A DNA stretch of 64,000 nucleotides from Arthrobacter sp. StoSoilB5. Lineage in GTDB: Bacteria > Actinomycetota > Actinomycetes > Actinomycetales > Micrococcaceae. How positions within the stretch are numbered: position 1 is the first letter of the stretch; each line of letters opens with the position of its first letter. A program made the position numbers and the translations under genes. The notes under the pieces are model-generated. The model searched no databases. It was not told where the DNA came from and saw only the letters and a list, made by a program, of their open reading frames with translations. Shown here one piece after another: positions 1 through 64,000 of the stretch. Location of the stretch: NCBI RefSeq assembly GCF_019977235.1, contig NZ_AP024646.1:1302001-1366000 (forward strand), read 5' to 3'.

Positions 1-11
1 CGGAGACTTTT

Positions 12-1682
12 GTGAGCTTGACGCAGCTTGACCGTGTTCCCATCCGCCGTGCACTGATCTCGGTTTACGACAAGACGGGACTGGAGGAGCTCGCGAAGGG
101 CCTGCACGCAGCCGGCGTCGCAATCGTTTCCACCGGCTCCACCGCCAAGAAGATCGCCGCTGCTGGCATCCCGGTCAAGGAAGTCGAAGAAGTCACCGGC
201 TCCCCGGAAATGCTTGACGGCCGCGTCAAGACCCTGCACCCGCGTGTGCACGGAGGCATCCTGGCCGACCGCCGCGTCCCGGCCCACATGGAAACCCTTG
301 CCGGTATGGAGATCGAGACGTTCGACCTCGTGGTCGTGAACCTGTACCCGTTCGTCGAGACTGTGAAGTCCGGCGCAGCGCAGGACGAGGTGGTTGAGCA
401 GATCGACATCGGAGGCCCCGCCATGGTGCGTTCGGCCGCGAAGAACCACGCCGCCGTCGCCATCGTTACGGACCCGAACTTCTACGGCGCAGTAGTCGAC
501 GCCGCAGCACATGGCGGTTTTGACCTGAACACGCGTCGCCGCCTGGCTGCCAAGGCCTTCGCCCACACGGCCAGCTACGACAACGCTGTTGCCACCTGGA
601 CCGCCAGCCAATTCCTGGACGAAGACGGCGACGGCATCATCGACTGGCCCGCCTACGCCGGTCTGTCCTTGGAACGCTCCGAGGTCCTCCGCTACGGCGA
701 AAACCCGCACCAGCAGGCTGCGCTCTACGTGGACAAGGCTGCTCCGGCCGGCATCGCCCAGGCTGACCAGCTGCACGGCAAGGCCATGAGCTACAACAAC
801 TTCGTCGACGCCGATGCCGCCCTCCGCGCTGCCTTCGACTTCGCCGAGCCCGCCGTTGCGATCATCAAGCACGCCAACCCGTGTGGTGTGGCCGTTGGTT
901 CAGCCGACGCAGCAGATCCGATCGCTGACGCCCACGCCAAGGCCCACGCCTGCGATCCTGTCTCCGCTTTCGGTGGCGTGATCGCCGCGAACCGCACCGT
1001 CACTGCCGGCATGGCGCGAACCGTGGCTGATATCTTCACCGAGGTTGTCATCGCTCCGGACTTCGAGCCGGAAGCTGTGGAGATCCTTTCCAAGAAGAAG
1101 AACATCCGACTGCTTGCCCTGCCTGAGGGCTACGGCCGCTACCCCTCCGAAATGCGCCAGGTCTCCGGTGGCGTGCTGGTGCAGATGAGCGACAAGGTGG
1201 ACGCCGACGGCGACAACCCCGCCAACTGGACTCTCGCCGCAGGCGAAGCTGCCGACGAAAAGACCCTCGCGGACCTCGCTTTCGCCTGGACCGCTTGCCG
1301 TGCTGCCAAGTCCAACGCCATCCTGATCGCAGATCACGGGGCCGCGGTGGGCATCGGCATGGGCCAGGTCAACCGTCTGGACTCCTGCCGCCTTGCCGTC
1401 GAGCGCGCCAACACGCTGGGCGTCACGGTGGAGTCCGACGTCGAAGGTGCTGGCGGCGCGTCCAACGCCAGCGGCGGCGACGCACCTGAGCGCGCACGCG
1501 GTGCCGTGGCTGCGTCGGATGCGTTCTTCCCGTTCGCTGACGGCCTGCAGATCCTGATCGACGCCGGCGTCCGCGCCGTGGTCCAGCCTGGCGGTTCGGT
1601 CCGCGATGAGGAAGTCATCGCCGCAGCCAACGCTGCTGGCATCACGATGTACTTCACCGGCGCACGCCACTTCTTCCACTAA
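12..1682 (+). CDS. purH: Bifunctional AICAR transformylase / IMP cyclohydrolase
   Basis: Catalyses the last two steps of purine synthesis: formylation of AICAR with 10-formyl-THF, then closure to IMP. The 556-residue protein has an N-terminal MGS-like cyclohydrolase domain (about residues 10-150) and a C-terminal transformylase domain carrying the KHANPCG motif, with Lys286-His287 as the expected catalytic pair. It ends in the usual RHFFH tail. A Gly/Ala/Ser-rich stretch (about residues 475-497, after LGVTVESD) has no counterpart in the E. coli enzyme as I remember it and looks like a surface insertion. The start is GTG, preceded by CGGAGA. The upstream neighbour lies outside the window (purN would be usual). 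A GC-rich hairpin follows. Confidence 0.97.
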
Positions 1683-1718
1683 CGTGGACGGGCAACAGCC
1701 CAAAAGCCAGTAGAACAG

Positions 1719-1756
1719 CGACGGCGTCCGCCCCCGGTTGGGGACGGCCGCCGTCG
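1719..1756. terminator. Bidirectional terminator between purH and the protease gene
   Basis: Arms beginning CGACGGCG and ending CGCCGTCG, with a further CCCC/GGGG pairing around a short loop, form a GC-rich hairpin. It lies between two convergent genes. There is no long T run, which is common for actinobacterial terminators. Confidence 0.6.
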
Positions 1757-1797
1757 TCGTTAACACGCACCTACCTAGCAGGGACTTGCCAAAACGG

Positions 1798-2799
1798 TTA
1801 CGAAGCCGCCGCCGTGTTGTACGTCGACTGGATGACGGATCCCCAGTACGGGCCGTACATCGTGTTGGAATTGCTGCCGTAACCGTAGCTGTTCACCGAG
1901 TTCTGGTAGCCGCCGGAGCTGTTGCCGATGAACCACGGACCACCTGAGGATCCACCGGTCATGTTGCACGGGATGCCCTGGGTAGCGAACTGCGGGTTGT
2001 AGGGATCGTTGGTGGCGGTGCCGGAGCAGCTCTTGAGCGATTCACCGTTGAACGGAGCAGCTGCCGGGTAGCCGAAGGACTTGTAGCTCAGGCCGCGGGC
2101 GGCGTTGAACTGGACACCGGAGGAGCCTACGACATCGGCGAGCCGCTGACCGTTGAGGGTGTTGACCACGGCGAAGGCGGTGTCGTACTGCATGTTGCCG
2201 TTGGACGCCCACTGGGTGGGGGAGTACAGCGCCCTTGCTGTCCACTTGCCATAGGGTGCGGAGCCGTTGAGGTAAGCGGGTACGAAGACGAAGTTGGTGG
2301 CGTAGGCGCCCGGTCCCTCGTTGACGCAGTGGCCTGCGGTGGAGACGGTGCTCTTGTTGGCTGCCGTCACGGAGTTGCCGGAGCAAACGTAGTTTGAGCC
2401 GCCCAGGGTGAAGAAGATCTTGCCGATGTGCTTGACGGGTGTTTCGCTCTGGTTGGTCTTGAGGTTGATGGCCTTGGAGTCGGTGGACGCCTGCTGACCC
2501 TCGATGCTGTTAAGGGCGCCCGGAGCCTCGGTGACCGGGGCTTTTCCGAGGTTGAGGAGCCGGCCGCGGTCCAATGCCTTGCTGGCAAGGATGTCGCCCG
2601 ATATGGCGTTCTTCATGCGTTCCGGGGTCCAGTAGTCTGCGGCGCCGTTGTCCGACGCTACATGGCTGCTGACCGCAGCGCCGCTGGAGTCGATGTCCTT
2701 GGCGGGGGCCGCGATTGCGCTGGTGGTTCCAACCAGGGCAAGGATTGCGGCAGCGGACAGACTCAGCAGGCTTGTGGCCAGGGTCTTGGTTTTTGTCAC
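1798..2799 (-). CDS. Secreted trypsin-like (chymotrypsin-fold) serine protease
   Basis: The product is about 333 aa. A signal peptide (TKTK, then a hydrophobic run to about residue 30, ending AIAA) implies export. The catalytic triad is visible: His157 in STAGHC, Asp206 in QYDTA and Ser285 in GGSSGGP. A region of about 100 residues between signal and catalytic domain is probably a propeptide. Cys pairs near the His motif and before the Ser suggest disulfides. I chose the GTG start at 2799 (VTKTKT) because AGGTTGGA precedes it. The longer frame opens at a TTG (2817) with no ribosome binding site. The family includes glutamyl-endopeptidase-like enzymes; substrate specificity cannot be read here. 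Confidence 0.85.
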   Translation of the reverse strand: MTKTKTLATSLLSLSAAAILALVGTTSAIAAPAKDIDSSGAAVSSHVASDNGAADYWTPERMKNAISGDILASKALDRGRLLNLGKAPVTEAPGALNSIEGQQASTDSKAINLKTNQSETPVKHIGKIFFTLGGSNYVCSGNSVTAANKSTVSTAGHCVNEGPGAYATNFVFVPAYLNGSAPYGKWTARALYSPTQWASNGNMQYDTAFAVVNTLNGQRLADVVGSSGVQFNAARGLSYKSFGYPAAAPFNGESLKSCSGTATNDPYNPQFATQGIPCNMTGGSSGGPWFIGNSSGGYQNSVNSYGYGSNSNTMYGPYWGSVIQSTYNTAAAS

Positions 2800-2979
2800 G
2801 TTGTTCCAACCTATCAAGGGAGTAAGGCGGCCAGTGATGGCGACCGCCGACTGACGGAATCGAAGCTACCCAACGTATGACAAGTTTGTAAAGAGTTGTT
2901 TCACAGTTTGTGATATTTTGCTTTCACTTCTTGTCACACGACGAGGAGCCACATTAGGCGAGGGGTAACGAAGGAGTGA

Positions 2980-5286
<2,307 letters not shown>

Positions 5287-5304
5287 TCACTCCTGGTTTG
5301 CATA

Positions 5305-5345
5305 CAGATAATGCCCCTGAGACGCGGTCTTGGGGGCATTATCTG
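5305..5345. terminator. Terminator shared by icd and the flavoenzyme gene
   Basis: A perfect 13-bp stem (CAGATAATGCCCC pairs with GGGGCATTATCTG) around a 15-nt loop lies between convergent genes. The A/T-containing base of the stem lets it work in either direction. Confidence 0.85.
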
Positions 5346-5356
5346 TTGATGAATTC

Positions 5357-6463
5357 CTAACGGTCGGCCAGGAAGCGCTGAGGTGCCACCCCGCCGTCGA
5401 CGATGTCCTTCAGCACCCGGCCGATAGCCGGTGTGAACTTGAAACCGTGCCCTGAGAACCCGGCGCCCACCACCAACGGTCCGAAGCGGTCCAGCACAAA
5501 GTCCTCAGTAGGCGTGGTGGTGTACGTGCAGCTGATGGGAACCGCGGTTGAAGGGTCGACGCCGGGAAGCCACTCTTGCGCGTAACGTACCAATGCGTCG
5601 AGCTGCTCGGGTATGGGCTGGAACGTGCGCTCGTCCGGATCCATCACGGGGCCGACGCCGTGCCAGCCGGCCTTGACGCCCTCGCCGGGGGTGAGCATGC
5701 CGTACACAGGGCTGTACCAGTATTCGTAGAGTTCGTTGTTCGGATCGGGGTCCGGGTTGTGGTTGAAGCTCGGCCACACCAGCGTGTTGTCCACGGGGGT
5801 GAAATGGGCGGGCTGCTCCTGGGTAACAACCAGGGGCGGTAGCTTGGCATGTTCGCCGAGGACCTTGTTCGTCCAGGCGCCGGCGGTGACTACAACGCGG
5901 TTGGCCGTGTACTCGGTCTCGTCCGTCACCACCACCACGGTTTCGGCGCCGTCGATGCGGATGTCGCGGACCGGCGTCGAATACTTGAAAATGGCGCCAT
6001 GGGACTCGGCGGCCGTTCGGAGTGCCACCAGCGCGTTGGCTGAACGGACCCGCCCAGATCCGGGAACGAAGAGCACATCGGTGGCGAAGTTCATGCCTTG
6101 CCAGCGGTCCATGGCCTCGTCCGCTGAGATGAAGTAGCTCTCGATCCCGCGTTCCTGATGGGCAGCCTGGACGGTCCGGAGCCGTTCGACGTTGCCGTGG
6201 TTTGCCAACCCCACGAGGTCCAGCAGCGGCGCGCCCGTTTCGGCAGCAAGCTCATCCCACAGGGTCTTCGCTTCGGCAAGAAGGTCCAGGTAGTCGGCCT
6301 CAGCGTAGGCGGTGTTGAAGTTGCGGGTGGCGCCGTGGGATGCACCGATGTGATGACCGGCCTCGAACCGCTCCAGAAGGATCACGGACTTACCGCTGCG
6401 CGCCAACTGCCACGCTGCGGCGGACCCCATCGCCCCTCCACCAACAACTACGACGTCAACCAT
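5357..6463 (-). CDS. Monomeric sarcosine oxidase / N-methyl-amino-acid oxidase family flavoprotein
   Basis: Predicted to oxidise an N-methylated or secondary amino acid (sarcosine, N-methyltryptophan or similar), releasing H2O2. The 368-residue protein starts with the FAD-binding GGGAMGSAAAW motif followed by a dinucleotide-fold acidic residue (LLERF). The CTYTTTPTEDFVLD segment matches the region where this family attaches FAD covalently through Cys. The C-terminal GAGFSGHGFKFTPAIG is also characteristic. I start at ATG 6463 because GGAG sits six bases upstream; the longer frame (to 6520) enters a palindromic repeat and lacks such a site. The exact substrate is unknown. Alternatives are proline- or fructosyl-amino-acid-oxidase-like members of the same fold. 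Confidence 0.85.
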   Translation of the reverse strand: MVDVVVVGGGAMGSAAAWQLARSGKSVILLERFEAGHHIGASHGATRNFNTAYAEADYLDLLAEAKTLWDELAAETGAPLLDLVGLANHGNVERLRTVQAAHQERGIESYFISADEAMDRWQGMNFATDVLFVPGSGRVRSANALVALRTAAESHGAIFKYSTPVRDIRIDGAETVVVVTDETEYTANRVVVTAGAWTNKVLGEHAKLPPLVVTQEQPAHFTPVDNTLVWPSFNHNPDPDPNNELYEYWYSPVYGMLTPGEGVKAGWHGVGPVMDPDERTFQPIPEQLDALVRYAQEWLPGVDPSTAVPISCTYTTTPTEDFVLDRFGPLVVGAGFSGHGFKFTPAIGRVLKDIVDGGVAPQRFLADR

Positions 6464-6515
6464 GCCAGCTCCATTCATCCTCGGCCCTATCACGTTCCAT
6501 TCTGCCCCCCACTCA

Positions 6516-6581
6516 CCCAACTAGGTCGCAGTTGAGCGCGTTTTGAGGCGTCAAAACGCGCTCAACTGCGACCTAGTTGGG
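6516..6581. repeat. 66-bp intergenic palindrome, copy A
   Basis: Two perfectly complementary 31-nt arms (6516-6546 and 6551-6581) flank a GGCG loop. The tips read CCCAACTAGGTCGCAG. Copies of the same length and tips lie at 28607-28672 and 54799-54864. It lies just upstream of the flavoenzyme gene. Confidence 0.9.
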
Positions 6582-6618
6582 TTGGCGCTCAACGCAAAGG
6601 CATGGAAGATTGGGACGG

Positions 6619-7060
6619 GTGAAATTCCTTCACCCGTCTCCCAAGTCCTCTGCCCGCGGTGTCACGATCCTGCGCGTGGTGTTTGGCGCGCTGATCATGG
6701 TGCACGGCATCCAAAAGTTTCGTGGCAGGGCACTCCGCCTTCGCTGCGTCAGTCGCCGCCATGGGCGTGCAGAAGCCCGAAATCGTGGCCTGGCTCGTCA
6801 TCGCCGGTGAACTTGGGTTAGGGCTGCTTCTGGTGCTCGGGGCGCTGACCAGAGTGGCCGGGTTCCTCGCCGCGATCCTGTTCGCCGGAATCTGGTTCGT
6901 GACGGAAGCCGGCAAGCCCCTGCTCACGGACAAGGCGGGTGTTAATGCCGAGCTCCTGATCGTCTACGTCGCCATTTCCGTGGCATTCGTGTTCCTGGGT
7001 CCTGGCGCTTGGTCAGTGGACCGGAAGCTGGCAAGGCAGCCCGTCGGCCAGCGGCGTTAG
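6619..7060 (+). pseudogene. DoxX-family membrane protein, frameshifted
   Basis: The first part (from GTG 6619, after GGAAGA) encodes the DoxX opening TILRVVFGALIMVHGIQKF in one frame. The remainder, from 6722, continues in the next frame (AGHSAFAASVAAMGVQKPE, then membrane segments GELGLGLLLVLGAL and LIVYVAISVAFVFLG). The switch lies at the TTT at 6718-6720: deleting one T restores IQKF-V-AGHS without any gap in the expected family pattern. DoxX proteins are small four-helix membrane proteins linked to thiosulfate or redox stress; the precise role here is unknown. Either the gene is broken by a one-base insertion or the assembly has a homopolymer error. Confidence 0.75.
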
Positions 7061-7108
7061 TACGGTTGGGTTAACTCCCGACGGCGGCACGTGCCGGGCG
7101 CCGTAATC

Positions 7109-8179
7109 TCACCGCGCGTCGTTCGGGTACCGGATGCCCAACTGGGAACGTACGCCGTCGAACAAGCGCATGACGTTGACGGAGTCATCCAGGGGCATGA
7201 CCGGGCTTTCCATCAGGCCCTGTTGAATGCACCGTGTCACCTCGCGGAGTTCGTACGTGTAGCCGACGCCCACCACGTCGAACCGTTCATGCCGCGGCTC
7301 GTCCCAGCCAACACGGATCAGCAGTTCCCGCGGATTGTTGACCGAGCCCACCGTCTGCAGATACCCGAGCCCGCCAGCCACTGTGGCAGTCCGTGGTCCA
7401 TGGGCAGTCAGGGATGACGTCAATTGCGCTTGGGCACCGCTGGCGTAACCGAGCGTCAGTGCATTCTGGGTGTCCACGCCGTCTTCGTTCAACGTGCCGA
7501 TCGCGGTAACTGACTGGGGGAAGCCCAGTGTTCCCAAGGCCCAGAGCAAGGGGTAGACGGTGATGTCCAGCAGGGCCCCGCCTCCGTCATTGAGCGCCCA
7601 GATGCGGGCGGACGGATCGTAGGGCGCGGGGAAGCCCAGGTCCGCGCTGACCCACTGGATGTGCCCGATTTCCCCTGACGCCGCAATGGAAAAGGCGCGC
7701 TGCATGCTGGGCAGGAAGCGGCTCCAGACCGCCTCCATGAAGAACACCTTGTGCTCGCGGGCCAGTTTCACCAGCTCGGTTGCTTCGCGGGCGTTGATGG
7801 TGAGTGCTTTCTCGCACAGGACATGTTTGCCGGCGCGCAGGGCCGCCGCGGCGATCTGGAAGTGCTGGGCATGGGGTGTCGCCACGTAAACCACGTCGAC
7901 CGCGGGATCGTCGAACAGCCGCTGGTAGCCAGGGACACCGCCGTCGTTCCCGTAGGCCTGGGCGAAACCAAGCGTCTGCGCAAAAGCGTCTGCGGCAGCT
8001 TGGGTCCTTGAACTCACGGCGTAGAGTTCTGCGTCCTCCAGCAAGGAAAGGTCCAGGGAAACACTGTTGGCGATGTTGCCCGTTGACACGACTCCCCATC
8101 GCAAACGCCGGCCGGTGGCCGCGCGGGGATCCTGATTGGTCTGGGTGGACAGCCACGGCTTGGCGATAGGGAGCGTCAT
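7109..8179 (-). CDS. Gfo/Idh/MocA-family NAD(P)-dependent oxidoreductase
   Basis: Predicted sugar, inositol or dihydrodiol dehydrogenase of about 356 aa. The N-terminal Rossmann fold reads LRWGVVSTGNIANSV near residue 25, and the catalytic-lysine motif is CEKALT (usually EKP in the family), followed by FFMEAVWSRFLP. This last segment and the overall length resemble the trans-1,2-dihydrobenzene-1,2-diol dehydrogenase-like branch. I start at ATG 8179 after GAGAGGA; an in-frame extension to 8227 is weaker. It stands alone between two convergent or divergent neighbours, so context gives no substrate. Confidence 0.82.
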   Translation of the reverse strand: MTLPIAKPWLSTQTNQDPRAATGRRLRWGVVSTGNIANSVSLDLSLLEDAELYAVSSRTQAAADAFAQTLGFAQAYGNDGGVPGYQRLFDDPAVDVVYVATPHAQHFQIAAAALRAGKHVLCEKALTINAREATELVKLAREHKVFFMEAVWSRFLPSMQRAFSIAASGEIGHIQWVSADLGFPAPYDPSARIWALNDGGGALLDITVYPLLWALGTLGFPQSVTAIGTLNEDGVDTQNALTLGYASGAQAQLTSSLTAHGPRTATVAGGLGYLQTVGSVNNPRELLIRVGWDEPRHERFDVVGVGYTYELREVTRCIQQGLMESPVMPLDDSVNVMRLFDGVRSQLGIRYPNDAR

Positions 8180-8318
8180 GGCAGCAATCCTCTCATTTCC
8201 AACACAGTAAGCACTCTGTCGAGTCACACGAATGTCCGGGGCCGCTGAATTCCTCGCTTAGGCTTAGGCCATCATCCCTCGCAGAGGTTCTGTGGGGAGT
8301 TACCGAAATGGAGCAGGG

Positions 8319-9413
8319 ATGGGTATTTTTCGGCGCGTCATTTTGCCGGTTGCCTGGTTATTGGTTTTCGCAATAATTGCGGTGGCTTTGGTCAAGATCG
8401 CTTTCGTGGACGGCCTCAAACCATCTGCTTCCCAGCCGGCGCCCTTGGCGCAAGTGGACATTCCGGTGGTCCCGGCCACGCGCGCTACGGTCACCAATAC
8501 TGTGGAAATCAAGGGAACCGTCCAAAGCGACACAGCTGAGGTCATACGGTCCACGTCTGCGGGCAAGGTCATCAAGGTATTTGTCGAACAGGGTGCCACG
8601 GTGGCCAAGGGCGATGCCCTCTTCCAGGTCAAGGCCGAGCGCGCAGTGACATCAGCGCAGCCATCCAAGGACGGAATGTCCTCGGCGTCCAAGCCGGTTT
8701 ATGACTACTTCGACATCCTTGCCCCCAGCGGCGGTACCCTGCAGTCCTTGACCACGCTGATCGACCAGCAAGTGGGCGTCGGGGAAAGCGTGGGCAAGAT
8801 CGACCCCGGCACCTACACGGTGGCCGGTTCGGTGACCGCTGCCCAGCAGTACCGCCTGCTCGGAAAGCCCGGCCCAGCGGAGATCTCATTGGTGGGTGGA
8901 CCGGCGCCGTTCCAGTGCACCGAAGTGACACTCAAGAACAACGCGTCCGACGACGGCGGCAGTGCCTCGGGCGGTTTGGCTTCCACTGGCGGAGGTGCTG
9001 GCATGGGTGTGGGCGGCGCGATCGCTGGACCCGGGGGCGGTTCTGCCACGCCACCGGACGCGGGTGGCACACCCACGGGAACGCTTAGCTGCGCAATCCC
9101 GGCTGGGCACGAGGTCTTTGCCGGACTTGGCGCGACCATGACCGTTAGTGCCGGCGTCGCCGCCGATGTTGTGACCGTGCCATTGACGTCGGTGAAAGGC
9201 AGCGTGAAGGACGGGATCGTCTGGCTCGCTGGCGCAACCGGAGGGGCGCCGGAGGAGCGCAAGGTCCAGTTGGGGCTGAACGATGGCTCCGTGGTTGAAG
9301 TGGTCTCAGGACTGGCCGAAGGCGAGCAGGTGTTGGAGTTCGTACCCGGTGCTCCGGCTGCCCCGGACCCCATGATGGGGCCGGGACAAATCGCCTACGC
9401 TCCGGCGGGCTGA
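8319..9413 (+). CDS. HlyD/MacA-like membrane-anchored adaptor of an ABC transporter
   Basis: A single N-terminal membrane anchor (about residues 5-27) leads into an extracytoplasmic adaptor of 364 aa. It carries a lipoyl-like half motif (AGKVIKVFVEQGATVAKGDALFQVK) and a beta-barrel region near the C-terminus (LGLNDGSVVEVVSGLAEGEQV). A Gly/Ser/Pro-rich stretch of about 45 residues is inserted between two cysteines (FQCTEV and LSCAIP). The start ATG 8319 has GGAG six bases upstream. The following ATPase starts 5 bp downstream and the permease overlaps that, so the three form one MacAB-like module, probably for peptide or drug efflux or envelope maintenance. Confidence 0.8.
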   Translation: MGIFRRVILPVAWLLVFAIIAVALVKIAFVDGLKPSASQPAPLAQVDIPVVPATRATVTNTVEIKGTVQSDTAEVIRSTSAGKVIKVFVEQGATVAKGDALFQVKAERAVTSAQPSKDGMSSASKPVYDYFDILAPSGGTLQSLTTLIDQQVGVGESVGKIDPGTYTVAGSVTAAQQYRLLGKPGPAEISLVGGPAPFQCTEVTLKNNASDDGGSASGGLASTGGGAGMGVGGAIAGPGGGSATPPDAGGTPTGTLSCAIPAGHEVFAGLGATMTVSAGVAADVVTVPLTSVKGSVKDGIVWLAGATGGAPEERKVQLGLNDGSVVEVVSGLAEGEQVLEFVPGAPAAPDPMMGPGQIAYAPAG

Positions 9414-9418
9414 AGCGC

Positions 9419-10165
9419 GTGACAGGGACAGCAGAAGTAGTAGAAGGCACCAGGGAAACCCTCGTCAGCCTCCGTTCGGTAACCCGTTCCGTGACGCTGC
9501 CGGACGAGCAGCAACTGCACATCCTCCGAGGCGTCGATCTTGAGGTTCAAAGCGGTGACCACACGGCCATAGTGGGCCGTTCAGGGTGCGGAAAATCAAC
9601 GTTGCTCAACCTCTTGGGACTCCTGGATGTGCCCACGTCCGGTGAGCTGGAATTCCTCGGACAATCTGCGGACCGGTTGAGCAGCAACGCCCGCGCCCGC
9701 CTGCGCGGTTCCACAGTTGGCTTCGTGTTCCAGCAGTTCAACCTGCTCCCGGGCCGTAGTGCCCTGGACAACGTCATCACACCGCTTTTCTATGCCAAGG
9801 GCAGGGAATTTTGGCGCCGCCGCGAACTGGCGATGGACATGCTGGACCGCGTTGGATTGGCCGCCCGCGCCAACACCATGCCAAACATGTTGTCCGGCGG
9901 TGAGCAACAGCGAGTGGCGATCGCCCGTGCGCTGATCCGTAAGCCGAGGCTCATCCTTGCCGATGAACCAACGGGCGCACTGGACGTCGAAACCGGGCAG
10001 GCCGTCATGGCCTTGCTGGACTCTGTGGCCACTGAAACCGCGGCCGCACTGGTGACCATCACGCACGATACCAACGTGGCGGCATTGGCACGTGCGTGCT
10101 ATCGACTGGACTCGGGCGTGCTCACCCCGCTGGCAGTTGCCAAGACAGCAGGAGTAAGCGTATGA
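9419..10165 (+). CDS. ABC transporter ATP-binding protein, MacB/LolD type
   Basis: Energises the module with the adaptor before it and the permease after it. All ABC signatures are present in its 248 aa: Walker A GRSGCGKST, Q-loop FVFQQFNLLPGRS, signature LSGGEQQRVAIARAL and Walker B LILADEPTGALD. The FQQFNLLP Q-loop and the ADEPTGALD form are typical of the LolD/MacB class. The start is GTG at 9419, five bases after the adaptor stop. The stop overlaps the permease start (ATGA), which suggests translational coupling. Confidence 0.92.
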   Translation: MTGTAEVVEGTRETLVSLRSVTRSVTLPDEQQLHILRGVDLEVQSGDHTAIVGRSGCGKSTLLNLLGLLDVPTSGELEFLGQSADRLSSNARARLRGSTVGFVFQQFNLLPGRSALDNVITPLFYAKGREFWRRRELAMDMLDRVGLAARANTMPNMLSGGEQQRVAIARALIRKPRLILADEPTGALDVETGQAVMALLDSVATETAAALVTITHDTNVAALARACYRLDSGVLTPLAVAKTAGVSV

Positions 10166-11343
10166 CCGGCTTCATGTCCACGCTGGTGGAAGCGTGGCAG
10201 GAACTCCGCATCAACAAGGTGCGTATCCTACTGGCCCTCCTTGGAGTCGCCTTGTCTGTTTCTGCGCTGACATCCGTGGTGGGCCTCGGCAGCCTGGTAC
10301 GCGAGGGGATTAAAGTGCAGTCCGAACGCGATGGAGGCCGCGTAGCAACGTTGACGTTGAGCGTCAACGGCCCGTCCGCCCCCGACGCCGAAAAACTGGA
10401 GAAGGCCTACGCAGGAATCCAGCAGCGTTACGGCATCACCACGTCGGCCCATGTGGGCCGCACCCAGGCAGGCTTCCAGTTTCCCCGCGGAGTGACCGCC
10501 GTGAACATGACCATAGTGGACATCGGGTACGGCACCATCCACCGCGTGCCCCTCTCGCAAGGAACGTGGTTCGCTGCCGACGACGACCAAAGGTTCGCAC
10601 CCGCCGTCGTGGTCTCCGAAGCCTTCTACAACCAGGCGGGCAGGCCCAATCTGGCCACCGATCCCACCGTCAGCATCCCAGGTGACCAGCCGGCAACGGC
10701 GGTGATTATCGGCGTCGTTCCCGATACCTGGCCGGACGCTCCTCCGGCCGCGTTCATCCTCACCAAAGCCGCCGCAATGACGGGGATGAAACCTGACATG
10801 TCCGAGTTCAAACTCTGGGTGGGGGAGGAACAGGCCGCTGCACTGACCGCCGCTATCTCTGCGGACCTGCAGGGCCAGTTCCCGGGATACTACGCCCAAG
10901 CCCAGCGTGTCGACTTCGCCGCCTACGGTGATCCGCTGGGACCGGCCCAGTGGATTGTGGGCGGCGTAGCCGGGCTGGTGCTCCTGCTCGGTGCGGTGGG
11001 AATGCTCAACATCTCCATGGTCACCGTTCGCTACAGGGTAAGGGAGATCGGCATCCGCCGCAGTTTCGGCGCCACCTCGGGCAGGATCTTCTTCGGCGTC
11101 ATGATGGAATCCGTAGTAGCCACGGCGGTTGCTGGAATCGCAGGCGTCATGCTGGCCGTTGCCGTGGTGAAGAACCCCTGGATCGAGTCAAAGGTAGCGC
11201 CCGGACTCATCGAATACCCGTCCTTTCCCATCGACGCCGCACTGCTGGGCTTTGGCGCGGCTGTCTTGGTGGGCGCACTCGCCGGAGCCATCCCTGCGCT
11301 CGTGGCGGTGCGCGTCAAGGTTATCGATGCGATCCGCTTTTGA
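10162..11343 (+). CDS. FtsX/MacB-type ABC permease
   Basis: The product is 393 aa with one N-terminal transmembrane helix (RILLALLGVALSVSAL), a large extracytoplasmic MacB-like domain (about residues 45-260) and three C-terminal helices. It includes the FtsX pattern VRYRVREIGIRRSFGATSGRI. The start ATG 10162 overlaps the ATPase stop and follows AGGAG. Its last 23 bases overlap the 3' end of the opposite-strand ATPase gene. Members move lipids or peptides to the outside or act mechanically with the adaptor; the substrate is not inferable. Confidence 0.88.
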   Translation: MTGFMSTLVEAWQELRINKVRILLALLGVALSVSALTSVVGLGSLVREGIKVQSERDGGRVATLTLSVNGPSAPDAEKLEKAYAGIQQRYGITTSAHVGRTQAGFQFPRGVTAVNMTIVDIGYGTIHRVPLSQGTWFAADDDQRFAPAVVVSEAFYNQAGRPNLATDPTVSIPGDQPATAVIIGVVPDTWPDAPPAAFILTKAAAMTGMKPDMSEFKLWVGEEQAAALTAAISADLQGQFPGYYAQAQRVDFAAYGDPLGPAQWIVGGVAGLVLLLGAVGMLNISMVTVRYRVREIGIRRSFGATSGRIFFGVMMESVVATAVAGIAGVMLAVAVVKNPWIESKVAPGLIEYPSFPIDAALLGFGAAVLVGALAGAIPALVAVRVKVIDAIRF

Positions 11344-12013
11344 TCTCCTCTGTGAGCCGGCCCTGCTGAAGGCGGAAGCAGCGTCCCGTTTTCTGCGCCA
11401 GGCTGCGGTCGTGGGTGACAACCAGGATGGTGGTGTTGTGGTCCCGGCTCAGTGAGCTCAAAAGTTCGATGATGTGCTCGCCGGTCTGCTCATCCAGGTT
11501 TCCCGTGGGCTCATCGGCAAGGATCAGCTTGGGCTCGTTGGCCAGTGCCCGTGCGATCGCGACGCGTTGCTGCTCGCCACCTGACAAACGGTTGGTCCGG
11601 CGGGACTGCTTCTCCGGATCCAACTGCACCTGCTCCAGCAGTTCCTTGGCCCGCTTAAGCCGTGCTGATTTGCGGACGCCTGCGAACTCCATGGGCAGCA
11701 TGACGTTGTCCACGGCGCTGAGGTTCGGGATCAAGTTGAACTGTTGGAACACGAAACCGATATCACGACGGCGGTACTCGGTCAGTTTGCTGTCCGGCAA
11801 TCCCGCCAGGCTGACGCCATCCACGACGACGTCTCCGCTGGTCGGTTTGTCCAGCGCGCCCAGAAGGGACAACAGCGTGCTTTTGCCGCTGCCGCTCTTG
11901 CCGACGATCGACGCCAGAGATCCCTTCTCCAGCTGGAAGCTGACACCGTTGACAGGCTTGATGGTCCTGTCGCCGGACTTGAACTGACGGACCAGGTCCT
12001 TGACTTCAATCAC
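11321..12013 (-). CDS. ABC transporter ATP-binding protein, second MacB-like module
   Basis: A 230-residue ATPase with Walker A GKSGSGKST, Q-loop FVFQQFNLIPNLS, signature LSGGEQQRVAIARAL and Walker B LILADEPTGNLD, again the LolD/MacB class. It follows its permease by 2 bp on the minus strand, so the pair is an operon with permease first. The reading frame ends inside the last codons of the convergent permease gene on the plus strand. Protein-level similarity to the first module's ATPase is limited to the conserved motifs plus the LADEPTG region. Confidence 0.92.
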   Translation of the reverse strand: MIEVKDLVRQFKSGDRTIKPVNGVSFQLEKGSLASIVGKSGSGKSTLLSLLGALDKPTSGDVVVDGVSLAGLPDSKLTEYRRRDIGFVFQQFNLIPNLSAVDNVMLPMEFAGVRKSARLKRAKELLEQVQLDPEKQSRRTNRLSGGEQQRVAIARALANEPKLILADEPTGNLDEQTGEHIIELLSSLSRDHNTTILVVTHDRSLAQKTGRCFRLQQGRLTEEIKSGSHR

Positions 12014-12015
12014 GG

Positions 12016-13473
12016 CTATTCTCCTCGGAGTACTTCGATGGGACGGATACGGGCGGTCAGCAAGGCAGGGACCAACGCGCCGATGATGGCTACCGCGAAG
12101 ACCGCGGCGATGCCTGCAGCGATGACGCCGGGGGAGGCGCTCGCCGTGACGGACGTGAGCAATTGGGAGGCCCCGCCGAACGGACCGCCTTGGCCCCCGG
12201 GGAAGCCGCCCCCGGGGAAGCCGCCGCCCGGGATGGTGCCATTTGGTACGGCCCCCGCCAGCCCGGCGCCTCGCTGGGTGGTGGTTGCCGCCGTCGTGCT
12301 GGTGTTCGAACTGATCAGTGCGGACGCGATACCGCCGCTGGCAAACGATGCAATAGCTGCACCCACCACGCTGCCCAAGGCCACCAGGACCAGCGATTCA
12401 AGGACGAACTGCAGGCCAATAGTGCGGTTGCGGGCACCGATAGCCTTCAGGACGCCAATTTCGCGGCGGCGCTCGCGGACCAGCATCACCATGATCAGAA
12501 GGATGATGAGTCCTGCGGTAGCGAGTGCGGCAATGAACGCGACCAGGGAGATGTTCTTGACGCTGTCCAGGGAGCTGACCGCGGTTTCGAGGTTGCGTTG
12601 GCCTTGGGTGACGTCCGCCTTGTCAGTTCCCAACGCCGACTGAACTGCCGTCTTGGTGCTATCGACGTTCTGCATGCTGTTGACCGTGACGATCATGGTG
12701 GAGAGTTCGTCAGGAGTTCCAGCCAGCGCTTGGGCTTCTGGAAGGGTGAGATAGACGGCGTTGTTTCCGAAGGCGGTTCCGGCGTCGAAGATGCCAGCCA
12801 CGGTGAACGTCTTGTCCTGGATGGTGAAGGTGGAGCCCACGGTCAGGCTGTTCTTCTCCGCCAGCGATGTTCCAACCAGCGCGTTCGCCGTTGCCGTGGT
12901 GTAGTCGCCCAGGCCGGTGCCGCTAGTGATGTTCAAGGCCTTGCCGGTGCTGTCAACCTCGGCGCCGATGCCAGTTGCGGTAATCGGCAGGGCGCGTACC
13001 CGCTGGGTGGTGCTGCCCGTGCTTCCAGTGTTCCCGGTGGAGCCGTTACGGTTGCCCAGCGTACCGGCGTCGATGGCCGCCGTCAGGTTGGTGGTGACAG
13101 TGGCCTGCTGCCCGCCGGGACCAAAACCGCCTGGAGCGGCCTGCTGTGTGGTGTTTGTTTCTGTGGTTGCAGTCTGAAGGCGGAGCGCCTTGGTGCCCAC
13201 CACGGACGTGACGTTGCTGACCGAAGCTGCCGTCTGCGCTTGAGTGGTCGTGAGCGGTTCGCCGCCGCCCTCAAAGCCCTGCCCACCGGCAGGATTAACG
13301 GTGAGGGTAGTGCCCACGGAAGCATTGAGCTCCTGGACCTTGGCACCCACGGCCTGGTTGGCAACAAGCATGGCCAATGCCAGGCCGATAGCTACGGCCA
13401 GCACAGCGACCACCGCGGCCGTTCTGATTTTGTTGCGGAAGGCATTGCCTACGCTTCGGGCAAGGACGCTCAC
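12016..13473 (-). CDS. FtsX/MacB-type ABC permease with glycine-rich insertion
   Basis: The product is 485 aa: an N-terminal helix (TAAVVAVLAVAIGLALAML), a MacB-like external domain and three C-terminal helices, with VRERRREIGVLKAIGARNR as the FtsX cytoplasmic signature. A Gly/Phe/Pro-rich run (GGGFPGGGFPGG and following, encoded around 12175-12235) sits between the last two helices, likely outside the membrane. Thr/Asn/Gly-rich stretches also mark the external domain. It is first in a two-gene operon with the ATPase. The external domain resembles no substrate-defining family that I recognise. Confidence 0.85.
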   Translation of the reverse strand: MSVLARSVGNAFRNKIRTAAVVAVLAVAIGLALAMLVANQAVGAKVQELNASVGTTLTVNPAGGQGFEGGGEPLTTTQAQTAASVSNVTSVVGTKALRLQTATTETNTTQQAAPGGFGPGGQQATVTTNLTAAIDAGTLGNRNGSTGNTGSTGSTTQRVRALPITATGIGAEVDSTGKALNITSGTGLGDYTTATANALVGTSLAEKNSLTVGSTFTIQDKTFTVAGIFDAGTAFGNNAVYLTLPEAQALAGTPDELSTMIVTVNSMQNVDSTKTAVQSALGTDKADVTQGQRNLETAVSSLDSVKNISLVAFIAALATAGLIILLIMVMLVRERRREIGVLKAIGARNRTIGLQFVLESLVLVALGSVVGAAIASFASGGIASALISSNTSTTAATTTQRGAGLAGAVPNGTIPGGGFPGGGFPGGQGGPFGGASQLLTSVTASASPGVIAAGIAAVFAVAIIGALVPALLTARIRPIEVLRGE

Positions 13474-13637
13474 GTTTCTCCTTTGGACCTGCTGAATGCT
13501 GCAGGCCGCGGGGTCGCGGGCTGCAGGTCCAACACTGCTGAGCGCTGCTGTGCGGGAAGCCTGCCGAAGCTATGCGTGGGCTGTGAAAGGCTAATGATCC
13601 AGCAGAATCTCCATTGCCTGGGAATTCTGGAAGCCCC

Positions 13638-13668
13638 TTGACACGCCGTCACGTCAGGCAGGCATAAT
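13638..13668 (+). promoter_or_regulatory. Promoter of the pectate lyase gene
   Basis: A consensus -35 TTGACA (13638-13643) is followed by a -10-like CATAAT (13663-13668) at a 19-base spacing. The operator begins 12 bases after the -10, about where transcription would start. Confidence 0.6.
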
Positions 13669-13679
13669 TGGATTGCCCC

Positions 13680-13695
13680 GAGAAAGCGTTTTCTC
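13680..13695. promoter_or_regulatory. LacI-family operator before the pectate lyase gene
   Basis: GAGAAAGCGTTTTCTC is a 16-bp near-perfect palindrome with the central CG typical of LacI/CcpA-type sites. It overlaps the expected transcription start, so it would block transcription when bound. No LacI-type regulator is encoded in this window. Confidence 0.65.
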
Positions 13696-13782
13696 AAACT
13701 CCGGGCAAGGTTTCCCTAGTTAGTCCAATTGCCCATTCCCTACAAGGCATGTGCTCTATTTGGCATGCCGGAAAACAGGCCA

Positions 13783-15267
13783 ATGACGTCCACATCACGC
13801 TCCAATCCCACCGCGCGGCGTTCGGCAGGAATAGCTGCCGCCGCCTGCATCGCCCTGGCCGCTTGCCTGGCATCCGCTCCGGCAGGCAGCGCAGGTTCAA
13901 CTGACCTGCATGGGGCACCCACCGTTTCAGTCAATGACTCCGCCCCAACAGGCTGGGCGTCCGTTGGCCCGGGGACCAACGGTGGCGCCGGTGCCGCGCC
14001 GGAGAACATCCACGTGGTCAGCACCTTGGCCGAGCTCAAGGCCGCCACCTTGAACAATGGCGACCCCAAGGCGCCCAAGATCATCTACATTCGCGGGACC
14101 ATCAACGGCAACGAGTCCGCAGACGGGAAGATCCTGGGGGAGCAGGACTACGCCCCCGGATACGACATCCAGAAGTACATGAGCTGTTTCCAGGACAACG
14201 GCAAGATCTGGAGTGACCAAACGTTCCCGTATTGCAAGCAGATGAGGCAGCTTCGCCAACAGGGGAGCAACGCCATGAAGCGGCAGATCGAGGTGAACCT
14301 TCCCAGCAACACCACACTTCTCGGCCTGGACGAGGATTCAGGACTGGTGGGTGCCAACATCATCATGAACGTGGCCAGCAATGTGGTGATCCGGAACCTA
14401 AGCATTGAATCACCCGTGGACTGGTTCACTTCCTGGTCCCCGGACGACGGTGATGGTGCTTGGAACGCCCGTTTCGACTGCTTGTCCGCAGTGACCTCGG
14501 ACCACATCTGGATCGACCATGTACTCCTGACGGACGGCCGATTCCCGGACAGCGAAGCTCCAAAGGACTTCAAGAACGAGCCCGTGATCAGGCATGATGG
14601 CCTGCTGGACCTGAAGGACGGCACGGACTTCGTCACGGTCTCCAACAGCCAGCTCCGGGACCACGACAAGACAAGCCTCCTCGGATCCGGCGATGAGCAT
14701 GTAGATAAGGACGGCGGGAAGCTACGGGTCAGCTTCATCTCCAACCTGTTCGAAAACACGCAACAGCGCGGTCCCCGGGTCCGGTTCGGACAGGTCCATG
14801 TCCTGAACAACTACTTCGTGGCCAGCACCGAGGATCCGGACTACCCCATGATCAGCGCAGCCCAGGGCGGCACCAGCTACTTCCTGGGTGCGGGGTATGA
14901 GTCCAGGATCTTCTCCGAATACAACGCCTTCGACTACACGGGTGCCGGCGCGGATCAGTCCATTACAGTCACGAGCTATAACGGCAACATGTTCAGCGAC
15001 ACCGGTTCGTGGTTCAACGGCGAGCCGGTCGATCTTGAGGCCGTGGCCCAAGCTTCCTTCGAGGACCGCAAGGCCCCGGCGGTAGCTGCCGCGGTTGACT
15101 CCGGCACTGCGGTACCTGAATGGGCCCAGCGGGACTTTACGTCCGACGTCGGATGGGAACCTTCGGATACGTACACGTACCGCACGCTCACATCACCGGC
15201 GGCAGTTCGCAACGCGGTACTGAACTTCTCGGGGCCAGGCGTCATCAAGGTCATCCCGGGAAAGTAG
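13783..15267 (+). CDS. Secreted pectate lyase (polysaccharide lyase family 1-like)
   Basis: Cleaves polygalacturonate by beta-elimination, outside the cell. The 494-residue protein has a twin-Arg/Ala-rich signal peptide (TARRSAGIAAAACIALAACLASAPAGS). A right-handed beta-helix follows with PL1 hallmarks: NTTLLG, VVIRNLSI, WIDHVLLTDG (the WIDH pattern), RHDGLLDLKDGTDFVTVSNSQLRDHDKTSLLG and RGPRVRFGQVHVLNNYF. The DHDK and RxPRxR elements correspond to catalytic and calcium-site regions. I start at ATG 13783, with CAGG just before it; upstream in-frame ATGs lack a site. It is monocistronic, with its own promoter and a terminator. Confidence 0.9.
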   Translation: MTSTSRSNPTARRSAGIAAAACIALAACLASAPAGSAGSTDLHGAPTVSVNDSAPTGWASVGPGTNGGAGAAPENIHVVSTLAELKAATLNNGDPKAPKIIYIRGTINGNESADGKILGEQDYAPGYDIQKYMSCFQDNGKIWSDQTFPYCKQMRQLRQQGSNAMKRQIEVNLPSNTTLLGLDEDSGLVGANIIMNVASNVVIRNLSIESPVDWFTSWSPDDGDGAWNARFDCLSAVTSDHIWIDHVLLTDGRFPDSEAPKDFKNEPVIRHDGLLDLKDGTDFVTVSNSQLRDHDKTSLLGSGDEHVDKDGGKLRVSFISNLFENTQQRGPRVRFGQVHVLNNYFVASTEDPDYPMISAAQGGTSYFLGAGYESRIFSEYNAFDYTGAGADQSITVTSYNGNMFSDTGSWFNGEPVDLEAVAQASFEDRKAPAVAAAVDSGTAVPEWAQRDFTSDVGWEPSDTYTYRTLTSPAAVRNAVLNFSGPGVIKVIPGK

Positions 15268-15309
15268 CCTCCAGTCAGGTGACACAGCGAAGCCCCGGTG
15301 GCACAGCGA

Positions 15310-15348
15310 AGCCCCGGCCCGCCTGCTGAATGCTGGCGGACCGGGGCT
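15310..15348. terminator. Terminator between pectate lyase and sugar-transport operon
   Basis: AGCCCCGGCCCGCC pairs with GGCGGACCGGGGCT (one mismatch) around an 11-nt loop. Just upstream, a segment of about 17 bp (ACAGCGAAGCCCCGG) is duplicated in tandem at 15284-15317, so two alternative 5' arms exist. Confidence 0.75.
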
Positions 15349-15373
15349 AGCTGTTAGTTGCTGCTAAACGGTG

Positions 15374-16471
15374 TTACTTGGTGATCGGGCCGAGTACCGG
15401 ATCATCGACGTAAGCCGTCTTGACGTTTGCTGCCGTCACGATCTGCGGCGGGAGCAGGTAGGCCGGAACAGTCTTGACACCGTTCTTGTAGGAATCCTTG
15501 TCATTGATTTCCAGCTGCTTGCCGGCCTGCAGGTCCTTCACCATGGTGATGGCGTGCTCAACCAGCTTGCGGGTGTCCTTGTTGATGGTGGAGTACTGCT
15601 CGCCAGCCATGATCGACTTGACGGACTCAACCTCGGAGTCCTGGCCTGTGATGACCGGTATCGGCTTTCCGGCGGCCTTGACGGAGTTCAGGATGTAGCG
15701 TGCCAAGAGGTCATTCGGGGAAAGTACGCCGTCCAGCGAGGCCGAGGTGTAGCTGCCCGCCAAGAGGGTGTCGGCACGTTTCTGCGCGTTTTCGCCCTTC
15801 CAACCCTGGGTGACAGCCTGCTCGAAGGCAGTCTGGCCGGAGAGGACCTTGAGCGTTCCGTCGTCGATCTTCGGCTTCAGGACGCTCATGGCGCCATCGA
15901 AGAAGACCTTGGCGTTGGCATCATCCGGGGAACCCGCGAAGAGTTCGATGTTGTAAGGACCGGAAGGCTTCTTGGCCTTCAATCCGTCCAGCAGGGCCTG
16001 GCCCTGCAGCACACCGACCTTGAAGTTGTCGTACGCCACGTAGTAGTCCACGTTCTCGGTGTTGAGGAGCAGACGGTCGTAAGCGATGACCGTCGCGCCG
16101 GAGTCCTTGGCCTGCTTGAGCTGGGTACCCAGCTGGGCGCCGTCGATGGCTCCAACGATGATGACCTTGACACCCTTGGTGACCATGGCGCTGATCTGGT
16201 TCTGTTGGTCGGAGACGCCGCCGTTGGCGAACTGGACGTCCGCCTTGAAGCCGGCGCCCTTGAGGCCGTCGTTGAACAGCTTCTCCGCGAGGACCCAGTT
16301 TTCACTGGTCTTCTGCGGAAGTGCGACGCCGATCAGCGAGTCCTTGGGGAACGCTTCCCCGCCAGCTGTGCTGCTGCTTGAGCCGCTGTCAGAGCGGCCG
16401 CAGGCCGTCAGCGCCAGTGCCGCGATGGCAGCGACTGCTGCTGCCTTTCCTGCTTTACCAAACATTCGCAT
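15374..16471 (-). CDS. Monosaccharide ABC transporter substrate-binding lipoprotein (ChvE/XylF-like)
   Basis: A 365-residue extracellular sugar receptor. The signal peptide ends in a lipobox (ALALTAC, Cys about residue 22), so it is membrane-tethered. The Peripla_BP_4 pattern is clear: IGVALPQKTSENWVLAEK near the start, IIVGAIDGAQLGTQLKQAKDSGATVIAYDRLL in the middle, and GVLSPNDLLARYILNSVK and PVITGQDSE later. That pattern and its two partners fit the ChvE-GguAB (MmsAB) family for glucose, galactose, arabinose or xylose. It is third in the operon, after ATPase and permease. The in-frame region upstream of 16471 overlaps the permease gene and is not used. Confidence 0.9.
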   Translation of the reverse strand: MRMFGKAGKAAAVAAIAALALTACGRSDSGSSSSTAGGEAFPKDSLIGVALPQKTSENWVLAEKLFNDGLKGAGFKADVQFANGGVSDQQNQISAMVTKGVKVIIVGAIDGAQLGTQLKQAKDSGATVIAYDRLLLNTENVDYYVAYDNFKVGVLQGQALLDGLKAKKPSGPYNIELFAGSPDDANAKVFFDGAMSVLKPKIDDGTLKVLSGQTAFEQAVTQGWKGENAQKRADTLLAGSYTSASLDGVLSPNDLLARYILNSVKAAGKPIPVITGQDSEVESVKSIMAGEQYSTINKDTRKLVEHAITMVKDLQAGKQLEINDKDSYKNGVKTVPAYLLPPQIVTAANVKTAYVDDPVLGPITK

Positions 16472-16523
16472 ATCTTGGTTCACTTTCTGTGTGGTGGGGT
16501 GGAGCGAATCAGATGGAAACCGG

Positions 16524-17792
16524 TCAGGCTTCCTTGGAGATGACCTCTTTGGTGGATGTGGTTTCATCAGGCTTGATGTCGTTGTTGCGCTGGAAATTCC
16601 TCATCAACAGGCCGGTGATGGACCGCTTGCCTTGGATCTTGTTGTAGACGTCGAAGGCCACGGCTGCCAGGAGCACCAGGCCCTTGATGATCTGGGTGAG
16701 GTCGGCACCAACGCCGAGCAGCTGGAGGCCGTTGTTCAACACAGCCATCACCAAGCCACCCACGATCGAGCCGATCACTGTACCAACGCCGCCGGTAACT
16801 GCGGCGCCACCGATGAACACGGCAGCGATCGCGTCGAGTTCCCAACCGACGCCGTCAAAGGGCCCGGATGCGGTGGAGCGGCCAACGAAGATCATGCCGG
16901 CGAGGCCTGCCAGGACGGACATGTTGAGCATGACCATGAAGTTGACCTTCTTGGACTGCACGCCGGACAGTTCTGCTGCGTGCCGGTTACCACCCACGGC
17001 GTAGACATGGCGGCCCAGGATGGTCTTGTCAGCGATGAAACCGTAGATCAGGACCAGCACGGCCAGAATCAAACCGGGGATAGGGAAGGAAGTTCCCGGG
17101 CGGCCGGTGGCGAAGAGGTATGTGGCGTAGAGGATTGCACCGCAGATGAGGACCAGCTTGGTGACCTCAACCCAGAGCTCGGGAACGTCGGCGCCGAGGG
17201 CTTTGTTGGTAGCCCGGGCCCGCAAGGACATGATGACAACGAATGCCGCAGCCAGGATTCCCAGCAACAAGGTGAGGTTGTTGAAGCCGGTGTTCGGTCC
17301 GATTTCAGGCAGGTAGCCCGAGCCCAGGTACTGGAAGTCGCTGGGGACGGGGATGGTGTTGGATTTGCCCACGAACTGGTTGAAACCACGGAACAGGAGC
17401 ATGCCTGCCAGCGTCACGATGAAGGCAGGGATGCCCACGTACGCTGTCCAGAATCCTTGCCAGGCCCCGATCACGGCGCCGAGGACCAGCCCGAAGAGCA
17501 CTCCCATATACCAGGGAAGACCCCAGTCCCGGATGGCGAGGGCCACCGAAACACCCACAAATGCGGCCACGGAGCCCACGGAGAGGTCGATGTGGCCGGC
17601 AATGATGACCAGGACCATGCCGATGGCCAGGATCAGGATGTAGGAGTTGCCGTTGAACAGGTTGATCACGTTGCCCGGGGTCAGCGTCCGGCCCTCGGTG
17701 AAGATCTGGAAGAAGACGATAAGTGCCACCAGGGCGAAGATCATGCCGAACTGGCGGGTATTGCCACCAAATAACTTCTTGAGCGCGTTCAT
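16524..17792 (-). CDS. Monosaccharide ABC transporter permease (MmsB/XylH-like)
   Basis: A 422-residue inner-membrane permease of the ribose/xylose (BPD_transp_2) family with about ten hydrophobic segments. Visible hallmarks are GMVLVIIAGHIDLSVGSVAAF, the AFIVTLAGMLLFRG stretch and the C-terminal GGAAVTGGVGTVIGSIVGGLVM. The length is slightly above the usual 320-400 because of a long central loop. It lies between the ATPase gene (44 bp upstream) and the binding-protein gene (52 bp downstream), with AAGGA before its ATG. It should form a homodimer with the tandem ATPase. Confidence 0.92.
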   Translation of the reverse strand: MNALKKLFGGNTRQFGMIFALVALIVFFQIFTEGRTLTPGNVINLFNGNSYILILAIGMVLVIIAGHIDLSVGSVAAFVGVSVALAIRDWGLPWYMGVLFGLVLGAVIGAWQGFWTAYVGIPAFIVTLAGMLLFRGFNQFVGKSNTIPVPSDFQYLGSGYLPEIGPNTGFNNLTLLLGILAAAFVVIMSLRARATNKALGADVPELWVEVTKLVLICGAILYATYLFATGRPGTSFPIPGLILAVLVLIYGFIADKTILGRHVYAVGGNRHAAELSGVQSKKVNFMVMLNMSVLAGLAGMIFVGRSTASGPFDGVGWELDAIAAVFIGGAAVTGGVGTVIGSIVGGLVMAVLNNGLQLLGVGADLTQIIKGLVLLAAVAFDVYNKIQGKRSITGLLMRNFQRNNDIKPDETTSTKEVISKEA

Positions 17793-17836
17793 TGTTTTGG
17801 TCCTTGTGTCAGGAAGGGGTGAGTCTGGGCCAACGG

Positions 17837-19393
17837 TCAGGCCGTCTTGCGGGCGGAGGTCATGAGTTTCATCAGGCTTTCCTGGCTGGCTTCGTTCTTG
17901 TCCAGGACGCCGGTGATGGCGCCTTCAAAAATCGTGTAAATGCGGTCGGACAGGCCCAGGAGTTCGGGAAGCTCCGAGGAAATGACAATCACTCCCTTGC
18001 CTTGGTTTGCCAGCCTCTGGATGATGCCGTAGATCTCGTACTTGGCGCCTACGTCGATTCCCCGGGTGGGCTCGTCCAGGATCAGGAGGTCCGGATCGGT
18101 GAACATCCATTTGGCCAGCACGACCTTCTGCTGGTTTCCGCCGGAGAGCTTGGCTACGCCTTCCTCCACCGACGGGGTTTTGGTGCGCAGGGATTTTCGG
18201 TACTCCTCTGCCACGGAGAATTCCTTGCGCTCGTCCACCACTGTGTACTTGCTGATCGCGCGGAGGTTTGCCGCAACCGTGGTGGTCTTGATGTCATCCA
18301 GCAAGTTCAAACCGAGGGACTTCCGGTCTTCCGTCACGTAGCCCAAGCCGGCGTCGATTGCCGCACGAACGCTGCGAAGGTTGACCGGCTTGCCGTCCTT
18401 GTAGACCTGTCCCTTGATGTAGCGGCCGTAGGAATGTCCGAAGAGCGATCGGGCAAGTTCGGTGCGCCCGGCCCCCATGAGTCCTGCGAAGCCCACGATT
18501 TCACCGCGGCGTACGTAGAAGTTGGAGCCCTTGCAGATCAGGCGGTCCTGGATCTGTGGGTGACCGACGGTCCAATCCTTGACCTCGAAGAAGACCTCGC
18601 CGATCTTCGGCTCATGGTCCGGGAAACGGGACTCGAGCGTCCGGCCCACCATGCCCTTGATGATGCGGTCTTCGTCAACGCCATCCCTCTTGACGTTCAG
18701 CGTTTCGATCGACTTGCCATCGCGGATGATGGTGATCTCGTCGGCAATCTGTTCGATCTCGTTGAGCTTGTGGGAAATGATAATCGAGGTGATGCCCTTG
18801 CCCTTCAGGCCCAGGATCAGGTCCAGCAGGTGCTGGGAGTCCGATTCGTTCAGGGCTGCTGTGGGCTCGTCCAGGATCAGCAGGCGGACGGACTTGTTCA
18901 GCGCCTTGGCGATTTCCACCAGTTGCTGCTTGCCGACGCCGAGTTCCTTGATGGGGGTGTCCGGGTCCTCGCGGAGGCCAACTCTGGCCAGCAGTTCAAT
19001 GGAACGCTTGCGGGCCTCGGTCCAGTCGATGATCCCCCATTTGGAGGGCTCGTTGCCAAGGAAGATGTTCTCTGTGATGGAAAGCTCCGGGATCAACGCC
19101 AGCTCCTGGTGGATGATGACGATGCCCGCAGCTTCGCTTGCGCGGATGTCCTTGAATTGCTGCGTTTCGGCCATGTACACGATGTCGCCGGTGTAGCTGC
19201 CGTACGGATACACACCGGAAAGGACCTTCATCAGGGTGGATTTTCCAGCACCGTTTTCGCCACAGATTGCGTGGATCTCGCCGGCCTTTACGCGCAGGCT
19301 CACATTCGACAAGGCCTTCACGCCGGGGAATTCCTTCGTGATCGAGCGCATCTCCAAGAGGATCGGCTCGCCTTGCGTGTCGAGGGTTGTCAT
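17837..19393 (-). CDS. Monosaccharide ABC transporter ATP-binding protein (MmsA/GguA-like, tandem)
   Basis: A 518-residue ATPase with two nucleotide-binding domains in one chain. The first has Walker [10 protein letters not shown] and Walker [11 protein letters not shown]. The second has a degenerate P-loop ([14 protein letters not shown]), signature [15 protein letters not shown] and [18 protein letters not shown]. This arrangement is standard for RbsA/XylG/GguA proteins. It is the first gene of the three-gene importer operon. The promoter region carries a 25-bp operator, also found before the ROK gene. Confidence 0.93.
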
Positions 19394-19479
19394 CAGCCCT
19401 TACGCCTCCAATGCATGACTTCGTTGTCGCTCCCCAAACGGCGGAGCTGTCTGATGAAAAAGTAAACTGGATCACCTAT

Positions 19480-19504
19480 CTTGTCGTCAAGACTTGAACG
19501 CAAG
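19480..19504. promoter_or_regulatory. ROK operator in front of the sugar importer operon
   Basis: A 25-bp inverted repeat with outer arms CTTG/CAAG and inner halves GTCAAG/CTTGAAC. It matches the site at 20740-20764 at 21 of 25 positions. On the minus strand it overlaps a -35-like TTGACG, with a -10-like TTTACT about 17 bases on, so a bound repressor would block the importer promoter. Confidence 0.75.
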
Positions 19505-19522
19505 AACCAGCTAACGATTTCG

Positions 19523-20713
19523 TTACCTACCCGTGATTCCTGCGTGTTGGAACACCAAAGCGGCTGCTCCAAGTGCTTCTGCTCGCGCTCCCAAAGACGA
19601 CATTGCGAGGTGCGTTGTTTCGCCCACAACGGGTACGGCGTGCCGCACAAGCCCCCTTCGAATGGGGTCCAAGAGGAGGTCTCCGAGGCCCGCCAGCGGA
19701 CCGCCCACCACGATTACCTCAGGGTTGATCAAGTTGGCGACGTTGCCCAGCGCGCGCCCAACGGCAAGGCCGGCATCATCCACTACGCGCTGGGTTGCGG
19801 AGTCGCCTGCGAGGCAATTCCGGACAATGTCCTGTGGTGTCAGCGATGTCTCTTTACCGCGACCCAACAGCTCAATCATGGTGGTGGTGGAGGCGATGGT
19901 TTCGAGGCAGCCACGGTTGCCACAGCGGCACACCAACCCGTGCTCGTGAATGGTCGCGTGGCCGATTTCGCCTGTGATCCCCACGTTCCCGTAGTAGGGC
20001 ACTCCGTTCAGGATCAGGCCGGAACCAATGCCTGATCCGATCTTGAGGAACATCAGGTTGGACACGCCGCTATGGGGTCCCCAGGTCACCTCTGACAAGG
20101 CCCCGAGATTGGCGTCGTTATCAACAAAGACGGGACAATTCAGGGCTTCCTCAAGCCTATGGAGAATGTCGATTCCCACCCATTCGGGCAGGATGGCACC
20201 TTGCGCAACGGTGCCTGTCCTGCGGTCAATGGGGCCTGGGATGCCCGCTCCTGCTCCCACAACCGCGCTGGGATCGATGCCGTTTTCGGCGAGCAATCGC
20301 CCAAGTAGCCGGACGGCTGCGGCGATGCCTTCTTCTGCATGGTGGCCCAGCGGAAGCTCAATGAAATCCTCGGCAATAACGTGGTATCCCAGCGACGCCA
20401 GGACCACCCTCAGATGGCGTCGTCCGAAGTCGATTCCGACGGCGACCGCACCGTTGCTGTTCAACCTCACGTTGGTTGCGCGGCGGCCGGAGCTGGTGGT
20501 CGGCTCCGTGGACACGAGGCCTGCGTCCTGCATGATTTTAACGATGTTGGACACCGTGGCGGTGGAGAGTCCAGTCTGCCTGGACAGCTCGGCTTGCGTT
20601 GACGGCCCGCTCAACAAGCACTCGATAATCCGTTGCTGGTTCAGGTGCCGGAGCGCGGACTGCGAGCCGGGTTTTCGTGGTTGGCTCTTCGTTGAGCGCT
20701 GCATAGCGGGCAT
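19523..20713 (-). CDS. ROK-family transcriptional repressor
   Basis: A 396-residue regulator with an N-terminal winged helix-turn-helix (about residues 20-75, TQAELSRQTGLSTATVSNIV) and a sugar-kinase-like ROK domain. The ROK domain has AVGIDFGRRHLRVVLA, GAGIPGPIDRRTGTV, DNDANLGALSE and the zinc motif CRCGNRGCLE. It lies just upstream of the importer operon in the same direction. The same operator sequence precedes both transcription units, so it probably represses itself and the importer until a sugar binds. XylR/NagC-like regulators work this way; the inducer here is unknown. Confidence 0.9.
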   Translation of the reverse strand: MPAMQRSTKSQPRKPGSQSALRHLNQQRIIECLLSGPSTQAELSRQTGLSTATVSNIVKIMQDAGLVSTEPTTSSGRRATNVRLNSNGAVAVGIDFGRRHLRVVLASLGYHVIAEDFIELPLGHHAEEGIAAAVRLLGRLLAENGIDPSAVVGAGAGIPGPIDRRTGTVAQGAILPEWVGIDILHRLEEALNCPVFVDNDANLGALSEVTWGPHSGVSNLMFLKIGSGIGSGLILNGVPYYGNVGITGEIGHATIHEHGLVCRCGNRGCLETIASTTTMIELLGRGKETSLTPQDIVRNCLAGDSATQRVVDDAGLAVGRALGNVANLINPEVIVVGGPLAGLGDLLLDPIRRGLVRHAVPVVGETTHLAMSSLGARAEALGAAALVFQHAGITGR

Positions 20714-21033
20714 GACAAGAAGATTGCCCCAAAAGCAACCTTGTAGTCAAGAAGTGAACACAAGGTGTCAAGCATTCCCGACATTCTCCAACGCAATGGG
20801 GGGCCGCTCCTAGTGGTTGCGGGGCCTGGTTTGCGTGGCAAATGCCGGGAATGGGACGCAGAGCGGGCCTCGCAAGGGAAGGTGGGATCCCGCGTTCCGT
20901 GCAATGCGTCCTGCTTGTTGCATTCGCGGGTCCAAATGCCCCGATGCACGTGCCGCACCCCGTGCCTACGCTGGAATCAAGAAATAATCCTGCGCCATCA
21001 AAGCCAGGATCGGCTGAAACCAAGGTGGTAAAG
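20714..21033. other. Intergenic region between ROK gene and C-N hydrolase gene
   Basis: About 320 bp without a convincing gene. It holds the ROK gene promoter and operator at its left end. The frame of the hydrolase stays open through most of it, but the encoded residues do not look like the nitrilase fold and there is a good ribosome binding site only at 21022. I see no clear promoter for the hydrolase. Confidence 0.6.
20740..20764. promoter_or_regulatory. ROK operator in front of the ROK gene
   Basis: The second copy of the 25-bp inverted repeat (CTTG arms, GTCAAG core). On the minus strand it covers a -35-like TTGACT, and a -10-like CAATCT follows 18 bases later, so binding would be autorepressive. 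It differs from the first copy at positions 6, 14, 15 and 22. Confidence 0.75.
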
Positions 21034-21837
21034 ATGCTGCTATCCGTCCTGCAGGCCAACGCTTCCGTCCTGGACGTTGAGGCCAACCTGCGCACAATCG
21101 ACGACGCCGCCCGGCGCGCCGCACAGGCGGGGGCCGGGCTGCTCCTAACGCCGGAGCTCTTCCCGGTGGGATACGCACCGCTGCGGCTTCACGCCGAATT
21201 GGACCCGGCAACACTTCCCGGCATCCGCGGACGCCTCGCTGGCATTGCCCGCCGGCACAATATTGGACTCGTTTACAGCCTTCCGGCGCAGGCTGCCGAG
21301 CACGGCGGCTGGCACATCACTGCTACCCTCGTGGACGCCAACGGCAAGGAACTCCTCAACTATGCCAAGGTCCACCTCTTTGGCGCGGAGGAGCGCAAGG
21401 CGTTCGTCGGCGCTCAAGAACCTCCCGCCGTCGTGGATTTCAACGGGATCCGCACATCGCTGCTGATTTGCTACGACGTTGAGTTCCCGGAGGCAGTCCG
21501 GGCCGCAGCTACGCGCGGGGCCGAACTCCTGCTGGTCCCAACTGCTCTGTCCATGGGCTTCGACAACGTGCCACAGGTGCTCATCCGTGCCCGCGCCGTG
21601 GAGAGCCAGCTCAATGTGGCCTACGCCAACCACAGCGGGCACGAGGACATCTACAACTTCCTGGGCGGCAGCGTTGTCGCAGGCCCCGATGGCTCGTTGC
21701 TCGCAGCGGCAGGGGAGTCGGCGGCGCTCCTGTTCGCGGAAGTGGGCACGGAAACAGTGAAAGCGGCACGCGACGAAGTCCCTTATCTGCGCGAGCGGCG
21801 CCCGGAGCTTTACCGGGAGTGGGAGGCCGGCGCCTAA
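21034..21837 (+). CDS. Carbon-nitrogen hydrolase, 5-aminovaleramidase (DavA)-like amidase
   Basis: Predicted to hydrolyse a short amide to its acid plus ammonia. The 267-residue nitrilase fold has the catalytic triad Glu41 (TPELFP), Lys112 (LNYAKVHLFG) and Cys146 (LLICYDVEFPE). The residues around Lys and Cys, and the later RARAVESQ and YANHSG, closely resemble Pseudomonas DavA as I remember it. A DavB-like monooxygenase, which would make the amide substrate, lies 4.5 kb downstream. The start ATG 21034 follows AAGGTGG. Its stop overlaps the PucR-type gene by 4 bp, tail to tail. Other omega-amidase or beta-ureidopropionase-like roles are possible. Confidence 0.75.
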   Translation: MLLSVLQANASVLDVEANLRTIDDAARRAAQAGAGLLLTPELFPVGYAPLRLHAELDPATLPGIRGRLAGIARRHNIGLVYSLPAQAAEHGGWHITATLVDANGKELLNYAKVHLFGAEERKAFVGAQEPPAVVDFNGIRTSLLICYDVEFPEAVRAAATRGAELLLVPTALSMGFDNVPQVLIRARAVESQLNVAYANHSGHEDIYNFLGGSVVAGPDGSLLAAAGESAALLFAEVGTETVKAARDEVPYLRERRPELYREWEAGA

Positions 21838-23459
21838 GCACCCCTTCCGTCGGGCCCGGACAATCCGGCAACCAACTCATCCGCGTACTGCAGCGCGATC
21901 CATAGTTCTGCACGGACCTGTGCCTGGTTGAGGTCCTTGTCGAGCAGCTCACCGAGGACGCCTATTTGCCGGCGGACGCTGTTGCGGTGCAGGCCCAGCA
22001 GCTTGGCGGAACCGTCCCAGCTGCCGTTTTCGCTGAGCCACCCGCGCAGCACCGACAGGAGGGAGTCGCGGCGGTCAGATTCCAAGGACAACACCGGGGC
22101 AAGGAGGCGCTCAGCCAGCATGGTCCCTGCCTCGCGTCCCAGAAGACCAGTCACAGACCACTGCACTTCGTCCACGCGGACACTCTTTCCGCTCGACAAC
22201 ACCCGCCCGCGCAGCGAACTTACCCGCTGATACGCCGCGGCAAGCCCGGTGAGTTCGGTGGGCTCGCCGATCGCCAGCCTCCATCCAAGCTTTTCGACGT
22301 CGGCAAGCAGCGCGTCGTCCACCTTCAAACGGGTGATGGCCGCGAAGCCGTAGTCGGTTATTTCCACAAGCTTGGTATCGAACAACCTCCGCCACTGCAA
22401 CAGCTCGCGGACCGGGCCGTCGCCGGCAGGCCAGTCCGGGGAGTCCGCCTTGATGCCCTGCACAACCCGCATTTGGCCGGAGCGGGTGGAGGAGAGGCTT
22501 TGCGCCAGCAGGTCCTTGAGCCCGTTGATGTGCTTGGTGGGGCCTGTGGTCAGCGTGTCCGGATGCAGGAGCAGCGCCGTGGCCAGCTGGCTCGGAGCCA
22601 GGGATCCGCTGGTCCGTTGCCGCACCAGTAGCTCCAGCAAACCCACCGCCGACTGCACCACGTTGTTCTGGGCTGGCGTCAGCGGGGCGTCCGAGCCAAG
22701 AATCAGCGCCCCGAGGTTGGCATCCTTGGTGCTGCGCAGAGGATGACCGAACACCAGGGCGGAACCAGGCTGCTCGAAACCATCCATCTCCACGCGCGGT
22801 CCGCTGCCTGTCAGCAGCCGCTCCAGCAGCGGCGCCAGCAGGGAATGCTCGACGCCGGTGCTGCCGCCGGCATTGTGCCCGCGCGCCCGCACCCGTCCGT
22901 CCGCCCCTACCAGCAGCGCCCACACGGGCACCCGCTGGACCAGGGCTGCCAGCAATTCGTGTTCCGGCCTGGGGGAGAGGACTGCCCGCATGAGTTGGCG
23001 GTTGGTTTCGGCCAGCTGTCGGAACACCCGGGCGTTGTCCGATTCCAGGAGCTGGGAGAATTCCAGGCCAACCGCGGCGAAGGGAAGGGACTCAGGTACC
23101 TCGAAAAGGGTGAGGTTGTGCCTCCGGCAAGCGTCGAGGAGTACGTCGGGGACGGCGTCGAAATAGGGCCTGATGCCAAATCCGAGCGCCGCCACCTTCG
23201 CATCCACCAACCGACGCACGTAGGCGTCCACGTTGGCCGCCGAGCCGCCTTCCCCAAGGAAAGGCAGCCCGGCGGTGAGCAGGAACTCGCCCTCGGGAAG
23301 ATACGGCGTGGGGTCTTCCAACTCGCTGGGTTCCACCCACCGGAGCAGCGAGGCGCCGCTGCCGCCGTCGTGAAGCATTTTCAGCTCGGGCGGCAGCTGC
23401 TCCAGGAACTGCTCCAGCGTGACAAAACTCAGGCGGGCGGTGGCGGGCTCAGGCAACAT
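21834..23459 (-). CDS. PucR-family transcriptional regulator
   Basis: A 541-residue regulator. The N-terminal PucR/purine-catabolism domain (about 10-130) contains GFGIRPYFDAVPDVLLDACRR, the middle is GGDEF-like or ligand-sensing, and the C-terminal HTH_30 domain is seen as WDGSAKLLGLHRNSVRRQIGVL. The start ATG overlaps the end of the racemase gene by 11 bp, preceded by AGGA, so the two are co-transcribed and probably coupled. PucR proteins usually activate nitrogen or amino-acid catabolic genes nearby; the permease-monooxygenase pair and the amidase are the likely targets. Confidence 0.88.
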   Translation of the reverse strand: MLPEPATARLSFVTLEQFLEQLPPELKMLHDGGSGASLLRWVEPSELEDPTPYLPEGEFLLTAGLPFLGEGGSAANVDAYVRRLVDAKVAALGFGIRPYFDAVPDVLLDACRRHNLTLFEVPESLPFAAVGLEFSQLLESDNARVFRQLAETNRQLMRAVLSPRPEHELLAALVQRVPVWALLVGADGRVRARGHNAGGSTGVEHSLLAPLLERLLTGSGPRVEMDGFEQPGSALVFGHPLRSTKDANLGALILGSDAPLTPAQNNVVQSAVGLLELLVRQRTSGSLAPSQLATALLLHPDTLTTGPTKHINGLKDLLAQSLSSTRSGQMRVVQGIKADSPDWPAGDGPVRELLQWRRLFDTKLVEITDYGFAAITRLKVDDALLADVEKLGWRLAIGEPTELTGLAAAYQRVSSLRGRVLSSGKSVRVDEVQWSVTGLLGREAGTMLAERLLAPVLSLESDRRDSLLSVLRGWLSENGSWDGSAKLLGLHRNSVRRQIGVLGELLDKDLNQAQVRAELWIALQYADELVAGLSGPDGRGA

Positions 23460-24687
23460 TGTCCTGCCCGGCAGTTGCCGGCTCCTGGTAGTCAGGGCAC
23501 TCGTAGGCGGCGTCCCCAGCGGCATAGACGCGTGACAGCCGCGGCGCGATCCTGTTGATGATCTCATCCCCATGGCTGCCGATCGCGGCGCCCCAATCGT
23601 CGGCGCTCGCCGCACCGGTGGCGGGGTCGCCGAACAACACGGCAGTATCGCCGACATCGATCCCGGTGGCGTCCGGTCCCAGGTCCACCATGAATTGGTC
23701 CATGCAGACCTTGCCGATGACCGGGACGCTTCGCCCTCCGATGTTCACTACCGAGCGGCCACTGATGCCTTTCGGGATGCCGTCCGCATAGCCGAGGGGA
23801 ATGAGCCCCAGGTATCGGGGTTCATAGGTGATGGCTTGGTGCTCGTAGCTGACGCCCGTACCCGCGGGGACTTTCTTGACCATTACCAGCGGCGCCGTGA
23901 CGCTGAGGGCGGGCCTCAATCCGAAGTCGGTCGGATTGAGGTGGTCTGCTGGCGCGAGGCCGTAGATTGCCAGTCCCGCCCGGACCATGTCGAAGTGGAA
24001 TTCCGGCCGGTCCAGGATGTTGGCCGAGCTGGAAACGTGCCGGAGTTGAGGGTTCAGTCCGGCCTCGCGCGCCTCGCGGACGGCGTCCTCGAACTCGGCG
24101 ACGGCGCTGGCGTTGCCAGGATGCGCGGGTACGTCTGCCCACGCCAAATGGGTCCAGATGCCGCGTACCAGGACGGTGCCGTCCACTTCTGCTTGGCGGG
24201 CATGCGCTACGAGCTCAGCCCAATCCTCCTGTCGCGCCCCGCCGCGGCTGAGTCCGCTGTCAAGCTCAAGATGCACGACGGCGGGACGGCCCAGGCGTTC
24301 GGCGATACCTGCCAGCACCTGCAGCTGGTGGACGCTGCCGAGGGACACATCGATGTCGTTTTCCAGGGCTTCCAGGATGGTGTCGCTCGTCTGGGATGCC
24401 AGATACAGCCACGAAAGGATCGGCTCAGTGATGCCGGCTTTGCGGAGTGCGGTGGCTTCCGTGAGCTGCGCGGTTCCGAGCCAGTCGGCTCCTGAAGCGA
24501 CGGCCGTGCGGGCGACTTCCACGAGGCCATGACCGTAGGCGTTGCCCTTCACCACGGCCATGAAGAAGGGTGCCTTGGTCCGGTTCTTCAGGGCCTTGAT
24601 GTTGTCTGAAATGGCGGACAGGTCCACTTTGACCTGGCCGGAGAGGGCCAGCGAACCGCCCTCTTGGTACTGTGCAATACGTCTCAT
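23449..24687 (-). CDS. alr: Alanine racemase-family PLP enzyme
   Basis: Interconverts L- and D-amino acids, alanine by default. The 412-residue protein has the PLP lysine Lys47 in AVVKGNAYGHG and the catalytic tyrosine Tyr281 in GVSYEHQ. It also has the LSRGG and MVRAGLAIYG stretches and a C-terminal CMDQFMVDLG. The gene is not beside tsaE/tsaB as the cell-wall alr often is. Instead it is divergent from an amino-acid permease and monooxygenase and co-transcribed with their likely regulator. It could therefore be a catabolic or broad-range racemase. The start ATG lies 8 bases after a -10-like TATAGT, suggesting no or almost no leader. Confidence 0.85.
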   Translation of the reverse strand: MRRIAQYQEGGSLALSGQVKVDLSAISDNIKALKNRTKAPFFMAVVKGNAYGHGLVEVARTAVASGADWLGTAQLTEATALRKAGITEPILSWLYLASQTSDTILEALENDIDVSLGSVHQLQVLAGIAERLGRPAVVHLELDSGLSRGGARQEDWAELVAHARQAEVDGTVLVRGIWTHLAWADVPAHPGNASAVAEFEDAVREAREAGLNPQLRHVSSSANILDRPEFHFDMVRAGLAIYGLAPADHLNPTDFGLRPALSVTAPLVMVKKVPAGTGVSYEHQAITYEPRYLGLIPLGYADGIPKGISGRSVVNIGGRSVPVIGKVCMDQFMVDLGPDATGIDVGDTAVLFGDPATGAASADDWGAAIGSHGDEIINRIAPRLSRVYAAGDAAYECPDYQEPATAGQDNVA

Positions 24688-24785
24688 GGTTGAACACTAT
24701 AGGTCATTTTGCACCATTGTGAGAGGTGGCTCACATGCCAGTCTTGTGGAGGGGAAATCGAAACTACTTTGAAGGGACGTCAAGG

Positions 24786-26312
24786 GTGACTGTGCCTGTG
24801 AACACTCAAAACTCAACGGCGACGAGCATGGCCAGGCCAAGCCTCGGTGCCCAACTCCTGCGCCGCAAGCCGATCGGGCAGATGGCCAGCGAGGCCGGAA
24901 CCGGCGAAGGCGGCACCCCGCTGGTACGCAGCTTCGGCGTCCTGCAGTTGACCATGATCAGCGTCGGAGCAACACTGGGCACCGGCATCCTGGTGATCCT
25001 TGGGGAGTCCGTGCCGCTGGCAGGTCCGGCCATCTGGATCTCCTTCGTGATCGCTGGTTTGGCTGCGCTTTTCTCGGCCGTGTCCTACGCGGAAATGGCC
25101 GGGCTGGTCCCGGTGGCAGGTTCCAGCTACTCCTACTCTTACGCCACCATGGGCGAGGGCATGGCCTGGATCTGCGGCTGGTGCCTGGTGCTGGAATACG
25201 CGGTCTCCGTGGCAGCTGTAGCTGTAGGCGCGGGCCAGTACGTCAACGAGACCTTGGCTGCGTTTGGACAGGTCCTGCCCGAGGCCATGAGCCAGCCCCC
25301 GGGCGATGGTGGGGTGGTGAATATTCCCGCCATGGTGATCGTGGTTCTTGCCATGATCCTGCTGGTACGGGGCGCCCGTGAAAGTGCATGGATCAACACC
25401 GCGATCGTCATCATCAAGGTGGGCATCCTGATCTTCTTCTGCGCAGTGGCTTTCACAGCCTTCAACGCCGGCAACTTCGAGCCCCTCATGCCCATGGGCG
25501 CAGCCGGTGTCTCTGCTGCAGCGTCAAGCGTGTTCTTCTCCTACATCGGGTTCGATGCCGCCTCCACCGCTGGCGAGGAAGCCAGGAACCCCAAGCGGGA
25601 CCTGCCCCGCGCCATCATGCTCTCCATGGTGATTGTCACCAGCATCTATGTCCTGGTTTCCGTTGCCGCCATCGGTGCCCGTCCCTGGGGCTGGTTCGAT
25701 GGCACGGAAGCTGCCCTGGTCCAGATTCTGCACGAGATCACCGGCCAGCCCTGGATCGCGCTGGTCTTCTCTGCCGGTGCAGTGCTTGCCATCGCCAGCA
25801 TCGTGCTGACGGTGCTTTACGGCCAGACCCGCATCCTGCTATCGATGTCCCGCGACGGCATGGTGCCCAAGGTCTTTGGCCGCGTCTCCCGCCGCACCGG
25901 CACGCCAGTTGCCGGAACCCTGATAGTAGGTACCGCCGTCGCACTCACCGCCGGCTTGGTCCCGCTGGGTGCGTTGGCAGACGCCACCAGCATCGGCACG
26001 CTCTTTGCCTTCGCGCTGGTCAACGTCGCCGTGATCTATCTGCGGCGGAACCGCCCTGACCTTGACCGCAGCTTCAAGGTCCCCCTGTACCCGATCACTC
26101 CGATCCTGGGCACGCTCATGTGTGCTTTCCTGATGCTCAACCTCGGCGCCGATACCTGGATCACCTTCGGGGTCTGGATGCTCGTGGGCATCGCCATCTA
26201 CTTCGGCTATGGACGCCGGAATTCCAAGGTAGCCGCGCTCAGCGATCAGGACTACCGTGAACTGACCACCACCAGGGCCGTGAGCCCGGAACCCGTGAAG
26301 GCCGCAAACTGA
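24786..26312 (+). CDS. APC-superfamily amino acid permease
   Basis: A 508-residue transporter with about twelve membrane segments. The APC start motif is FGVLQLTMISVGATLGTGILVILG, and later YIGFDAASTAGEEARNPKRDLPRAI marks the cationic-amino-acid-transporter-like (CAT) branch, which suits lysine or arginine. The start GTG 24786 follows GAAGGG; an earlier ATG at 24726 lacks a site. Its stop overlaps the monooxygenase ATG by one base (TGATG), so the two are coupled: uptake followed by oxidation of the same amino acid is the simplest reading. Confidence 0.85.
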   Translation: MTVPVNTQNSTATSMARPSLGAQLLRRKPIGQMASEAGTGEGGTPLVRSFGVLQLTMISVGATLGTGILVILGESVPLAGPAIWISFVIAGLAALFSAVSYAEMAGLVPVAGSSYSYSYATMGEGMAWICGWCLVLEYAVSVAAVAVGAGQYVNETLAAFGQVLPEAMSQPPGDGGVVNIPAMVIVVLAMILLVRGARESAWINTAIVIIKVGILIFFCAVAFTAFNAGNFEPLMPMGAAGVSAAASSVFFSYIGFDAASTAGEEARNPKRDLPRAIMLSMVIVTSIYVLVSVAAIGARPWGWFDGTEAALVQILHEITGQPWIALVFSAGAVLAIASIVLTVLYGQTRILLSMSRDGMVPKVFGRVSRRTGTPVAGTLIVGTAVALTAGLVPLGALADATSIGTLFAFALVNVAVIYLRRNRPDLDRSFKVPLYPITPILGTLMCAFLMLNLGADTWITFGVWMLVGIAIYFGYGRRNSKVAALSDQDYRELTTTRAVSPEPVKAAN

Positions 26313-28012
26313 TGACCATCGCCACCGAACTACCCCTCGTTGAAGCCCCTGCCGGCGAGGCCGCTGAAGCCCCCATCACCATGCTGAACCCGGACTTCCC
26401 GTTCAGCTACGACCATTACCTCGCGCACCCGGACGGGCTCGGCGTCCTCCCGGAAGACCGCTACGGCACGGAAGTCGCCGTCATCGGTGCAGGCCTTTCC
26501 GGGCTCGTCACGGCCTATGAGCTGATGAAGCTCGGCCTCAAGCCTGTCATCTACGAGGCCGACCAGATCGGTGGCCGGCTGAGGACCGCCAGCTTCCCAT
26601 CCGCTCCCGGTGTAGTGGCAGACCTTGGTGGCATGCGCTTCCCGGTTTCCGGCAAGGCCTTCTACCACTACGTGGACCTGCTTGGGCTGGAAACGCATGA
26701 CTTCCCCAACCCGATGGCCCCGGCGACGTCCAGCACGGTGATCGAACTCGCCGGCAAGAAGCACTACGCCACCACGGCGGACGAGCTACCGGAATTCTTC
26801 CGCGAAGTGGCCGACGCCTGGAAGGCTGCCATCAACGATGGCGCTGCTTTCGCGCAAATGCAGGAAGCCATCAAGGCCCGTGATACCAAACGGATCAAGG
26901 AACTCTGGAACGCCCTCCTGCCCGAACTGGACGAGCAGACGTTCTACGGATTCATCGCAGCCAGCAAGTCCTTCAAGGAGGCCGGCTTCGCCCACCGCGA
27001 AGCCTTCGGCCAGGTGGGCTTCGGCACCGGTGGCTGGGACACCGATTTCCCCAACTCCATCCTGGAGATCCTCCGGGTTGTCTACACCGACGCAGACGAC
27101 CAGCACCGGCTCATAGCGGGAGGAGCGCAAAGGCTCCCCGAGGCATTGTGGAACCACGCGCCGTCGGACCTTAAGTACTGGCCGCAAGGCACCTCGCTGG
27201 CGTCGCTGCACTCTGGCTCGCCGCGCGGAGCCGTGGACAATATTCGCCGGGCGGATAACGGGGACCTGGTAGTCCGCGAAAACTGGGGACGCGAGGCCAC
27301 CTACGAAGCGGTGGTGACCACGTGCCAGTCGTGGCTGCTGTCCACGCGGATCCACACCGAGGAGGCGCTGTTCCCGGCCGAGCTGTGGACGGCGATCGAG
27401 CGCTCGCACTACATGCAGTCGTCCAAGACGTTCGTGATGGTGGATCGGCCGTTCTGGAAGGACATCGATCCCGAGACCGGGCGGGAAGTCCTGTCCATGA
27501 CTCTCACCGACCGCCTCAACCGGGCCACATACTTGCTCGACGACGGCCCTGACAAGCCCGCCGTCATCCTCCTGTCCTATACATGGAACGATGACGCGCT
27601 GAAATGGCTTGCCCTCACTGCTGAGGAACGCGTCAAGCTCATGTTGCATTCGTTGGAGCAGATCTACCCGGGCGTGGACATCGCCAGCCACATCGTGGGG
27701 CAGCCGATCACCGTGTCCTGGGAAGCAGACCCCAACTTCATGGGTGCCTTCAAAGCCAACCTGCCGGGGCATTACCGGTACCAGCAGCGGCTCTTCACAC
27801 ATTTCAAGCAAGATGAGCTGCCGGAGAGCCAGCGTGGCATCTTCCTCGCCGGCGACGACGTTTCCTTCACCGCTGGCTGGGCCGAGGGCGCCGTGACCAC
27901 GGGCCTGAACGCCGTGTGGGGTGTGGTGAACCACTTGGGTGGATCCTCTGTTGCAAGCAACCCGGGTCCGGGCGACCTGCTGGACGAGTTCGGCCCGATC
28001 AGCCTGGACTAG
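26312..28012 (+). CDS. Flavin amino-acid 2-monooxygenase, lysine 2-monooxygenase (DavB)-like
   Basis: Predicted to convert an L-amino acid with O2 into the shortened amide, CO2 and water. The 566-residue protein has the FAD-binding motif VAVIGAGLSGLVTAYELM (about residue 55), GGMRFPVSGKAFYHYVD, YMQSSKTFVMVDRPFWKD and the C-terminal FAD segment GIFLAGDDVSFTAGWAEGAV. From memory these stretches and the PGPGDLLDEFGPISLD tail match Pseudomonas DavB more closely than IaaM, but both belong to the same family. Tryptophan, phenylalanine or arginine remain possible substrates. It is second in an operon with the permease, and a terminator follows. Confidence 0.8.
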   Translation: MTIATELPLVEAPAGEAAEAPITMLNPDFPFSYDHYLAHPDGLGVLPEDRYGTEVAVIGAGLSGLVTAYELMKLGLKPVIYEADQIGGRLRTASFPSAPGVVADLGGMRFPVSGKAFYHYVDLLGLETHDFPNPMAPATSSTVIELAGKKHYATTADELPEFFREVADAWKAAINDGAAFAQMQEAIKARDTKRIKELWNALLPELDEQTFYGFIAASKSFKEAGFAHREAFGQVGFGTGGWDTDFPNSILEILRVVYTDADDQHRLIAGGAQRLPEALWNHAPSDLKYWPQGTSLASLHSGSPRGAVDNIRRADNGDLVVRENWGREATYEAVVTTCQSWLLSTRIHTEEALFPAELWTAIERSHYMQSSKTFVMVDRPFWKDIDPETGREVLSMTLTDRLNRATYLLDDGPDKPAVILLSYTWNDDALKWLALTAEERVKLMLHSLEQIYPGVDIASHIVGQPITVSWEADPNFMGAFKANLPGHYRYQQRLFTHFKQDELPESQRGIFLAGDDVSFTAGWAEGAVTTGLNAVWGVVNHLGGSSVASNPGPGDLLDEFGPISLD

Positions 28013-28019
28013 ATGCGTT

Positions 28020-28060
28020 GCGGGGCCTGCCCTGCGTCCCAAACCAATCGCAGGCCCCGC
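28020..28060. terminator. Terminator between monooxygenase and carbonic anhydrase genes
   Basis: A perfect 11-bp stem, GCGGGGCCTGC with GCAGGCCCCGC, around a 19-nt loop lies between convergent genes. Bidirectional use is likely. Confidence 0.8.
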
Positions 28061-28067
28061 ATTGTCG

Positions 28068-28601
28068 TTAGGACGCGTGCATTTCCCGGTGCGCCGCGGC
28101 GAGCTCCTTGTAGTGGGCGGCGTTGTGCTTGACGCCGTCGAACTCTTCGTCGGTCAGTTCGCGGCGAACCTTGGCGGGGACTCCGGCCACGAGTGAGCGC
28201 GGGGGAATAACCGTGCCTTCCAGGACAACGGCGCCGGCTGCAATGAGCGAGCCCGTGCCGATCACTGCGCCGTTGAGGATGGTGGCGCTCATGCCGATGA
28301 GGCAGTCGTCCTCCACAGTGCAGCCGTGGACCACGGCGCTGTGGCCTACGCTTACGCGCTCGCCTACGGTGCAGGGGAAGCCGGGGTCGGCATGCAGGAC
28401 CACGTTGTCCTGCAGGTTCGATCCGGCGCCGACACTGATGGCGGCCGTATCTGCGCGCACGGACACACCATAGAAGGCGCTGGAGTCCTCGGCCAAGGTG
28501 GCCTTGCCGATGATCGATGCGGTTGGTGCCACGAAGGCAGATTCATGGATGGCCGGGGTGTCCCCGGCAAATGTGTAAGAGGGAGCCATGAGCCCCAGCA
28601 T
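28068..28601 (-). CDS. Gamma-class carbonic anhydrase-like hexapeptide protein
   Basis: A 177-residue left-handed beta-helix protein with hexapeptide repeats (residues about 20-150). The metal-site histidines are visible in NVVLHADPG, VSVGHSAVVHGC, in the spacing of the gamma-CA/YrdA/PaaY family. The typical end PPRSLVAGVPAKVRRELTDEE follows. It may hydrate CO2 or simply bind zinc; many family members have no proven activity. Met5 (28589) is an alternative start; both have only tight GGGG sites. A link with CO2 released by the adjacent monooxygenase is tempting but unsupported. Confidence 0.8.
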   Translation of the reverse strand: MLGLMAPSYTFAGDTPAIHESAFVAPTASIIGKATLAEDSSAFYGVSVRADTAAISVGAGSNLQDNVVLHADPGFPCTVGERVSVGHSAVVHGCTVEDDCLIGMSATILNGAVIGTGSLIAAGAVVLEGTVIPPRSLVAGVPAKVRRELTDEEFDGVKHNAAHYKELAAAHREMHAS

Positions 28602-28606
28602 AGTTC

Positions 28607-28672
28607 CCCAACTACGTAGCAGTTGAGCGCGTTATGAGTGCTCAAAACGCGCACAAATGCGACTTAGTTGGG
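28607..28672. repeat. 66-bp intergenic palindrome, copy B
   Basis: The same length and tips (CCCAACTA...TTAGTTGGG) as copy A, with about five mismatches between its arms. The last codons and stop of the methyltransferase gene lie inside its right tip. Confidence 0.85.
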
Positions 28673-29329
28673 TGAGGGGGTTCGCAGGACCAGGAATTGG
28701 TAGTGCTGCGTCCAGTTGCCCGCTCCCGGACCGGACTCCAGGGCGGTGCCCTCGGGCCAGGTCCGGAAATGCTCAATCGAGCCGTGCTCGCCGAAGATCC
28801 GCCGCACGGTCTCGTCACTGCGGCGGCTGAAGAAACGGCGAGGTTCATCCAGGTCCTCGGGGTTGTAAACCTCCACGTCTTCACCAGACCAAAGCCCGAC
28901 GGCGATTGGCGCACCAGCCGCGCTGACCCGCACGAGTTCGCTGACGACGTCGTGGATTCTGCTGTTGGGGACATGCAGCAGCGTGCTCATGGTCCAAACG
29001 GCCGAGAACACCGAATCGGGGAACGGCAACTGGCGACCACTGGCGACGGTAGCTTCGAGCCCTGCCGAGCGCGCCACGTGAACGCTCTCTGACGAGAGGT
29101 CCACGCCGGTGTAGTGGAGGCCGGAACGGACGAACTCCAGGCCTTCCACCCCGGTGCCACAGCCGAGCTCGAACACCGAGTGCCGGTGCTCATCCTTGAG
29201 CAGCCGGATGAACCATTCCCGGCACTCGATGCGGTGCGGCGTCAGTGCGCGGGTGCTGGGGATGGGAGCTTGGCGGTCGTAGAAAACTGCGAGGTCAGCC
29301 TCATGGTCGGCTTCGGGGATGCCCTGCAT
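28664..29329 (-). CDS. Class I SAM-dependent methyltransferase
   Basis: A 221-residue protein of the Methyltransf_11/25 type. Motif I is FELGCGTGVEGLEFV (about residue 53), motif II acidic TGVDLSS, and the motif IV region is VFSAVWTMSTLLHVPN. The acceptor is unknown; related proteins act on small metabolites or quinones. The gene runs toward the carbonic anhydrase gene in the same direction, but the palindrome copy B separates them. Its stop codon lies within that repeat, so insertion of the repeat may have changed the C-terminus. Confidence 0.8.
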   Translation of the reverse strand: MQGIPEADHEADLAVFYDRQAPIPSTRALTPHRIECREWFIRLLKDEHRHSVFELGCGTGVEGLEFVRSGLHYTGVDLSSESVHVARSAGLEATVASGRQLPFPDSVFSAVWTMSTLLHVPNSRIHDVVSELVRVSAAGAPIAVGLWSGEDVEVYNPEDLDEPRRFFSRRSDETVRRIFGEHGSIEHFRTWPEGTALESGPGAGNWTQHYQFLVLRTPSPN

Positions 29330-29350
29330 ACCCCCAGCTTAGGGGTGGCC

Positions 29351-30211
29351 TTAGTTGAACACCACGGTCCGGGTGCCATCCAAAAGCACGCGGTGTTCTG
29401 CGTGCCACTGGACTGCCTGGGCAAGCGTGCGGCCCTCAACGTCGCGGCCCATCTGAACGAACTGCGCAGCAGTGCGGGCGTGGTCCACGCGGATGACTTC
29501 CTGCTCGATGATCGGGCCCTCATCGAGGTCGGCCGTCACATAGTGGGCCGTAGCGCCGATGATCTTCACACCGCGCGCGTGGGCCTGGTGGTACGGCTTG
29601 GCACCCTTGAAGGAAGGCAGGAACGAGTGGTGGATGTTAATGGCCTTGCCGTTCAATTCCGTGCAGAGCTCATTGGAAAGGACCTGCATGTAACGCGCCA
29701 GGACGGTCAGTTCGATGTCGTGCTCTGCAATCAGTTTCAAGAGTGCGGCCTCGGCCTGGGGCTTGGTCTCCGGCGTCACGGGAATGTGGTGGAACGGGAT
29801 CCCGTAGAACTGCGCCAGCTCCTCAAGGTCGCGGTGGTTCGAAACGATCGCCGGGACCTCGATTGGCAGGGTTCCCGTGCGCTGCTGGAACAGGAGGTCG
29901 TTGAGGCAGTGCGCATCCTTGGAACACAGGATGATGGTACGGACCTTCCGGCCCACCGGGTTGATCTGCCACGTCATGCCAAAGGACTCTGCGACCGGCC
30001 GCAGTGCGGCGGCCAGCTCGTCCTGGGAAGACGACGTCGTAGCCTCCACGCGCATGAAGAAGTTGCCGGTGCTGGGGCTTCCGTACTGCTGGGAATCGGC
30101 GATGTTGCAGCCCGCCTCAAGCAAGGCTCCGGCTACCGCGTGGACGATGCCGGGGCGGTCGGGGCAGGAGAGTGTTACAACAAAAGCAGCAGGCGAGGCG
30201 GAGTCAGTCAC
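29351..30211 (-). CDS. purU: Formyltetrahydrofolate deformylase
   Basis: Hydrolyses 10-formyl-THF to formate and THF, balancing the one-carbon pool. The 286-residue protein has an N-terminal ACT domain (FVVTLSCPDRPGIVHAVAGAL) and a C-terminal formyltransferase-like domain with INIHHSFLPSFKGAKPY and the catalytic Asp in DEGPIIEQ. The start GTG 30211 sits 7 bases after a -10-like TAGGCT with no ribosome binding site, the layout of a leaderless transcript. It is divergent from glyA and folD, which feed the same folate pool. Confidence 0.93.
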   Translation of the reverse strand: MTDSASPAAFVVTLSCPDRPGIVHAVAGALLEAGCNIADSQQYGSPSTGNFFMRVEATTSSSQDELAAALRPVAESFGMTWQINPVGRKVRTIILCSKDAHCLNDLLFQQRTGTLPIEVPAIVSNHRDLEELAQFYGIPFHHIPVTPETKPQAEAALLKLIAEHDIELTVLARYMQVLSNELCTELNGKAINIHHSFLPSFKGAKPYHQAHARGVKIIGATAHYVTADLDEGPIIEQEVIRVDHARTAAQFVQMGRDVEGRTLAQAVQWHAEHRVLLDGTRTVVFN

Positions 30212-30447
30212 GCGGATAAGCCTACCCGTGCTGTGTTGTTGTACTGTTAACGGGTCGCAACTGGCGTTGGGTGGGCTACCACCAGGGAGCGGCAATCACG
30301 AAGACCACGGATCGTACGCCTGGGCCGAGGGTCATGTCTTACCGCTGCTTGCACGTGACCGATGCCTCCGTAATCAAGGGGACGCGGGAATGCTGCTGCC
30401 GGTAGCCTGACCTGTAGCACCACCCGTTGCCTAGCCAGGAGATCTCC

Positions 30448-31740
30448 GTGCCTACCACCACTTCCGCGTCTGTCAGCAACCAGTCGCTCGCTGAGCTCGA
30501 TCCCGAGATCGCAGCAGTCCTCGACCAGGAACTCGGCCGCCAGCGCGGCACCCTGGAAATGATCGCCTCCGAAAACTTCGCCCCGCGCGCCGTCATGGAA
30601 GCACAGGGCTCCGTCCTGACCAACAAGTACGCCGAGGGTTACCCGGGCAAGCGTTACTACGGCGGTTGTGAGTACGTAGACATCGCCGAGCAGCTCGCCA
30701 TCGACCGCGTCAAGGCCCTTTTCGGCGCCGAGTACGCCAACGTCCAGCCGCACTCCGGTGCGCAGGCCAACGCTGCTGCACTGTCCGCCATGATCACCCC
30801 TGGCGACAAGATCCTGGGCCTCTCCCTGGCACACGGCGGCCACCTGACCCACGGCATGAAACTGAACTTCTCCGGCAAGCTCTACAACGTAGCTGCGTAC
30901 CAGGTTGAAGAAGACAACTTCCGCATCGACATGGACAAGCTCCGCGAGCAGGCCATCGCCGAGAAGCCGCAGGTCATCATCGCTGGCTGGTCCGCTTACC
31001 CGCGCCACCTCGACTTCGCTGCCTTCCGCTCCATCGCCGACGAGGTTGGCGCGCTCCTGTGGACGGACATGGCACACTTCGCCGGACTGGTTGCAGCAGG
31101 CCTGCACCCGAGCCCGGTCCCGCACTCCGACGTCGTCACCTCCACCGTGCACAAGACCCTTGCAGGTCCGCGTTCCGGTGTGATCCTGGCCAAGGAAGAG
31201 TGGGCCAAGAAGCTCAACTCCAACGTCTTCCCGGGCCAGCAGGGTGGCCCGCTCATGCACGTCATCGCCGCCAAGGCCGTTGCCTTCAAGATCGCAGGCA
31301 GCGAAGAATTCAAGGAGCGCCAGGAGCGTGTCCTCGAGGGTGCCAAGATCATCGCTGACCGCCTGAACCAGTCCGACGTCGCCGACGCCGGCGTCTCGGT
31401 CCTCACCGGCGGCACGGACGTCCACTTGGTCCTTGTTGACCTGCGTAACTCGCAGCTGGACGGCCAGCAGGCTGAAGACCTCCTGCACTCCGTGGGCATC
31501 ACCGTGAACCGCAACGCCGTTCCGTTCGATCCCCGTCCGCCGATGGTCACCTCCGGCCTCCGCATCGGTACGCCTGCACTGGCTACCCGCGGATTCGGTG
31601 CTGCAGAATTCACCGAGGTTGCCGAGATCATCGCTACTGCCCTGAAGGCTGGCTCCGCTACCGAGGTCGAGGCCCTCCAGGCCCGCGTGGACAAGCTCGC
31701 CGCCGACTTCCCGCTGTACCCGCAGCACGAGCAGTGGTAA
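30448..31740 (+). CDS. glyA: Serine hydroxymethyltransferase
   Basis: Converts serine plus THF into glycine and methylene-THF, using PLP. The 430-residue protein has the Schiff-base Lys236 in [14 protein letters not shown]. Other family stretches are [30 protein letters not shown] and [17 protein letters not shown]. The GTG start at 30448 has a strong AGGAGA eight bases upstream, so the 7-residue in-frame extension is not used. folD follows on the same strand across a 136-bp gap that contains a perfect hairpin. Confidence 0.97.
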
Positions 31741-31775
31741 CCCACGCATAAAGCACTGCCGGGCACTGAACCGGA

Positions 31776-31822
31776 GCCAACGGGATCCGCCGCCACACCC
31801 ATCGGCGGCGGATCCCGTTGGC
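31776..31822. repeat. Perfect 19-bp inverted repeat between glyA and folD
   Basis: Arms 31776-31794 and 31804-31822 are perfectly complementary (GCCAACGGGATCC... on the left) around a 9-nt loop. No T run follows, so it may be a terminator without a tail, an attenuator, or an mRNA-stabilising hairpin. Confidence 0.8.
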
Positions 31823-31877
31823 ATGAGCCTGCCAAGAGGCTTTCGAAATAGGTCACCCACCAGAAAGAGCAGATGGA

Positions 31878-32771
31878 ATGACACAGTCCACCGCACAGAT
31901 CCTTGACGGCAAGGCCACCGCCGCAGCCATCAAGGCAGAACTGACCGAACGCGTTTCCGTCCTCGCAGCCAAGGGCATCGTCCCCGGCCTGGGTACCATC
32001 CTGGTGGGTTCAGATCCCGGCAGCACCTGGTACGTCGCCGGCAAGCACAAGGACTGCGCAGAGGTGGGCATTCAGTCCATCCGCCGCGACCTGCCCGAGG
32101 ACATCTCCCAGGAAGACCTCCTGAAGGTTGTCCGCGAGCTCAACGAGAACCCGGAATGCACGGGCTACATCGTTCAGTTGCCGCTGCCCAAGCACATTGA
32201 CCAGGACGTCATCCTGGAAGCCATGGATCCAAACAAGGACGCCGACGGCCTGCACCCCATGAACCTCGGCCGCCTGGTGGCCAACGTCAGTGGCGAAATG
32301 AAGTCTCCGCTTCCCTGCACGCCCAAGGGCTGCGTGGAACTGATGCGCCGGCACGGCATCGAGCTCAAGGGCAAGCGCGTCCTGGTAGTAGGCCGCGGGG
32401 TCACCATCGGCCGCCCCATTGGCCTCCTGCTCACTCGCAAGGAAGTCAACGCCACCGTCATCCTGGCCCACACAGGAACCGTTGACCTGCCTGCGGAACT
32501 CAAGCAGGCCGACGTCGTAATTGCCGCTGCGGGCGTACCGCACATGATCAAGGCTGAAGACCTCAAGCCGGGCGCTATCGTGCTCGACGTCGGCGTCAGC
32601 CGCGTGGAGGACGGTAACGGCAAGGCTGTGGTCACCGGAGACGTGGACCCCGCAGCTGCCGACGTCGCCGCCTGGCTGTCCCCGAACCCGGGCGGCGTGG
32701 GTCCGATGACCCGTGCCATGCTGCTCGCCAACGTTGTGGAGAGCGCCGAGCGCGCAGCAGGAATCGCCTGA
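31878..32771 (+). CDS. folD: Bifunctional methylene-THF dehydrogenase / methenyl-THF cyclohydrolase
   Basis: Interconverts methylene-, methenyl- and 10-formyl-THF. The 297-residue protein shows the catalytic region [12 protein letters not shown] (Tyr and Lys of the YxxxK motif), [13 protein letters not shown] and [12 protein letters not shown]. The NADP fold is [18 protein letters not shown], followed by the [17 protein letters not shown] signature. It stands downstream of glyA, so its substrate is made by its neighbour. A strong terminator follows. Confidence 0.97.
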
Positions 32772-32796
32772 CGCCTGCGTGAACAGAACAGAGCCA

Positions 32797-32828
32797 AGGG
32801 CGCCTACTCCGCCAGGAGTAGGCGCCCT
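32797..32828 (+). terminator. Terminator of folD
   Basis: A perfect 14-bp stem (AGGGCGCCTACTCC with GGAGTAGGCGCCCT) with a 4-nt loop, 25 bp after the folD stop. Confidence 0.88.
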
Positions 32829-32865
32829 GCTCCGTTAACCCGACGACGAACAACCGGACCAAAGC

Positions 32866-32877
32866 TAGGCTCGGTGT
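32866..32877 (+). promoter_or_regulatory. Leaderless-type -10 element of the histidine kinase gene
   Basis: TAGGCT (32866-32871) followed by exactly six bases and the ATG. There is no ribosome binding site. Transcription would start at or next to the start codon. Confidence 0.6.
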
Positions 32878-34089
32878 ATGCAGCCCCGTTTCCCGCAGCC
32901 CCGTTTCCCTGGGTCCCAGCGAGCACCGGGTCCACGCCGTTTTGCGGGTCCACCTACGAGCTTCATCGTCATCACGGTGGCCGTGATCCAGGTGGTGGGG
33001 ACGTTGGCTGCTGCGAGCCATCAGGATGCTCCGCGGCTTTTGGACGCGCTCGCCTTCCTGCTGCTGCTGGCGGGTCCGGCCGCTTTAGCGTTCCGGAAAC
33101 GCAGGCCGGCCATCATGCTTCCCGTGGCGCTGGTGGCAACGGGCACCTACCTGTGGCTCGGCTATGCGTGGGGGCCGATCGCCTTGTCCTTGGCGCTGTC
33201 CATCATCCTGACGGCGTCGGCCGGGCTCCGGTGGCAGGCATGGATGGGTGCCGGAATCGCCGCGGCTTCGGTTGTGCTGGCTGCAGCCTTGGCAGGGGAC
33301 AACAACTGGCCGCTTCGCGCCTCCGCCGGCGTGGCGTGGGCGGCCATCCTCGTGTTGCTGGGGGAGGGATTCCGACGCCGGCGTGAACGGTTCGCGGAAT
33401 ACCGGCGGCGGCGTGAGGCTGCCCAGCAAGCTGAGCGCGACGAGTACCGGCTGACCCTTGCCCGCGATATCCACGATGTCGTGGCGCATTCGCTGTCCAT
33501 GATCAACGTCCAAGCGTCGGTGGCGCTCCACGTGGGCGCCGACGATCCCGAGAAGCTCCGGCCCGCACTGGAAGCCATCAAGGCGGCCAGCAAGGAATCC
33601 CTGATGGAGGTCCGCCAACTCCTGGGCGTGCTGCGCGATGACGTCCCGCTGAGCCCGGCAGCGCGGCCAACGCTGGCAAGGATCCCCGAACTGGTGAAGA
33701 ACGCGGAGCTGGGAGGCCTGCAGGTGCGCCTTGAGGACAGGACGGACCCTGCGCTGGTTGGTCCAGCCCAGATCGGTCCAGCCCAGATCGGTCCAGCCCA
33801 GCAGGAGGCCGCCTATCGGATTATCCAGGAGGCCTTGACCAACGTGGGTAGGCACTCGGGCGCCCAAACCGCCGTCGTGAGCCTCACCAGCGGTGAGGGG
33901 GTGCTGACCGTACGGGTCAACGACGACGGCGCGGGCATGGGTGGGGCGCTTCCGGGCAACGGACTCATGGGGATGCGGGAGAGGGCGGCTGCCTTGGGCG
34001 GGACGCTTACGTTGCGCGAACTGCATCCTGGACTGAGCGTCGAAGCTGTGCTGCCCATAACCCAAAATCCTGAAGGAAACCTCCCGTGA
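32878..34089 (+). CDS. NarL-type sensor histidine kinase
   Basis: A 403-residue kinase. Residues about 28-165 hold five or six hydrophobic helices with little external loop, so it may sense the membrane itself. The HisKA_3 phosphorylation site is His199 in LARDIHDVVAHSLSMI. The C-terminal ATPase has NDDGAGMGG and GLMGMRERAAALGG. A short in-frame tandem repeat (GPAQI, about residues 295-308) lies just before the N-box helix YRIIQEALTNVGRH. A second small duplication (QPRFP twice) opens the protein. The response regulator overlaps its stop by 4 bp. Confidence 0.9.
   Translation: MQPRFPQPRFPGSQRAPGPRRFAGPPTSFIVITVAVIQVVGTLAAASHQDAPRLLDALAFLLLLAGPAALAFRKRRPAIMLPVALVATGTYLWLGYAWGPIALSLALSIILTASAGLRWQAWMGAGIAAASVVLAAALAGDNNWPLRASAGVAWAAILVLLGEGFRRRRERFAEYRRRREAAQQAERDEYRLTLARDIHDVVAHSLSMINVQASVALHVGADDPEKLRPALEAIKAASKESLMEVRQLLGVLRDDVPLSPAARPTLARIPELVKNAELGGLQVRLEDRTDPALVGPAQIGPAQIGPAQQEAAYRIIQEALTNVGRHSGAQTAVVSLTSGEGVLTVRVNDDGAGMGGALPGNGLMGMRERAAALGGTLTLRELHPGLSVEAVLPITQNPEGNLP
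33760..33801 (+). repeat. In-frame 15-bp tandem repeat in the histidine kinase gene
   Basis: GGTCCAGCCCAGATC occurs twice in full and a third time for 12 of 15 bases. Each unit adds GPAQI to the linker before the catalytic domain. The number of units could change by slippage without breaking the frame. Confidence 0.9.
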
Positions 34090-34751
34090 TCCGCATCCTC
34101 CTCGCCGACGACCAAACCCTCATCCGGGCAGGCTTCCGTGCGCTCCTGGATGCCGAGCCGGATATGGAAGTGGTGGCCGAAGCCGGGACCGGCCGCGATG
34201 CCGTGCGAATGGCTGCACACGAGAAACCGGACGTCATCCTCATGGACATCCGCATGCCTGACGACGACGGCCTTACCGCCACCCGTAGGATCCTCGCGGA
34301 TCCGGCGCTGATCGGGACGCGCATCATCATCCTGACCACGTTCGAGCTCGATGAATACATCGCCGAGGCCGTCCGTGCTGGTGCGGCGGGATTCCTGGTC
34401 AAAGACACCGAGCCCGAGGAACTCATCCGCGCTGTCCGGGTGGTCCACGATGGCGATGCCCTCCTCTCGCCGTCGGTGACCCGCCGCATCATGGCCCAGT
34501 TGGCGGCGCAGAGCCGGGCCGCGGGAAAAGTGGTTCCACTGGCTCAGGTCACGGATCGTGAACGCGAGGTCCTGAAGCTGGTGGGCGAGGGCCTGAACAA
34601 CGCCGAGATCGCGGAGCGCCTTTTCATCACGCCCTTGACCGCCAAGACCCATGTTTCGCGCATCATGACCAAGCTCATGGTGAGGGACCGCTCGCAGCTG
34701 GTGGTTCTCGCCTACGAATCGGGCTTGGTCCGGCCCGGTTGGAGCAGCTAA
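34086..34751 (+). CDS. NarL/FixJ-family response regulator
   Basis: A 221-residue partner of the kinase before it. The receiver domain has the acidic pair near ILLADDQ, the phospho-acceptor Asp54 in VILMDIRMP and Lys in LVKDTEPEE. The C-terminal LuxR-type HTH reads LTDREREVLKLVGEGLNNAEIAERLFI in outline. The start GTG overlaps the kinase stop (GTGA). The likely targets are the SHOCT gene and ABC exporter downstream, as is common for this pairing. Confidence 0.94.
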   Translation: MIRILLADDQTLIRAGFRALLDAEPDMEVVAEAGTGRDAVRMAAHEKPDVILMDIRMPDDDGLTATRRILADPALIGTRIIILTTFELDEYIAEAVRAGAAGFLVKDTEPEELIRAVRVVHDGDALLSPSVTRRIMAQLAAQSRAAGKVVPLAQVTDREREVLKLVGEGLNNAEIAERLFITPLTAKTHVSRIMTKLMVRDRSQLVVLAYESGLVRPGWSS

Positions 34752-34901
34752 CCGCCGCCCGGCCACTCCACACGGAGTAGGGGTCTGCTACCAAGTGACT
34801 CCCGACGGCGGACGCGGCAGCAACCGCCCGCGAGCAGACTCAAACCAGAGCCGAAAGACGGTTCACGCCGGGCACCGGCGGAGAGAGTTTGGATCACTGA
34901 C

Positions 34902-35222
34902 ATGTTCACCGCATTGACTTCAATCGTCGGGGAGACCACCACGCTCGGGGGAGCGCTGGCACAACTGCCGGCCACCGTCGTCGCGCATGGTCCATGGGGA
35001 GACGGCACGTACTGGCCGTTCTTCCTGCTGTTCCCGCTGTTCTGGATCCTCGTGATCTTCCTGTTCATTTTCGTGGGCCGGCGGGCCTGGCGGCGCAACC
35101 ATCACTGGGCGGCAACCCAAGGCGCTGAGGGTGTGCTGCGCGAGCGGTATGCGCGGGGCGAGATTGACGAGACCGAGTTCCGGCAGCGCCTGGAGGTCCT
35201 GCGTTCGCAGCCACCGTCCTGA
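34902..35222 (+). CDS. Small membrane protein with SHOCT domain
   Basis: The product is 106 aa with one strong transmembrane helix (FFLLFPLFWILVIFLFIFV), an Arg/His-rich juxtamembrane segment (RRAWRRNHHW) and a C-terminal SHOCT motif, LRERYARGEIDETEFRQRLEVL. SHOCT motifs are thought to mediate oligomerisation. It lies 150 bp after the response regulator and before a terminator, so it is probably in or near that regulon. Function unknown. Confidence 0.75.
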   Translation: MFTALTSIVGETTTLGGALAQLPATVVAHGPWGDGTYWPFFLLFPLFWILVIFLFIFVGRRAWRRNHHWAATQGAEGVLRERYARGEIDETEFRQRLEVLRSQPPS

Positions 35223-35244
35223 CATGGCGCCACCAACAACCGAG

Positions 35245-35276
35245 AGGGCTCTTGCAAAAATATCTGCAAGAGCCCT
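35245..35276 (+). terminator. Terminator after the SHOCT gene
   Basis: A perfect 12-bp stem (AGGGCTCTTGCA with TGCAAGAGCCCT), 8-nt loop, then TTTC. It separates the SHOCT gene from the ABC exporter operon. Confidence 0.85.
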
Positions 35277-35371
35277 TTCACATATTCGGTTGCGCTACTA
35301 GTCTGCTGAGGGTGCACAATGAAGCAATCGGCTCTGCAACATACTCGAAATCGTCGCAAACCAGCTTCGAC

Positions 35372-36301
35372 ATGAACCCACCCACCGTCATCAGCGCGCG
35401 GAACCTCACCAAGACCTATGGCGAGCTCACAGCCGTGGACAACATCTCCTTCGACGTTGCGGCGGGAGAGTCCTTTGGGCTGCTCGGGCCCAACGGTGCC
35501 GGCAAGTCCACCACCATGAAAATGATCGGTGGCGTCTCCCAGCGCACGTCGGGAACGCTGAACATCATGGGCCTGGATCCGGAATCCCACGGCCCCGAGG
35601 TCCGGGCGCATCTGGGCGTGGTGCCACAGCAGGACAACCTCGACCAGGAACTCAAAGTCCGCGAAAACCTCATCGTCTACGGCCGCTACTTCGGCCTGCC
35701 CCTGAGCTATCTGCGCCCCAAAGCCGACGAACTGCTGGAGTTCGCGCAGCTGACGGACAAGGCCAACGCCAAGGTGGATGCCCTCTCCGGCGGCATGAAG
35801 CGGCGCTTGACGATCGCCCGTTCGCTCATCAACGAACCCCGCATCCTGCTGCTGGACGAGCCCACCACGGGCCTTGACCCGCAAGCCCGGCACATTCTCT
35901 GGGACCGCCTGTTCAGGCTCAAGGAAAACGGCGTAACACTGATCCTGACCACCCACTACATGGATGAGGCAGAGCAGCTCTGCGACCGCCTGATCGTGGT
36001 GGACAAGGGCAAGATCATGGCCGAGGGATCGCCGGCCAGCCTGATCCGCGAGCATTCCTCCCGGGAAGTACTTGAACTCAGGTTCGGGTCCGATCGGAAC
36101 TCGCGCATCGGCGTCGAGCTCCAGGGCATTGGCGAGCGACTCGAGACCCTGCCTGACCGCGTACTCATTTATACGCATGACGGCGAGGCGGCGCTGGAGC
36201 AGGTCTCGGCACGGGGGCTGCACCCGATGACTTCCTTGGTGCGCCGTTCTTCGCTGGAGGACGTGTTCCTCCGGCTCACTGGTAGGAGCCTCATTGACTA
36301 G
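35372..36301 (+). CDS. ABC exporter ATP-binding protein (NodI/DrrA-like)
   Basis: A 309-residue ATPase with Walker A GPNGAGKST, Q-loop VVPQQDNLDQEL, signature ALSGGMKRRLTIARSL and Walker B ILLLDEPTTGLD. The form SGGMKRRL and the C-terminal accessory domain with SLEDVFLRLTGR are typical of DrrA/NodI exporters. I start at ATG 35372; the in-frame extension back to 35252 runs into the terminator hairpin. Two ABC2-type permeases follow, so the complete exporter is encoded here. Drug, polyketide or lipooligosaccharide export are known for the family. Confidence 0.9.
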   Translation: MNPPTVISARNLTKTYGELTAVDNISFDVAAGESFGLLGPNGAGKSTTMKMIGGVSQRTSGTLNIMGLDPESHGPEVRAHLGVVPQQDNLDQELKVRENLIVYGRYFGLPLSYLRPKADELLEFAQLTDKANAKVDALSGGMKRRLTIARSLINEPRILLLDEPTTGLDPQARHILWDRLFRLKENGVTLILTTHYMDEAEQLCDRLIVVDKGKIMAEGSPASLIREHSSREVLELRFGSDRNSRIGVELQGIGERLETLPDRVLIYTHDGEAALEQVSARGLHPMTSLVRRSSLEDVFLRLTGRSLID

Positions 36302-36310
36302 GGAGCCCCA

Positions 36311-37198
36311 TTGACCAGGGAACCGTTGGGACCTTTCGGTGAAGGTACTGCCAGGCCAATCACGACGGCGGACCAGCCGTTGCGGGCACACTCGCCTGCC
36401 GTCTCGGCGGTCAGGGCGCGGCGTTGGGGTTCCTTTTTCTACGCCGAACAGGTGCTTCGCGTCATGCGCAATTACGGCTGGTCCGTGTTCCTGTACAGCG
36501 TGGGCCAGCCGGTGGCGTACCTCTTCGCAATGGGAGTCGGGCTGGCGAGCCTGGTAGACGCGAACAGCGACTCCGTTTTCGGCGGCGTCAGCTACTTGGA
36601 GTTCGTCGCACCGGCGCTACTGGTTTCCGCGGCGGTGATGACGGCGTCAGGGGAGTTCTCCTACCCGGTTACGGACGGCTTCAAATGGCGGCGGGTTTTC
36701 TACGGTCCGCACGCTTCACCGTTGGTTCCGCAGCAGATCGCGAGCGGCCACATCATGGCCAGCACGCTCAGGTTCCTGCTTCAGTCGTTGATCTACTTCG
36801 CGGTGGTGGCCATGTTTGGGGCATCCCCAAGTCCCTGGGGATGGGTAGCCGCACTGGTTGCTACCACGGCAGCCCTGTCCTTCGGCTTGCCATTGATGGC
36901 CTACGCCGCAAGCATCACCGAGGACAAGGGGCAGTTCGCTTTGGTGCAGCGGTTCGTGGTCATGCCCCTGTTCCTGTTCTCCGGGACGTTCTTCCCGCTG
37001 GACACGTTGCCGTGGGCTGTCCGCTGGATCGGCTGGATTTCGCCCGTGTGGCACGGAACAGAGCTGGGACGCGTCTTCACTTATGGCATGGACGAGAACC
37101 CTGTGTTGACCATTGCCCATGTGGTTTTCCTGCTGGGAACCGCCACGGGCGGCTGGCTCCTGGTCAGGCGCCAGTTCGTAAAGAGGATGGGTTCATGA
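36311..37198 (+). CDS. ABC-2 type exporter permease 1
   Basis: A 295-residue permease with six hydrophobic segments after a hydrophilic N-terminus of about 40 residues. The NodJ/DrrB pattern is seen in LFLFSGTFFPLDTLPWAVRWIGWISPVWHGTELGR. The start is TTG 36311, with GGGAG nine bases upstream. Its stop overlaps the second permease (ATGA). It resembles the next gene in topology and motif, so the two probably form a heterodimeric channel. Confidence 0.88.
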   Translation: MTREPLGPFGEGTARPITTADQPLRAHSPAVSAVRARRWGSFFYAEQVLRVMRNYGWSVFLYSVGQPVAYLFAMGVGLASLVDANSDSVFGGVSYLEFVAPALLVSAAVMTASGEFSYPVTDGFKWRRVFYGPHASPLVPQQIASGHIMASTLRFLLQSLIYFAVVAMFGASPSPWGWVAALVATTAALSFGLPLMAYAASITEDKGQFALVQRFVVMPLFLFSGTFFPLDTLPWAVRWIGWISPVWHGTELGRVFTYGMDENPVLTIAHVVFLLGTATGGWLLVRRQFVKRMGS

Positions 37199-38028
37199 GT
37201 ATCCTGACCGGCGGCCACAGCGCCACGGATGTGGCACGCGAGCGGAAATTCGGTCCCCTTTACTCCCGTAATGCCAAAGCGGTGGTGGCGCGTGGGCTCA
37301 TGGCGGCCAAGTCCAGTACGTGGCTGGTGCTGTTGTCCGGGTTCTTCGAGCCAGTGCTCTTCTTGTTGGCCATGGGCGTGGGCATGGGCTCAATCGTGGG
37401 CGAAGTGCAAGGACCTGGTGGTGAGGACATCAGCTACGCGGCCTACATAGCGCCGGCACTCCTGGCGGTCTCAGCCATGAACGGCGCCATCTACGATTCC
37501 ACGTGGAACGTCTTCTTCAAGATGAACTTCGCCAAGCTGTACCAGGGGATGCTCTACACATCCCTCGGCCCGCTGGACGTGGCAATGGGCGAGATCTTCC
37601 TGGCACTGTTGCGGGGCCTTCTCTATGCCACGGGGTTCACCGCGGTGATGGGGGTCATGGGCCTGATCACTACCTGGTGGGCCATCCTGGTCATCCCGGC
37701 ATCCGTGCTGATTGCTTTTGGTTTCGCGAGTTTCGGCATGGGCATTACGAGCTTCATGAAGACGTTCCAGCAGATGGACTGGATCAATTTCTTCCTGCTG
37801 CCCATGTTCCTGTTCAGCGCCACGTTCTACCCGCTCAGCGTCTACCCGCAGTACATCCAGTGGTTTATCCAGGCCATGCCCCTGTGGCACGGAGTTGAGT
37901 TGCTACGACAGATCAGCGTGGGCTCGTTCAGTCCTGCGACTGCCATTCACGTTGGCTACTACCTCGTGATGATTGCGCTGGGGATCATGCTGACCACTGG
38001 ACGGCTGCGCCAACTGTTCCTCAAGTGA
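37195..38028 (+). CDS. ABC-2 type exporter permease 2
   Basis: A 277-residue permease with six hydrophobic segments. LFLFSATFYPLSVYPQYIQWFIQAMPLWHGVELLR parallels the same segment of permease 1, pointing to gene duplication. It starts at ATG 37195 inside the stop of permease 1, so they are translationally coupled. It is the last gene of the exporter operon. Confidence 0.88.
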   Translation: MSILTGGHSATDVARERKFGPLYSRNAKAVVARGLMAAKSSTWLVLLSGFFEPVLFLLAMGVGMGSIVGEVQGPGGEDISYAAYIAPALLAVSAMNGAIYDSTWNVFFKMNFAKLYQGMLYTSLGPLDVAMGEIFLALLRGLLYATGFTAVMGVMGLITTWWAILVIPASVLIAFGFASFGMGITSFMKTFQQMDWINFFLLPMFLFSATFYPLSVYPQYIQWFIQAMPLWHGVELLRQISVGSFSPATAIHVGYYLVMIALGIMLTTGRLRQLFLK

Positions 38029-38094
38029 GGGAGTTTGTGTTCGCCATCCGTGGAAGCGGCGTAGGCACCTTTCGCGGTTTGCGACAATTGACTC

Positions 38095-38661
38095 ATGCAA
38101 TCTCTCGGTGACCCGCACCCGTCCACTTCCTCCTCAGGCAAAGGCCTCTTCAAAGGCTTCCGCATCGGCGGTCTCGGGATGACTGTGGTCATCATCGCCT
38201 TCCTGGTGGCCGTCATTTTTGCCGCCAACCAGAACGATGTTGTGGGTTGGGTCGTGGCGGTGGTGGCTTTCGGCTGGCTCGCCCTTGCAAACTTCGTGGT
38301 GTTCAGCATCCGCAGGGCCGCGCGGCGGGCGGGGGCGAAGTTGAGCGAAGCGCAGGCCGCTTTCAACTCGGCAACCGGCCGCGCGCCGTCGTCGTCCTCT
38401 GCTGACAGCGGCGGTACCCGCGTTGTTGCCGAGCGCAGCCAAGCCGACGACGTCCGTGACCTCAAGCTGGACCACTCCTTCAAGATCGTGCAGGTGCAGG
38501 TCCGCGTTGTGGACGAGGAACGCGCCAAAGGGGCAGGGGCCAACCAGGACACCATCAACCGCGCACTGGAAACCATCGCCATCACGGCCACCAACGCCCG
38601 GGACATGATCAAGTCCGCAGGTGGCTCGGACGAGCCCGTGGCCGGCACCATCATCGACTAG
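38095..38661 (+). CDS. Conserved two-helix membrane protein, unknown function
   Basis: The product is 188 aa: two adjacent transmembrane helices (residues about 27-45 and 51-70), then a basic segment (IRRAARRAGAK) and a soluble C-terminal half without a domain I recognise (DLKLDHSFKIVQVQVRVVDEE). A -10-like GACAAT lies six bases before the ATG and there is no ribosome binding site, so the transcript is probably leaderless. The exonuclease gene begins 11 bp after it but has its own -10-like element across this stop codon. Confidence 0.65.
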   Translation: MQSLGDPHPSTSSSGKGLFKGFRIGGLGMTVVIIAFLVAVIFAANQNDVVGWVVAVVAFGWLALANFVVFSIRRAARRAGAKLSEAQAAFNSATGRAPSSSSADSGGTRVVAERSQADDVRDLKLDHSFKIVQVQVRVVDEERAKGAGANQDTINRALETIAITATNARDMIKSAGGSDEPVAGTIID

Positions 38662-38671
38662 AGTAGACCGG

Positions 38672-39505
38672 GTGAGTACGGCATTGAAGAAGGACTTCCT
38701 TCGCATCGCATCGGTCAACGTCAATGGCCTTCGGGCTGCCTACAAGAATGGCATGGCGGAATGGCTGGAGCCACGCGAGGTAGACATCCTCTGCCTGCAG
38801 GAAGTCCGCGCTCCTGATGCAATCGTTAACGCCCTGCTCGGCGAAGGTTGGTACATCCTCCACGCCGAGGCTGAGGCAAAGGGTCGCGCAGGGGTTGCCA
38901 TTGCTTCCCGCGAGGAACCCACTGCCACCCGGGTGGGAATCGGCGATGACTACTTCGCCACCGCGGGCCGCTGGGTTGAAGCGGATTTCTCCGTCAGGAA
39001 CACCCAAGGCGAATCCTCCACGTTGTCCGTGGTCAGCGCATACGTTCACTCCGGTGAGGCAGGTACGCCCAAGCAGGAGGACAAGTACCGCTTCCTTGAC
39101 GCCATGACCACACGCCTTCCCGAGCTCGCCAAGCACAGCGATCACGCGCTGGTAGTTGGCGACCTCAACGTCGGACACACTGAACTCGATATCAAGAACT
39201 GGAAAGGCAACGTTAAGCGTGCCGGTTTCCTGCCGGAGGAGCGCGCGTATTTCGACCGCTTCCTGGGTGATGAAATCGGATGGAGGGATGTCCACAGGGG
39301 CCTGGCAGGAAATGTCGCTGGCCCCTACACCTGGTGGTCCCAGCGCGGGAAGGCCTTTGACACTGACACAGGCTGGCGCATCGACTACCACCTGGCTACT
39401 CCCGGACTTGCAGCAGCCGCGTTCTCGGCTGTGGTGGACCGGGCGCCTTCGTGGGACACCCGCTTCTCAGACCACGCACCGCTGGTAGTGGACTACCGGC
39501 TCTAA
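38672..39505 (+). CDS. xth: Exodeoxyribonuclease III
   Basis: A DNA repair AP endonuclease and 3' exonuclease of 277 aa. The EEP-fold motifs are present: IASVNVNGLRAA, the metal-binding Glu in DILCLQEVRAP, GDLNVGHTELDIKN, and the C-terminal TRFSDHAPLVVDY with the catalytic Asp-His. The GTG start at 38672 lies 7 bases after TAGAGT, with no ribosome binding site, another leaderless layout. trpS follows after 21 bp. Confidence 0.93.
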   Translation: MSTALKKDFLRIASVNVNGLRAAYKNGMAEWLEPREVDILCLQEVRAPDAIVNALLGEGWYILHAEAEAKGRAGVAIASREEPTATRVGIGDDYFATAGRWVEADFSVRNTQGESSTLSVVSAYVHSGEAGTPKQEDKYRFLDAMTTRLPELAKHSDHALVVGDLNVGHTELDIKNWKGNVKRAGFLPEERAYFDRFLGDEIGWRDVHRGLAGNVAGPYTWWSQRGKAFDTDTGWRIDYHLATPGLAAAAFSAVVDRAPSWDTRFSDHAPLVVDYRL

Positions 39506-40651
<1,146 letters not shown>

Positions 40652-40655
40652 GCCC

Positions 40656-41333
40656 ATGTGCGCAGCTGGCCAGCTCAACGTCCAGACCGGTACCCCTCAA
40701 GGCGTCGGTCCGGACGAATCCCGCCAGCCCGCGGTTACCGGCACCGATTGCGGTGCCGGTGACACCATGTGCGTTGGCGTGATCCTCGGTTTCCCACCGG
40801 AGATCGCGCGGGAACTGCAGGCCTGGAGGGCATCGTTTGGCGATCCCATGGCTGACGTCATCCCCGCCCACATCACGCTTATCACCACCACGCCCACCCA
40901 GGACTGGGCCGCCACCCGGGACCACGTGCGCGATGTCGCCCGCTCGCAGGAACCGTTCACCATCACCATTTCCGGCACTGGTTCTTTCCGGCCCGTTTCG
41001 CCGGTGGTGTTCGTTAACGTCGAAGAGGGTTTTGAAGAGTGTGTACAACTGCACGAAAAACTCCAGACAGGTCCGCTTGAGCGGTTGCTTCCCTTCCCTT
41101 ACCACCCGCATGTCACCGTGGCCCATGATGTTTCCAAGGAGAACCTCGACGAGGCCGAAACGGTCCTGAGAGATTACCGGGCAACCTTCCCAGTGGTTAG
41201 CATGGGACTCTACGAGCACGACACCAATGGAATTTGGCAGCTACGGGAAGAGCTCGACTTTGGCGGCGACACTGACAAAACGCAGCAGGCGGAATCAACA
41301 TCCACAGGCGGACAATCCTCCGCTGCCAACTGA
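40656..41333 (+). CDS. 2'-5' RNA ligase-family protein
   Basis: The product is 225 aa with the two HxT motifs of 2H phosphoesterases: HITLIT (about residue 78) and HVTVAH (about residue 152). The family opening VGVILGFPPEIARELQAWR is also present. These enzymes open or form 2'-5' phosphodiesters or cyclic phosphates. I give ATG 40656, after AAGGAG and coupled to trpS. Met38 (40767) is an alternative, since the first 37 residues do not look like the domain. Its C-terminal tail (rich in Thr, Ser, Gln) overlaps the start of the yihY-like gene. Confidence 0.75.
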   Translation: MCAAGQLNVQTGTPQGVGPDESRQPAVTGTDCGAGDTMCVGVILGFPPEIARELQAWRASFGDPMADVIPAHITLITTTPTQDWAATRDHVRDVARSQEPFTITISGTGSFRPVSPVVFVNVEEGFEECVQLHEKLQTGPLERLLPFPYHPHVTVAHDVSKENLDEAETVLRDYRATFPVVSMGLYEHDTNGIWQLREELDFGGDTDKTQQAESTSTGGQSSAAN

Positions 41334-42345
41334 GCTGGCCAAGCTAAAACTTCAACTCCTTCATAAGCGGCAGGACTGGGGCCACGCCAAGCGCGCCGGT
41401 GAAGGCCTGCCGAAGAGGGCCGGTGCCCTTTTTGCCCTCCTGCTCGCAAGGCTGAACACCAACCGGGCCATGCGATCCTTCCAGAACTACACCCGGCAGC
41501 ACGGGCCACTTCTGAGTGCCGGGATCGGCTTCAACATGTTCTTCTCCGTCACAGGTCTCCTTACTACTGGTTTTGCCATCGCCGGGATCGTCCTGGGCGG
41601 CAACCCGGTGCTCGAAGACGCAGTCATTCGCAGTGTCGCCTCTGCGGCTCCGGGGCTCCTCCAAGTGAATGGCGGCGAAGGACTCGTCGACCCGCAATCG
41701 CTGCTCAATCCCTCCGGTCTCGGATGGACAGCCGTCATTGCGGCAGCGGTCACCATCTTCACGTCGCTTGGCTGGATTGCCAGCGTCAGGGAAGGCCTGC
41801 GGGGTGTGACGGACGCAAACCCCCTGCAACGCAGCCCCGTCCTGCAGAAATTGATCGACGCCGGTACGCTCCTGCTCCTTGGGGTGATCCTCGTAGTCAG
41901 TGCCGGCGCTTCCCTGGTCTTTGGCACGGCCGCTGCCTGGATCTTCGACCTTCTCAGGTTGGATGAAGCGGTCGCCGCGCCCGTGGCAGCCGTCGTCAAG
42001 GTGGTGGTCCCCCTCCTGCTGAACTGCGCGACGGCGGCCGTGTTGTTCCATATTGCAGGTGGCCTCAAGTTGGGGCGCCAGGCGTTCATCGAAGGAGTTG
42101 CGCTGGCTGGCATAGGTACCACGGTGCTTCAGTTATTCAGCACGGAACTCCTCGCCAGGGCAGGACACAACCCCGTCCTCGCCTCGTTCGCCATCATCAT
42201 CGGCCTGCTCATCTGGTTCAACCTGGTAAGCCAGGTGTATCTCGTTTCCGCTTCGTGGGCCGCTATCCGCGAGGCGGACACTGCAGGCGGGGAGACGCCT
42301 CGCAAGAAGGTCCTGGGTTCACGCCGAACAACGCCCCGGACATAG
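41260..42345 (+). CDS. YihY/BrkB-family membrane protein
   Basis: A membrane protein of about 361 aa with six hydrophobic segments and the family pattern of YihY (once called RNase BN): GPLLSAGIGFNMFFSVTGLL, GVTDANPLQRSPVLQKLIDAG and IWFNLVSQVYLVSASWAA. Function is unproven; transport has been proposed. The start is uncertain. I prefer TTG 41260, preceded by GGGAAGAG, over ATG 41227, which has no site. Both overlap the end of the previous gene. It is the last gene of the trpS group and ends 3 bp before the convergent CDF gene. Confidence 0.7.
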   Translation: MAATLTKRSRRNQHPQADNPPLPTELAKLKLQLLHKRQDWGHAKRAGEGLPKRAGALFALLLARLNTNRAMRSFQNYTRQHGPLLSAGIGFNMFFSVTGLLTTGFAIAGIVLGGNPVLEDAVIRSVASAAPGLLQVNGGEGLVDPQSLLNPSGLGWTAVIAAAVTIFTSLGWIASVREGLRGVTDANPLQRSPVLQKLIDAGTLLLLGVILVVSAGASLVFGTAAAWIFDLLRLDEAVAAPVAAVVKVVVPLLLNCATAAVLFHIAGGLKLGRQAFIEGVALAGIGTTVLQLFSTELLARAGHNPVLASFAIIIGLLIWFNLVSQVYLVSASWAAIREADTAGGETPRKKVLGSRRTTPRT

Positions 42346-42348
42346 GGG

Positions 42349-43446
42349 TCAGCGGTCCTCTTGGGTTCGCTTCACAAACACTGGAATGACGGTGACTGAG
42401 CCCACGTTGGGCAGGGAATGCGTCGCTGCGTGTTTGAGTTCGCCGGACAGTTTGGACAGCTCAGCAAGGTCAGTGAGGGCCGATGCGGGGACTCTGATTT
42501 CGGCGTGCAGTTTATGGCCGGACCATCTGAGCCGGGAGGTGGATTCGGCAGGGGCGTGCTTATGTACCACTGCTCCAAGTTTGTCAGTAAGGGCCGGATC
42601 GACGCCGTCCATGAGCCTGCGGCCGATGTCACGGATTGTTCCCCAAAGCAGCACGCTGATGACAGCGGAGATCAACAGACCCACGATGGGGTCGGCCAGC
42701 GGGAATCCCACCCAGATACCGATGACGCCGGCGATCACCGCCAAGGACGTGAAGCCGTCCGTGCGGGCATGGATTCCGTCGGCGACCAAGGCTGCTGATC
42801 CTATCCTTCGGCCGACTCGGATCCGGTAGATCGCGACGAGTTCGTTACCGGCGAACCCGACCAGCCCTGCAGCCATAACCCACCCCAGGTTCTGAACTGG
42901 TTGTGGTGCGAAGAAACGGTGGATGGACTCGACGGCAGCGATGACCGCGGAGAGGGCGATCATGGCCACGATAAACAATCCGGCGAGGTCTTCGGCTCGG
43001 CCGAAGCCATGGGTATAGGTGCGGGTGGCCGGACGCCGACCAAGCAGAAACGCAACCCACAGCGGCACTGCCGTGAGGGCATCTGAAAAGTTGTGCACCG
43101 TGTCGGCCAGCAGTGCCACCGAACCGCTAACCAAGACTATGGCCAACTGGAAAAGTGACGTGGCGCCGAGTCCGAGCAGTGAGAACTTGACCGCGCGGAT
43201 TCCTTCGGAGCTCGATTCCATCGCCTCGTCGACAGAGTCCGCCGAATCGTGGGAGTGGGGAAGGAAAACCTCCTTCAACCAAGCCTTGAACGTGCGGTGG
43301 TCGTGATGGTGAGAGTGGTCATCATCATGAGTGTGCTCGTGACCCCTGTGGTGTTCGCTTTCGCCGTTCCCGGCCCTCTGCCTGGTGGGCGTCGATGCCG
43401 TGGTGTGGTGCGGTGCCAATCGCGTGTTCCGCTTGGTGAATGGCAT
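42349..43446 (-). CDS. Cation diffusion facilitator (CDF) metal exporter
   Basis: Predicted proton-driven exporter of zinc, cobalt or cadmium. It has six transmembrane helices from about residue 88, with the metal-site motif as SVALLADTVHNFSDAL (HxxxD) in helix 2 and ADGIHARTDGFTSL in helix 5. A His/Asp-rich N-terminus (EHHRGHEHTHDDDHSHHHDH) probably gathers metal. The open frame runs to 43824, but upstream of about 43446 it overlaps the ArsR gene and encodes nothing recognisable. The start is therefore uncertain (ATG 43446 or TTG 43419). The regulator-exporter pair suggests metal-induced expression. Confidence 0.82.
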   Translation of the reverse strand: MPFTKRNTRLAPHHTTASTPTRQRAGNGESEHHRGHEHTHDDDHSHHHDHRTFKAWLKEVFLPHSHDSADSVDEAMESSSEGIRAVKFSLLGLGATSLFQLAIVLVSGSVALLADTVHNFSDALTAVPLWVAFLLGRRPATRTYTHGFGRAEDLAGLFIVAMIALSAVIAAVESIHRFFAPQPVQNLGWVMAAGLVGFAGNELVAIYRIRVGRRIGSAALVADGIHARTDGFTSLAVIAGVIGIWVGFPLADPIVGLLISAVISVLLWGTIRDIGRRLMDGVDPALTDKLGAVVHKHAPAESTSRLRWSGHKLHAEIRVPASALTDLAELSKLSGELKHAATHSLPNVGSVTVIPVFVKRTQEDR

Positions 43447-43639
43447 CGGCAACGAGTTGCCAGGCATGCCCGTCGGCAAGGCGGTAGTAGACCTTGGTCC
43501 CCTCTTGGCGTGTGGAGACCATCCGAGCGAGCCGCATCTTGGCCAGGTGCTGGGAAACGGCGGCTGAGCTCTTCCCGGCTTTCTCAGCCAAGGAACATAC
43601 ATGCCTTCCGGCCGACAACCGACCCCAAGGGCACTCCAA
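43325..43639 (-). CDS. ArsR-family metal-responsive regulator, N-terminally short
   Basis: A 104-residue frame with a clear winged helix: SLAEKAGKSSAAVSQHLAK as the recognition region, then RLARMVSTRQEGTKVYYRLADGHAWQLVADAIHQAEH and a His-containing tail. The usual first helices (about 25 residues ahead of a TRxRLL-like segment) are missing. An in-frame TGA lies 17 codons before the only possible start (TTG 43639), and no ATG is available. The other two frames upstream do not supply a clean N-terminus. It is either truncated or damaged. It overlaps the CDF gene in another frame. If active it would derepress the exporter on metal binding. Confidence 0.6.
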   Translation of the reverse strand: MECPWGRLSAGRHVCSLAEKAGKSSAAVSQHLAKMRLARMVSTRQEGTKVYYRLADGHAWQLVADAIHQAEHAIGTAPHHGIDAHQAEGRERRKRTPQGSRAHS

Positions 43640-43750
43640 GCACCCGCGGTGGAACCTGTTTTCGTATGAACATCCCGACTGATAGCTTCAAACACAAACC
43701 TGTTGCGACGTCGGTGGGAAACGGCCGTCCCGTTCCTCACAGGAGGTGCT

Positions 43751-43903
43751 ATGAATAGCCAGCTTTGGATCGCATGCCTCCTCGGGGCCGCGGCCGGACT
43801 CGTAGTCGGACAGCTCATCTTCAACTCTCCCTTCGTGGGAATCCTCGTAGGCCTCGGGCTGGGTGCCCTGGTTGGCGCGGCGGTCGGACCCCGCCGGGAA
43901 TAA
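43751..43903 (+). CDS. Small glycine-rich membrane protein (50 aa)
   Basis: It starts with ATG after a near-perfect AGGAGGT. Two hydrophobic segments (WIACLLGAAAGLVVGQLIF and VGILVGLGLGALVGAAVG) contain glycine-zipper spacing, which favours close helix packing, and the protein ends PRRE. It is divergent from the ArsR-CDF genes and could share their control region. Function unknown. Confidence 0.65.
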   Translation: MNSQLWIACLLGAAAGLVVGQLIFNSPFVGILVGLGLGALVGAAVGPRRE

Positions 43904-43926
43904 TGCTGCGGGCGTCCTGGCTCAGG

Positions 43927-46143
43927 CTAGGGCGCTTGAACCAGGCCCTCCCACGCGACCGTCCAGTCGGCCGGAAACCCCGGGGCATGCCTGTTGGGTC
44001 CGTTGTCCCATCCAGCGGCCATCAACGCGACGGCAGCGAGGAGTCCGCCGTTCCCGGGCAGATACAGCGGCAGCGAATCCGTTTGGCGGTTATGCCCATT
44101 GGCCAGCACGGTGTTTTTTCCGGCGTCCAGCAGAAGGGCATCGACGGCGGCCTCGGGGTCCTCCAAGCGGGCGGCTGTCATGGCCATCACTGGGTAGTCC
44201 CACCCCCAAGTGCTTCCCCAGTCCCAGTCGGCAAGCACATCGGTGAGCGTTGCCCGCATGATCCCAGGGTCGATCAGGTCCGTCAGGGGCAGGACACCAA
44301 GCGCGCACAGCATCGACGGGTGGTCCGTGCGGATGGTGAAGGGCTCCACGTCGATCGCAGCGTACACGCCATCGATCACGCGGGGCGGCACCATGCCATC
44401 TGCCACGTCCGACCATTCCGGCACAGGTTCCAAACCCAGCCGATCGCGCCAGGCAATGGCTGTTCGCAGGCCCCACTGCCAGTAGGCCAACTCAAACGTG
44501 GGATTGGTGACCGTTGCCCGGATGGAGCCGTAGCTTTCCTGTGCAGGAATCAAGGGTGGCCCTAGCTCGAATCCGCGCTGCGTTGGGTGGGCGAAGCTGG
44601 CCATGAAGGCAGCTGACTCGAACACAATGTCCGCGAATTCTTCCAACACTTCACGGCTGGGGTTTGCCCGATATACGAGCTCGGCCAAATGAATGGGATG
44701 CGGCTGCTGCCAGATCAGAAATGTCCCGATCGGACTTGGGCTTTCCCTGCCGTCCGGTCCGGTCTGCTTGGGCCAGCGGACGCCGTCGAATCCCTGCATC
44801 CTGGCAGTCTGGCGGGAGCTTTCAAGCACCGTGGAGTACCACCGCAACGATGGCAGCAAGAGTTCTGTCCGGTTCCAGTGTGCAAAGTGCGCGGCGTGCC
44901 ACCAGTGCATTTCCAGATGGAAGCGGCCTCGCCACGCATTGCAGACAAGCCCCGTTTCCTGGGGCGGCAGCGAACCCGAGCAATTGACCGCAGTCAGGTA
45001 CTGCGATAGAACAATCCGGCGCTCAAGTTCCTTTGCCCTGGGATCGTCGGTCGCATCAAGTTCGATCGCCCCGCCTGAGGACCAGAATCGCTGCCAATAG
45101 GCCTCGGATGCTGCGGTGACGCTACTGGCAGGCGAAAGCTCGACGCCGGTCCGGCCAGTGGCGTCAGGACTCACCGCTGGTGTCATGGCTGTTGGCCTGT
45201 TGTTGCCTCTTGGGATGCAGTCGCCATCTCCGGCGGAAAGGAAAGTGACGGAGAAGTCCAGCGCATCGGTGGCGTCCGTACCTCCGGCCGTAGCAGGGGC
45301 TACTCGGAGTTGGTGCTGTTCGGCCTGCTCCACTGTCAGGTTCTGGCCGGTGATCACCACCTGATAGCGGGCCGCATCGAGTTCCCGGCGGACTGTCCAT
45401 GTTGCGCAGCCATCGTGCTCTTCGGACGTCACCGGGCCGTCGAGCGAGGTGGTGTGGGCATCGGGATTGTCCCAGTCCGCGGCGTCGTGCCAGGCCTCGG
45501 AGCCGTAAGGGAAGCTGATGCCTATAAGCAGGCCGGCGCCCAGTGCTGTCGACTCCACGCGGAAGCCGAGTTCGTCGCGGTCGGGGTGGCACGCCGTCGT
45601 GACCTTTATTCGGTGGCCCGCCAGCGTGAAGGCGCTGGTGACAATGCCCGTCCACAGGTCAATTGTTTGCTCGGGGTTCGCCACGTCAGCTTCGGTCAGG
45701 CCGCGTTCCGTCCCGTCCTGCACCAACCTGAAGCCTATCCGCGCCAGATCCAAGCGATGGGGGTTTGCCCTCAACCATGTCTCGGCAAGGGATGTATCCG
45801 TTTCGCGATCGTTGACGATGTCGCCCACCATGTCCACGTAGGGCACGGGGCCCCGGGGCGAGTCGTAAAGGACTGTGGAGCCCGCGAGTTCGTAGGGCTG
45901 GGCCGGTGGCACGGAGTGCCATCCCCACTGGGACTGTGTGCCGAGGAGTGTTCCCGGTGGCAGGTCGTCACGGTCCCAAACCGGGTAGGCCCCTGGCAGG
46001 GACTGGAGTCCAGTGACATCAACGGTGAAGGCGAACTCGCCATTGCCCACGGAAAGCGGGCTTCTGGGATCGAGACGTCTCTGATGCACATTGTGCCGCT
46101 GTACGAGAGCCTTCCGGTCGATTTTTCCGGTAATTGTGTGCAC
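43927..46143 (-). CDS. Six-hairpin glycosidase-like protein, cytosolic
   Basis: A protein of about 738 aa without a signal peptide. An N-terminal beta-sandwich-like region (NGEFAFTVDVTGLQSLPG) is followed from about residue 350 by an alpha/alpha-barrel-like region with WRGRFHLEMHWWHAAHFAHW and WGSTWGWDYPVMAMTAARL. This resembles GH65/GH95-type glycosidases in layout, but I cannot place it in one family. The partner, a divergent sugar-binding lipoprotein, suggests it processes an imported oligosaccharide. I start at GTG 46143 (GGAGGG eight bases upstream); the GTG at 46149 is too close to that site. Confidence 0.65.
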   Translation of the reverse strand: MHTITGKIDRKALVQRHNVHQRRLDPRSPLSVGNGEFAFTVDVTGLQSLPGAYPVWDRDDLPPGTLLGTQSQWGWHSVPPAQPYELAGSTVLYDSPRGPVPYVDMVGDIVNDRETDTSLAETWLRANPHRLDLARIGFRLVQDGTERGLTEADVANPEQTIDLWTGIVTSAFTLAGHRIKVTTACHPDRDELGFRVESTALGAGLLIGISFPYGSEAWHDAADWDNPDAHTTSLDGPVTSEEHDGCATWTVRRELDAARYQVVITGQNLTVEQAEQHQLRVAPATAGGTDATDALDFSVTFLSAGDGDCIPRGNNRPTAMTPAVSPDATGRTGVELSPASSVTAASEAYWQRFWSSGGAIELDATDDPRAKELERRIVLSQYLTAVNCSGSLPPQETGLVCNAWRGRFHLEMHWWHAAHFAHWNRTELLLPSLRWYSTVLESSRQTARMQGFDGVRWPKQTGPDGRESPSPIGTFLIWQQPHPIHLAELVYRANPSREVLEEFADIVFESAAFMASFAHPTQRGFELGPPLIPAQESYGSIRATVTNPTFELAYWQWGLRTAIAWRDRLGLEPVPEWSDVADGMVPPRVIDGVYAAIDVEPFTIRTDHPSMLCALGVLPLTDLIDPGIMRATLTDVLADWDWGSTWGWDYPVMAMTAARLEDPEAAVDALLLDAGKNTVLANGHNRQTDSLPLYLPGNGGLLAAVALMAAGWDNGPNRHAPGFPADWTVAWEGLVQAP

Positions 46144-46175
46144 TCGCACGCCCTCCAGGTTTCGTGGTGATTGAA

Positions 46176-46196
46176 ATAGTTAATGCTCATAACTAT
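46176..46196. promoter_or_regulatory. Palindromic operator in the divergent glycosidase/lipoprotein region
   Basis: Seven-base arms ATAGTTA and TAACTAT flank a 7-bp centre. A second interleaved inverted repeat (ATGCTC at 46183, GAGCAT at 46201) shares part of it. It overlaps the -35 TTGACG (46196-46201) of the lipoprotein gene. Confidence 0.55.
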
Positions 46197-46215
46197 TGAC
46201 GAGCATAAACCCTCT

Positions 46216-46227
46216 TGATACGTTTCA
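46216..46227. promoter_or_regulatory. LacI-type operator before the sugar-binding lipoprotein gene
   Basis: TGATACGTTTCA, a palindrome with one mismatch and the central CG of LacI sites. It covers the likely -10 (TACGTT, 17 bases after TTGACG), so binding would repress transcription. Confidence 0.6.
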
Positions 46228-46262
46228 GGAACCGTTTTCTCAGACTTGAAGGAAGTTACCCA

Positions 46263-47564
46263 ATGACGCGTAAATCTCTCCGTCGCATGCGAAAGTCAGT
46301 AGCATTCATGGCTGCCGTCGGCATGCTGGGCCTCACCGTGGCGTGCTCGAGTCCCTCGTCCAATCAGCCCCAAGACGGCCCTGTGGAAATCCGGTTCTCT
46401 TGGTGGGGCAACGCCGGAAGGGCAGAGCTGACCAACAAAGCCATCAAGGAATTCGAAGCAGCCAACCCGAACATCAAAGTGAAGCCGGAATATGGCGACA
46501 TCGGTGGCTACTTCGACAAGTTGGCCACGCAAGTGGCTGCCAATGATGCCCCCGACGTCATCACCATGGGCGGCGCCTACCCGGCCGAATACGCCAACCG
46601 CGGTGCCCTCCTGGACCTCGCCAAGGTCAGCGGCCCACTGGATCTGTCCGCAATGGACCAAGGTGCCTTGGAAAACGGGCAGGTCCAAGGCAAGCAGTAC
46701 GGCGTTTCCACCGGTGCCAATGCACTCGCCATCGTGGTGAACCCGGCGGTATTCCAGGCTGCCGGCGTTGCAGTTCCCGATGACAGCACTTGGTCCTGGG
46801 ATGACTTCGCCAAGGTGGCCGCAGAGGTGACGGCAAAGAGCCCCAAAGGAACCTACGGCACAGCAACCGTGCTTACGCATGACTCGCTGGACGCCTTCGC
46901 CCGTCAGCGCGGAAAATCGCTCTACACCCAGGACGGCCAGCTGGGACTGGACAAGGACACCGTGCAGGACTACTTCGACTTTTCTGTGAAGCTCAGTGAA
47001 TCGGGCGCAGCCCCCAGCGCATCAGAGACCGTGGAGAAGCTGAACGTCAGCACCGAGCAGACACTGATGGGCATGGGGCAGGCTGGCATGATGCTCACCT
47101 GGTCCAATTCCCTGTCCGCACTGAGCAAAGCATCGGGCGCTGGGTTGAAGCTGCTCAAGCTGCCCGGCGAAACACCCACGCCCGGCATCTGGCTCCAGTC
47201 CTCACAGTTCTACACCATCTCTGCACGCAGCAAGCACACGGATGCCGCCGCCAAGCTGGTGAACTTCCTTGTGAACAACGAGGCCGCAGCCAAGATCATC
47301 CAGAGTGACCGCGGCGTGCCCAGCAACTCCAGCATGCGCACTGCCATCCAGGACCTGCTGACACCCCAGGGCAAGGTCGAGGCCGCTTATATCGACCAGA
47401 TCGGCAAGATGGATTTTGCCCCCACCTTTATCGGTCCCACCGGTTCAACCGCGGTCTCCGAGATCACCGCCCGCATCAACACAGAGGTCCTGTTCAAGCG
47501 GCTGACACCGGAAAAGGCCGCCGAGCAATGGCTCAGCGAAAGCAAAGCCGCCATCGGCAAGTAG
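46263..47564 (+). CDS. Extracellular sugar-binding lipoprotein, family 1
   Basis: A 433-residue receptor of an ABC importer. The signal peptide ends in a lipobox (GLTVAC). The SBP_bac_1 pattern is clear: EIRFSWWGNAGRAELTNKAIKEFEAANPNIKVKPEYGD near the start and LATQVAANDAPDVITMGGAYPAEYANRGALLDL after it. The start ATG 46263 follows AAGGAAG. No permease or ATPase gene accompanies it: a palindrome and a convergent hydrolase gene follow. It must borrow partners encoded elsewhere. A LacI-type site suggests sugar control. Confidence 0.88.
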   Translation: MTRKSLRRMRKSVAFMAAVGMLGLTVACSSPSSNQPQDGPVEIRFSWWGNAGRAELTNKAIKEFEAANPNIKVKPEYGDIGGYFDKLATQVAANDAPDVITMGGAYPAEYANRGALLDLAKVSGPLDLSAMDQGALENGQVQGKQYGVSTGANALAIVVNPAVFQAAGVAVPDDSTWSWDDFAKVAAEVTAKSPKGTYGTATVLTHDSLDAFARQRGKSLYTQDGQLGLDKDTVQDYFDFSVKLSESGAAPSASETVEKLNVSTEQTLMGMGQAGMMLTWSNSLSALSKASGAGLKLLKLPGETPTPGIWLQSSQFYTISARSKHTDAAAKLVNFLVNNEAAAKIIQSDRGVPSNSSMRTAIQDLLTPQGKVEAAYIDQIGKMDFAPTFIGPTGSTAVSEITARINTEVLFKRLTPEKAAEQWLSESKAAIGK

Positions 47565-47577
47565 GTGAACGCCAACG

Positions 47578-47630
47578 CGGGGTCACTTACGGCCCCTTCC
47601 AGAAGGAAACATGGGCCATAAGTGACCCCG
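47578..47630. repeat. 53-bp intergenic palindrome (second type)
   Basis: The arms CGGGGTCACTTACGGCCC and GGGCCATAAGTGACCCCG pair with a single mismatch around a 17-nt loop. It lies between convergent genes and could end both transcripts. The tips differ from the 66-bp family. Confidence 0.8.
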
Positions 47631-47637
47631 GGTTGTA

Positions 47638-48411
47638 TTAGGCGTCGCGGACTTCCAGATACGGATCCGCCCACGCGCCGATAATCCGCGCAACACGTGC
47701 CGCCTGTCCCTTGCCCGTCAGGAGGTGCTCACTGCCCTCCAGCGAAATGAAGCTCCGTGGATGCCTCGCAGTACGGAAGATCTCACTGGCGTTGTCGATG
47801 CCCACGGTGTTGTCCGTGGGGGAGTGCATCACCATCAAAGGCTTGTGGAGGGTGCGGATGCAGTCGCGCAGGTCAGCGCGTTCCACGTCTTCAACAAAGT
47901 GGCGGCGGATTTCCATGGGCCTGCCGCCCAGGTCGACCACGGCGCTGCCGTCGCGCAGGATGGAGTCGATTTCGGCGTCGAACATATGCTCAACGTGCTT
48001 TGGCTCGTAAGGCGCGCCCACGGTCACCACGGCGTTGAGTCCAGGGATATCGCGCGCAGCAGCCAGCACCGCGGCGCCACCGAAGGAGTGGCCCACCAAC
48101 AAGGAGATTCCTCTGCCCTGCTCCCGCATGAAGTCGGCAGCGAGAATGGTGTCCGCCACTTTGACGCTGAACGAGCCTGCGGACCATTCTCCGGCGGAGC
48201 CGCCCAGGCCAAGGTTGTCGAACCGGAGCATGCCCACGCCCTGCTCGGCGAGCCCTTTGCAGATCCGGGAAGCAGCAGGGCTGTCCTTGCCCAGGGTCAG
48301 GCCGTGCGAGTACACGCCCCAGCCACGGACAGGGCCCTCAGGTACGTCCACGATGCCGGCCAGGGCATCGCCCGTGCTTCCAGTGAAGCTGATCTTCTCA
48401 GAGCGTGACAC
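47638..48411 (-). CDS. Alpha/beta hydrolase
   Basis: The product is 257 aa. The nucleophile elbow is GHSFGGAAVL, with Ser the likely nucleophile. The acid may be in MVMHSPTDNTVGIDNA and the His in GSEHLLTGKG, completing the triad. The N-terminal stretch GWGVYSHGLTLGKDSPAASRICKGLAEQG gives the oxyanion region and resembles OsmC-associated or dienelactone-hydrolase-like proteins. Start GTG 48411 after AAGGAG. The substrate is unknown and the gene stands alone. Confidence 0.8.
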   Translation of the reverse strand: MSRSEKISFTGSTGDALAGIVDVPEGPVRGWGVYSHGLTLGKDSPAASRICKGLAEQGVGMLRFDNLGLGGSAGEWSAGSFSVKVADTILAADFMREQGRGISLLVGHSFGGAAVLAAARDIPGLNAVVTVGAPYEPKHVEHMFDAEIDSILRDGSAVVDLGGRPMEIRRHFVEDVERADLRDCIRTLHKPLMVMHSPTDNTVGIDNASEIFRTARHPRSFISLEGSEHLLTGKGQAARVARIIGAWADPYLEVRDA

Positions 48412-48467
48412 GCTGGTCTCCTTGCTTTTACGGCTACCGGCCGGGGCCCGGGTCAGCCAGGTCATTA

Positions 48468-48515
48468 ACGACGACGGCGCCGTTCACCAGCAGTGGTGAG
48501 CGGCGCCGTCGTCGT
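48468..48515 (-). terminator. Terminator of the sdh operon
   Basis: A perfect 15-bp GC-rich stem (48468-48482 with 48501-48515), with the loop itself able to pair CACCA/TGGTG. It lies after the sdhB stop on the minus strand. Confidence 0.8.
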
Positions 48516-48539
48516 GTTGTTCTTTGAGTGAACGGCCGG

Positions 48540-49322
48540 CTAGATCTTGCGGGCCAGGATGGCCTGCTTGACCTCGGCGATTGCCTGGGTCACCTGGATG
48601 CCGCGGGGGCATGCTTCCGAGCAGTTGAAGGTGGTGCGGCAGCGCCACACGCCTTCTTTGTCGTTCAGGATCTCCAAGCGCATGTCGCCGGCGTCATCGC
48701 GGGAATCGAAGATGAAGCGATGAGCGTTGACGATTGCGGCCGGACCGAAGTACTGGCCATCGGTCCAGAACACCGGGCAGGACGAGGTGCAGGCAGCGCA
48801 GAGGATGCACTTGGTGGTGTCGTCAAAGCGCTCACGGTCCTCAACGGACTGCAGGCGTTCCTTGGTGGGCTCGTGGCCCTTGTTGATCAGGAACGGCATG
48901 ACTTCGCGGAAGGACTGGAAGAAGGGTTCCATGTCCACGATCAGGTCCTTCTCCACGGGGAGGCCCTTGATCGGCTCGACGGTGATGGGCTTGGACGTGT
49001 CCAGGTCCTTCAGGAGCGTCTTGCACGCGAGGCGGTTGCGGCCGTTGATGCGCATTGCATCTGAACCACAAACACCGTGGGCGCAGGAGCGGCGGAAGGA
49101 AACGCTGCCGTCGATCTCCCACTTGACCTTGTGCAGGGCATCCAGCACGCGGTCCGTGCCGTACATGGTCAGCTTGTAGTCGTCCCAGCGGGCTTCTTCC
49201 GAGATTTCGGGATCGTACCGGCGGACGCGCAAGGTGATGTGGAAAGTGGGGATTTCACCGTCGCCAGCGACACTCGCCGGAAGCTCGATCTTGGAAGCGG
49301 GCTCTGCCATTTCGGTAGTCAT
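48540..49322 (-). CDS. sdhB: Succinate dehydrogenase iron-sulfur subunit
   Basis: A 260-residue electron-transfer subunit. The plant-type [2Fe-2S] site is seen in RSCAHGVCGSDAMRINGRNRLACK (one ligand is Asp, as in E. coli). The [4Fe-4S] and [3Fe-4S] ligands are in CILCAACTSSCPVFW and CRTTFNCSEACPRGIQ. Its ATG overlaps the last base of the sdhA stop. It is the last gene of the operon and a strong hairpin follows. Confidence 0.97.
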   Translation of the reverse strand: MTTEMAEPASKIELPASVAGDGEIPTFHITLRVRRYDPEISEEARWDDYKLTMYGTDRVLDALHKVKWEIDGSVSFRRSCAHGVCGSDAMRINGRNRLACKTLLKDLDTSKPITVEPIKGLPVEKDLIVDMEPFFQSFREVMPFLINKGHEPTKERLQSVEDRERFDDTTKCILCAACTSSCPVFWTDGQYFGPAAIVNAHRFIFDSRDDAGDMRLEILNDKEGVWRCRTTFNCSEACPRGIQVTQAIAEVKQAILARKI

Positions 49323-51121
49323 TAGTACTTACGCTCCATCGGCTCGTAACGGGTGAAGACAACGGGCTTGGTCTCGAGACGGATGCCCGCAACGGATTCG
49401 GCCGACGAGTCGACGGTAACGGAGGAGTCCAGGTAAGCCATGGAGTGCTTCATGAACTTATCGTCGTCGCGGTCCGGGAAGTCCTCGCGGTAGTGGCCGC
49501 CGCGCGACTCTTCACGGTGCAGTGCACCGACGGTCATGACCTTGGCCATGTCCAGGAGGAAGCCCAGTTCCACGGCTTCCAGCAGGTCCAGGTTGAAGCG
49601 CTTGCCCTTGTCCTGGACGGTGACGTTCTTGTACCGCTCTTCGAAGGAGGCGATGTCGCTGAGGACCTGTTCCAGGGATTCCTTGGTGCGGAACACCTGC
49701 ATGTTGGCGTCCATGGTGTCCTGCAGTTCCTTGCGGATCTGGGCAACGCGCTCGGTGCCGCTGCCGTTGAGCAGGCCGTCAAGGATGCCTCGCGTCATGG
49801 CCTCCGGGTCCTCGGGCAGCTCGACAAAGTCGGCCGTCTTGGAGTACTCGGCGGCGGCGATACCGGCGCGCTTACCGAAGACGTTGATGTCCAGGAGTGA
49901 GTTGGTGCCCAGACGGTTGGAGCCGTGGACGGATACACAAGCAACTTCACCGGCTGCGTAGAGGCCCGGCACGATCGTGTCGTTGTCCTGGAGGACTTCG
50001 GTGGTGATGTTCGTCGGGATGCCGCCCATGGCGTAGTGGGCGGTGGGGAACACCGGAACCGGGTCCGTGAACGGTTCCACACCAAGGTAGGTGCGGGCGA
50101 ACTCGGTGATGTCCGGAAGCTTGGCCTCGATGTGGGCAGGCTCAAGGTGGGTCAGGTCCAGGAGGACGTAATCCTTGTTCGGACCACAACCGCGGCCTTC
50201 ACGTACTTCGTTCGCCATGGCGCGGGCCACGATGTCACGGGGTGCAAGATCCTTGATGGTGGGGGCGTAACGCTCCATGAAGCGCTCACCCTCGGAGTTA
50301 CGCAGGATGGCACCTTCACCACGTGCACCCTCGGTGAGGAGGATGCCCAGGCCTGCGAGGCCTGTCGGGTGGAACTGGAAGAACTCCATGTCTTCCAGGG
50401 GGATGCCACGGCGGAACGCGATGCCCATGCCGTCGCCCGTGAGGGTGTGGGCGTTGGACGTGGTCTTGAAGACCTTGCCGGCACCACCGGAAGCGAACAC
50501 AACCGACTTGGCCTGGAAAACGTGCAGCTCACCGGAGGCGAGATCGTAGGAGACCACGCCTGCTACGCGCTTCTGCTTGTACGGGGTACCGTCCTCGCGT
50601 ACTGCGTCTTCTTCGACGATCAGGAGGTCAAGGACGTAGTACTCGTTGTAGAACTCAACGTTGTGCTTGACGCAGTTTTGGTACAGCGTCTGCAGGATCA
50701 TGTGGCCCGTACGGTCGGCAGCGTAGCAAGCACGGCGGACGGGAGCCTTGCCGTGGTCACGCGTGTGGCCACCGAAGCGACGCTGGTCGATCCGGCCTTC
50801 GGGCGTGCGGTTGAACGGCAGACCCATCTTCTCCAGGTCCAGCACGGCGTCGATGGCTTCCTTCGCCATGACCTCGGCTGCGTCCTGGTCAACCAGGTAG
50901 TCGCCACCCTTGATGGTGTCAAAGGTGTGCCATTCCCAGTTGTCTTCTTCGACGTTGGCCAGTGCTGCACACATGCCACCCTGGGCTGCACCAGTGTGCG
51001 AGCGGGTGGGGTAGAGCTTGGTCAGTACCGCTGTGCGTGCGCGCTGACCGGATTCGATCGCGGCGCGCATGCCGGCGCCACCTGCACCGACAATGACGAC
51101 GTCGTACTTATGGACCTGCAT
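49322..51121 (-). CDS. sdhA: Succinate dehydrogenase flavoprotein subunit
   Basis: Oxidises succinate to fumarate with covalently bound FAD. The 599-residue protein has the FAD fold [16 protein letters not shown]. The flavinylation His is about residue 42 in [10 protein letters not shown], and the active-site segments are [24 protein letters not shown] and [10 protein letters not shown]. The start ATG 51121 is residue 8 of the longer open frame; [12 protein letters not shown] is the usual beginning. A 106-bp gap separates it from sdhD, within one transcript. Confidence 0.97.
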
Positions 51122-51227
51122 ACCAGATGCTCTCTCTTTCAAAAATTCAGATGGTCGGCGGAGGCTGTTCCGCTAAGTCAGGCGCAACCGGTTCCCTATA
51201 GGGCCGGCCGGCTGCGCCAGGAAGCCG

Positions 51228-51689
51228 CTACGGGGCCGGGCAGAAGCCGCCAGGCAGCTGGACGCCGTCGACGACGGGGCACGGGTTGAACGTGAAGATC
51301 ACCAGGGTGCCGAGAATGATGATGACAGCCGTGGCGGCATAGAGGACTACCTTGAGCCAGAAGCGCGTGGAGTCCTTTTCCGCGTAGTCGTTGATGATGG
51401 TCCGGACACCGTTGGTTCCGTGCAGCATGGCAAGCCAGAGCATGGCGAGGTCCCAGAACTGCCAGAAGGGATCCGCCCACTTGCCGGCGACGAAGCCGAA
51501 GTCGATGGCGTGGATACCTTCGCCCACCAGAAGGTTCACGAAGAGGTGGCCGAAGATCAGCACCACCAGGACAATGCCGGAGAGGCGCATGAAGAGCCAG
51601 GCGATCATCTCGAAGTTGCCGCGGCTGGAGCCCGTGCGGTTGTACTTCGGAGCGATTTTTCCACTGCGTGGGGATTCAATCGTTGTCAT
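51228..51689 (-). CDS. sdhD: Succinate dehydrogenase membrane anchor
   Basis: A 153-residue protein with three transmembrane helices. SGIVLVVLIFGHLFVNLLV carries a haem-binding-type His, and MLHGTNGVRTIINDY precedes the third helix. It helps dock SdhAB to the membrane and bind quinone. A 3-bp gap follows sdhC. Confidence 0.9.
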   Translation of the reverse strand: MTTIESPRSGKIAPKYNRTGSSRGNFEMIAWLFMRLSGIVLVVLIFGHLFVNLLVGEGIHAIDFGFVAGKWADPFWQFWDLAMLWLAMLHGTNGVRTIINDYAEKDSTRFWLKVVLYAATAVIIILGTLVIFTFNPCPVVDGVQLPGGFCPAP

Positions 51690-51692
51690 GGC

Positions 51693-52073
51693 TTAGTGGC
51701 CTCCCAGCGCGAGGGAAAGGTGGCGGATAGCGAAGCCGGCGAACGTGACCAGCCACAGCGCAAGCACGATCCACAGCATTTGGCGCTGGTACTTCGCGCC
51801 CTTCTTCCAGAAGTCGATGGCGATCACACGCAGGCCATTGAAGGCGTGGAAGATGATCGCGGCGACCAGGCCCGTTTCACCCAGGGCCATGAGGGGGTTC
51901 TTGTAAGCACCAATGACGGCCGTGTAGGCCTCAGGGGACACGCGCACCAATGAGGTGTCCAACACATGGACCAACAAGAAGAAAAAGATCACTACACCGG
52001 TAATACGGTGTCCAACCCAGGACCACATGCCTTCACGGCCGCGGTACAAGGTGCCAGCTGGTTTTGTCGGCAC
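51693..52073 (-). CDS. sdhC: Succinate dehydrogenase cytochrome b subunit
   Basis: A 126-residue protein with three helices. The family signature is WSWVGHRITGVVIFFFLLVHVLD near the start, and FHAFNGLRVIAIDFWKKG before the last helix. The two His residues are candidate haem ligands. It is the first gene of the operon. The GTG start follows AGGAAGG. Confidence 0.92.
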   Translation of the reverse strand: MPTKPAGTLYRGREGMWSWVGHRITGVVIFFFLLVHVLDTSLVRVSPEAYTAVIGAYKNPLMALGETGLVAAIIFHAFNGLRVIAIDFWKKGAKYQRQMLWIVLALWLVTFAGFAIRHLSLALGGH

Positions 52074-52162
52074 TGATTAAACCTTCCTGCAACACAGCGG
52101 CGCTGGCATGGGATCCACGCGGGGGGAACGCCTGCTGCGAGAGCACTCGTAGCTCACGCCTA

Positions 52163-52191
52163 AATCTAGGCTTCGCTACCAGCTTATTCAA
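52163..52191 (-). promoter_or_regulatory. Promoter of the sdh operon
   Basis: On the minus strand, TTGAAT (-35, 52186-52191) and TAGATT (-10, 52163-52168) are spaced by 17 bases, about 90 bases ahead of sdhC. A short palindrome, GCCTAAATCTAGGC (52158-52171), overlaps the -10 and is a possible operator. Confidence 0.5.
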
Positions 52192-52243
52192 TTTAGGACG
52201 GGCTTCTCTGCTTGTTAATTCCATGTTTCCTGCCCGCATTTAC

Positions 52244-52265
52244 GCGATATTTAGGCGATATTTGG
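52244..52265. repeat. Two direct 11-bp repeats upstream of manC
   Basis: GCGATATTTAG and GCGATATTTGG sit head to tail, one helical turn apart, in the 275-bp gap between sdhC and manC. Such an arrangement can be a regulator binding site; no known regulator is suggested. Confidence 0.5.
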
Positions 52266-52348
52266 GCAATTTGCCGCGCTTCGTGAGACGAAGGCCACAT
52301 CCGAGGCGCACTGCGGGGCTTCGCAGCCGCGTCGGATAAAGTGTTGCG

Positions 52349-53482
52349 GTGAGTACAGAAGACGCGACATTCCCGGAATCGCCATTGAACCGCTTTCATG
52401 CGGTTATTCCGGCGGGCGGTGTGGGGACCCGGCTGTGGCCACTCTCGCGTGCCGCTGCGCCCAAGTTCCTCCACGACCTGACCGGCTCTGGCAGCACGTT
52501 GTTGAGGGCCACCTACGACCGCCTTGAGCCGCTGGCCGGCGAGCGTGTGCTCGTTGTGACGGGCGAGGCACACCGTGCCGCAGTCTGCCGGCAACTCCCC
52601 GAAGTGGGCGATGACGAGTTGGTGCTCGAAAGCGAGCCCAAGGACTCCGGCGCTGCTATCGGATTGGCCGCTGCCATTCTTCACCGCCGCGACCCGGACA
52701 CCATCATGGGTTCATTCGCAGCAGACCAGGTCATCAGCCCGGACGATCTGTTCCAGGACACCGTGCGCGAGGCAATTTACACTGCTGCCACAGGCAAGAT
52801 CGTCACGATCGGTATCAAGCCCACCCACCCCTCCACTGGATTCGGCTACATTCGCTCGGGCGCAGCACTGCACGTGGAAGGTGCTCCGAATGCGCTTGCC
52901 GTAGCGGAGTTCGTTGAGAAGCCCAGCCAGGAAGTTGCCAACAAGTACGTAGAAGCGGGGGACTACGTCTGGAACGCAGGCATGTTCGTCGCTCCCGTAG
53001 CGCTCATGCTCAAGCATCTCGAAGCCAACCAGCCGGAGCTGTTCAAGGGCCTCCAGGAGATTGCCGAAGCCTGGGACAGTCCCCAGCGCGCTGAAGTCAC
53101 GGCTCGCGTCTGGCCCTCACTGCCCAAGATTGCAATCGACTACGCGGTGGCCGAGCCCGCAGCGGCAGCCGGCGATGTCGCCGTCGTGCCCGGTACTTTC
53201 CGGTGGGACGACGTCGGCGACTTTGCCGCAATCGGGCGCCTGAACAACGCAGGCGACGTTGATGAAGTGACTGTGCTTGGCGAAGGCGCCCGTGTATTCG
53301 CCGAGAATGCGAGCGGCGTAGTGGTGTCCGACACCAAGCGCGTGATTGCCCTCATCGGGATCAAGGACGTGGTCATCGTGGACACGCCGGACGCACTCCT
53401 GGTCACCACCAAGGAACACGCCCAGTTGGTCAAGGGCACTGTTGACGCCCTCAAAGCCAGCGGCGATACGGACGTTCTGTAG
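52349..53482 (+). CDS. manC: Mannose-1-phosphate guanylyltransferase
   Basis: Makes GDP-mannose for glycan synthesis. The 377-residue protein has the nucleotidyl-transfer motif VIPAGGVGTRLWPLSRAAAPKFL near residue 20, then GYIRSGAAL and VAEFVEKPSQEVANKYVEAGDYVWNAGMFV. Its C-terminal part is short, so it lacks the isomerase domain of bifunctional enzymes. The GTG start lies 6 bases after TAAAGT, another leaderless layout. Confidence 0.92.
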   Translation: MSTEDATFPESPLNRFHAVIPAGGVGTRLWPLSRAAAPKFLHDLTGSGSTLLRATYDRLEPLAGERVLVVTGEAHRAAVCRQLPEVGDDELVLESEPKDSGAAIGLAAAILHRRDPDTIMGSFAADQVISPDDLFQDTVREAIYTAATGKIVTIGIKPTHPSTGFGYIRSGAALHVEGAPNALAVAEFVEKPSQEVANKYVEAGDYVWNAGMFVAPVALMLKHLEANQPELFKGLQEIAEAWDSPQRAEVTARVWPSLPKIAIDYAVAEPAAAAGDVAVVPGTFRWDDVGDFAAIGRLNNAGDVDEVTVLGEGARVFAENASGVVVSDTKRVIALIGIKDVVIVDTPDALLVTTKEHAQLVKGTVDALKASGDTDVL

Positions 53483-53500
53483 CAAGCCCCTTATACCGTG

Positions 53501-53553
53501 AGCCACCTCTTTGGTTGTCCTGCGCCTGAACGCGGCGTAACCAAGAGGTGGCT
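53501..53553. terminator. Terminator of manC
   Basis: AGCCACCTCTTTGGTT pairs with AACCAAGAGGTGGCT (one bulged base) around a long loop, followed by TTTCGTT. Confidence 0.7.
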
Positions 53554-53591
53554 TTCGTTCTTCGGAGGCCGTGGATGGCTAGAGTTGTGAC

Positions 53592-54797
53592 GTGCGCAAT
53601 TACACCACTGAAACTGAGCCGACCCCCGTTGTAAGTCCGTGGGTGGACGAGCTGCTGCCCGGACTCATCGATTTCAGGCGGGACTTGCACGCGCACCCTG
53701 AACTCTCCTTCAAGGAATTCCGCACCACTGACAAACTCGTGGAGCGGCTCGAAGCTGCCGGACTCCAGCCGCGGCGCCTTGAAGGTACCGGACTCACCGT
53801 GGACGTCGGGGAAGGCCCCATCGCAACTGCTTTGCGGGGCGACATCGACGCTTTGCCCATCATCGAGGAAACCGGCCTGCCGTTCGCTTCGAAGAACCAC
53901 GGCGTCACGCATGCCTGCGGACATGACATCCACACCACCACCATGCTCGGTATTGCCTTGGTGCTGCAGCGGATGCACAAGAACACTCCGCTGGGCGGGA
54001 CTGTCCGCATCATCTTCCAGCCTGCCGAGGAGACCATGCCCGGCGGCGCTTTGTCCTGCATTGAACAGGGTGTGCTGGAGGGCGTGCCCCGGATCCTTGC
54101 GTTGCATTGCGATCCCCGGATCAACGTTGGCCAGATCGGCACCCGCATCGGGGCCATCACTTCGGCATCGGACACCATCAAGATCGAGCTCACGGGTCGC
54201 GGCGGGCACACGTCCAGGCCGCACCTGACGGAAGACCTGGTCTTCGCGTTGGCGCAGATTGCGGTCAACGTACCCGCCGTGCTCTCCCGTCGCGTGGATG
54301 TCCGCAGTGGAGTGTCCGTGGTGTGGGGCCAGATCTCGGCGGGTTCTGCACCCAACGCCATTCCCGGCACCGGCTACATGGCAGGCACCATGCGCTGCCT
54401 GGACCGCGATGCCTGGCACAGTGCGGGGGAGTTGCTGGACGACGTCGTGCGGCAGGTGGCCGCTCCTTATGGCGTGGACGTGCACCTGGAGCACACCCGT
54501 GGCGTTCCTCCCGTGGTCAACTCCGAGCATGAAACGGCCCTGATTGAAGCTGCGGCCCGTGCCGAACTCGGCGAGCACGCCGTGGTCCTGACGCCCCAGT
54601 CCATGGGTGGCGAAGACTTTGCGTGGTTCCTGGCCGATCTTCCGGGTGCCATGATGCGCCTGGGCACCCACACGCCTGGCGGAGAGGAATACGACCTCCA
54701 CCGTGGCGACTTCATCGTGGACGAGCGCGCCCTCGGCTACGCCATCCGCGTCCTCACTGCGGCCGCGCTCCGCACGGTCCGCGACCTCCAGGACTAA
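53592..54797 (+). CDS. M20-family amidohydrolase / carboxypeptidase
   Basis: A 401-residue zinc-type hydrolase of the aminoacylase/hippurate-hydrolase group. Metal ligands are likely in ATALRGDIDALPI, HACGHDIHTTTMLG and FQPAEETMPGG; the dimerisation domain starts near TGRGGHTSRPH. N-acyl-amino acids are the usual substrates. The GTG start follows TAGAGT by six bases, the leaderless pattern. It stands alone between a terminator and palindrome copy C. Confidence 0.88.
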   Translation: MRNYTTETEPTPVVSPWVDELLPGLIDFRRDLHAHPELSFKEFRTTDKLVERLEAAGLQPRRLEGTGLTVDVGEGPIATALRGDIDALPIIEETGLPFASKNHGVTHACGHDIHTTTMLGIALVLQRMHKNTPLGGTVRIIFQPAEETMPGGALSCIEQGVLEGVPRILALHCDPRINVGQIGTRIGAITSASDTIKIELTGRGGHTSRPHLTEDLVFALAQIAVNVPAVLSRRVDVRSGVSVVWGQISAGSAPNAIPGTGYMAGTMRCLDRDAWHSAGELLDDVVRQVAAPYGVDVHLEHTRGVPPVVNSEHETALIEAAARAELGEHAVVLTPQSMGGEDFAWFLADLPGAMMRLGTHTPGGEEYDLHRGDFIVDERALGYAIRVLTAAALRTVRDLQD

Positions 54798-54798
54798 A

Positions 54799-54864
54799 CC
54801 CAACTAAGTAGCAGTTAAGGCCGTTTTGGACGCTCATAACGGCCTTATCTGCTACCTAGTTGGG
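54799..54864. repeat. 66-bp intergenic palindrome, copy C
   Basis: The same 66-bp length and tips as copies A and B. The middle arm sequence differs (AAGGCCG instead of GAGCGCG), but both arms changed together, so pairing is kept. It begins 2 bp after the amidohydrolase stop. Confidence 0.88.
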
Positions 54865-54883
54865 TGCTTTTCCCATAGATAAG

Positions 54884-54912
54884 TTGTGCACAATTGAATT
54901 GTGCACTATCGT
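54884..54912 (+). promoter_or_regulatory. ohrR promoter with OhrR-type operator in its spacer
   Basis: TTGTGC (-35, 54884-54889) and TATCGT (-10, 54907-54912) are 17 bases apart. A perfect 21-bp palindrome (54886-54906; halves GTGCACAATT and AATTGTGCAC around a G) fills the spacer. Its ACAATT-N-AATTGT core matches known OhrR boxes. The ATG is seven bases after the -10. Confidence 0.8.
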
Positions 54913-54919
54913 TTTATTC

Positions 54920-55354
54920 ATGAGTGATGCACCCCGCCTCCGCCACCAGGTTTGTTTTGCCCTGTATTCAGCGTCCAAGGCGGCGACGGCGGTCTACCGC
55001 CCCGTGCTGGACGAGCTGGGCCTTACCTATCCGCAGTATCTGGTGATGCTGGTCCTGTGGGAGCAGGAACCACGCAGCGTGCGGGAACTTGGCGCCGAAC
55101 TCGGGCTCGACTCCGGTACGTTGTCGCCTCTCCTGAAGCGCCTTGAAGCCCTTGGGCTCGTTGAGCGTCACCGTTCAGTTGATGATGAACGCCGGGTGGA
55201 TGTCGTCCTAACCGACGCCGGCAGGGAACTGAGTGCCCGCGCCAAGGCCGTCCCCAAGCGCCTCGCTGATGCCGCAGGCCTCTCCCCGGACGAGATTGAG
55301 CAGCTGCACGCGACGCTCGGCAAACTCACGGCTGCACTACAGAAGTCACTCTGA
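54920..55354 (+). CDS. ohrR: MarR-family organic-peroxide sensor OhrR
   Basis: A 144-residue repressor that loses DNA binding when its N-terminal Cys is oxidised. Cys12 in RHQVCFALYSASKAA is in the right place. YRPVLDELGLTYPQYLVMLVLWE is the OhrR signature, and the winged helix is in LGAELGLDSGTLSPLLKRLEALGLV. The start ATG 54920 has no ribosome binding site, consistent with a leaderless message. The target ohr follows after 52 bp. The palindrome in its own promoter suggests autoregulation of the pair. Confidence 0.9.
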   Translation: MSDAPRLRHQVCFALYSASKAATAVYRPVLDELGLTYPQYLVMLVLWEQEPRSVRELGAELGLDSGTLSPLLKRLEALGLVERHRSVDDERRVDVVLTDAGRELSARAKAVPKRLADAAGLSPDEIEQLHATLGKLTAALQKSL

Positions 55355-55406
55355 CACTTCTAAAGCCACCACAAGCCCTTTGATATCCAAGAGAAATGGA
55401 AGATTC

Positions 55407-55838
55407 GTGAAGACTCTCTACACTGCCCAGGCTTTGGCCTCCGGCGAAGGCCGCGATGGCAACGCCCGCACCAACGACGGCAAGCTTGACGTCGCCCTCG
55501 CCAGCCCGGTTGAGCTCGGAGGCAACGGCCAAGGCACCAACCCGGAGCAGTTGTTCGCCGCCGGATACGCCGCATGCTTCCACTCCGCCCTGCGCTTGGT
55601 TGGCCGCAAGGAGCGCGTTGACCTCAGCGATTCTGCCGTTGCCGCCAAGGTCCACTTTGGTGCCCTTACTGACCGCGAGGGCTACGGGTTGGCCGCCGAG
55701 CTGGAAATCGCCCTGCCCGCCTTGGATCGGGACACCGCCGAGGAACTGATGGCCAAGGCCCACCAGATCTGCCCTTACTCCAACGCCACCCGCGGCAACA
55801 TGGCAGTGGACCTCAAGCTCGTGGAGTTTGCAGCATGA
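55407..55838 (+). CDS. ohr: Organic hydroperoxide resistance protein Ohr
   Basis: A 143-residue thiol peroxidase of the Ohr/OsmC fold that reduces fatty-acid and other organic hydroperoxides. The two reactive cysteines are Cys57 (GYAACFHSAL) and Cys122 (HQICPYSNATRGN). GTG 55407 follows GGAAGA. The stop overlaps the next gene (ATGA), so the downstream oxidoreductase is probably co-induced by peroxide. Confidence 0.93.
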   Translation: MKTLYTAQALASGEGRDGNARTNDGKLDVALASPVELGGNGQGTNPEQLFAAGYAACFHSALRLVGRKERVDLSDSAVAAKVHFGALTDREGYGLAAELEIALPALDRDTAEELMAKAHQICPYSNATRGNMAVDLKLVEFAA

Positions 55839-56860
55839 GCACCACAACAACAGCCCTGCCTGTGGAAACACGCGAAATCCAGCTCAGCTCACGCCCTGTC
55901 GGCCGCCCGACGCCGGAGAACTTCCGGCTGGCCGCCTCCGGGCTGCCGGAGCTTCAGGACGGCCAGCTCCTGGTGCGGAACCAGTTCATGTCCGTGGACC
56001 CCTACATGCGCGGACGCATGAATGACGTCAAGTCCTACTCCGCGCCCTTCCGCCTGGATGCAGCGCTCGACGGCGGTGCAGTGGGTGAGGTAATTGCGTC
56101 CAGGTCCGACGCACACAAGGTGGGTGACGTCGTCGTGCATCAACTGGGATGGCGCGAGCACGCAGTAGTGGACGCGGCTGCCACAACCACCGTTCCGAGC
56201 GGCCTCGCCCCAACATCGGCATTCCTTGGCGCCTTGGGCATGACTGGTCTTACGGCTTATGCGGGCCTGCTCAAAGTGGCGGAGTTCAAGGAAGGTGATG
56301 TTGTCTTCGTGTCCGGCGCGGCCGGTGCTGTGGGATCCATGGTGGGCCAGATTGCCAAGGCGTCGGGAGCCGGCAAGGTGATTGGGAGCGCCGGTTCCGC
56401 GGAGAAAGTTGCCAGGCTGCTGGAGCTCGGTTTCGACGCTGCCTTCAACTACAACGATGCTCCGGTTCTTGAGAAGCTGCGTGAGGCGGCAGGGGAGCGC
56501 GGCATCGATGTGTACTTCGACAATGTCGGCGGCGAGCACCTCGAAGCCGCTCTCGCTACGCTCAATGTGGGCGGGCGCGTCGCGATGTGCGGCGCCATTG
56601 CGCAATACAACTCCACCGAGCCGCCGGTTGCACCAAGGAACCTGGCGCTGGCGATCGGCAAGCAGTTGACCCTGCGGGGCTTCCTGGTGGGTGGGCAGCG
56701 CCAGCACGCGGCGGAATTCGCGGAGAAGATGGCCGGTTGGCTCGCGGACGGGACGGTTCGCTACGACGAGACGATCGTGGACGGCCTGGAGAACGCACCG
56801 CAGGCATTCATTGATTTGCTGGACGGCGCAAACACCGGAAAGATGCTCGTCCGGCTGTGA
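55835..56860 (+). CDS. Zinc-less NADP-dependent MDR oxidoreductase (CurA-like)
   Basis: A 341-residue enone or quinone reductase-like protein. The opening FMSVDPYMRGRMNDVKSY and the NADP fold VFVSGAAGAVGSMVGQIAKASGAGKVIGSAGS are typical of the leukotriene-B4-dehydrogenase/CurA branch, and zinc-ligand cysteines are absent. Coupled by overlap to ohr, it may detoxify reactive carbonyls formed from peroxidised lipids; this is inference. Confidence 0.85.
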   Translation: MSTTTTALPVETREIQLSSRPVGRPTPENFRLAASGLPELQDGQLLVRNQFMSVDPYMRGRMNDVKSYSAPFRLDAALDGGAVGEVIASRSDAHKVGDVVVHQLGWREHAVVDAAATTTVPSGLAPTSAFLGALGMTGLTAYAGLLKVAEFKEGDVVFVSGAAGAVGSMVGQIAKASGAGKVIGSAGSAEKVARLLELGFDAAFNYNDAPVLEKLREAAGERGIDVYFDNVGGEHLEAALATLNVGGRVAMCGAIAQYNSTEPPVAPRNLALAIGKQLTLRGFLVGGQRQHAAEFAEKMAGWLADGTVRYDETIVDGLENAPQAFIDLLDGANTGKMLVRL

Positions 56861-56873
56861 TGTTGGGGGTGGA

Positions 56874-56896
56874 CCGGGTGTGACTTGCGCACCCGG
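56874..56896 (+). terminator. Hairpin after the MDR oxidoreductase
   Basis: CCGGGTG pairs with CACCCGG around a 9-nt loop, 14 bp after the stop. No T run follows. The rest of the roughly 250-bp gap before the lipoprotein gene shows no other clear structure. Confidence 0.5.
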
Positions 56897-57108
56897 CTAC
56901 TGCTTGGTAACAAAAGGTCAACAATCTGCCCATGAGGGCTGGATTGTGCTACCTGCGTGTGGTCCACGCCACTAGTGTTGGGGGTATCAAGGCGCTTCGG
57001 CGCAGTGCTGCGAACTTCAGTGAAAACAGAATTTCTGCCTCGGGTATTCGAAACGGACACTCATTGACCATCCGTCGTAGCGCGACTCACTTTCTTCCTG
57101 GAGGAAAA

Positions 57109-58215
57109 TTGAAGAACCCACTGCGTGCCACCCTTAAGCGCGGTTCAATGGCCGGTATTGCAACTGCGGGAGCGGCAGCGCTCATGCTCAGCGGTTGCGG
57201 ACAAGCTCCGGACGCCGGTTCGGGCGCCGCCACCAAGAGCGACTACATCGGCTGCATTGTGTCCGACTCCGGCGGATTCGATGACCAGTCCTTCAACCAG
57301 TCGTCATTCGAGGGTTTGCAGAAGGCCGAAAAGGACCTCGGCATCACCATGAAGTCGGCTGAGTCCAAGGCCAACAGCGACTACGAGGCCAACCTCAACG
57401 GTATGGTTTCCGCTGGGTGCAACCTGACCGTCACGGTGGGCTTCCTCCTGGACGGCGCCACCAAGGCAGCAGCGCAGAAGAACCCCGACAAGCACTTCGC
57501 GATCATCGACTTCTCGTATCCGACCCCCATCCCCAACGTGAAGTCGGTGGTTTATGACACCGCCCAGGCTGCCTACCTCGCAGGCTACGCCGCAGCCTCA
57601 GCGAGCAAGACTGGCAAGGTGGGAACCTTCGGCGGCATCAAGCTCCCTACAGTCACCATTTTCATGGACGGTTTCTATGACGGCGTCCAGGCCTACAACA
57701 AGGCCAAGGGCAAGTCTGTACAGGTTGTCGGCTGGGACAAGGCCAGCCAGGATGGCTCGTTCACGGGTGACTTCGAGAAGCAGGACACCGGCAAGCAGAT
57801 CACCAAGAACCTGCTGGACCAGGGCGCGGACATCGTCATGCCCGTAGCAGGCCCGGTGGGCAAGGGTGCAGGTGCAGCCCTCAAGGAAGCCAAGGCTGCC
57901 GGCAAGGACGTCAAGCTCATCTGGGTTGACTCCGATGGCTACCTCACTGCTCCTGAGTACAAGGACCTCATGCTGACCTCCGTGGTCAAGCAGATGGGTG
58001 AGGCGGTAGAAACCGTGGTGAAGGACGACAAGGAAGGCAAGTTCAGCAACGAAGCCTATGTTGGCACGCTTGCCAACAAGGGTGTTGCCATTGCACCGTT
58101 CCACGACCTCGATTCCGCGGTCTCCGCCGAGACCAAGTCCGAGCTCGAGGCCCTGAAGGCGGACATCGTGTCCGGCAAGCTGGTTGTTGAATCAGGGGCA
58201 AGCCCCAAGAAGTAA
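57109..58215 (+). CDS. BMP-family nucleoside-binding lipoprotein
   Basis: A 368-residue receptor of a nucleoside ABC importer (BmpA/PnrA type). The signal peptide ends in a lipobox (LMLSGCG). DSGGFDDQSFNQSSFEGL is the BMP opening signature, and later segments are MPVAGPVGKGAG and LIWVDSDGYL. Start TTG 57109 is preceded by a perfect GGAGGAAAA; the long upstream open frame is not coding. A strong hairpin with TTTTT follows, so the receptor can be made in excess over the membrane parts. Confidence 0.92.
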   Translation: MKNPLRATLKRGSMAGIATAGAAALMLSGCGQAPDAGSGAATKSDYIGCIVSDSGGFDDQSFNQSSFEGLQKAEKDLGITMKSAESKANSDYEANLNGMVSAGCNLTVTVGFLLDGATKAAAQKNPDKHFAIIDFSYPTPIPNVKSVVYDTAQAAYLAGYAAASASKTGKVGTFGGIKLPTVTIFMDGFYDGVQAYNKAKGKSVQVVGWDKASQDGSFTGDFEKQDTGKQITKNLLDQGADIVMPVAGPVGKGAGAALKEAKAAGKDVKLIWVDSDGYLTAPEYKDLMLTSVVKQMGEAVETVVKDDKEGKFSNEAYVGTLANKGVAIAPFHDLDSAVSAETKSELEALKADIVSGKLVVESGASPKK

Positions 58216-58226
58216 CAATTCCTGGA

Positions 58227-58268
58227 CGCGCCGCCAGTACCGAGTGCCGGTACTGGCGGCGCGTTTTT
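58227..58268 (+). terminator. Intra-operon terminator after the BMP gene
   Basis: A perfect 15-bp stem (58227-58241 with 58249-58263), 7-nt loop, then TTTTT: the most canonical terminator in the window. Some read-through would be needed for the genes beyond. Confidence 0.9.
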
Positions 58269-58275
58269 GCCCTGA

Positions 58276-58332
58276 CCAGCGCCTATTTTGCGGACCCCAG
58301 CGCCTATCTTGCTGGCCCTCGCAAGAATAGGC
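58276..58332. repeat. Short repeat cluster between the BMP and ATPase genes
   Basis: CCAGCGCCTATTTTGC and CCAGCGCCTATCTTGC are direct repeats 21 bp apart (58276 and 58297). GCAAGAATAGGC at 58321 is their inverted partner, so two alternative hairpins are possible. Confidence 0.65.
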
Positions 58333-58399
58333 TTCTGCTCAAAGCCAATGGCTTTGGAGCAGTACAGCCGTCCCTCGGACTCAAAGAACGGTGGGAGTT

Positions 58400-59920
58400 G
58401 TGAAACTCGAATTGAAGGGGATCTCGAAAGCCTTCGGGACCTTCTACGCCAACCAAGACATCGACCTCGTGGTCGAATCCGGCCAGATCCATTGCCTCCT
58501 CGGCGAAAATGGCGCCGGAAAATCAACCCTCATGAATGTGCTGTACGGACTCTATGAACCGACGGCCGGACAGATCCTCGTTGACGATAAGACGGTCAAC
58601 TTCCGCGGCCCGGGCGATGCCATGGCTGCCGGTATTGGCATGGTGCACCAGCATTTCATGTTGGTTCCTGTCTTCACTGTCGCCGAAAACGTGGCACTCG
58701 GGGCAGAGCCGACGTCCTTCGGTGGCGTCCTCAGCATTGATGAAACCCGGAAGAAAATCCGGGACATTTCAAAGAAATACGGCTTCGACGTCGATCCGGA
58801 CGCCTTGGTGGAGGACCTGCCCGTGGGCGTCCAGCAGCGCGTCGAGATCATCAAGGCCCTGGTCCGGGAGGCCAAGGTGCTCATCCTGGATGAGCCCACG
58901 GCAGTGCTGACGCCCCAGGAAACGGATGAGCTCCTGGACATCATGCGGCAGCTGAAAGCAGGCGGCACATCCATCGTGTTCATTTCGCACAAGCTTCGCG
59001 AAGTGAAGGCTGTCTCCGACGTCATCACGGTAATCCGCCGCGGCAAGGTAGTAGGAGATGCCCCACCTACGGCCTCGGCCACGGAACTTGCCTCCATGAT
59101 GGTGGGCCGCCCGGTCAGCCTGACCTTGGACAAAGCCCCTGCCCAGCCCAAGGAAACCACGTTCGTGGTGAAGGACCTGACAGTCCGCGCCCCTAATGGC
59201 ACCAACGTGGTGGACGGCATCAGCTTCGACATCGCCCAAGGCGAGATCCTCGCCGTCGCGGGTGTCCAGGGCAACGGCCAGACTGAACTTACGGAAGCCA
59301 TCCTCGGTATCCAACCGCACGTCACGGGATCCGTGACGCTGGATGGCAAGCAGCTCCTGGGCCTGCCGGTCAAGGACGTGCTGCGCTCCGGCGTCGGCTT
59401 TGTCCCGGAAGACCGCACGGTGGACGGGCTCGTGGGCCCCTTTTCTGTCGCCGAGAACCTGGTGCTGGACCTTTACGACCAAGCACCGTTTGCCAGCGGC
59501 ATCAGCATGAAGCCCGGCAAAGTGGCAGAAAATGCCGAAGCCAAGATCCAGGAGTTCGATATCAGGACGCCGTCGGCGGGATCCGCGGCCGGAACGCTCT
59601 CCGGTGGCAACCAGCAAAAGGTAGTCATGGCGCGCGAGTTGTCCAGGCCGTTGCGGCTTTTCATCGCAAGCCAGCCCACGCGCGGTGTAGATGTTGGCTC
59701 CATCGAATTCCTGCATAAACGCATAGTTGCCGAGCGGGATGTGGGAACACCGGTGATGATTATTTCCACGGAACTCGATGAAGTGATCGAACTCGCGGAC
59801 AGGATCGCCGTGCTTTACAAGGGGAAGCTCGTGGGCATTGTCCCAGCTGGAACTCCCCGTGACACCCTCGGCCTGATGATGGCCGGCGTCGGCCCGGAAG
59901 GAGGCTCCCATGACGAGTAA
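58400..59920 (+). CDS. Nucleoside ABC transporter ATP-binding protein (tandem)
   Basis: A 506-residue ATPase with two domains. The first has [10 protein letters not shown]-loop MVHQHFMLVPVFTV and [10 protein letters not shown]. The second has a degenerate P-loop (GVQGNGQTELTEAI), [15 protein letters not shown] and SQPTRGVDVGSIEF. The MVHQHFMLVP loop is a mark of the nucleoside-importer class. GTG 58400 (VKLELKGISKAFG) is the natural beginning; GTG 58391 is possible. It overlaps the next permease by 11 bp. Confidence 0.92.
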   Translation: MKLELKGISKAFGTFYANQDIDLVVESGQIHCLLGENGAGKSTLMNVLYGLYEPTAGQILVDDKTVNFRGPGDAMAAGIGMVHQHFMLVPVFTVAENVALGAEPTSFGGVLSIDETRKKIRDISKKYGFDVDPDALVEDLPVGVQQRVEIIKALVREAKVLILDEPTAVLTPQETDELLDIMRQLKAGGTSIVFISHKLREVKAVSDVITVIRRGKVVGDAPPTASATELASMMVGRPVSLTLDKAPAQPKETTFVVKDLTVRAPNGTNVVDGISFDIAQGEILAVAGVQGNGQTELTEAILGIQPHVTGSVTLDGKQLLGLPVKDVLRSGVGFVPEDRTVDGLVGPFSVAENLVLDLYDQAPFASGISMKPGKVAENAEAKIQEFDIRTPSAGSAAGTLSGGNQQKVVMARELSRPLRLFIASQPTRGVDVGSIEFLHKRIVAERDVGTPVMIISTELDEVIELADRIAVLYKGKLVGIVPAGTPRDTLGLMMAGVGPEGGSHDE

Positions 59921-61253
59921 GGACCAGACCCCGGGTAAGGACCAGACTCCCGAGGAATCTGCCTCGGAAGTACGCGCGGCGGACGTCGCACTCGATACCG
60001 CTGGTGGCACGCTGGAACCGTCCATCGTTCCCGTGTCCTCGCAGAGCGGGGGCACCAGTCACCAGCAAGGCAGCACGATGCGCAAGATCGTCACGGGCAG
60101 CGGCTTTGTCTCCGTCCTGGCGGTTATCGTGGCGCTGTTCCTGGGCGGTTTGCTCATTGCCGGCACGGACAAGAAGGTTGCCGAGAGCGCGGGTTACTTC
60201 TTCGCGCGGCCAACGGACTTCCTGCTGGCGCTGTGGAATGCCATGACAAAGAGCTACGTCGCGTTGTTCCAGGGCTCGGTCTTCAACCCCCGCCAAGGTT
60301 TCATGCCCCTGCTTGAAACCATGACGGTGGCCACGCCGCTGATCTGTGCAGGCCTCGGCGTTGCCCTGGCCTTCCGCGCAGGCTTGTTCAACATCGGCGC
60401 CCAAGGCCAGATCATCATCAGCGCCACGTTGGCTGCCTACGTCGGCTTCACGTGGCACTTGCCCTTCGGGCTCCACTTGCTGCTCGTCATCATCGTGGGC
60501 GTCCTCGGAGGCGCTGCCTGGGGTGCGATAGTTGGCATCCTCAAAGCCAGGACCGGGGCGCACGAGGTCATCGTGACCATCATGCTGAACTACGTCGCGC
60601 TGTTCCTCCTGGACTTCCTCCTGAACACTGCGGCGTTCCGGCGACCGGGGGACAACAGCCCCATCTCACCCCGGCTGGATGACACTGCCACCTACCCCGT
60701 GCTCATTCCAGATTCCCGGCTCCACCTGGGCTTCCTGGTAGCGGTGCTGCTGACGTACGGCGTGTGGTGGATGCTGAACCGCTCCACCATTGGCTTTGAG
60801 TTCCGCGCAGTCGGCGCCAACCCCGTGGCCGCGCGGACGGCCGGGGTCAAGGTACCCCGTGCCACCATCCTGGTGATGGCCTTTGCCGGCGCGCTCGCAG
60901 CCTTCGGCGGAGTTGCCCAGGTGGCCGGTACGGAAAAGGTGCTGACTGGCGGCGTAGCGGGCCAGATCGGCTTCGACTCCATCACCGTTGCACTGCTTGG
61001 CCGAAGCACTCCATGGGGAACGTTCTTCGCGGGCCTTCTCTTTGGTGCTTTCCGGGCCGGCGCAGTCCAGATGCAGATCCAAACGGGCACGCCCATCGAC
61101 ATCGTGCTGGTGGTCCAGTCCCTGATCGTCCTGTTCATCGCAGCACCCCCCTTGATCAGGTCGATCTTCAGGCTTGAGCCCAAAAAGAAGACCAACACGC
61201 CTAGGGCTGCCCGGAAAGCGGCCCTTGCCAACGCCACCGGAGGTGCCAAGTGA
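59910..61253 (+). CDS. Nucleoside ABC transporter permease 1
   Basis: A 447-residue permease with a hydrophilic N-terminus of about 55 residues, longer than usual, followed by about ten membrane segments. Its BPD_transp_2 hallmarks are GLGVALAFRAGLFNIGAQGQIIISA and RTGAHEVIVTIMLNYVALFLL. It overlaps both the ATPase gene before it and the second permease after it, so all are tightly coupled. Confidence 0.92.
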   Translation: MTSKDQTPGKDQTPEESASEVRAADVALDTAGGTLEPSIVPVSSQSGGTSHQQGSTMRKIVTGSGFVSVLAVIVALFLGGLLIAGTDKKVAESAGYFFARPTDFLLALWNAMTKSYVALFQGSVFNPRQGFMPLLETMTVATPLICAGLGVALAFRAGLFNIGAQGQIIISATLAAYVGFTWHLPFGLHLLLVIIVGVLGGAAWGAIVGILKARTGAHEVIVTIMLNYVALFLLDFLLNTAAFRRPGDNSPISPRLDDTATYPVLIPDSRLHLGFLVAVLLTYGVWWMLNRSTIGFEFRAVGANPVAARTAGVKVPRATILVMAFAGALAAFGGVAQVAGTEKVLTGGVAGQIGFDSITVALLGRSTPWGTFFAGLLFGAFRAGAVQMQIQTGTPIDIVLVVQSLIVLFIAAPPLIRSIFRLEPKKKTNTPRAARKAALANATGGAK

Positions 61254-62539
61254 GCGCAACATCCACCGCTCCACTACCGGGCGCAACAGCAGCGCCTGGG
61301 CTCCGCCCGTCTTTGAAGGTCCCCGTTTCGCTCGGCGTCCTGGCACTCATTGCGCTCGTGTTCTTCGGCCTCATGGGCCCGGACCAGACGGCGGAGATGA
61401 AAATCAGCGATCCCGGTGACGCCTTTGCCGTCCCGGCGCTGGCGATTCCAGGCCAGGTAGGTGGCATCGTCCTGGCCATCGTGCTCCTGGCCATGGCCGC
61501 TTACTCGATCTACCTGTGGACACGGGGGGAGCGCTCACCCAAGTGGTTGCCCATCGCCTTCGCAGTGGTCTTCGTCTTCGCCTTGCTCGTATGGATTGTT
61601 GCCGGCGCACGCCAGCCTTCAATCTCCCTTGCCGGCCTGGTTGCGGGTTCGGTGACGCTGGCTGTTCCCTTGGTGTTTGGCTCCCTCTCCGGTGTCCTGT
61701 GTGAGCGGGTGGGCGTGGTCAACATTGCCATTGAAGGCCAGTTGCTCGGTGGAGCTTTCACAGCCGCCTTGGTGGCAACGGTGACCGGCAGCCCTTACGT
61801 CGGCCTGATTGCGGCAGCAGCCGCTGGTGCCACAGTGTCAATGGTCCTGGCGGTCTTCAGCATCAAATACCTCGTCAACCAGATCATTGTGGGCGTTGTC
61901 CTGAATGTCTTGGTCTCGGGCCTCACCGGCTTCCTGTTCGGCACCGTCATGGCTCCAAACAAGGAGCAGTTCAACACCCCCGGCCGCCTGGATATCCTGC
62001 CGATTCCGTTCCTTTCGGACATTCCCATCATCGGACCCATCCTGTTCAAGCAATCCATTGCTGGATACCTCATGTATGTGGCCGTGGCCGTAGTGTGGTT
62101 CGGCTTGTTCAAGACCCGTTGGGGCCTGCGCGTCCGTGCTGTCGGCGAGCACCCACAGGCTGCGGACACCCTCGGCATCAACGTCAACGCCACCCGCTTC
62201 TGGAACGTGACGCTTGGCGGTGCGATCGCCGGTATCGGTGGTGCCGTGTTCACCCTTGTCACCATCGACTCCTTCACCAAGGAAATCTCCGGAGGCCGCG
62301 GCTTCATCGCCCTCGCAGCCTTGATCTTCGGACGATGGAATCCGATTGGAGCCTTCCTGGCGTCTCTGCTGTTCGGCTTTGCGTACAACCTGCAATCGAT
62401 TCTGGGCATCATCGGAACCCCGGTGCCGAGCCAGTTCATGGCCATGCTGCCCTACCTGGTGACCATTTTCGCCGTCGCCGGTTTGGTGGGTAGGTCGCGG
62501 CCACCGGCCGCAAGCGGCATACCGTACGTGAAGGGTTGA
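61250..62539 (+). CDS. Nucleoside ABC transporter permease 2
   Basis: A 429-residue permease. Three helices in the first 130 residues precede the conserved core, which begins LVFGSLSGVLCERVGVVNIAIEGQLLGGAF and ends in GGRGFIALAALIFGRWNPIGAFLASLLFG. It pairs with permease 1. The GTG start overlaps the stop of permease 1 (GTGA). cdd begins 2 bp after its stop. Confidence 0.92.
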   Translation: MSATSTAPLPGATAAPGLRPSLKVPVSLGVLALIALVFFGLMGPDQTAEMKISDPGDAFAVPALAIPGQVGGIVLAIVLLAMAAYSIYLWTRGERSPKWLPIAFAVVFVFALLVWIVAGARQPSISLAGLVAGSVTLAVPLVFGSLSGVLCERVGVVNIAIEGQLLGGAFTAALVATVTGSPYVGLIAAAAAGATVSMVLAVFSIKYLVNQIIVGVVLNVLVSGLTGFLFGTVMAPNKEQFNTPGRLDILPIPFLSDIPIIGPILFKQSIAGYLMYVAVAVVWFGLFKTRWGLRVRAVGEHPQAADTLGINVNATRFWNVTLGGAIAGIGGAVFTLVTIDSFTKEISGGRGFIALAALIFGRWNPIGAFLASLLFGFAYNLQSILGIIGTPVPSQFMAMLPYLVTIFAVAGLVGRSRPPAASGIPYVKG

Positions 62540-62541
62540 CG

Positions 62542-62955
62542 ATGCCGACTCTTGACGAAAGGCGCGTCGATTGGCATGCGCTGGAAGAAGCTGCGATCAA
62601 GGCCATGGAGCGGGCCTATGCCCCGTATTCCAAGTTCCCGGTGGGGGCTGCGGCCCTCACCGAGGACGGCCGGATTGTCAGCGGCTGCAACGTGGAGAAC
62701 GCCAGTTACGGGCTGACCCTCTGTGCTGAATGCGCGTTGGTGGGCCAGCTACACATGACCGGCGGAGGCAGGATCGCGGCTTTCTATTGCGTCGATGGCC
62801 AAGGGAACGTCCTGATGCCGTGCGGGCGTTGCCGGCAGTTGCTCTACGAATTCCGGGCGCCGGGCATGCAGCTCATGACAACGCAGGGAATCAAGTCCAT
62901 GGACCAGGTGCTGCCTGACGCCTTTGGTCCCGAAAACCTGGAGGAAACCACGTGA
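62542..62955 (+). CDS. cdd: Cytidine deaminase
   Basis: Converts cytidine and deoxycytidine to uridine and deoxyuridine. The 137-residue protein has Zn ligands at Cys61 (with catalytic Glu63 in the CAEC stretch) and Cys94/Cys97 in MPCGRCRQLL. YAPYSKFPVGAAALT and GCNVENASYGLTLCAE are the family motifs. ATG 62542 follows AAGGG. It lies directly behind the importer, so it acts on the incoming nucleosides. Confidence 0.96.
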   Translation: MPTLDERRVDWHALEEAAIKAMERAYAPYSKFPVGAAALTEDGRIVSGCNVENASYGLTLCAECALVGQLHMTGGGRIAAFYCVDGQGNVLMPCGRCRQLLYEFRAPGMQLMTTQGIKSMDQVLPDAFGPENLEETT

Positions 62956-64000
62956 CCACCACCGAAGCCTTCGACGCCGTTCAGATCATCTCCATCAAAC
63001 GCGATAAAGGCACGCTCACACCCGAGCAGATTGACTGGACCATCGATGCCTACACCCGCGGCGTGATTGCCGAGGAACAGATGGCCGCGCTCAACATGGC
63101 CATCCTGCTCAACGGCATGAACCGCCAGGAAATCTCGCGCTGGACGTCAGCGATGATCGCCTCGGGGGAGCGGATGGACTTCTCGTCGCTGACAACGCCC
63201 GACGGCGGCCGGAAGCCAACCAGCGATAAGCACTCCACCGGTGGGGTAGGGGACAAGATCACCCTCCCGTTGGCTCCGCTGGTGGCAGTATTCGGCGTCG
63301 CCGTTCCGCAGCTGTCCGGCCGCGGACTCGGCCACACCGGCGGCACCTTGGACAAGCTCGAAGCGATCCCCGGATGGCGCGCGAATTTGAGCAATGACGA
63401 GATCATGGCGCAGCTCCAGGACGTCGGAGCGGTCATTTGTGCTGCCGGATCCGGTCTCGCACCGGCCGACAAGAAGCTCTACGCCCTGCGCGATGTCACG
63501 GGAACCGTCGAGGCAATCCCGCTGATCGCATCTTCGATTATGAGCAAGAAGATCGCGGAAGGTACGGGCTCGCTGGTGCTTGACGTGAAGGTGGGCTCCG
63601 GTGCGTTCATGAAAGATGAGGCGCGGGCACGTGAGCTCGCGGAGACGATGGTGGCTTTGGGCAAGGACGCAGGCGTTCACACGGTGGCCCTGCTGACCGA
63701 TATGTCCACGCCCCTGGGCTTGACCGCCGGCAACGCGATCGAGGTGGAGGAGTCCGTGGAGGTCCTTGCCGGTGGCGGTCCGGAAGACGTCGTCGAGCTC
63801 ACTGTCCGATTGGCTGAGGAGATGCTGGCCGGGGCCGGCATTCACGATGCCGATCCCGCCGCCGCCCTCAAGGATGGACGGGCCATGGATGTCTGGAACC
63901 GGATGATCGAAGCGCAAGGGGGCGATCCGCGCGCTGCGTTGCCGGTAGCGAAGGAATCCGAGGTGGTCTACGCCCCGGCTGACGGCGTCCTGGTGGAGCT
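62952..64000 (+). CDS. deoA: Thymidine/pyrimidine-nucleoside phosphorylase (partial, runs off the window)
   Basis: Splits thymidine or deoxyuridine with phosphate to base and deoxyribose-1-phosphate. The first 349 codons are in the window, starting at GTG 62952 inside the cdd stop (GTGA). Visible motifs are IISIKRDKGTLTPEQIDW, SDKHSTGGVGDK (phosphate binding) and GRGLGHTGGTLDKLEAIPG. SSIMSKKIAEGTGSLVLDVKVGSGAFM is the family signature. It continues the nucleoside salvage operon. Confidence 0.95.
   Translation, partial: MTTTEAFDAVQIISIKRDKGTLTPEQIDWTIDAYTRGVIAEEQMAALNMAILLNGMNRQEISRWTSAMIASGERMDFSSLTTPDGGRKPTSDKHSTGGVGDKITLPLAPLVAVFGVAVPQLSGRGLGHTGGTLDKLEAIPGWRANLSNDEIMAQLQDVGAVICAAGSGLAPADKKLYALRDVTGTVEAIPLIASSIMSKKIAEGTGSLVLDVKVGSGAFMKDEARARELAETMVALGKDAGVHTVALLTDMSTPLGLTAGNAIEVEESVEVLAGGGPEDVVELTVRLAEEMLAGAGIHDADPAAALKDGRAMDVWNRMIEAQGGDPRAALPVAKESEVVYAPADGVLVE

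Follow-up and report, generated by a model that had tools for sequence, protein, structure and literature searches.

A candidate catabolic arginine 2-monooxygenase locus with a divergent alanine-racemase-family gene in Arthrobacter sp. StoSoilB5

The five-gene locus described here, from a 64,000-nucleotide stretch (the window) of Arthrobacter sp. StoSoilB5 contig NZ_AP024646.1 (positions 1,302,001 to 1,366,000), is likely, to judge by sequence comparison, to be a catabolic arginine 2-monooxygenase module. The pathway would begin with the import of a basic amino acid by the permease, followed by oxidative decarboxylation of L-arginine to 4-guanidinobutyramide by the FAD monooxygenase and hydrolysis of this amide to 4-guanidinobutyrate and ammonia by the C-N hydrolase. 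A guanidinobutyrase-type ureohydrolase encoded elsewhere in the genome (UREO2) would then split urea off 4-guanidinobutyrate, and the resulting GABA would be converted to succinate via gabT/gabD. The PucR-family regulator would control three transcription units via one bipartite operator, and the racemase-family enzyme ALR2 may interconvert the two isomers of arginine, or of a different basic amino acid, allowing both to enter.

The pairing of a monooxygenase with a C-N hydrolase, as demanded by the arginine 2-monooxygenase pathway (EC 1.13.12.1 and 4-guanidinobutyramidase), is present. The arginine route is the most likely because of the ureohydrolase genes linked to relatives of the monooxygenase, the changes in its pocket, and a contrasting locus with a lysine-type pocket. 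The sequence-only reading had proposed a two-step monooxygenase/amidase route served by a dedicated permease and regulator, and this is supported. It had also put lysine (DavBA) first among the substrates, but arginine, which it had named as an alternative, is favoured by the pocket residues, by the genes around relatives and by what the genome encodes.

Arrangement and regulation of the locus

The five gene families named from the sequence (C-N hydrolase, PucR, alanine racemase family, APC permease and monooxygenase) all scored above Pfam cut-offs (Table 1), and the ORF list of the window gives the order hydrolase(+), pucR(-), racemase(-), permease(+), monooxygenase(+). The overlapping gene ends were confirmed from ORF coordinates: the convergent hydrolase and pucR genes have 4 bp in common, the racemase stop falls within the pucR start, and base 26312 is common to the ends of permease and monooxygenase. 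The start of pucR is most likely the ATG nearest the conserved part (the longest-ORF start being 23657), and the permease starts at a GTG rather than at the longest-ORF position 24726, GTG or ATG being conserved there in a DNA alignment of 18 rows. The hydrolase carries the predicted catalytic triad (Glu41, Lys112, Cys146) and has the amidase 5jqn/3hkx as its best PDB match (233 bits). The placement of the permease in the CAT branch is reasonable as a label but weak, since no model passes its cut-off among the 25 NCBIfam matches listed.

Table 1. Features of the locus, in window positions
Feature	Position	Strand	Evidence or location
C-N hydrolase, DavA-like; proposed 4-guanidinobutyramide amidase	21034..21837	+	PF00795, 138 bits
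PucR-family regulator	21834..23459	-	PF07905, 65.6 bits, and PF13556 (HTH_30), 46.9 bits; above cut-offs
ALR2, second divergent alanine-racemase-family enzyme; candidate basic-amino-acid (arginine) racemase	23449..24687	-	TIGR00492
APC-family amino-acid permease	24786..26312	+	PF13520 (AA_permease_2), 200 bits; PF13906 (AA_permease_C), 63 bits
FAD L-amino-acid 2-monooxygenase, proposed arginine 2-monooxygenase	26312..28012	+	Amino_oxidase (Pfam); 3we0 match
Operator-like bipartite motif TGCAATGCGTC-N18-GGTC	20900..20932	+	upstream of amidase gene
Operator-like bipartite motif TGCAATACGTC-N18-GGTC	24673..24705	+	racemase/permease gap
Inverted repeat TGTGAG-N6-CTCACA	24718..24735		divergent promoter region; partly kept in 18 aligned rows

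Of the 80 Arthrobacter-group loci, 76 have the core hydrolase(+)-pucR(-)-permease(+)-monooxygenase(+), and this recurrence of order indicates that the arrangement is not due to chance. The hydrolase lies 3.3-4.7 kb from pucR in nine of the 76, and it is absent or partial in L012, L023, L024 and L047, which are short or early-ending loci.

The three transcription units suggested earlier are supported, and an operator-like motif is common to two of their promoter regions. Its two copies have identical pattern and spacing and are the only perfect matches in the 5.3-Mb genome to a pattern that was derived from these same two sites; in a control with 100 shuffled versions of the window, three also gave two matches at ≤2 mismatches. 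One copy stands ahead of the amidase gene and the other in the racemase/permease gap, and a motif so rare in its perfect form suggests that the two promoter regions form one regulon via a shared candidate operator. The first half of the copy in the gap overlaps the first ALR2 codons, and this copy occurs whether or not a row has the racemase. Counting against the arginine reading, no operator match was found at ≤3 mismatches in 16 kb for UREO2, nor at ≤2 mismatches in the neighbourhoods of UREO2, UREO1 and gabT. Scans for sigma-70 promoters and terminators yielded about as much as shuffled sequence.

Substrate of the monooxygenase

Among solved proteins, the monooxygenase matches 3we0 (L-amino acid oxidase/monooxygenase, L-AAO/MOG) at 810 bits, followed by a tryptophan 2-monooxygenase at 198 bits. 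In the alignment to 3we0, R109, W242, D245, Y423, W425, F480 and W523 are retained, and A261, H265 and G522 stand where the solved lysine enzyme has C, Q and A. In L-AAO/MOG numbering (238/254/258/515, equivalent to 245/261/265/522 in the window), Asp238, Trp235, Arg102, Tyr416 and the aromatic cage are retained in the window and the 80 Arthrobacter-group loci, and C254A, Q258H and A515G are present in all 81 of these rows; the lysine-type reference is the solved 3we0 enzyme, not P. putida DavB. Asp238 is described as holding the cationic side chain in L-AAO/MOG, and two changes, Ala515Gly among them, are said to widen the pocket in related enzymes (PMC5832979). The class search found Gly515 in 35/35 rows, including L135, in which Asp238 is missing. 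The rows with Q258/A515 (11, counting 3we0), with C, L or F at position 254, form a separate clade in a quick tree. This clade, of lysine type, branches from within the arginine-type rows; specificity switches therefore happen, which counts against the arginine reading.

The genome encodes a single monooxygenase of this type. Database names for the enzyme vary between tryptophan 2-monooxygenase, lysine 2-monooxygenase and amine oxidase. Tryptophan, the other alternative named earlier, was rejected as an unlikely substrate. The tryptophan 2-monooxygenase 4iv9 shares superfamily and amide-forming chemistry with the window enzyme, but tryptophan 2-monooxygenase (TMO) is reported to have Val (Val247) at the Asp238 position (PMC5832979), where the window enzyme has Asp245, not a hydrophobic residue. 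The partner gene also encodes a C-N hydrolase, a family that a published context rule assigns to lysine rather than tryptophan monooxygenases (PMC12462448).

Of 51 loci fetched outside the genus, 14, spread over five family groups, have a guanidinobutyrase/agmatinase-type ureohydrolase gene ≤11 kb from the monooxygenase, at <2 kb start to start in 10 of the 14, and on a Tsukamurella plasmid the ureohydrolase, permease, C-N hydrolase and monooxygenase genes are consecutive. The fetched stretches of the other 37 loci, some of them short and including all Streptomyces-like loci but one, contain no ureohydrolase. None was found in the window or the 80 Arthrobacter-group loci, which also have no gabT or gabD homologue (E ≤ 1e-10), in keeping with the earlier remark that davT and davD are not adjacent. 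These absences count against the arginine reading. The ureohydrolases of the 14 linked loci and of Tsukamurella are all (15/15) nearer to UREO2 (genome positions 1,070,419-1,071,534), which is unlinked to the locus, than to UREO1. The best solved match of UREO2 and of the Tsukamurella enzyme is the guanidinobutyrase 3nio; counting against the arginine reading, 3-guanidinopropionase is a close second solved match, and the NCBIfam label of UREO2, above cut-off, is agmatinase. Guanidinobutyrase is reportedly linked with D-arginine in the D-arginase/guanidinobutyrase of Arthrobacter sp. KUJ 8602, a title cited in PMC11271267. UREO2-type genes occur in 42/44 genomes with the monooxygenase vs 43/252 without it, a genome-level co-occurrence inflated by shared ancestry; a hand tally at genus level gave 7/9 vs 29/105 (p 0.004).

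The contrasting locus L154, with a C/Q/A pocket, has as neighbours gabT, an acyl-CoA dehydrogenase whose best solved matches are glutaryl-CoA dehydrogenases, a LysR gene and a glutarate-type CoA-transferase. Among the neighbourhoods that favour arginine, that of L108 also holds gabT, above cut-off, and two SSADH-type genes. L136 is an arginoketide-like cluster with a PKS, an AMP-binding ligase ORF, a ureohydrolase and a monooxygenase homologue with A254/G515; no C-N hydrolase was found in it. The labels TsaD, LysR, AMP-binding and PucR used here are backed by Pfam.

The genome search for davTD proposed earlier found gabT/gabD-type genes elsewhere, at ~4.09 Mb, but these do not tell the two substrates apart, as the breakdown of both could draw on them. 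In favour of the arginine route, the genome has no arginine deiminase and none of its three ureohydrolases passes the arginase cut-off. No lysine 6-aminotransferase passes its cut-off, which leaves room for lysine use via the monooxygenase. CsiD is also absent from the genome, but as a lysine marker it says little: 296 genomes of the class gave a single weak match, which did not reach the cut-off.

A lysine 2-monooxygenase/5-aminovaleramidase (DavBA) route is distinctly unlikely, even though the best solved match oxidises L-lysine, Asp238 and Trp235 are retained, gabT/gabD-type enzymes exist in the genome, and the same published rule pairs the C-N hydrolase with lysine monooxygenases (PMC12462448). 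Positions 254, 258 and 515 differ in every Arthrobacter-group row, the Q258/A515 rows stand apart as a clade that includes one locus with neighbours of the glutarate route, and the lysine route needs no ureohydrolase, yet one lies near the monooxygenase in 14 of the 51 relatives outside the genus. Lysine was thus set aside as first choice on the residue comparison, the ureohydrolase neighbourhoods and L154. Also unlikely is a monooxygenase of broad range that takes arginine, lysine, ornithine and homoarginine and has none of these basic amino acids as its one physiological substrate: L-AAO/MOG is described as taking lysine, and also ornithine and arginine (PMC5832979), and the window enzyme has the same charge-binding Asp, but the ureohydrolase-linked relatives and the separate lysine-type clade suggest divided labour. 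Because of this substrate range of L-AAO/MOG, arginine specificity mixed with lysine is nonetheless possible. For the arginine route there is a precedent in azalomycin-producing Streptomyces, reported to convert arginine to 4-guanidinobutyrate via an arginine monooxygenase and an amide hydrolase (PMC5082578); counting against it, S. lividans is described in the same paper as having no arginine monooxygenase.

The divergent racemase ALR2

ALR2 scores 285 bits against TIGR00492 (cut-off 168), matches the N and C domains of Ala_racemase (Pfam) and compares with the housekeeping Alr of the genome at 40.7%. The earlier statement that the locus has its own racemase holds, this being a second, divergent gene and not the housekeeping copy; the other copy has a higher Alr score and lies near tsaD, and ALR2 was on this ground rejected as the essential Alr. 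K47, Y281, R148 and M329-D330, corresponding to the PLP lysine, the catalytic tyrosine, an arginine and the MD motif, are present in 94/94 ALR2 rows. At positions 141, 220, 223, 282 and 374, ALR2 has E, S, N, E and D in place of the canonical K, N, A, G and Y, of which K, N, A and Y occur in 23/23 canonical rows and G (282) in 22/23. Its closest solved racemase is 1vfh (320 bits), an actinobacterial alanine racemase from Streptomyces lavendulae; solved Bsr/lysine racemases, at 90-110 bits, are not its closest matches.

It is plausible, from these substitutions, that ALR2 is a D-/L-arginine racemase; we infer from the alignment that Glu282 and Asp374 are placed near the substrate, and the enzyme would feed the D-isomer into the pathway. 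Alternatively, ALR2 could be a passenger in the pucR unit, an extra alanine racemase that backs up cell-wall synthesis or gives tolerance to D-cycloserine; this is quite possible, if short of probable. Its score above the alanine-racemase cut-off and the invariant lysine and tyrosine agree with this, but a housekeeping copy exists, five fixed or nearly fixed canonical positions are altered, and ALR2 keeps its place in 33/80 loci of the Arthrobacter group and in L156, a locus from a different genus of the family.

The gene is complete in those 33 loci, and one Arthrobacter-group locus (L062) carries a remnant. Its presence implies at least five changes over 85 scored rows, on a tree made by a quick method with 28/84 inner branches drawn open. 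ALR2 was probably gained early and then lost repeatedly, which fits because L156 also has the gene and L062 keeps a remnant; an origin as recent foreign DNA is not supported by the same two loci and the tree pattern. L036 and L039 could be regains.

Known systems and implications

The chemistry is known and the arrangement is new. The monooxygenase relates to L-AAO/MOG (AIU 813) without gaps over residues 19-565 and shares its FAD fold family, Asp238 and the alpha-group residues Arg102 and Tyr416; it differs in the three pocket changes, in a locus with PucR, permease and often a racemase, and in relatives accompanied by ureohydrolase genes, not davT/gcd. ALR2 shares with 1vfh its family, PLP lysine, catalytic tyrosine and Met-Asp motif, but is a second copy with altered residues at normally fixed positions. 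UREO2, closest to 3nio among solved proteins, stands outside the locus and is without the operator. The azalomycin (arginoketide) pathway of Streptomyces comprises the same two reactions proposed here, a likeness at the level of reactions; as described, it is biosynthetic and feeds a polyketide starter (PMC5082578), whereas the present locus, with PucR, permease and racemase, would be catabolic. Among titles on lysine/arginine racemase, lysine 2-monooxygenase and 5-aminovaleramide, none concerned such a locus.

A wider reading is advanced tentatively: the locus may be a regulon for both D- and L-arginine, with ALR2 a dedicated basic-amino-acid racemase derived from the canonical Alr family rather than from Bsr/lysine racemases, whose newly acquired Glu282, next to the catalytic tyrosine, and Asp374, in the C-terminal domain, could bind guanidinium, and the monooxygenase may belong to a large, misnamed actinobacterial arginine family within which lysine enzymes arose. 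If the arginine assignment is true, positions 258 and 515 may tell arginine-type from lysine-type enzymes, and the old activity of arginine 2-monooxygenase would gain a catabolic gene candidate. The locus would also provide a candidate arginine racemase of new origin, together with a small PucR regulon and its putative operator, and actinobacterial metabolic models would need correction.

Layout, conservation and candidate operator

The five adjacent genes placed by the sequence-only reading are all present in the StoSoilB5 genome, a single contig of 5.30 Mb of which the window covers bases 1,302,001-1,366,000, and the catalytic triad assigned to the C-N hydrolase (AMD) was correct on residue check. 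The start of the permease was moved because the upstream alignment has a conserved ATG/GTG at the new position, a GTG.

Genes of the monooxygenase locus (window positions)
Feature	Coordinates	Strand	Evidence
AMD, C-N hydrolase	21034-21837	+	ORF and family profile match
PucR regulator	21834-23459	-	ORF and family profile match
ALR2, alanine-racemase-family enzyme	23449-24687	-	ORF and family profile match
PERM, APC permease	24786-26312	+	ORF and family profile match
MOX, FAD monooxygenase	26312-28012	+	ORF and family profile match

Judged by MOX, the genome's nearest named relatives are Paenarthrobacter and Arthrobacter. From 196 relatives of MOX, taken from one genome per species, the best 80 loci were kept, 79 named Arthrobacter, Paenarthrobacter or Pseudarthrobacter and one Micrococcaceae. 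Order and strands of AMD-PucR-PERM-MOX are kept in 76 of these 80, with AMD 3.3-4.7 kb from pucR in nine of the 76; AMD is missing or partial in the remaining four. The downstream genes for gamma carbonic anhydrase, purU, glyA and folD are mostly conserved as well, so conservation of the locus is partly ordinary vertical synteny.

One motif, TGCAWTRCGTC-N18-GGTC, stands both upstream of AMD and upstream of ALR2/PERM, and PucR, given its gene position, may be the reader of this candidate operator. No third perfect match exists in the genome, and one more site comes within one mismatch; since the motif was derived from the two sites, the count tells how rare it is but cannot serve as an independent test. 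As a control, the motif read backward gave one match. At up to two mismatches, at least two matches occurred in 3 of 100 shuffles of the window, and at least two sites in 22 of the 80 loci, one in 55 and none in 3; the single-site loci indicate that the AMD-upstream copy is less conserved (site positions from 13 loci). The divergent ALR2/PERM region also contains TGTGAG-N6-CTCACA. The first half of the candidate operator, at 24673-24690, also forms the first codons of the leading gene, here ALR2; in several racemase-free loci the leading gene is pucR, which then starts in the conserved region.

Arginine or lysine as the substrate

Classical work on arginine 2-monooxygenase was done with Streptomyces and other actinobacteria. 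The closest solved protein to MOX is the L-amino acid oxidase/monooxygenase 3we0 (810 bits), followed by tryptophan 2-monooxygenase (198 bits). PMC5832979 assigns the cationic side chain to Asp238 in the 3we0-type enzyme, and attributes a wider pocket in related enzymes to Phe in place of Trp235 and Gly in place of Ala515. Trp235 and Asp238 are retained in all 81 rows (window plus 80 loci), but all 81 have Ala254/His258/Gly515 where 3we0 has Cys254/Gln258/Ala515. Among 35 class-search loci, Gly515 is universal and Asp238 absent only from the distant paralogue L135; L112 and L135 lack Ala254, and L136 and L135 lack His258. Two order-search rows (L170, L172) combine Gln258 with Gly515. The pattern C, L or F/Q/A is carried by 3we0, by nine rows from alphaproteobacterial plasmids and by a single row from Micrococcaceae (L154). 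A quick tree with a distant root nests these lysine-type enzymes (Q258/A515) among arginine-type ones, as if lysine specificity were derived within an arginine family.

Of the 51 loci fetched from outside the genus, 14, spread over five family groups, have a ureohydrolase no more than 11 kb from MOX (in ten, less than 2 kb start to start), and these neighbours are closest to the own-genome ureohydrolase UREO2. On a Tsukamurella tyrosinosolvens plasmid, four genes follow one another: a ureohydrolase annotated as agmatinase, a permease, a C-N hydrolase and a monooxygenase. Guanidinobutyrase 3nio is the best solved match for both UREO2 and the Tsukamurella enzyme, with 3-guanidinopropionase a close second; the NCBIfam name for the UREO2 type is agmatinase. 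One locus (L108) combines two SSADH-type genes and a gabT over cut-off with a ThDP enzyme whose similarity to 5-guanidino-2-oxopentanoate decarboxylase stays below cut-off, and L171 holds homologues of UREO2 and of this ThDP enzyme. In a Streptomyces-like genome (L136:2554-19970), a MOX homologue, polyketide synthase, AMP-binding ligase ORF and ureohydrolase, with no C-N hydrolase match in a homology scan of the locus, resemble the arginoketide pathway described in PMC5082578; a VinK-like acyltransferase ORF and a second monooxygenase also lie there.

The lysine side has one such locus, L154:8085-15375 of a Micrococcaceae genome, with a C-N hydrolase, lysine-type MOX, gabT (over cut-off) and LysR regulator. 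Its acyl-CoA dehydrogenase best matches glutaryl-CoA dehydrogenase among solved proteins (508 bits), with NCBIfam matches, FadE-type first, all below cut-off, and the best model for its CoA-transferase is succinate-glutarate CoA-transferase, also below cut-off; the gene set looks lysine/glutarate-like. The nine alphaproteobacterial plasmid stretches carry no annotated ureohydrolase, and in two no C-N hydrolase is annotated either. A homology scan found no ureohydrolase in the window or the 80 Arthrobacter-group loci, nor, at E <= 1e-10, any gabT/gabD homologue, bearing out the non-adjacency of davT and davD noted by the sequence-only reading. The ureohydrolase-linked loci, set against the single locus L154, are the strongest argument for arginine. 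Overall, the observation of the sequence-only reading holds and its monooxygenase/amidase mechanism is largely correct; the substrate is more probably arginine than lysine, and we consider this statement as a whole likely to be right.

Candidate partners elsewhere in the genome

The genome encodes one MOX (E <= 1e-60) and three ureohydrolases, one HutG-like over cut-off and two agmatinase-type, none passing the arginase cut-off. Searches of it found neither arginine deiminase nor CsiD, and no lysine 6-aminotransferase over cut-off. With gabT over cut-off beside a gabD-like gene near 4.09 Mb, candidates for the remaining arginine route thus exist, unlinked to the locus. Of the 44 class genomes with MOX, 42 also have a UREO2 homologue (E <= 1e-70), against 43 of the 252 that lack MOX, a co-occurrence inflated by shared ancestry (7/9 versus 29/105 in a genus-level hand tally). 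UREO2 adjoins a ThDP enzyme similar to 2-ketoarginine decarboxylase (L142:7416-10237), and this pair could take care of an oxidase by-product of MOX. A second guanidino-type locus (L141:5814-11453) holds a PucR, the ureohydrolase UREO1, a cytosine/purine-type permease and an aldehyde dehydrogenase. A further PucR adjoins gabT/gabD (L102:13768-15210), giving three PucR proteins at guanidino/GABA-type loci of this genome.

The divergent racemase

A housekeeping alr lies a few genes from tsaD, and ALR2 is 40.7% identical to its product. Among the best 120 database rows, 94 form an ALR2 block at 69-95% identity; beyond it, fragments apart, the next rows fall to 57% and then about 50%. The catalytic residues, whose roles in alanine racemases are known, are intact, and E141, S220, N223, E282 (directly after catalytic Tyr281) and D374 depart from residues that vary little or not at all across 23 canonical rows. 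These five positions suggest a changed specificity, and we infer that ALR2 may bind a guanidinium group.

ALR2 is complete in 33 of the 80 loci, with a 16% remnant in L062 and two undecidable cases (L012, L047). Around L062:8002-8315, the 5' racemase remnant ahead of pucR is a snapshot of gene loss. Racemase presence requires at least five changes on the MOX tree (85 scored rows, quick method), and a locus of another genus (L156) also carries it; together with the remnant, this is best fitted by early gain and repeated loss.

The locus represents known chemistry in a new arrangement, of which the divergent racemase is the most original part. A title cited in PMC11271267 describes the D-arginase of Arthrobacter sp. 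KUJ 8602 as identical with guanidinobutyrase; as far as that title goes, the enzyme ties D-arginine to guanidinobutyrase in Arthrobacter.
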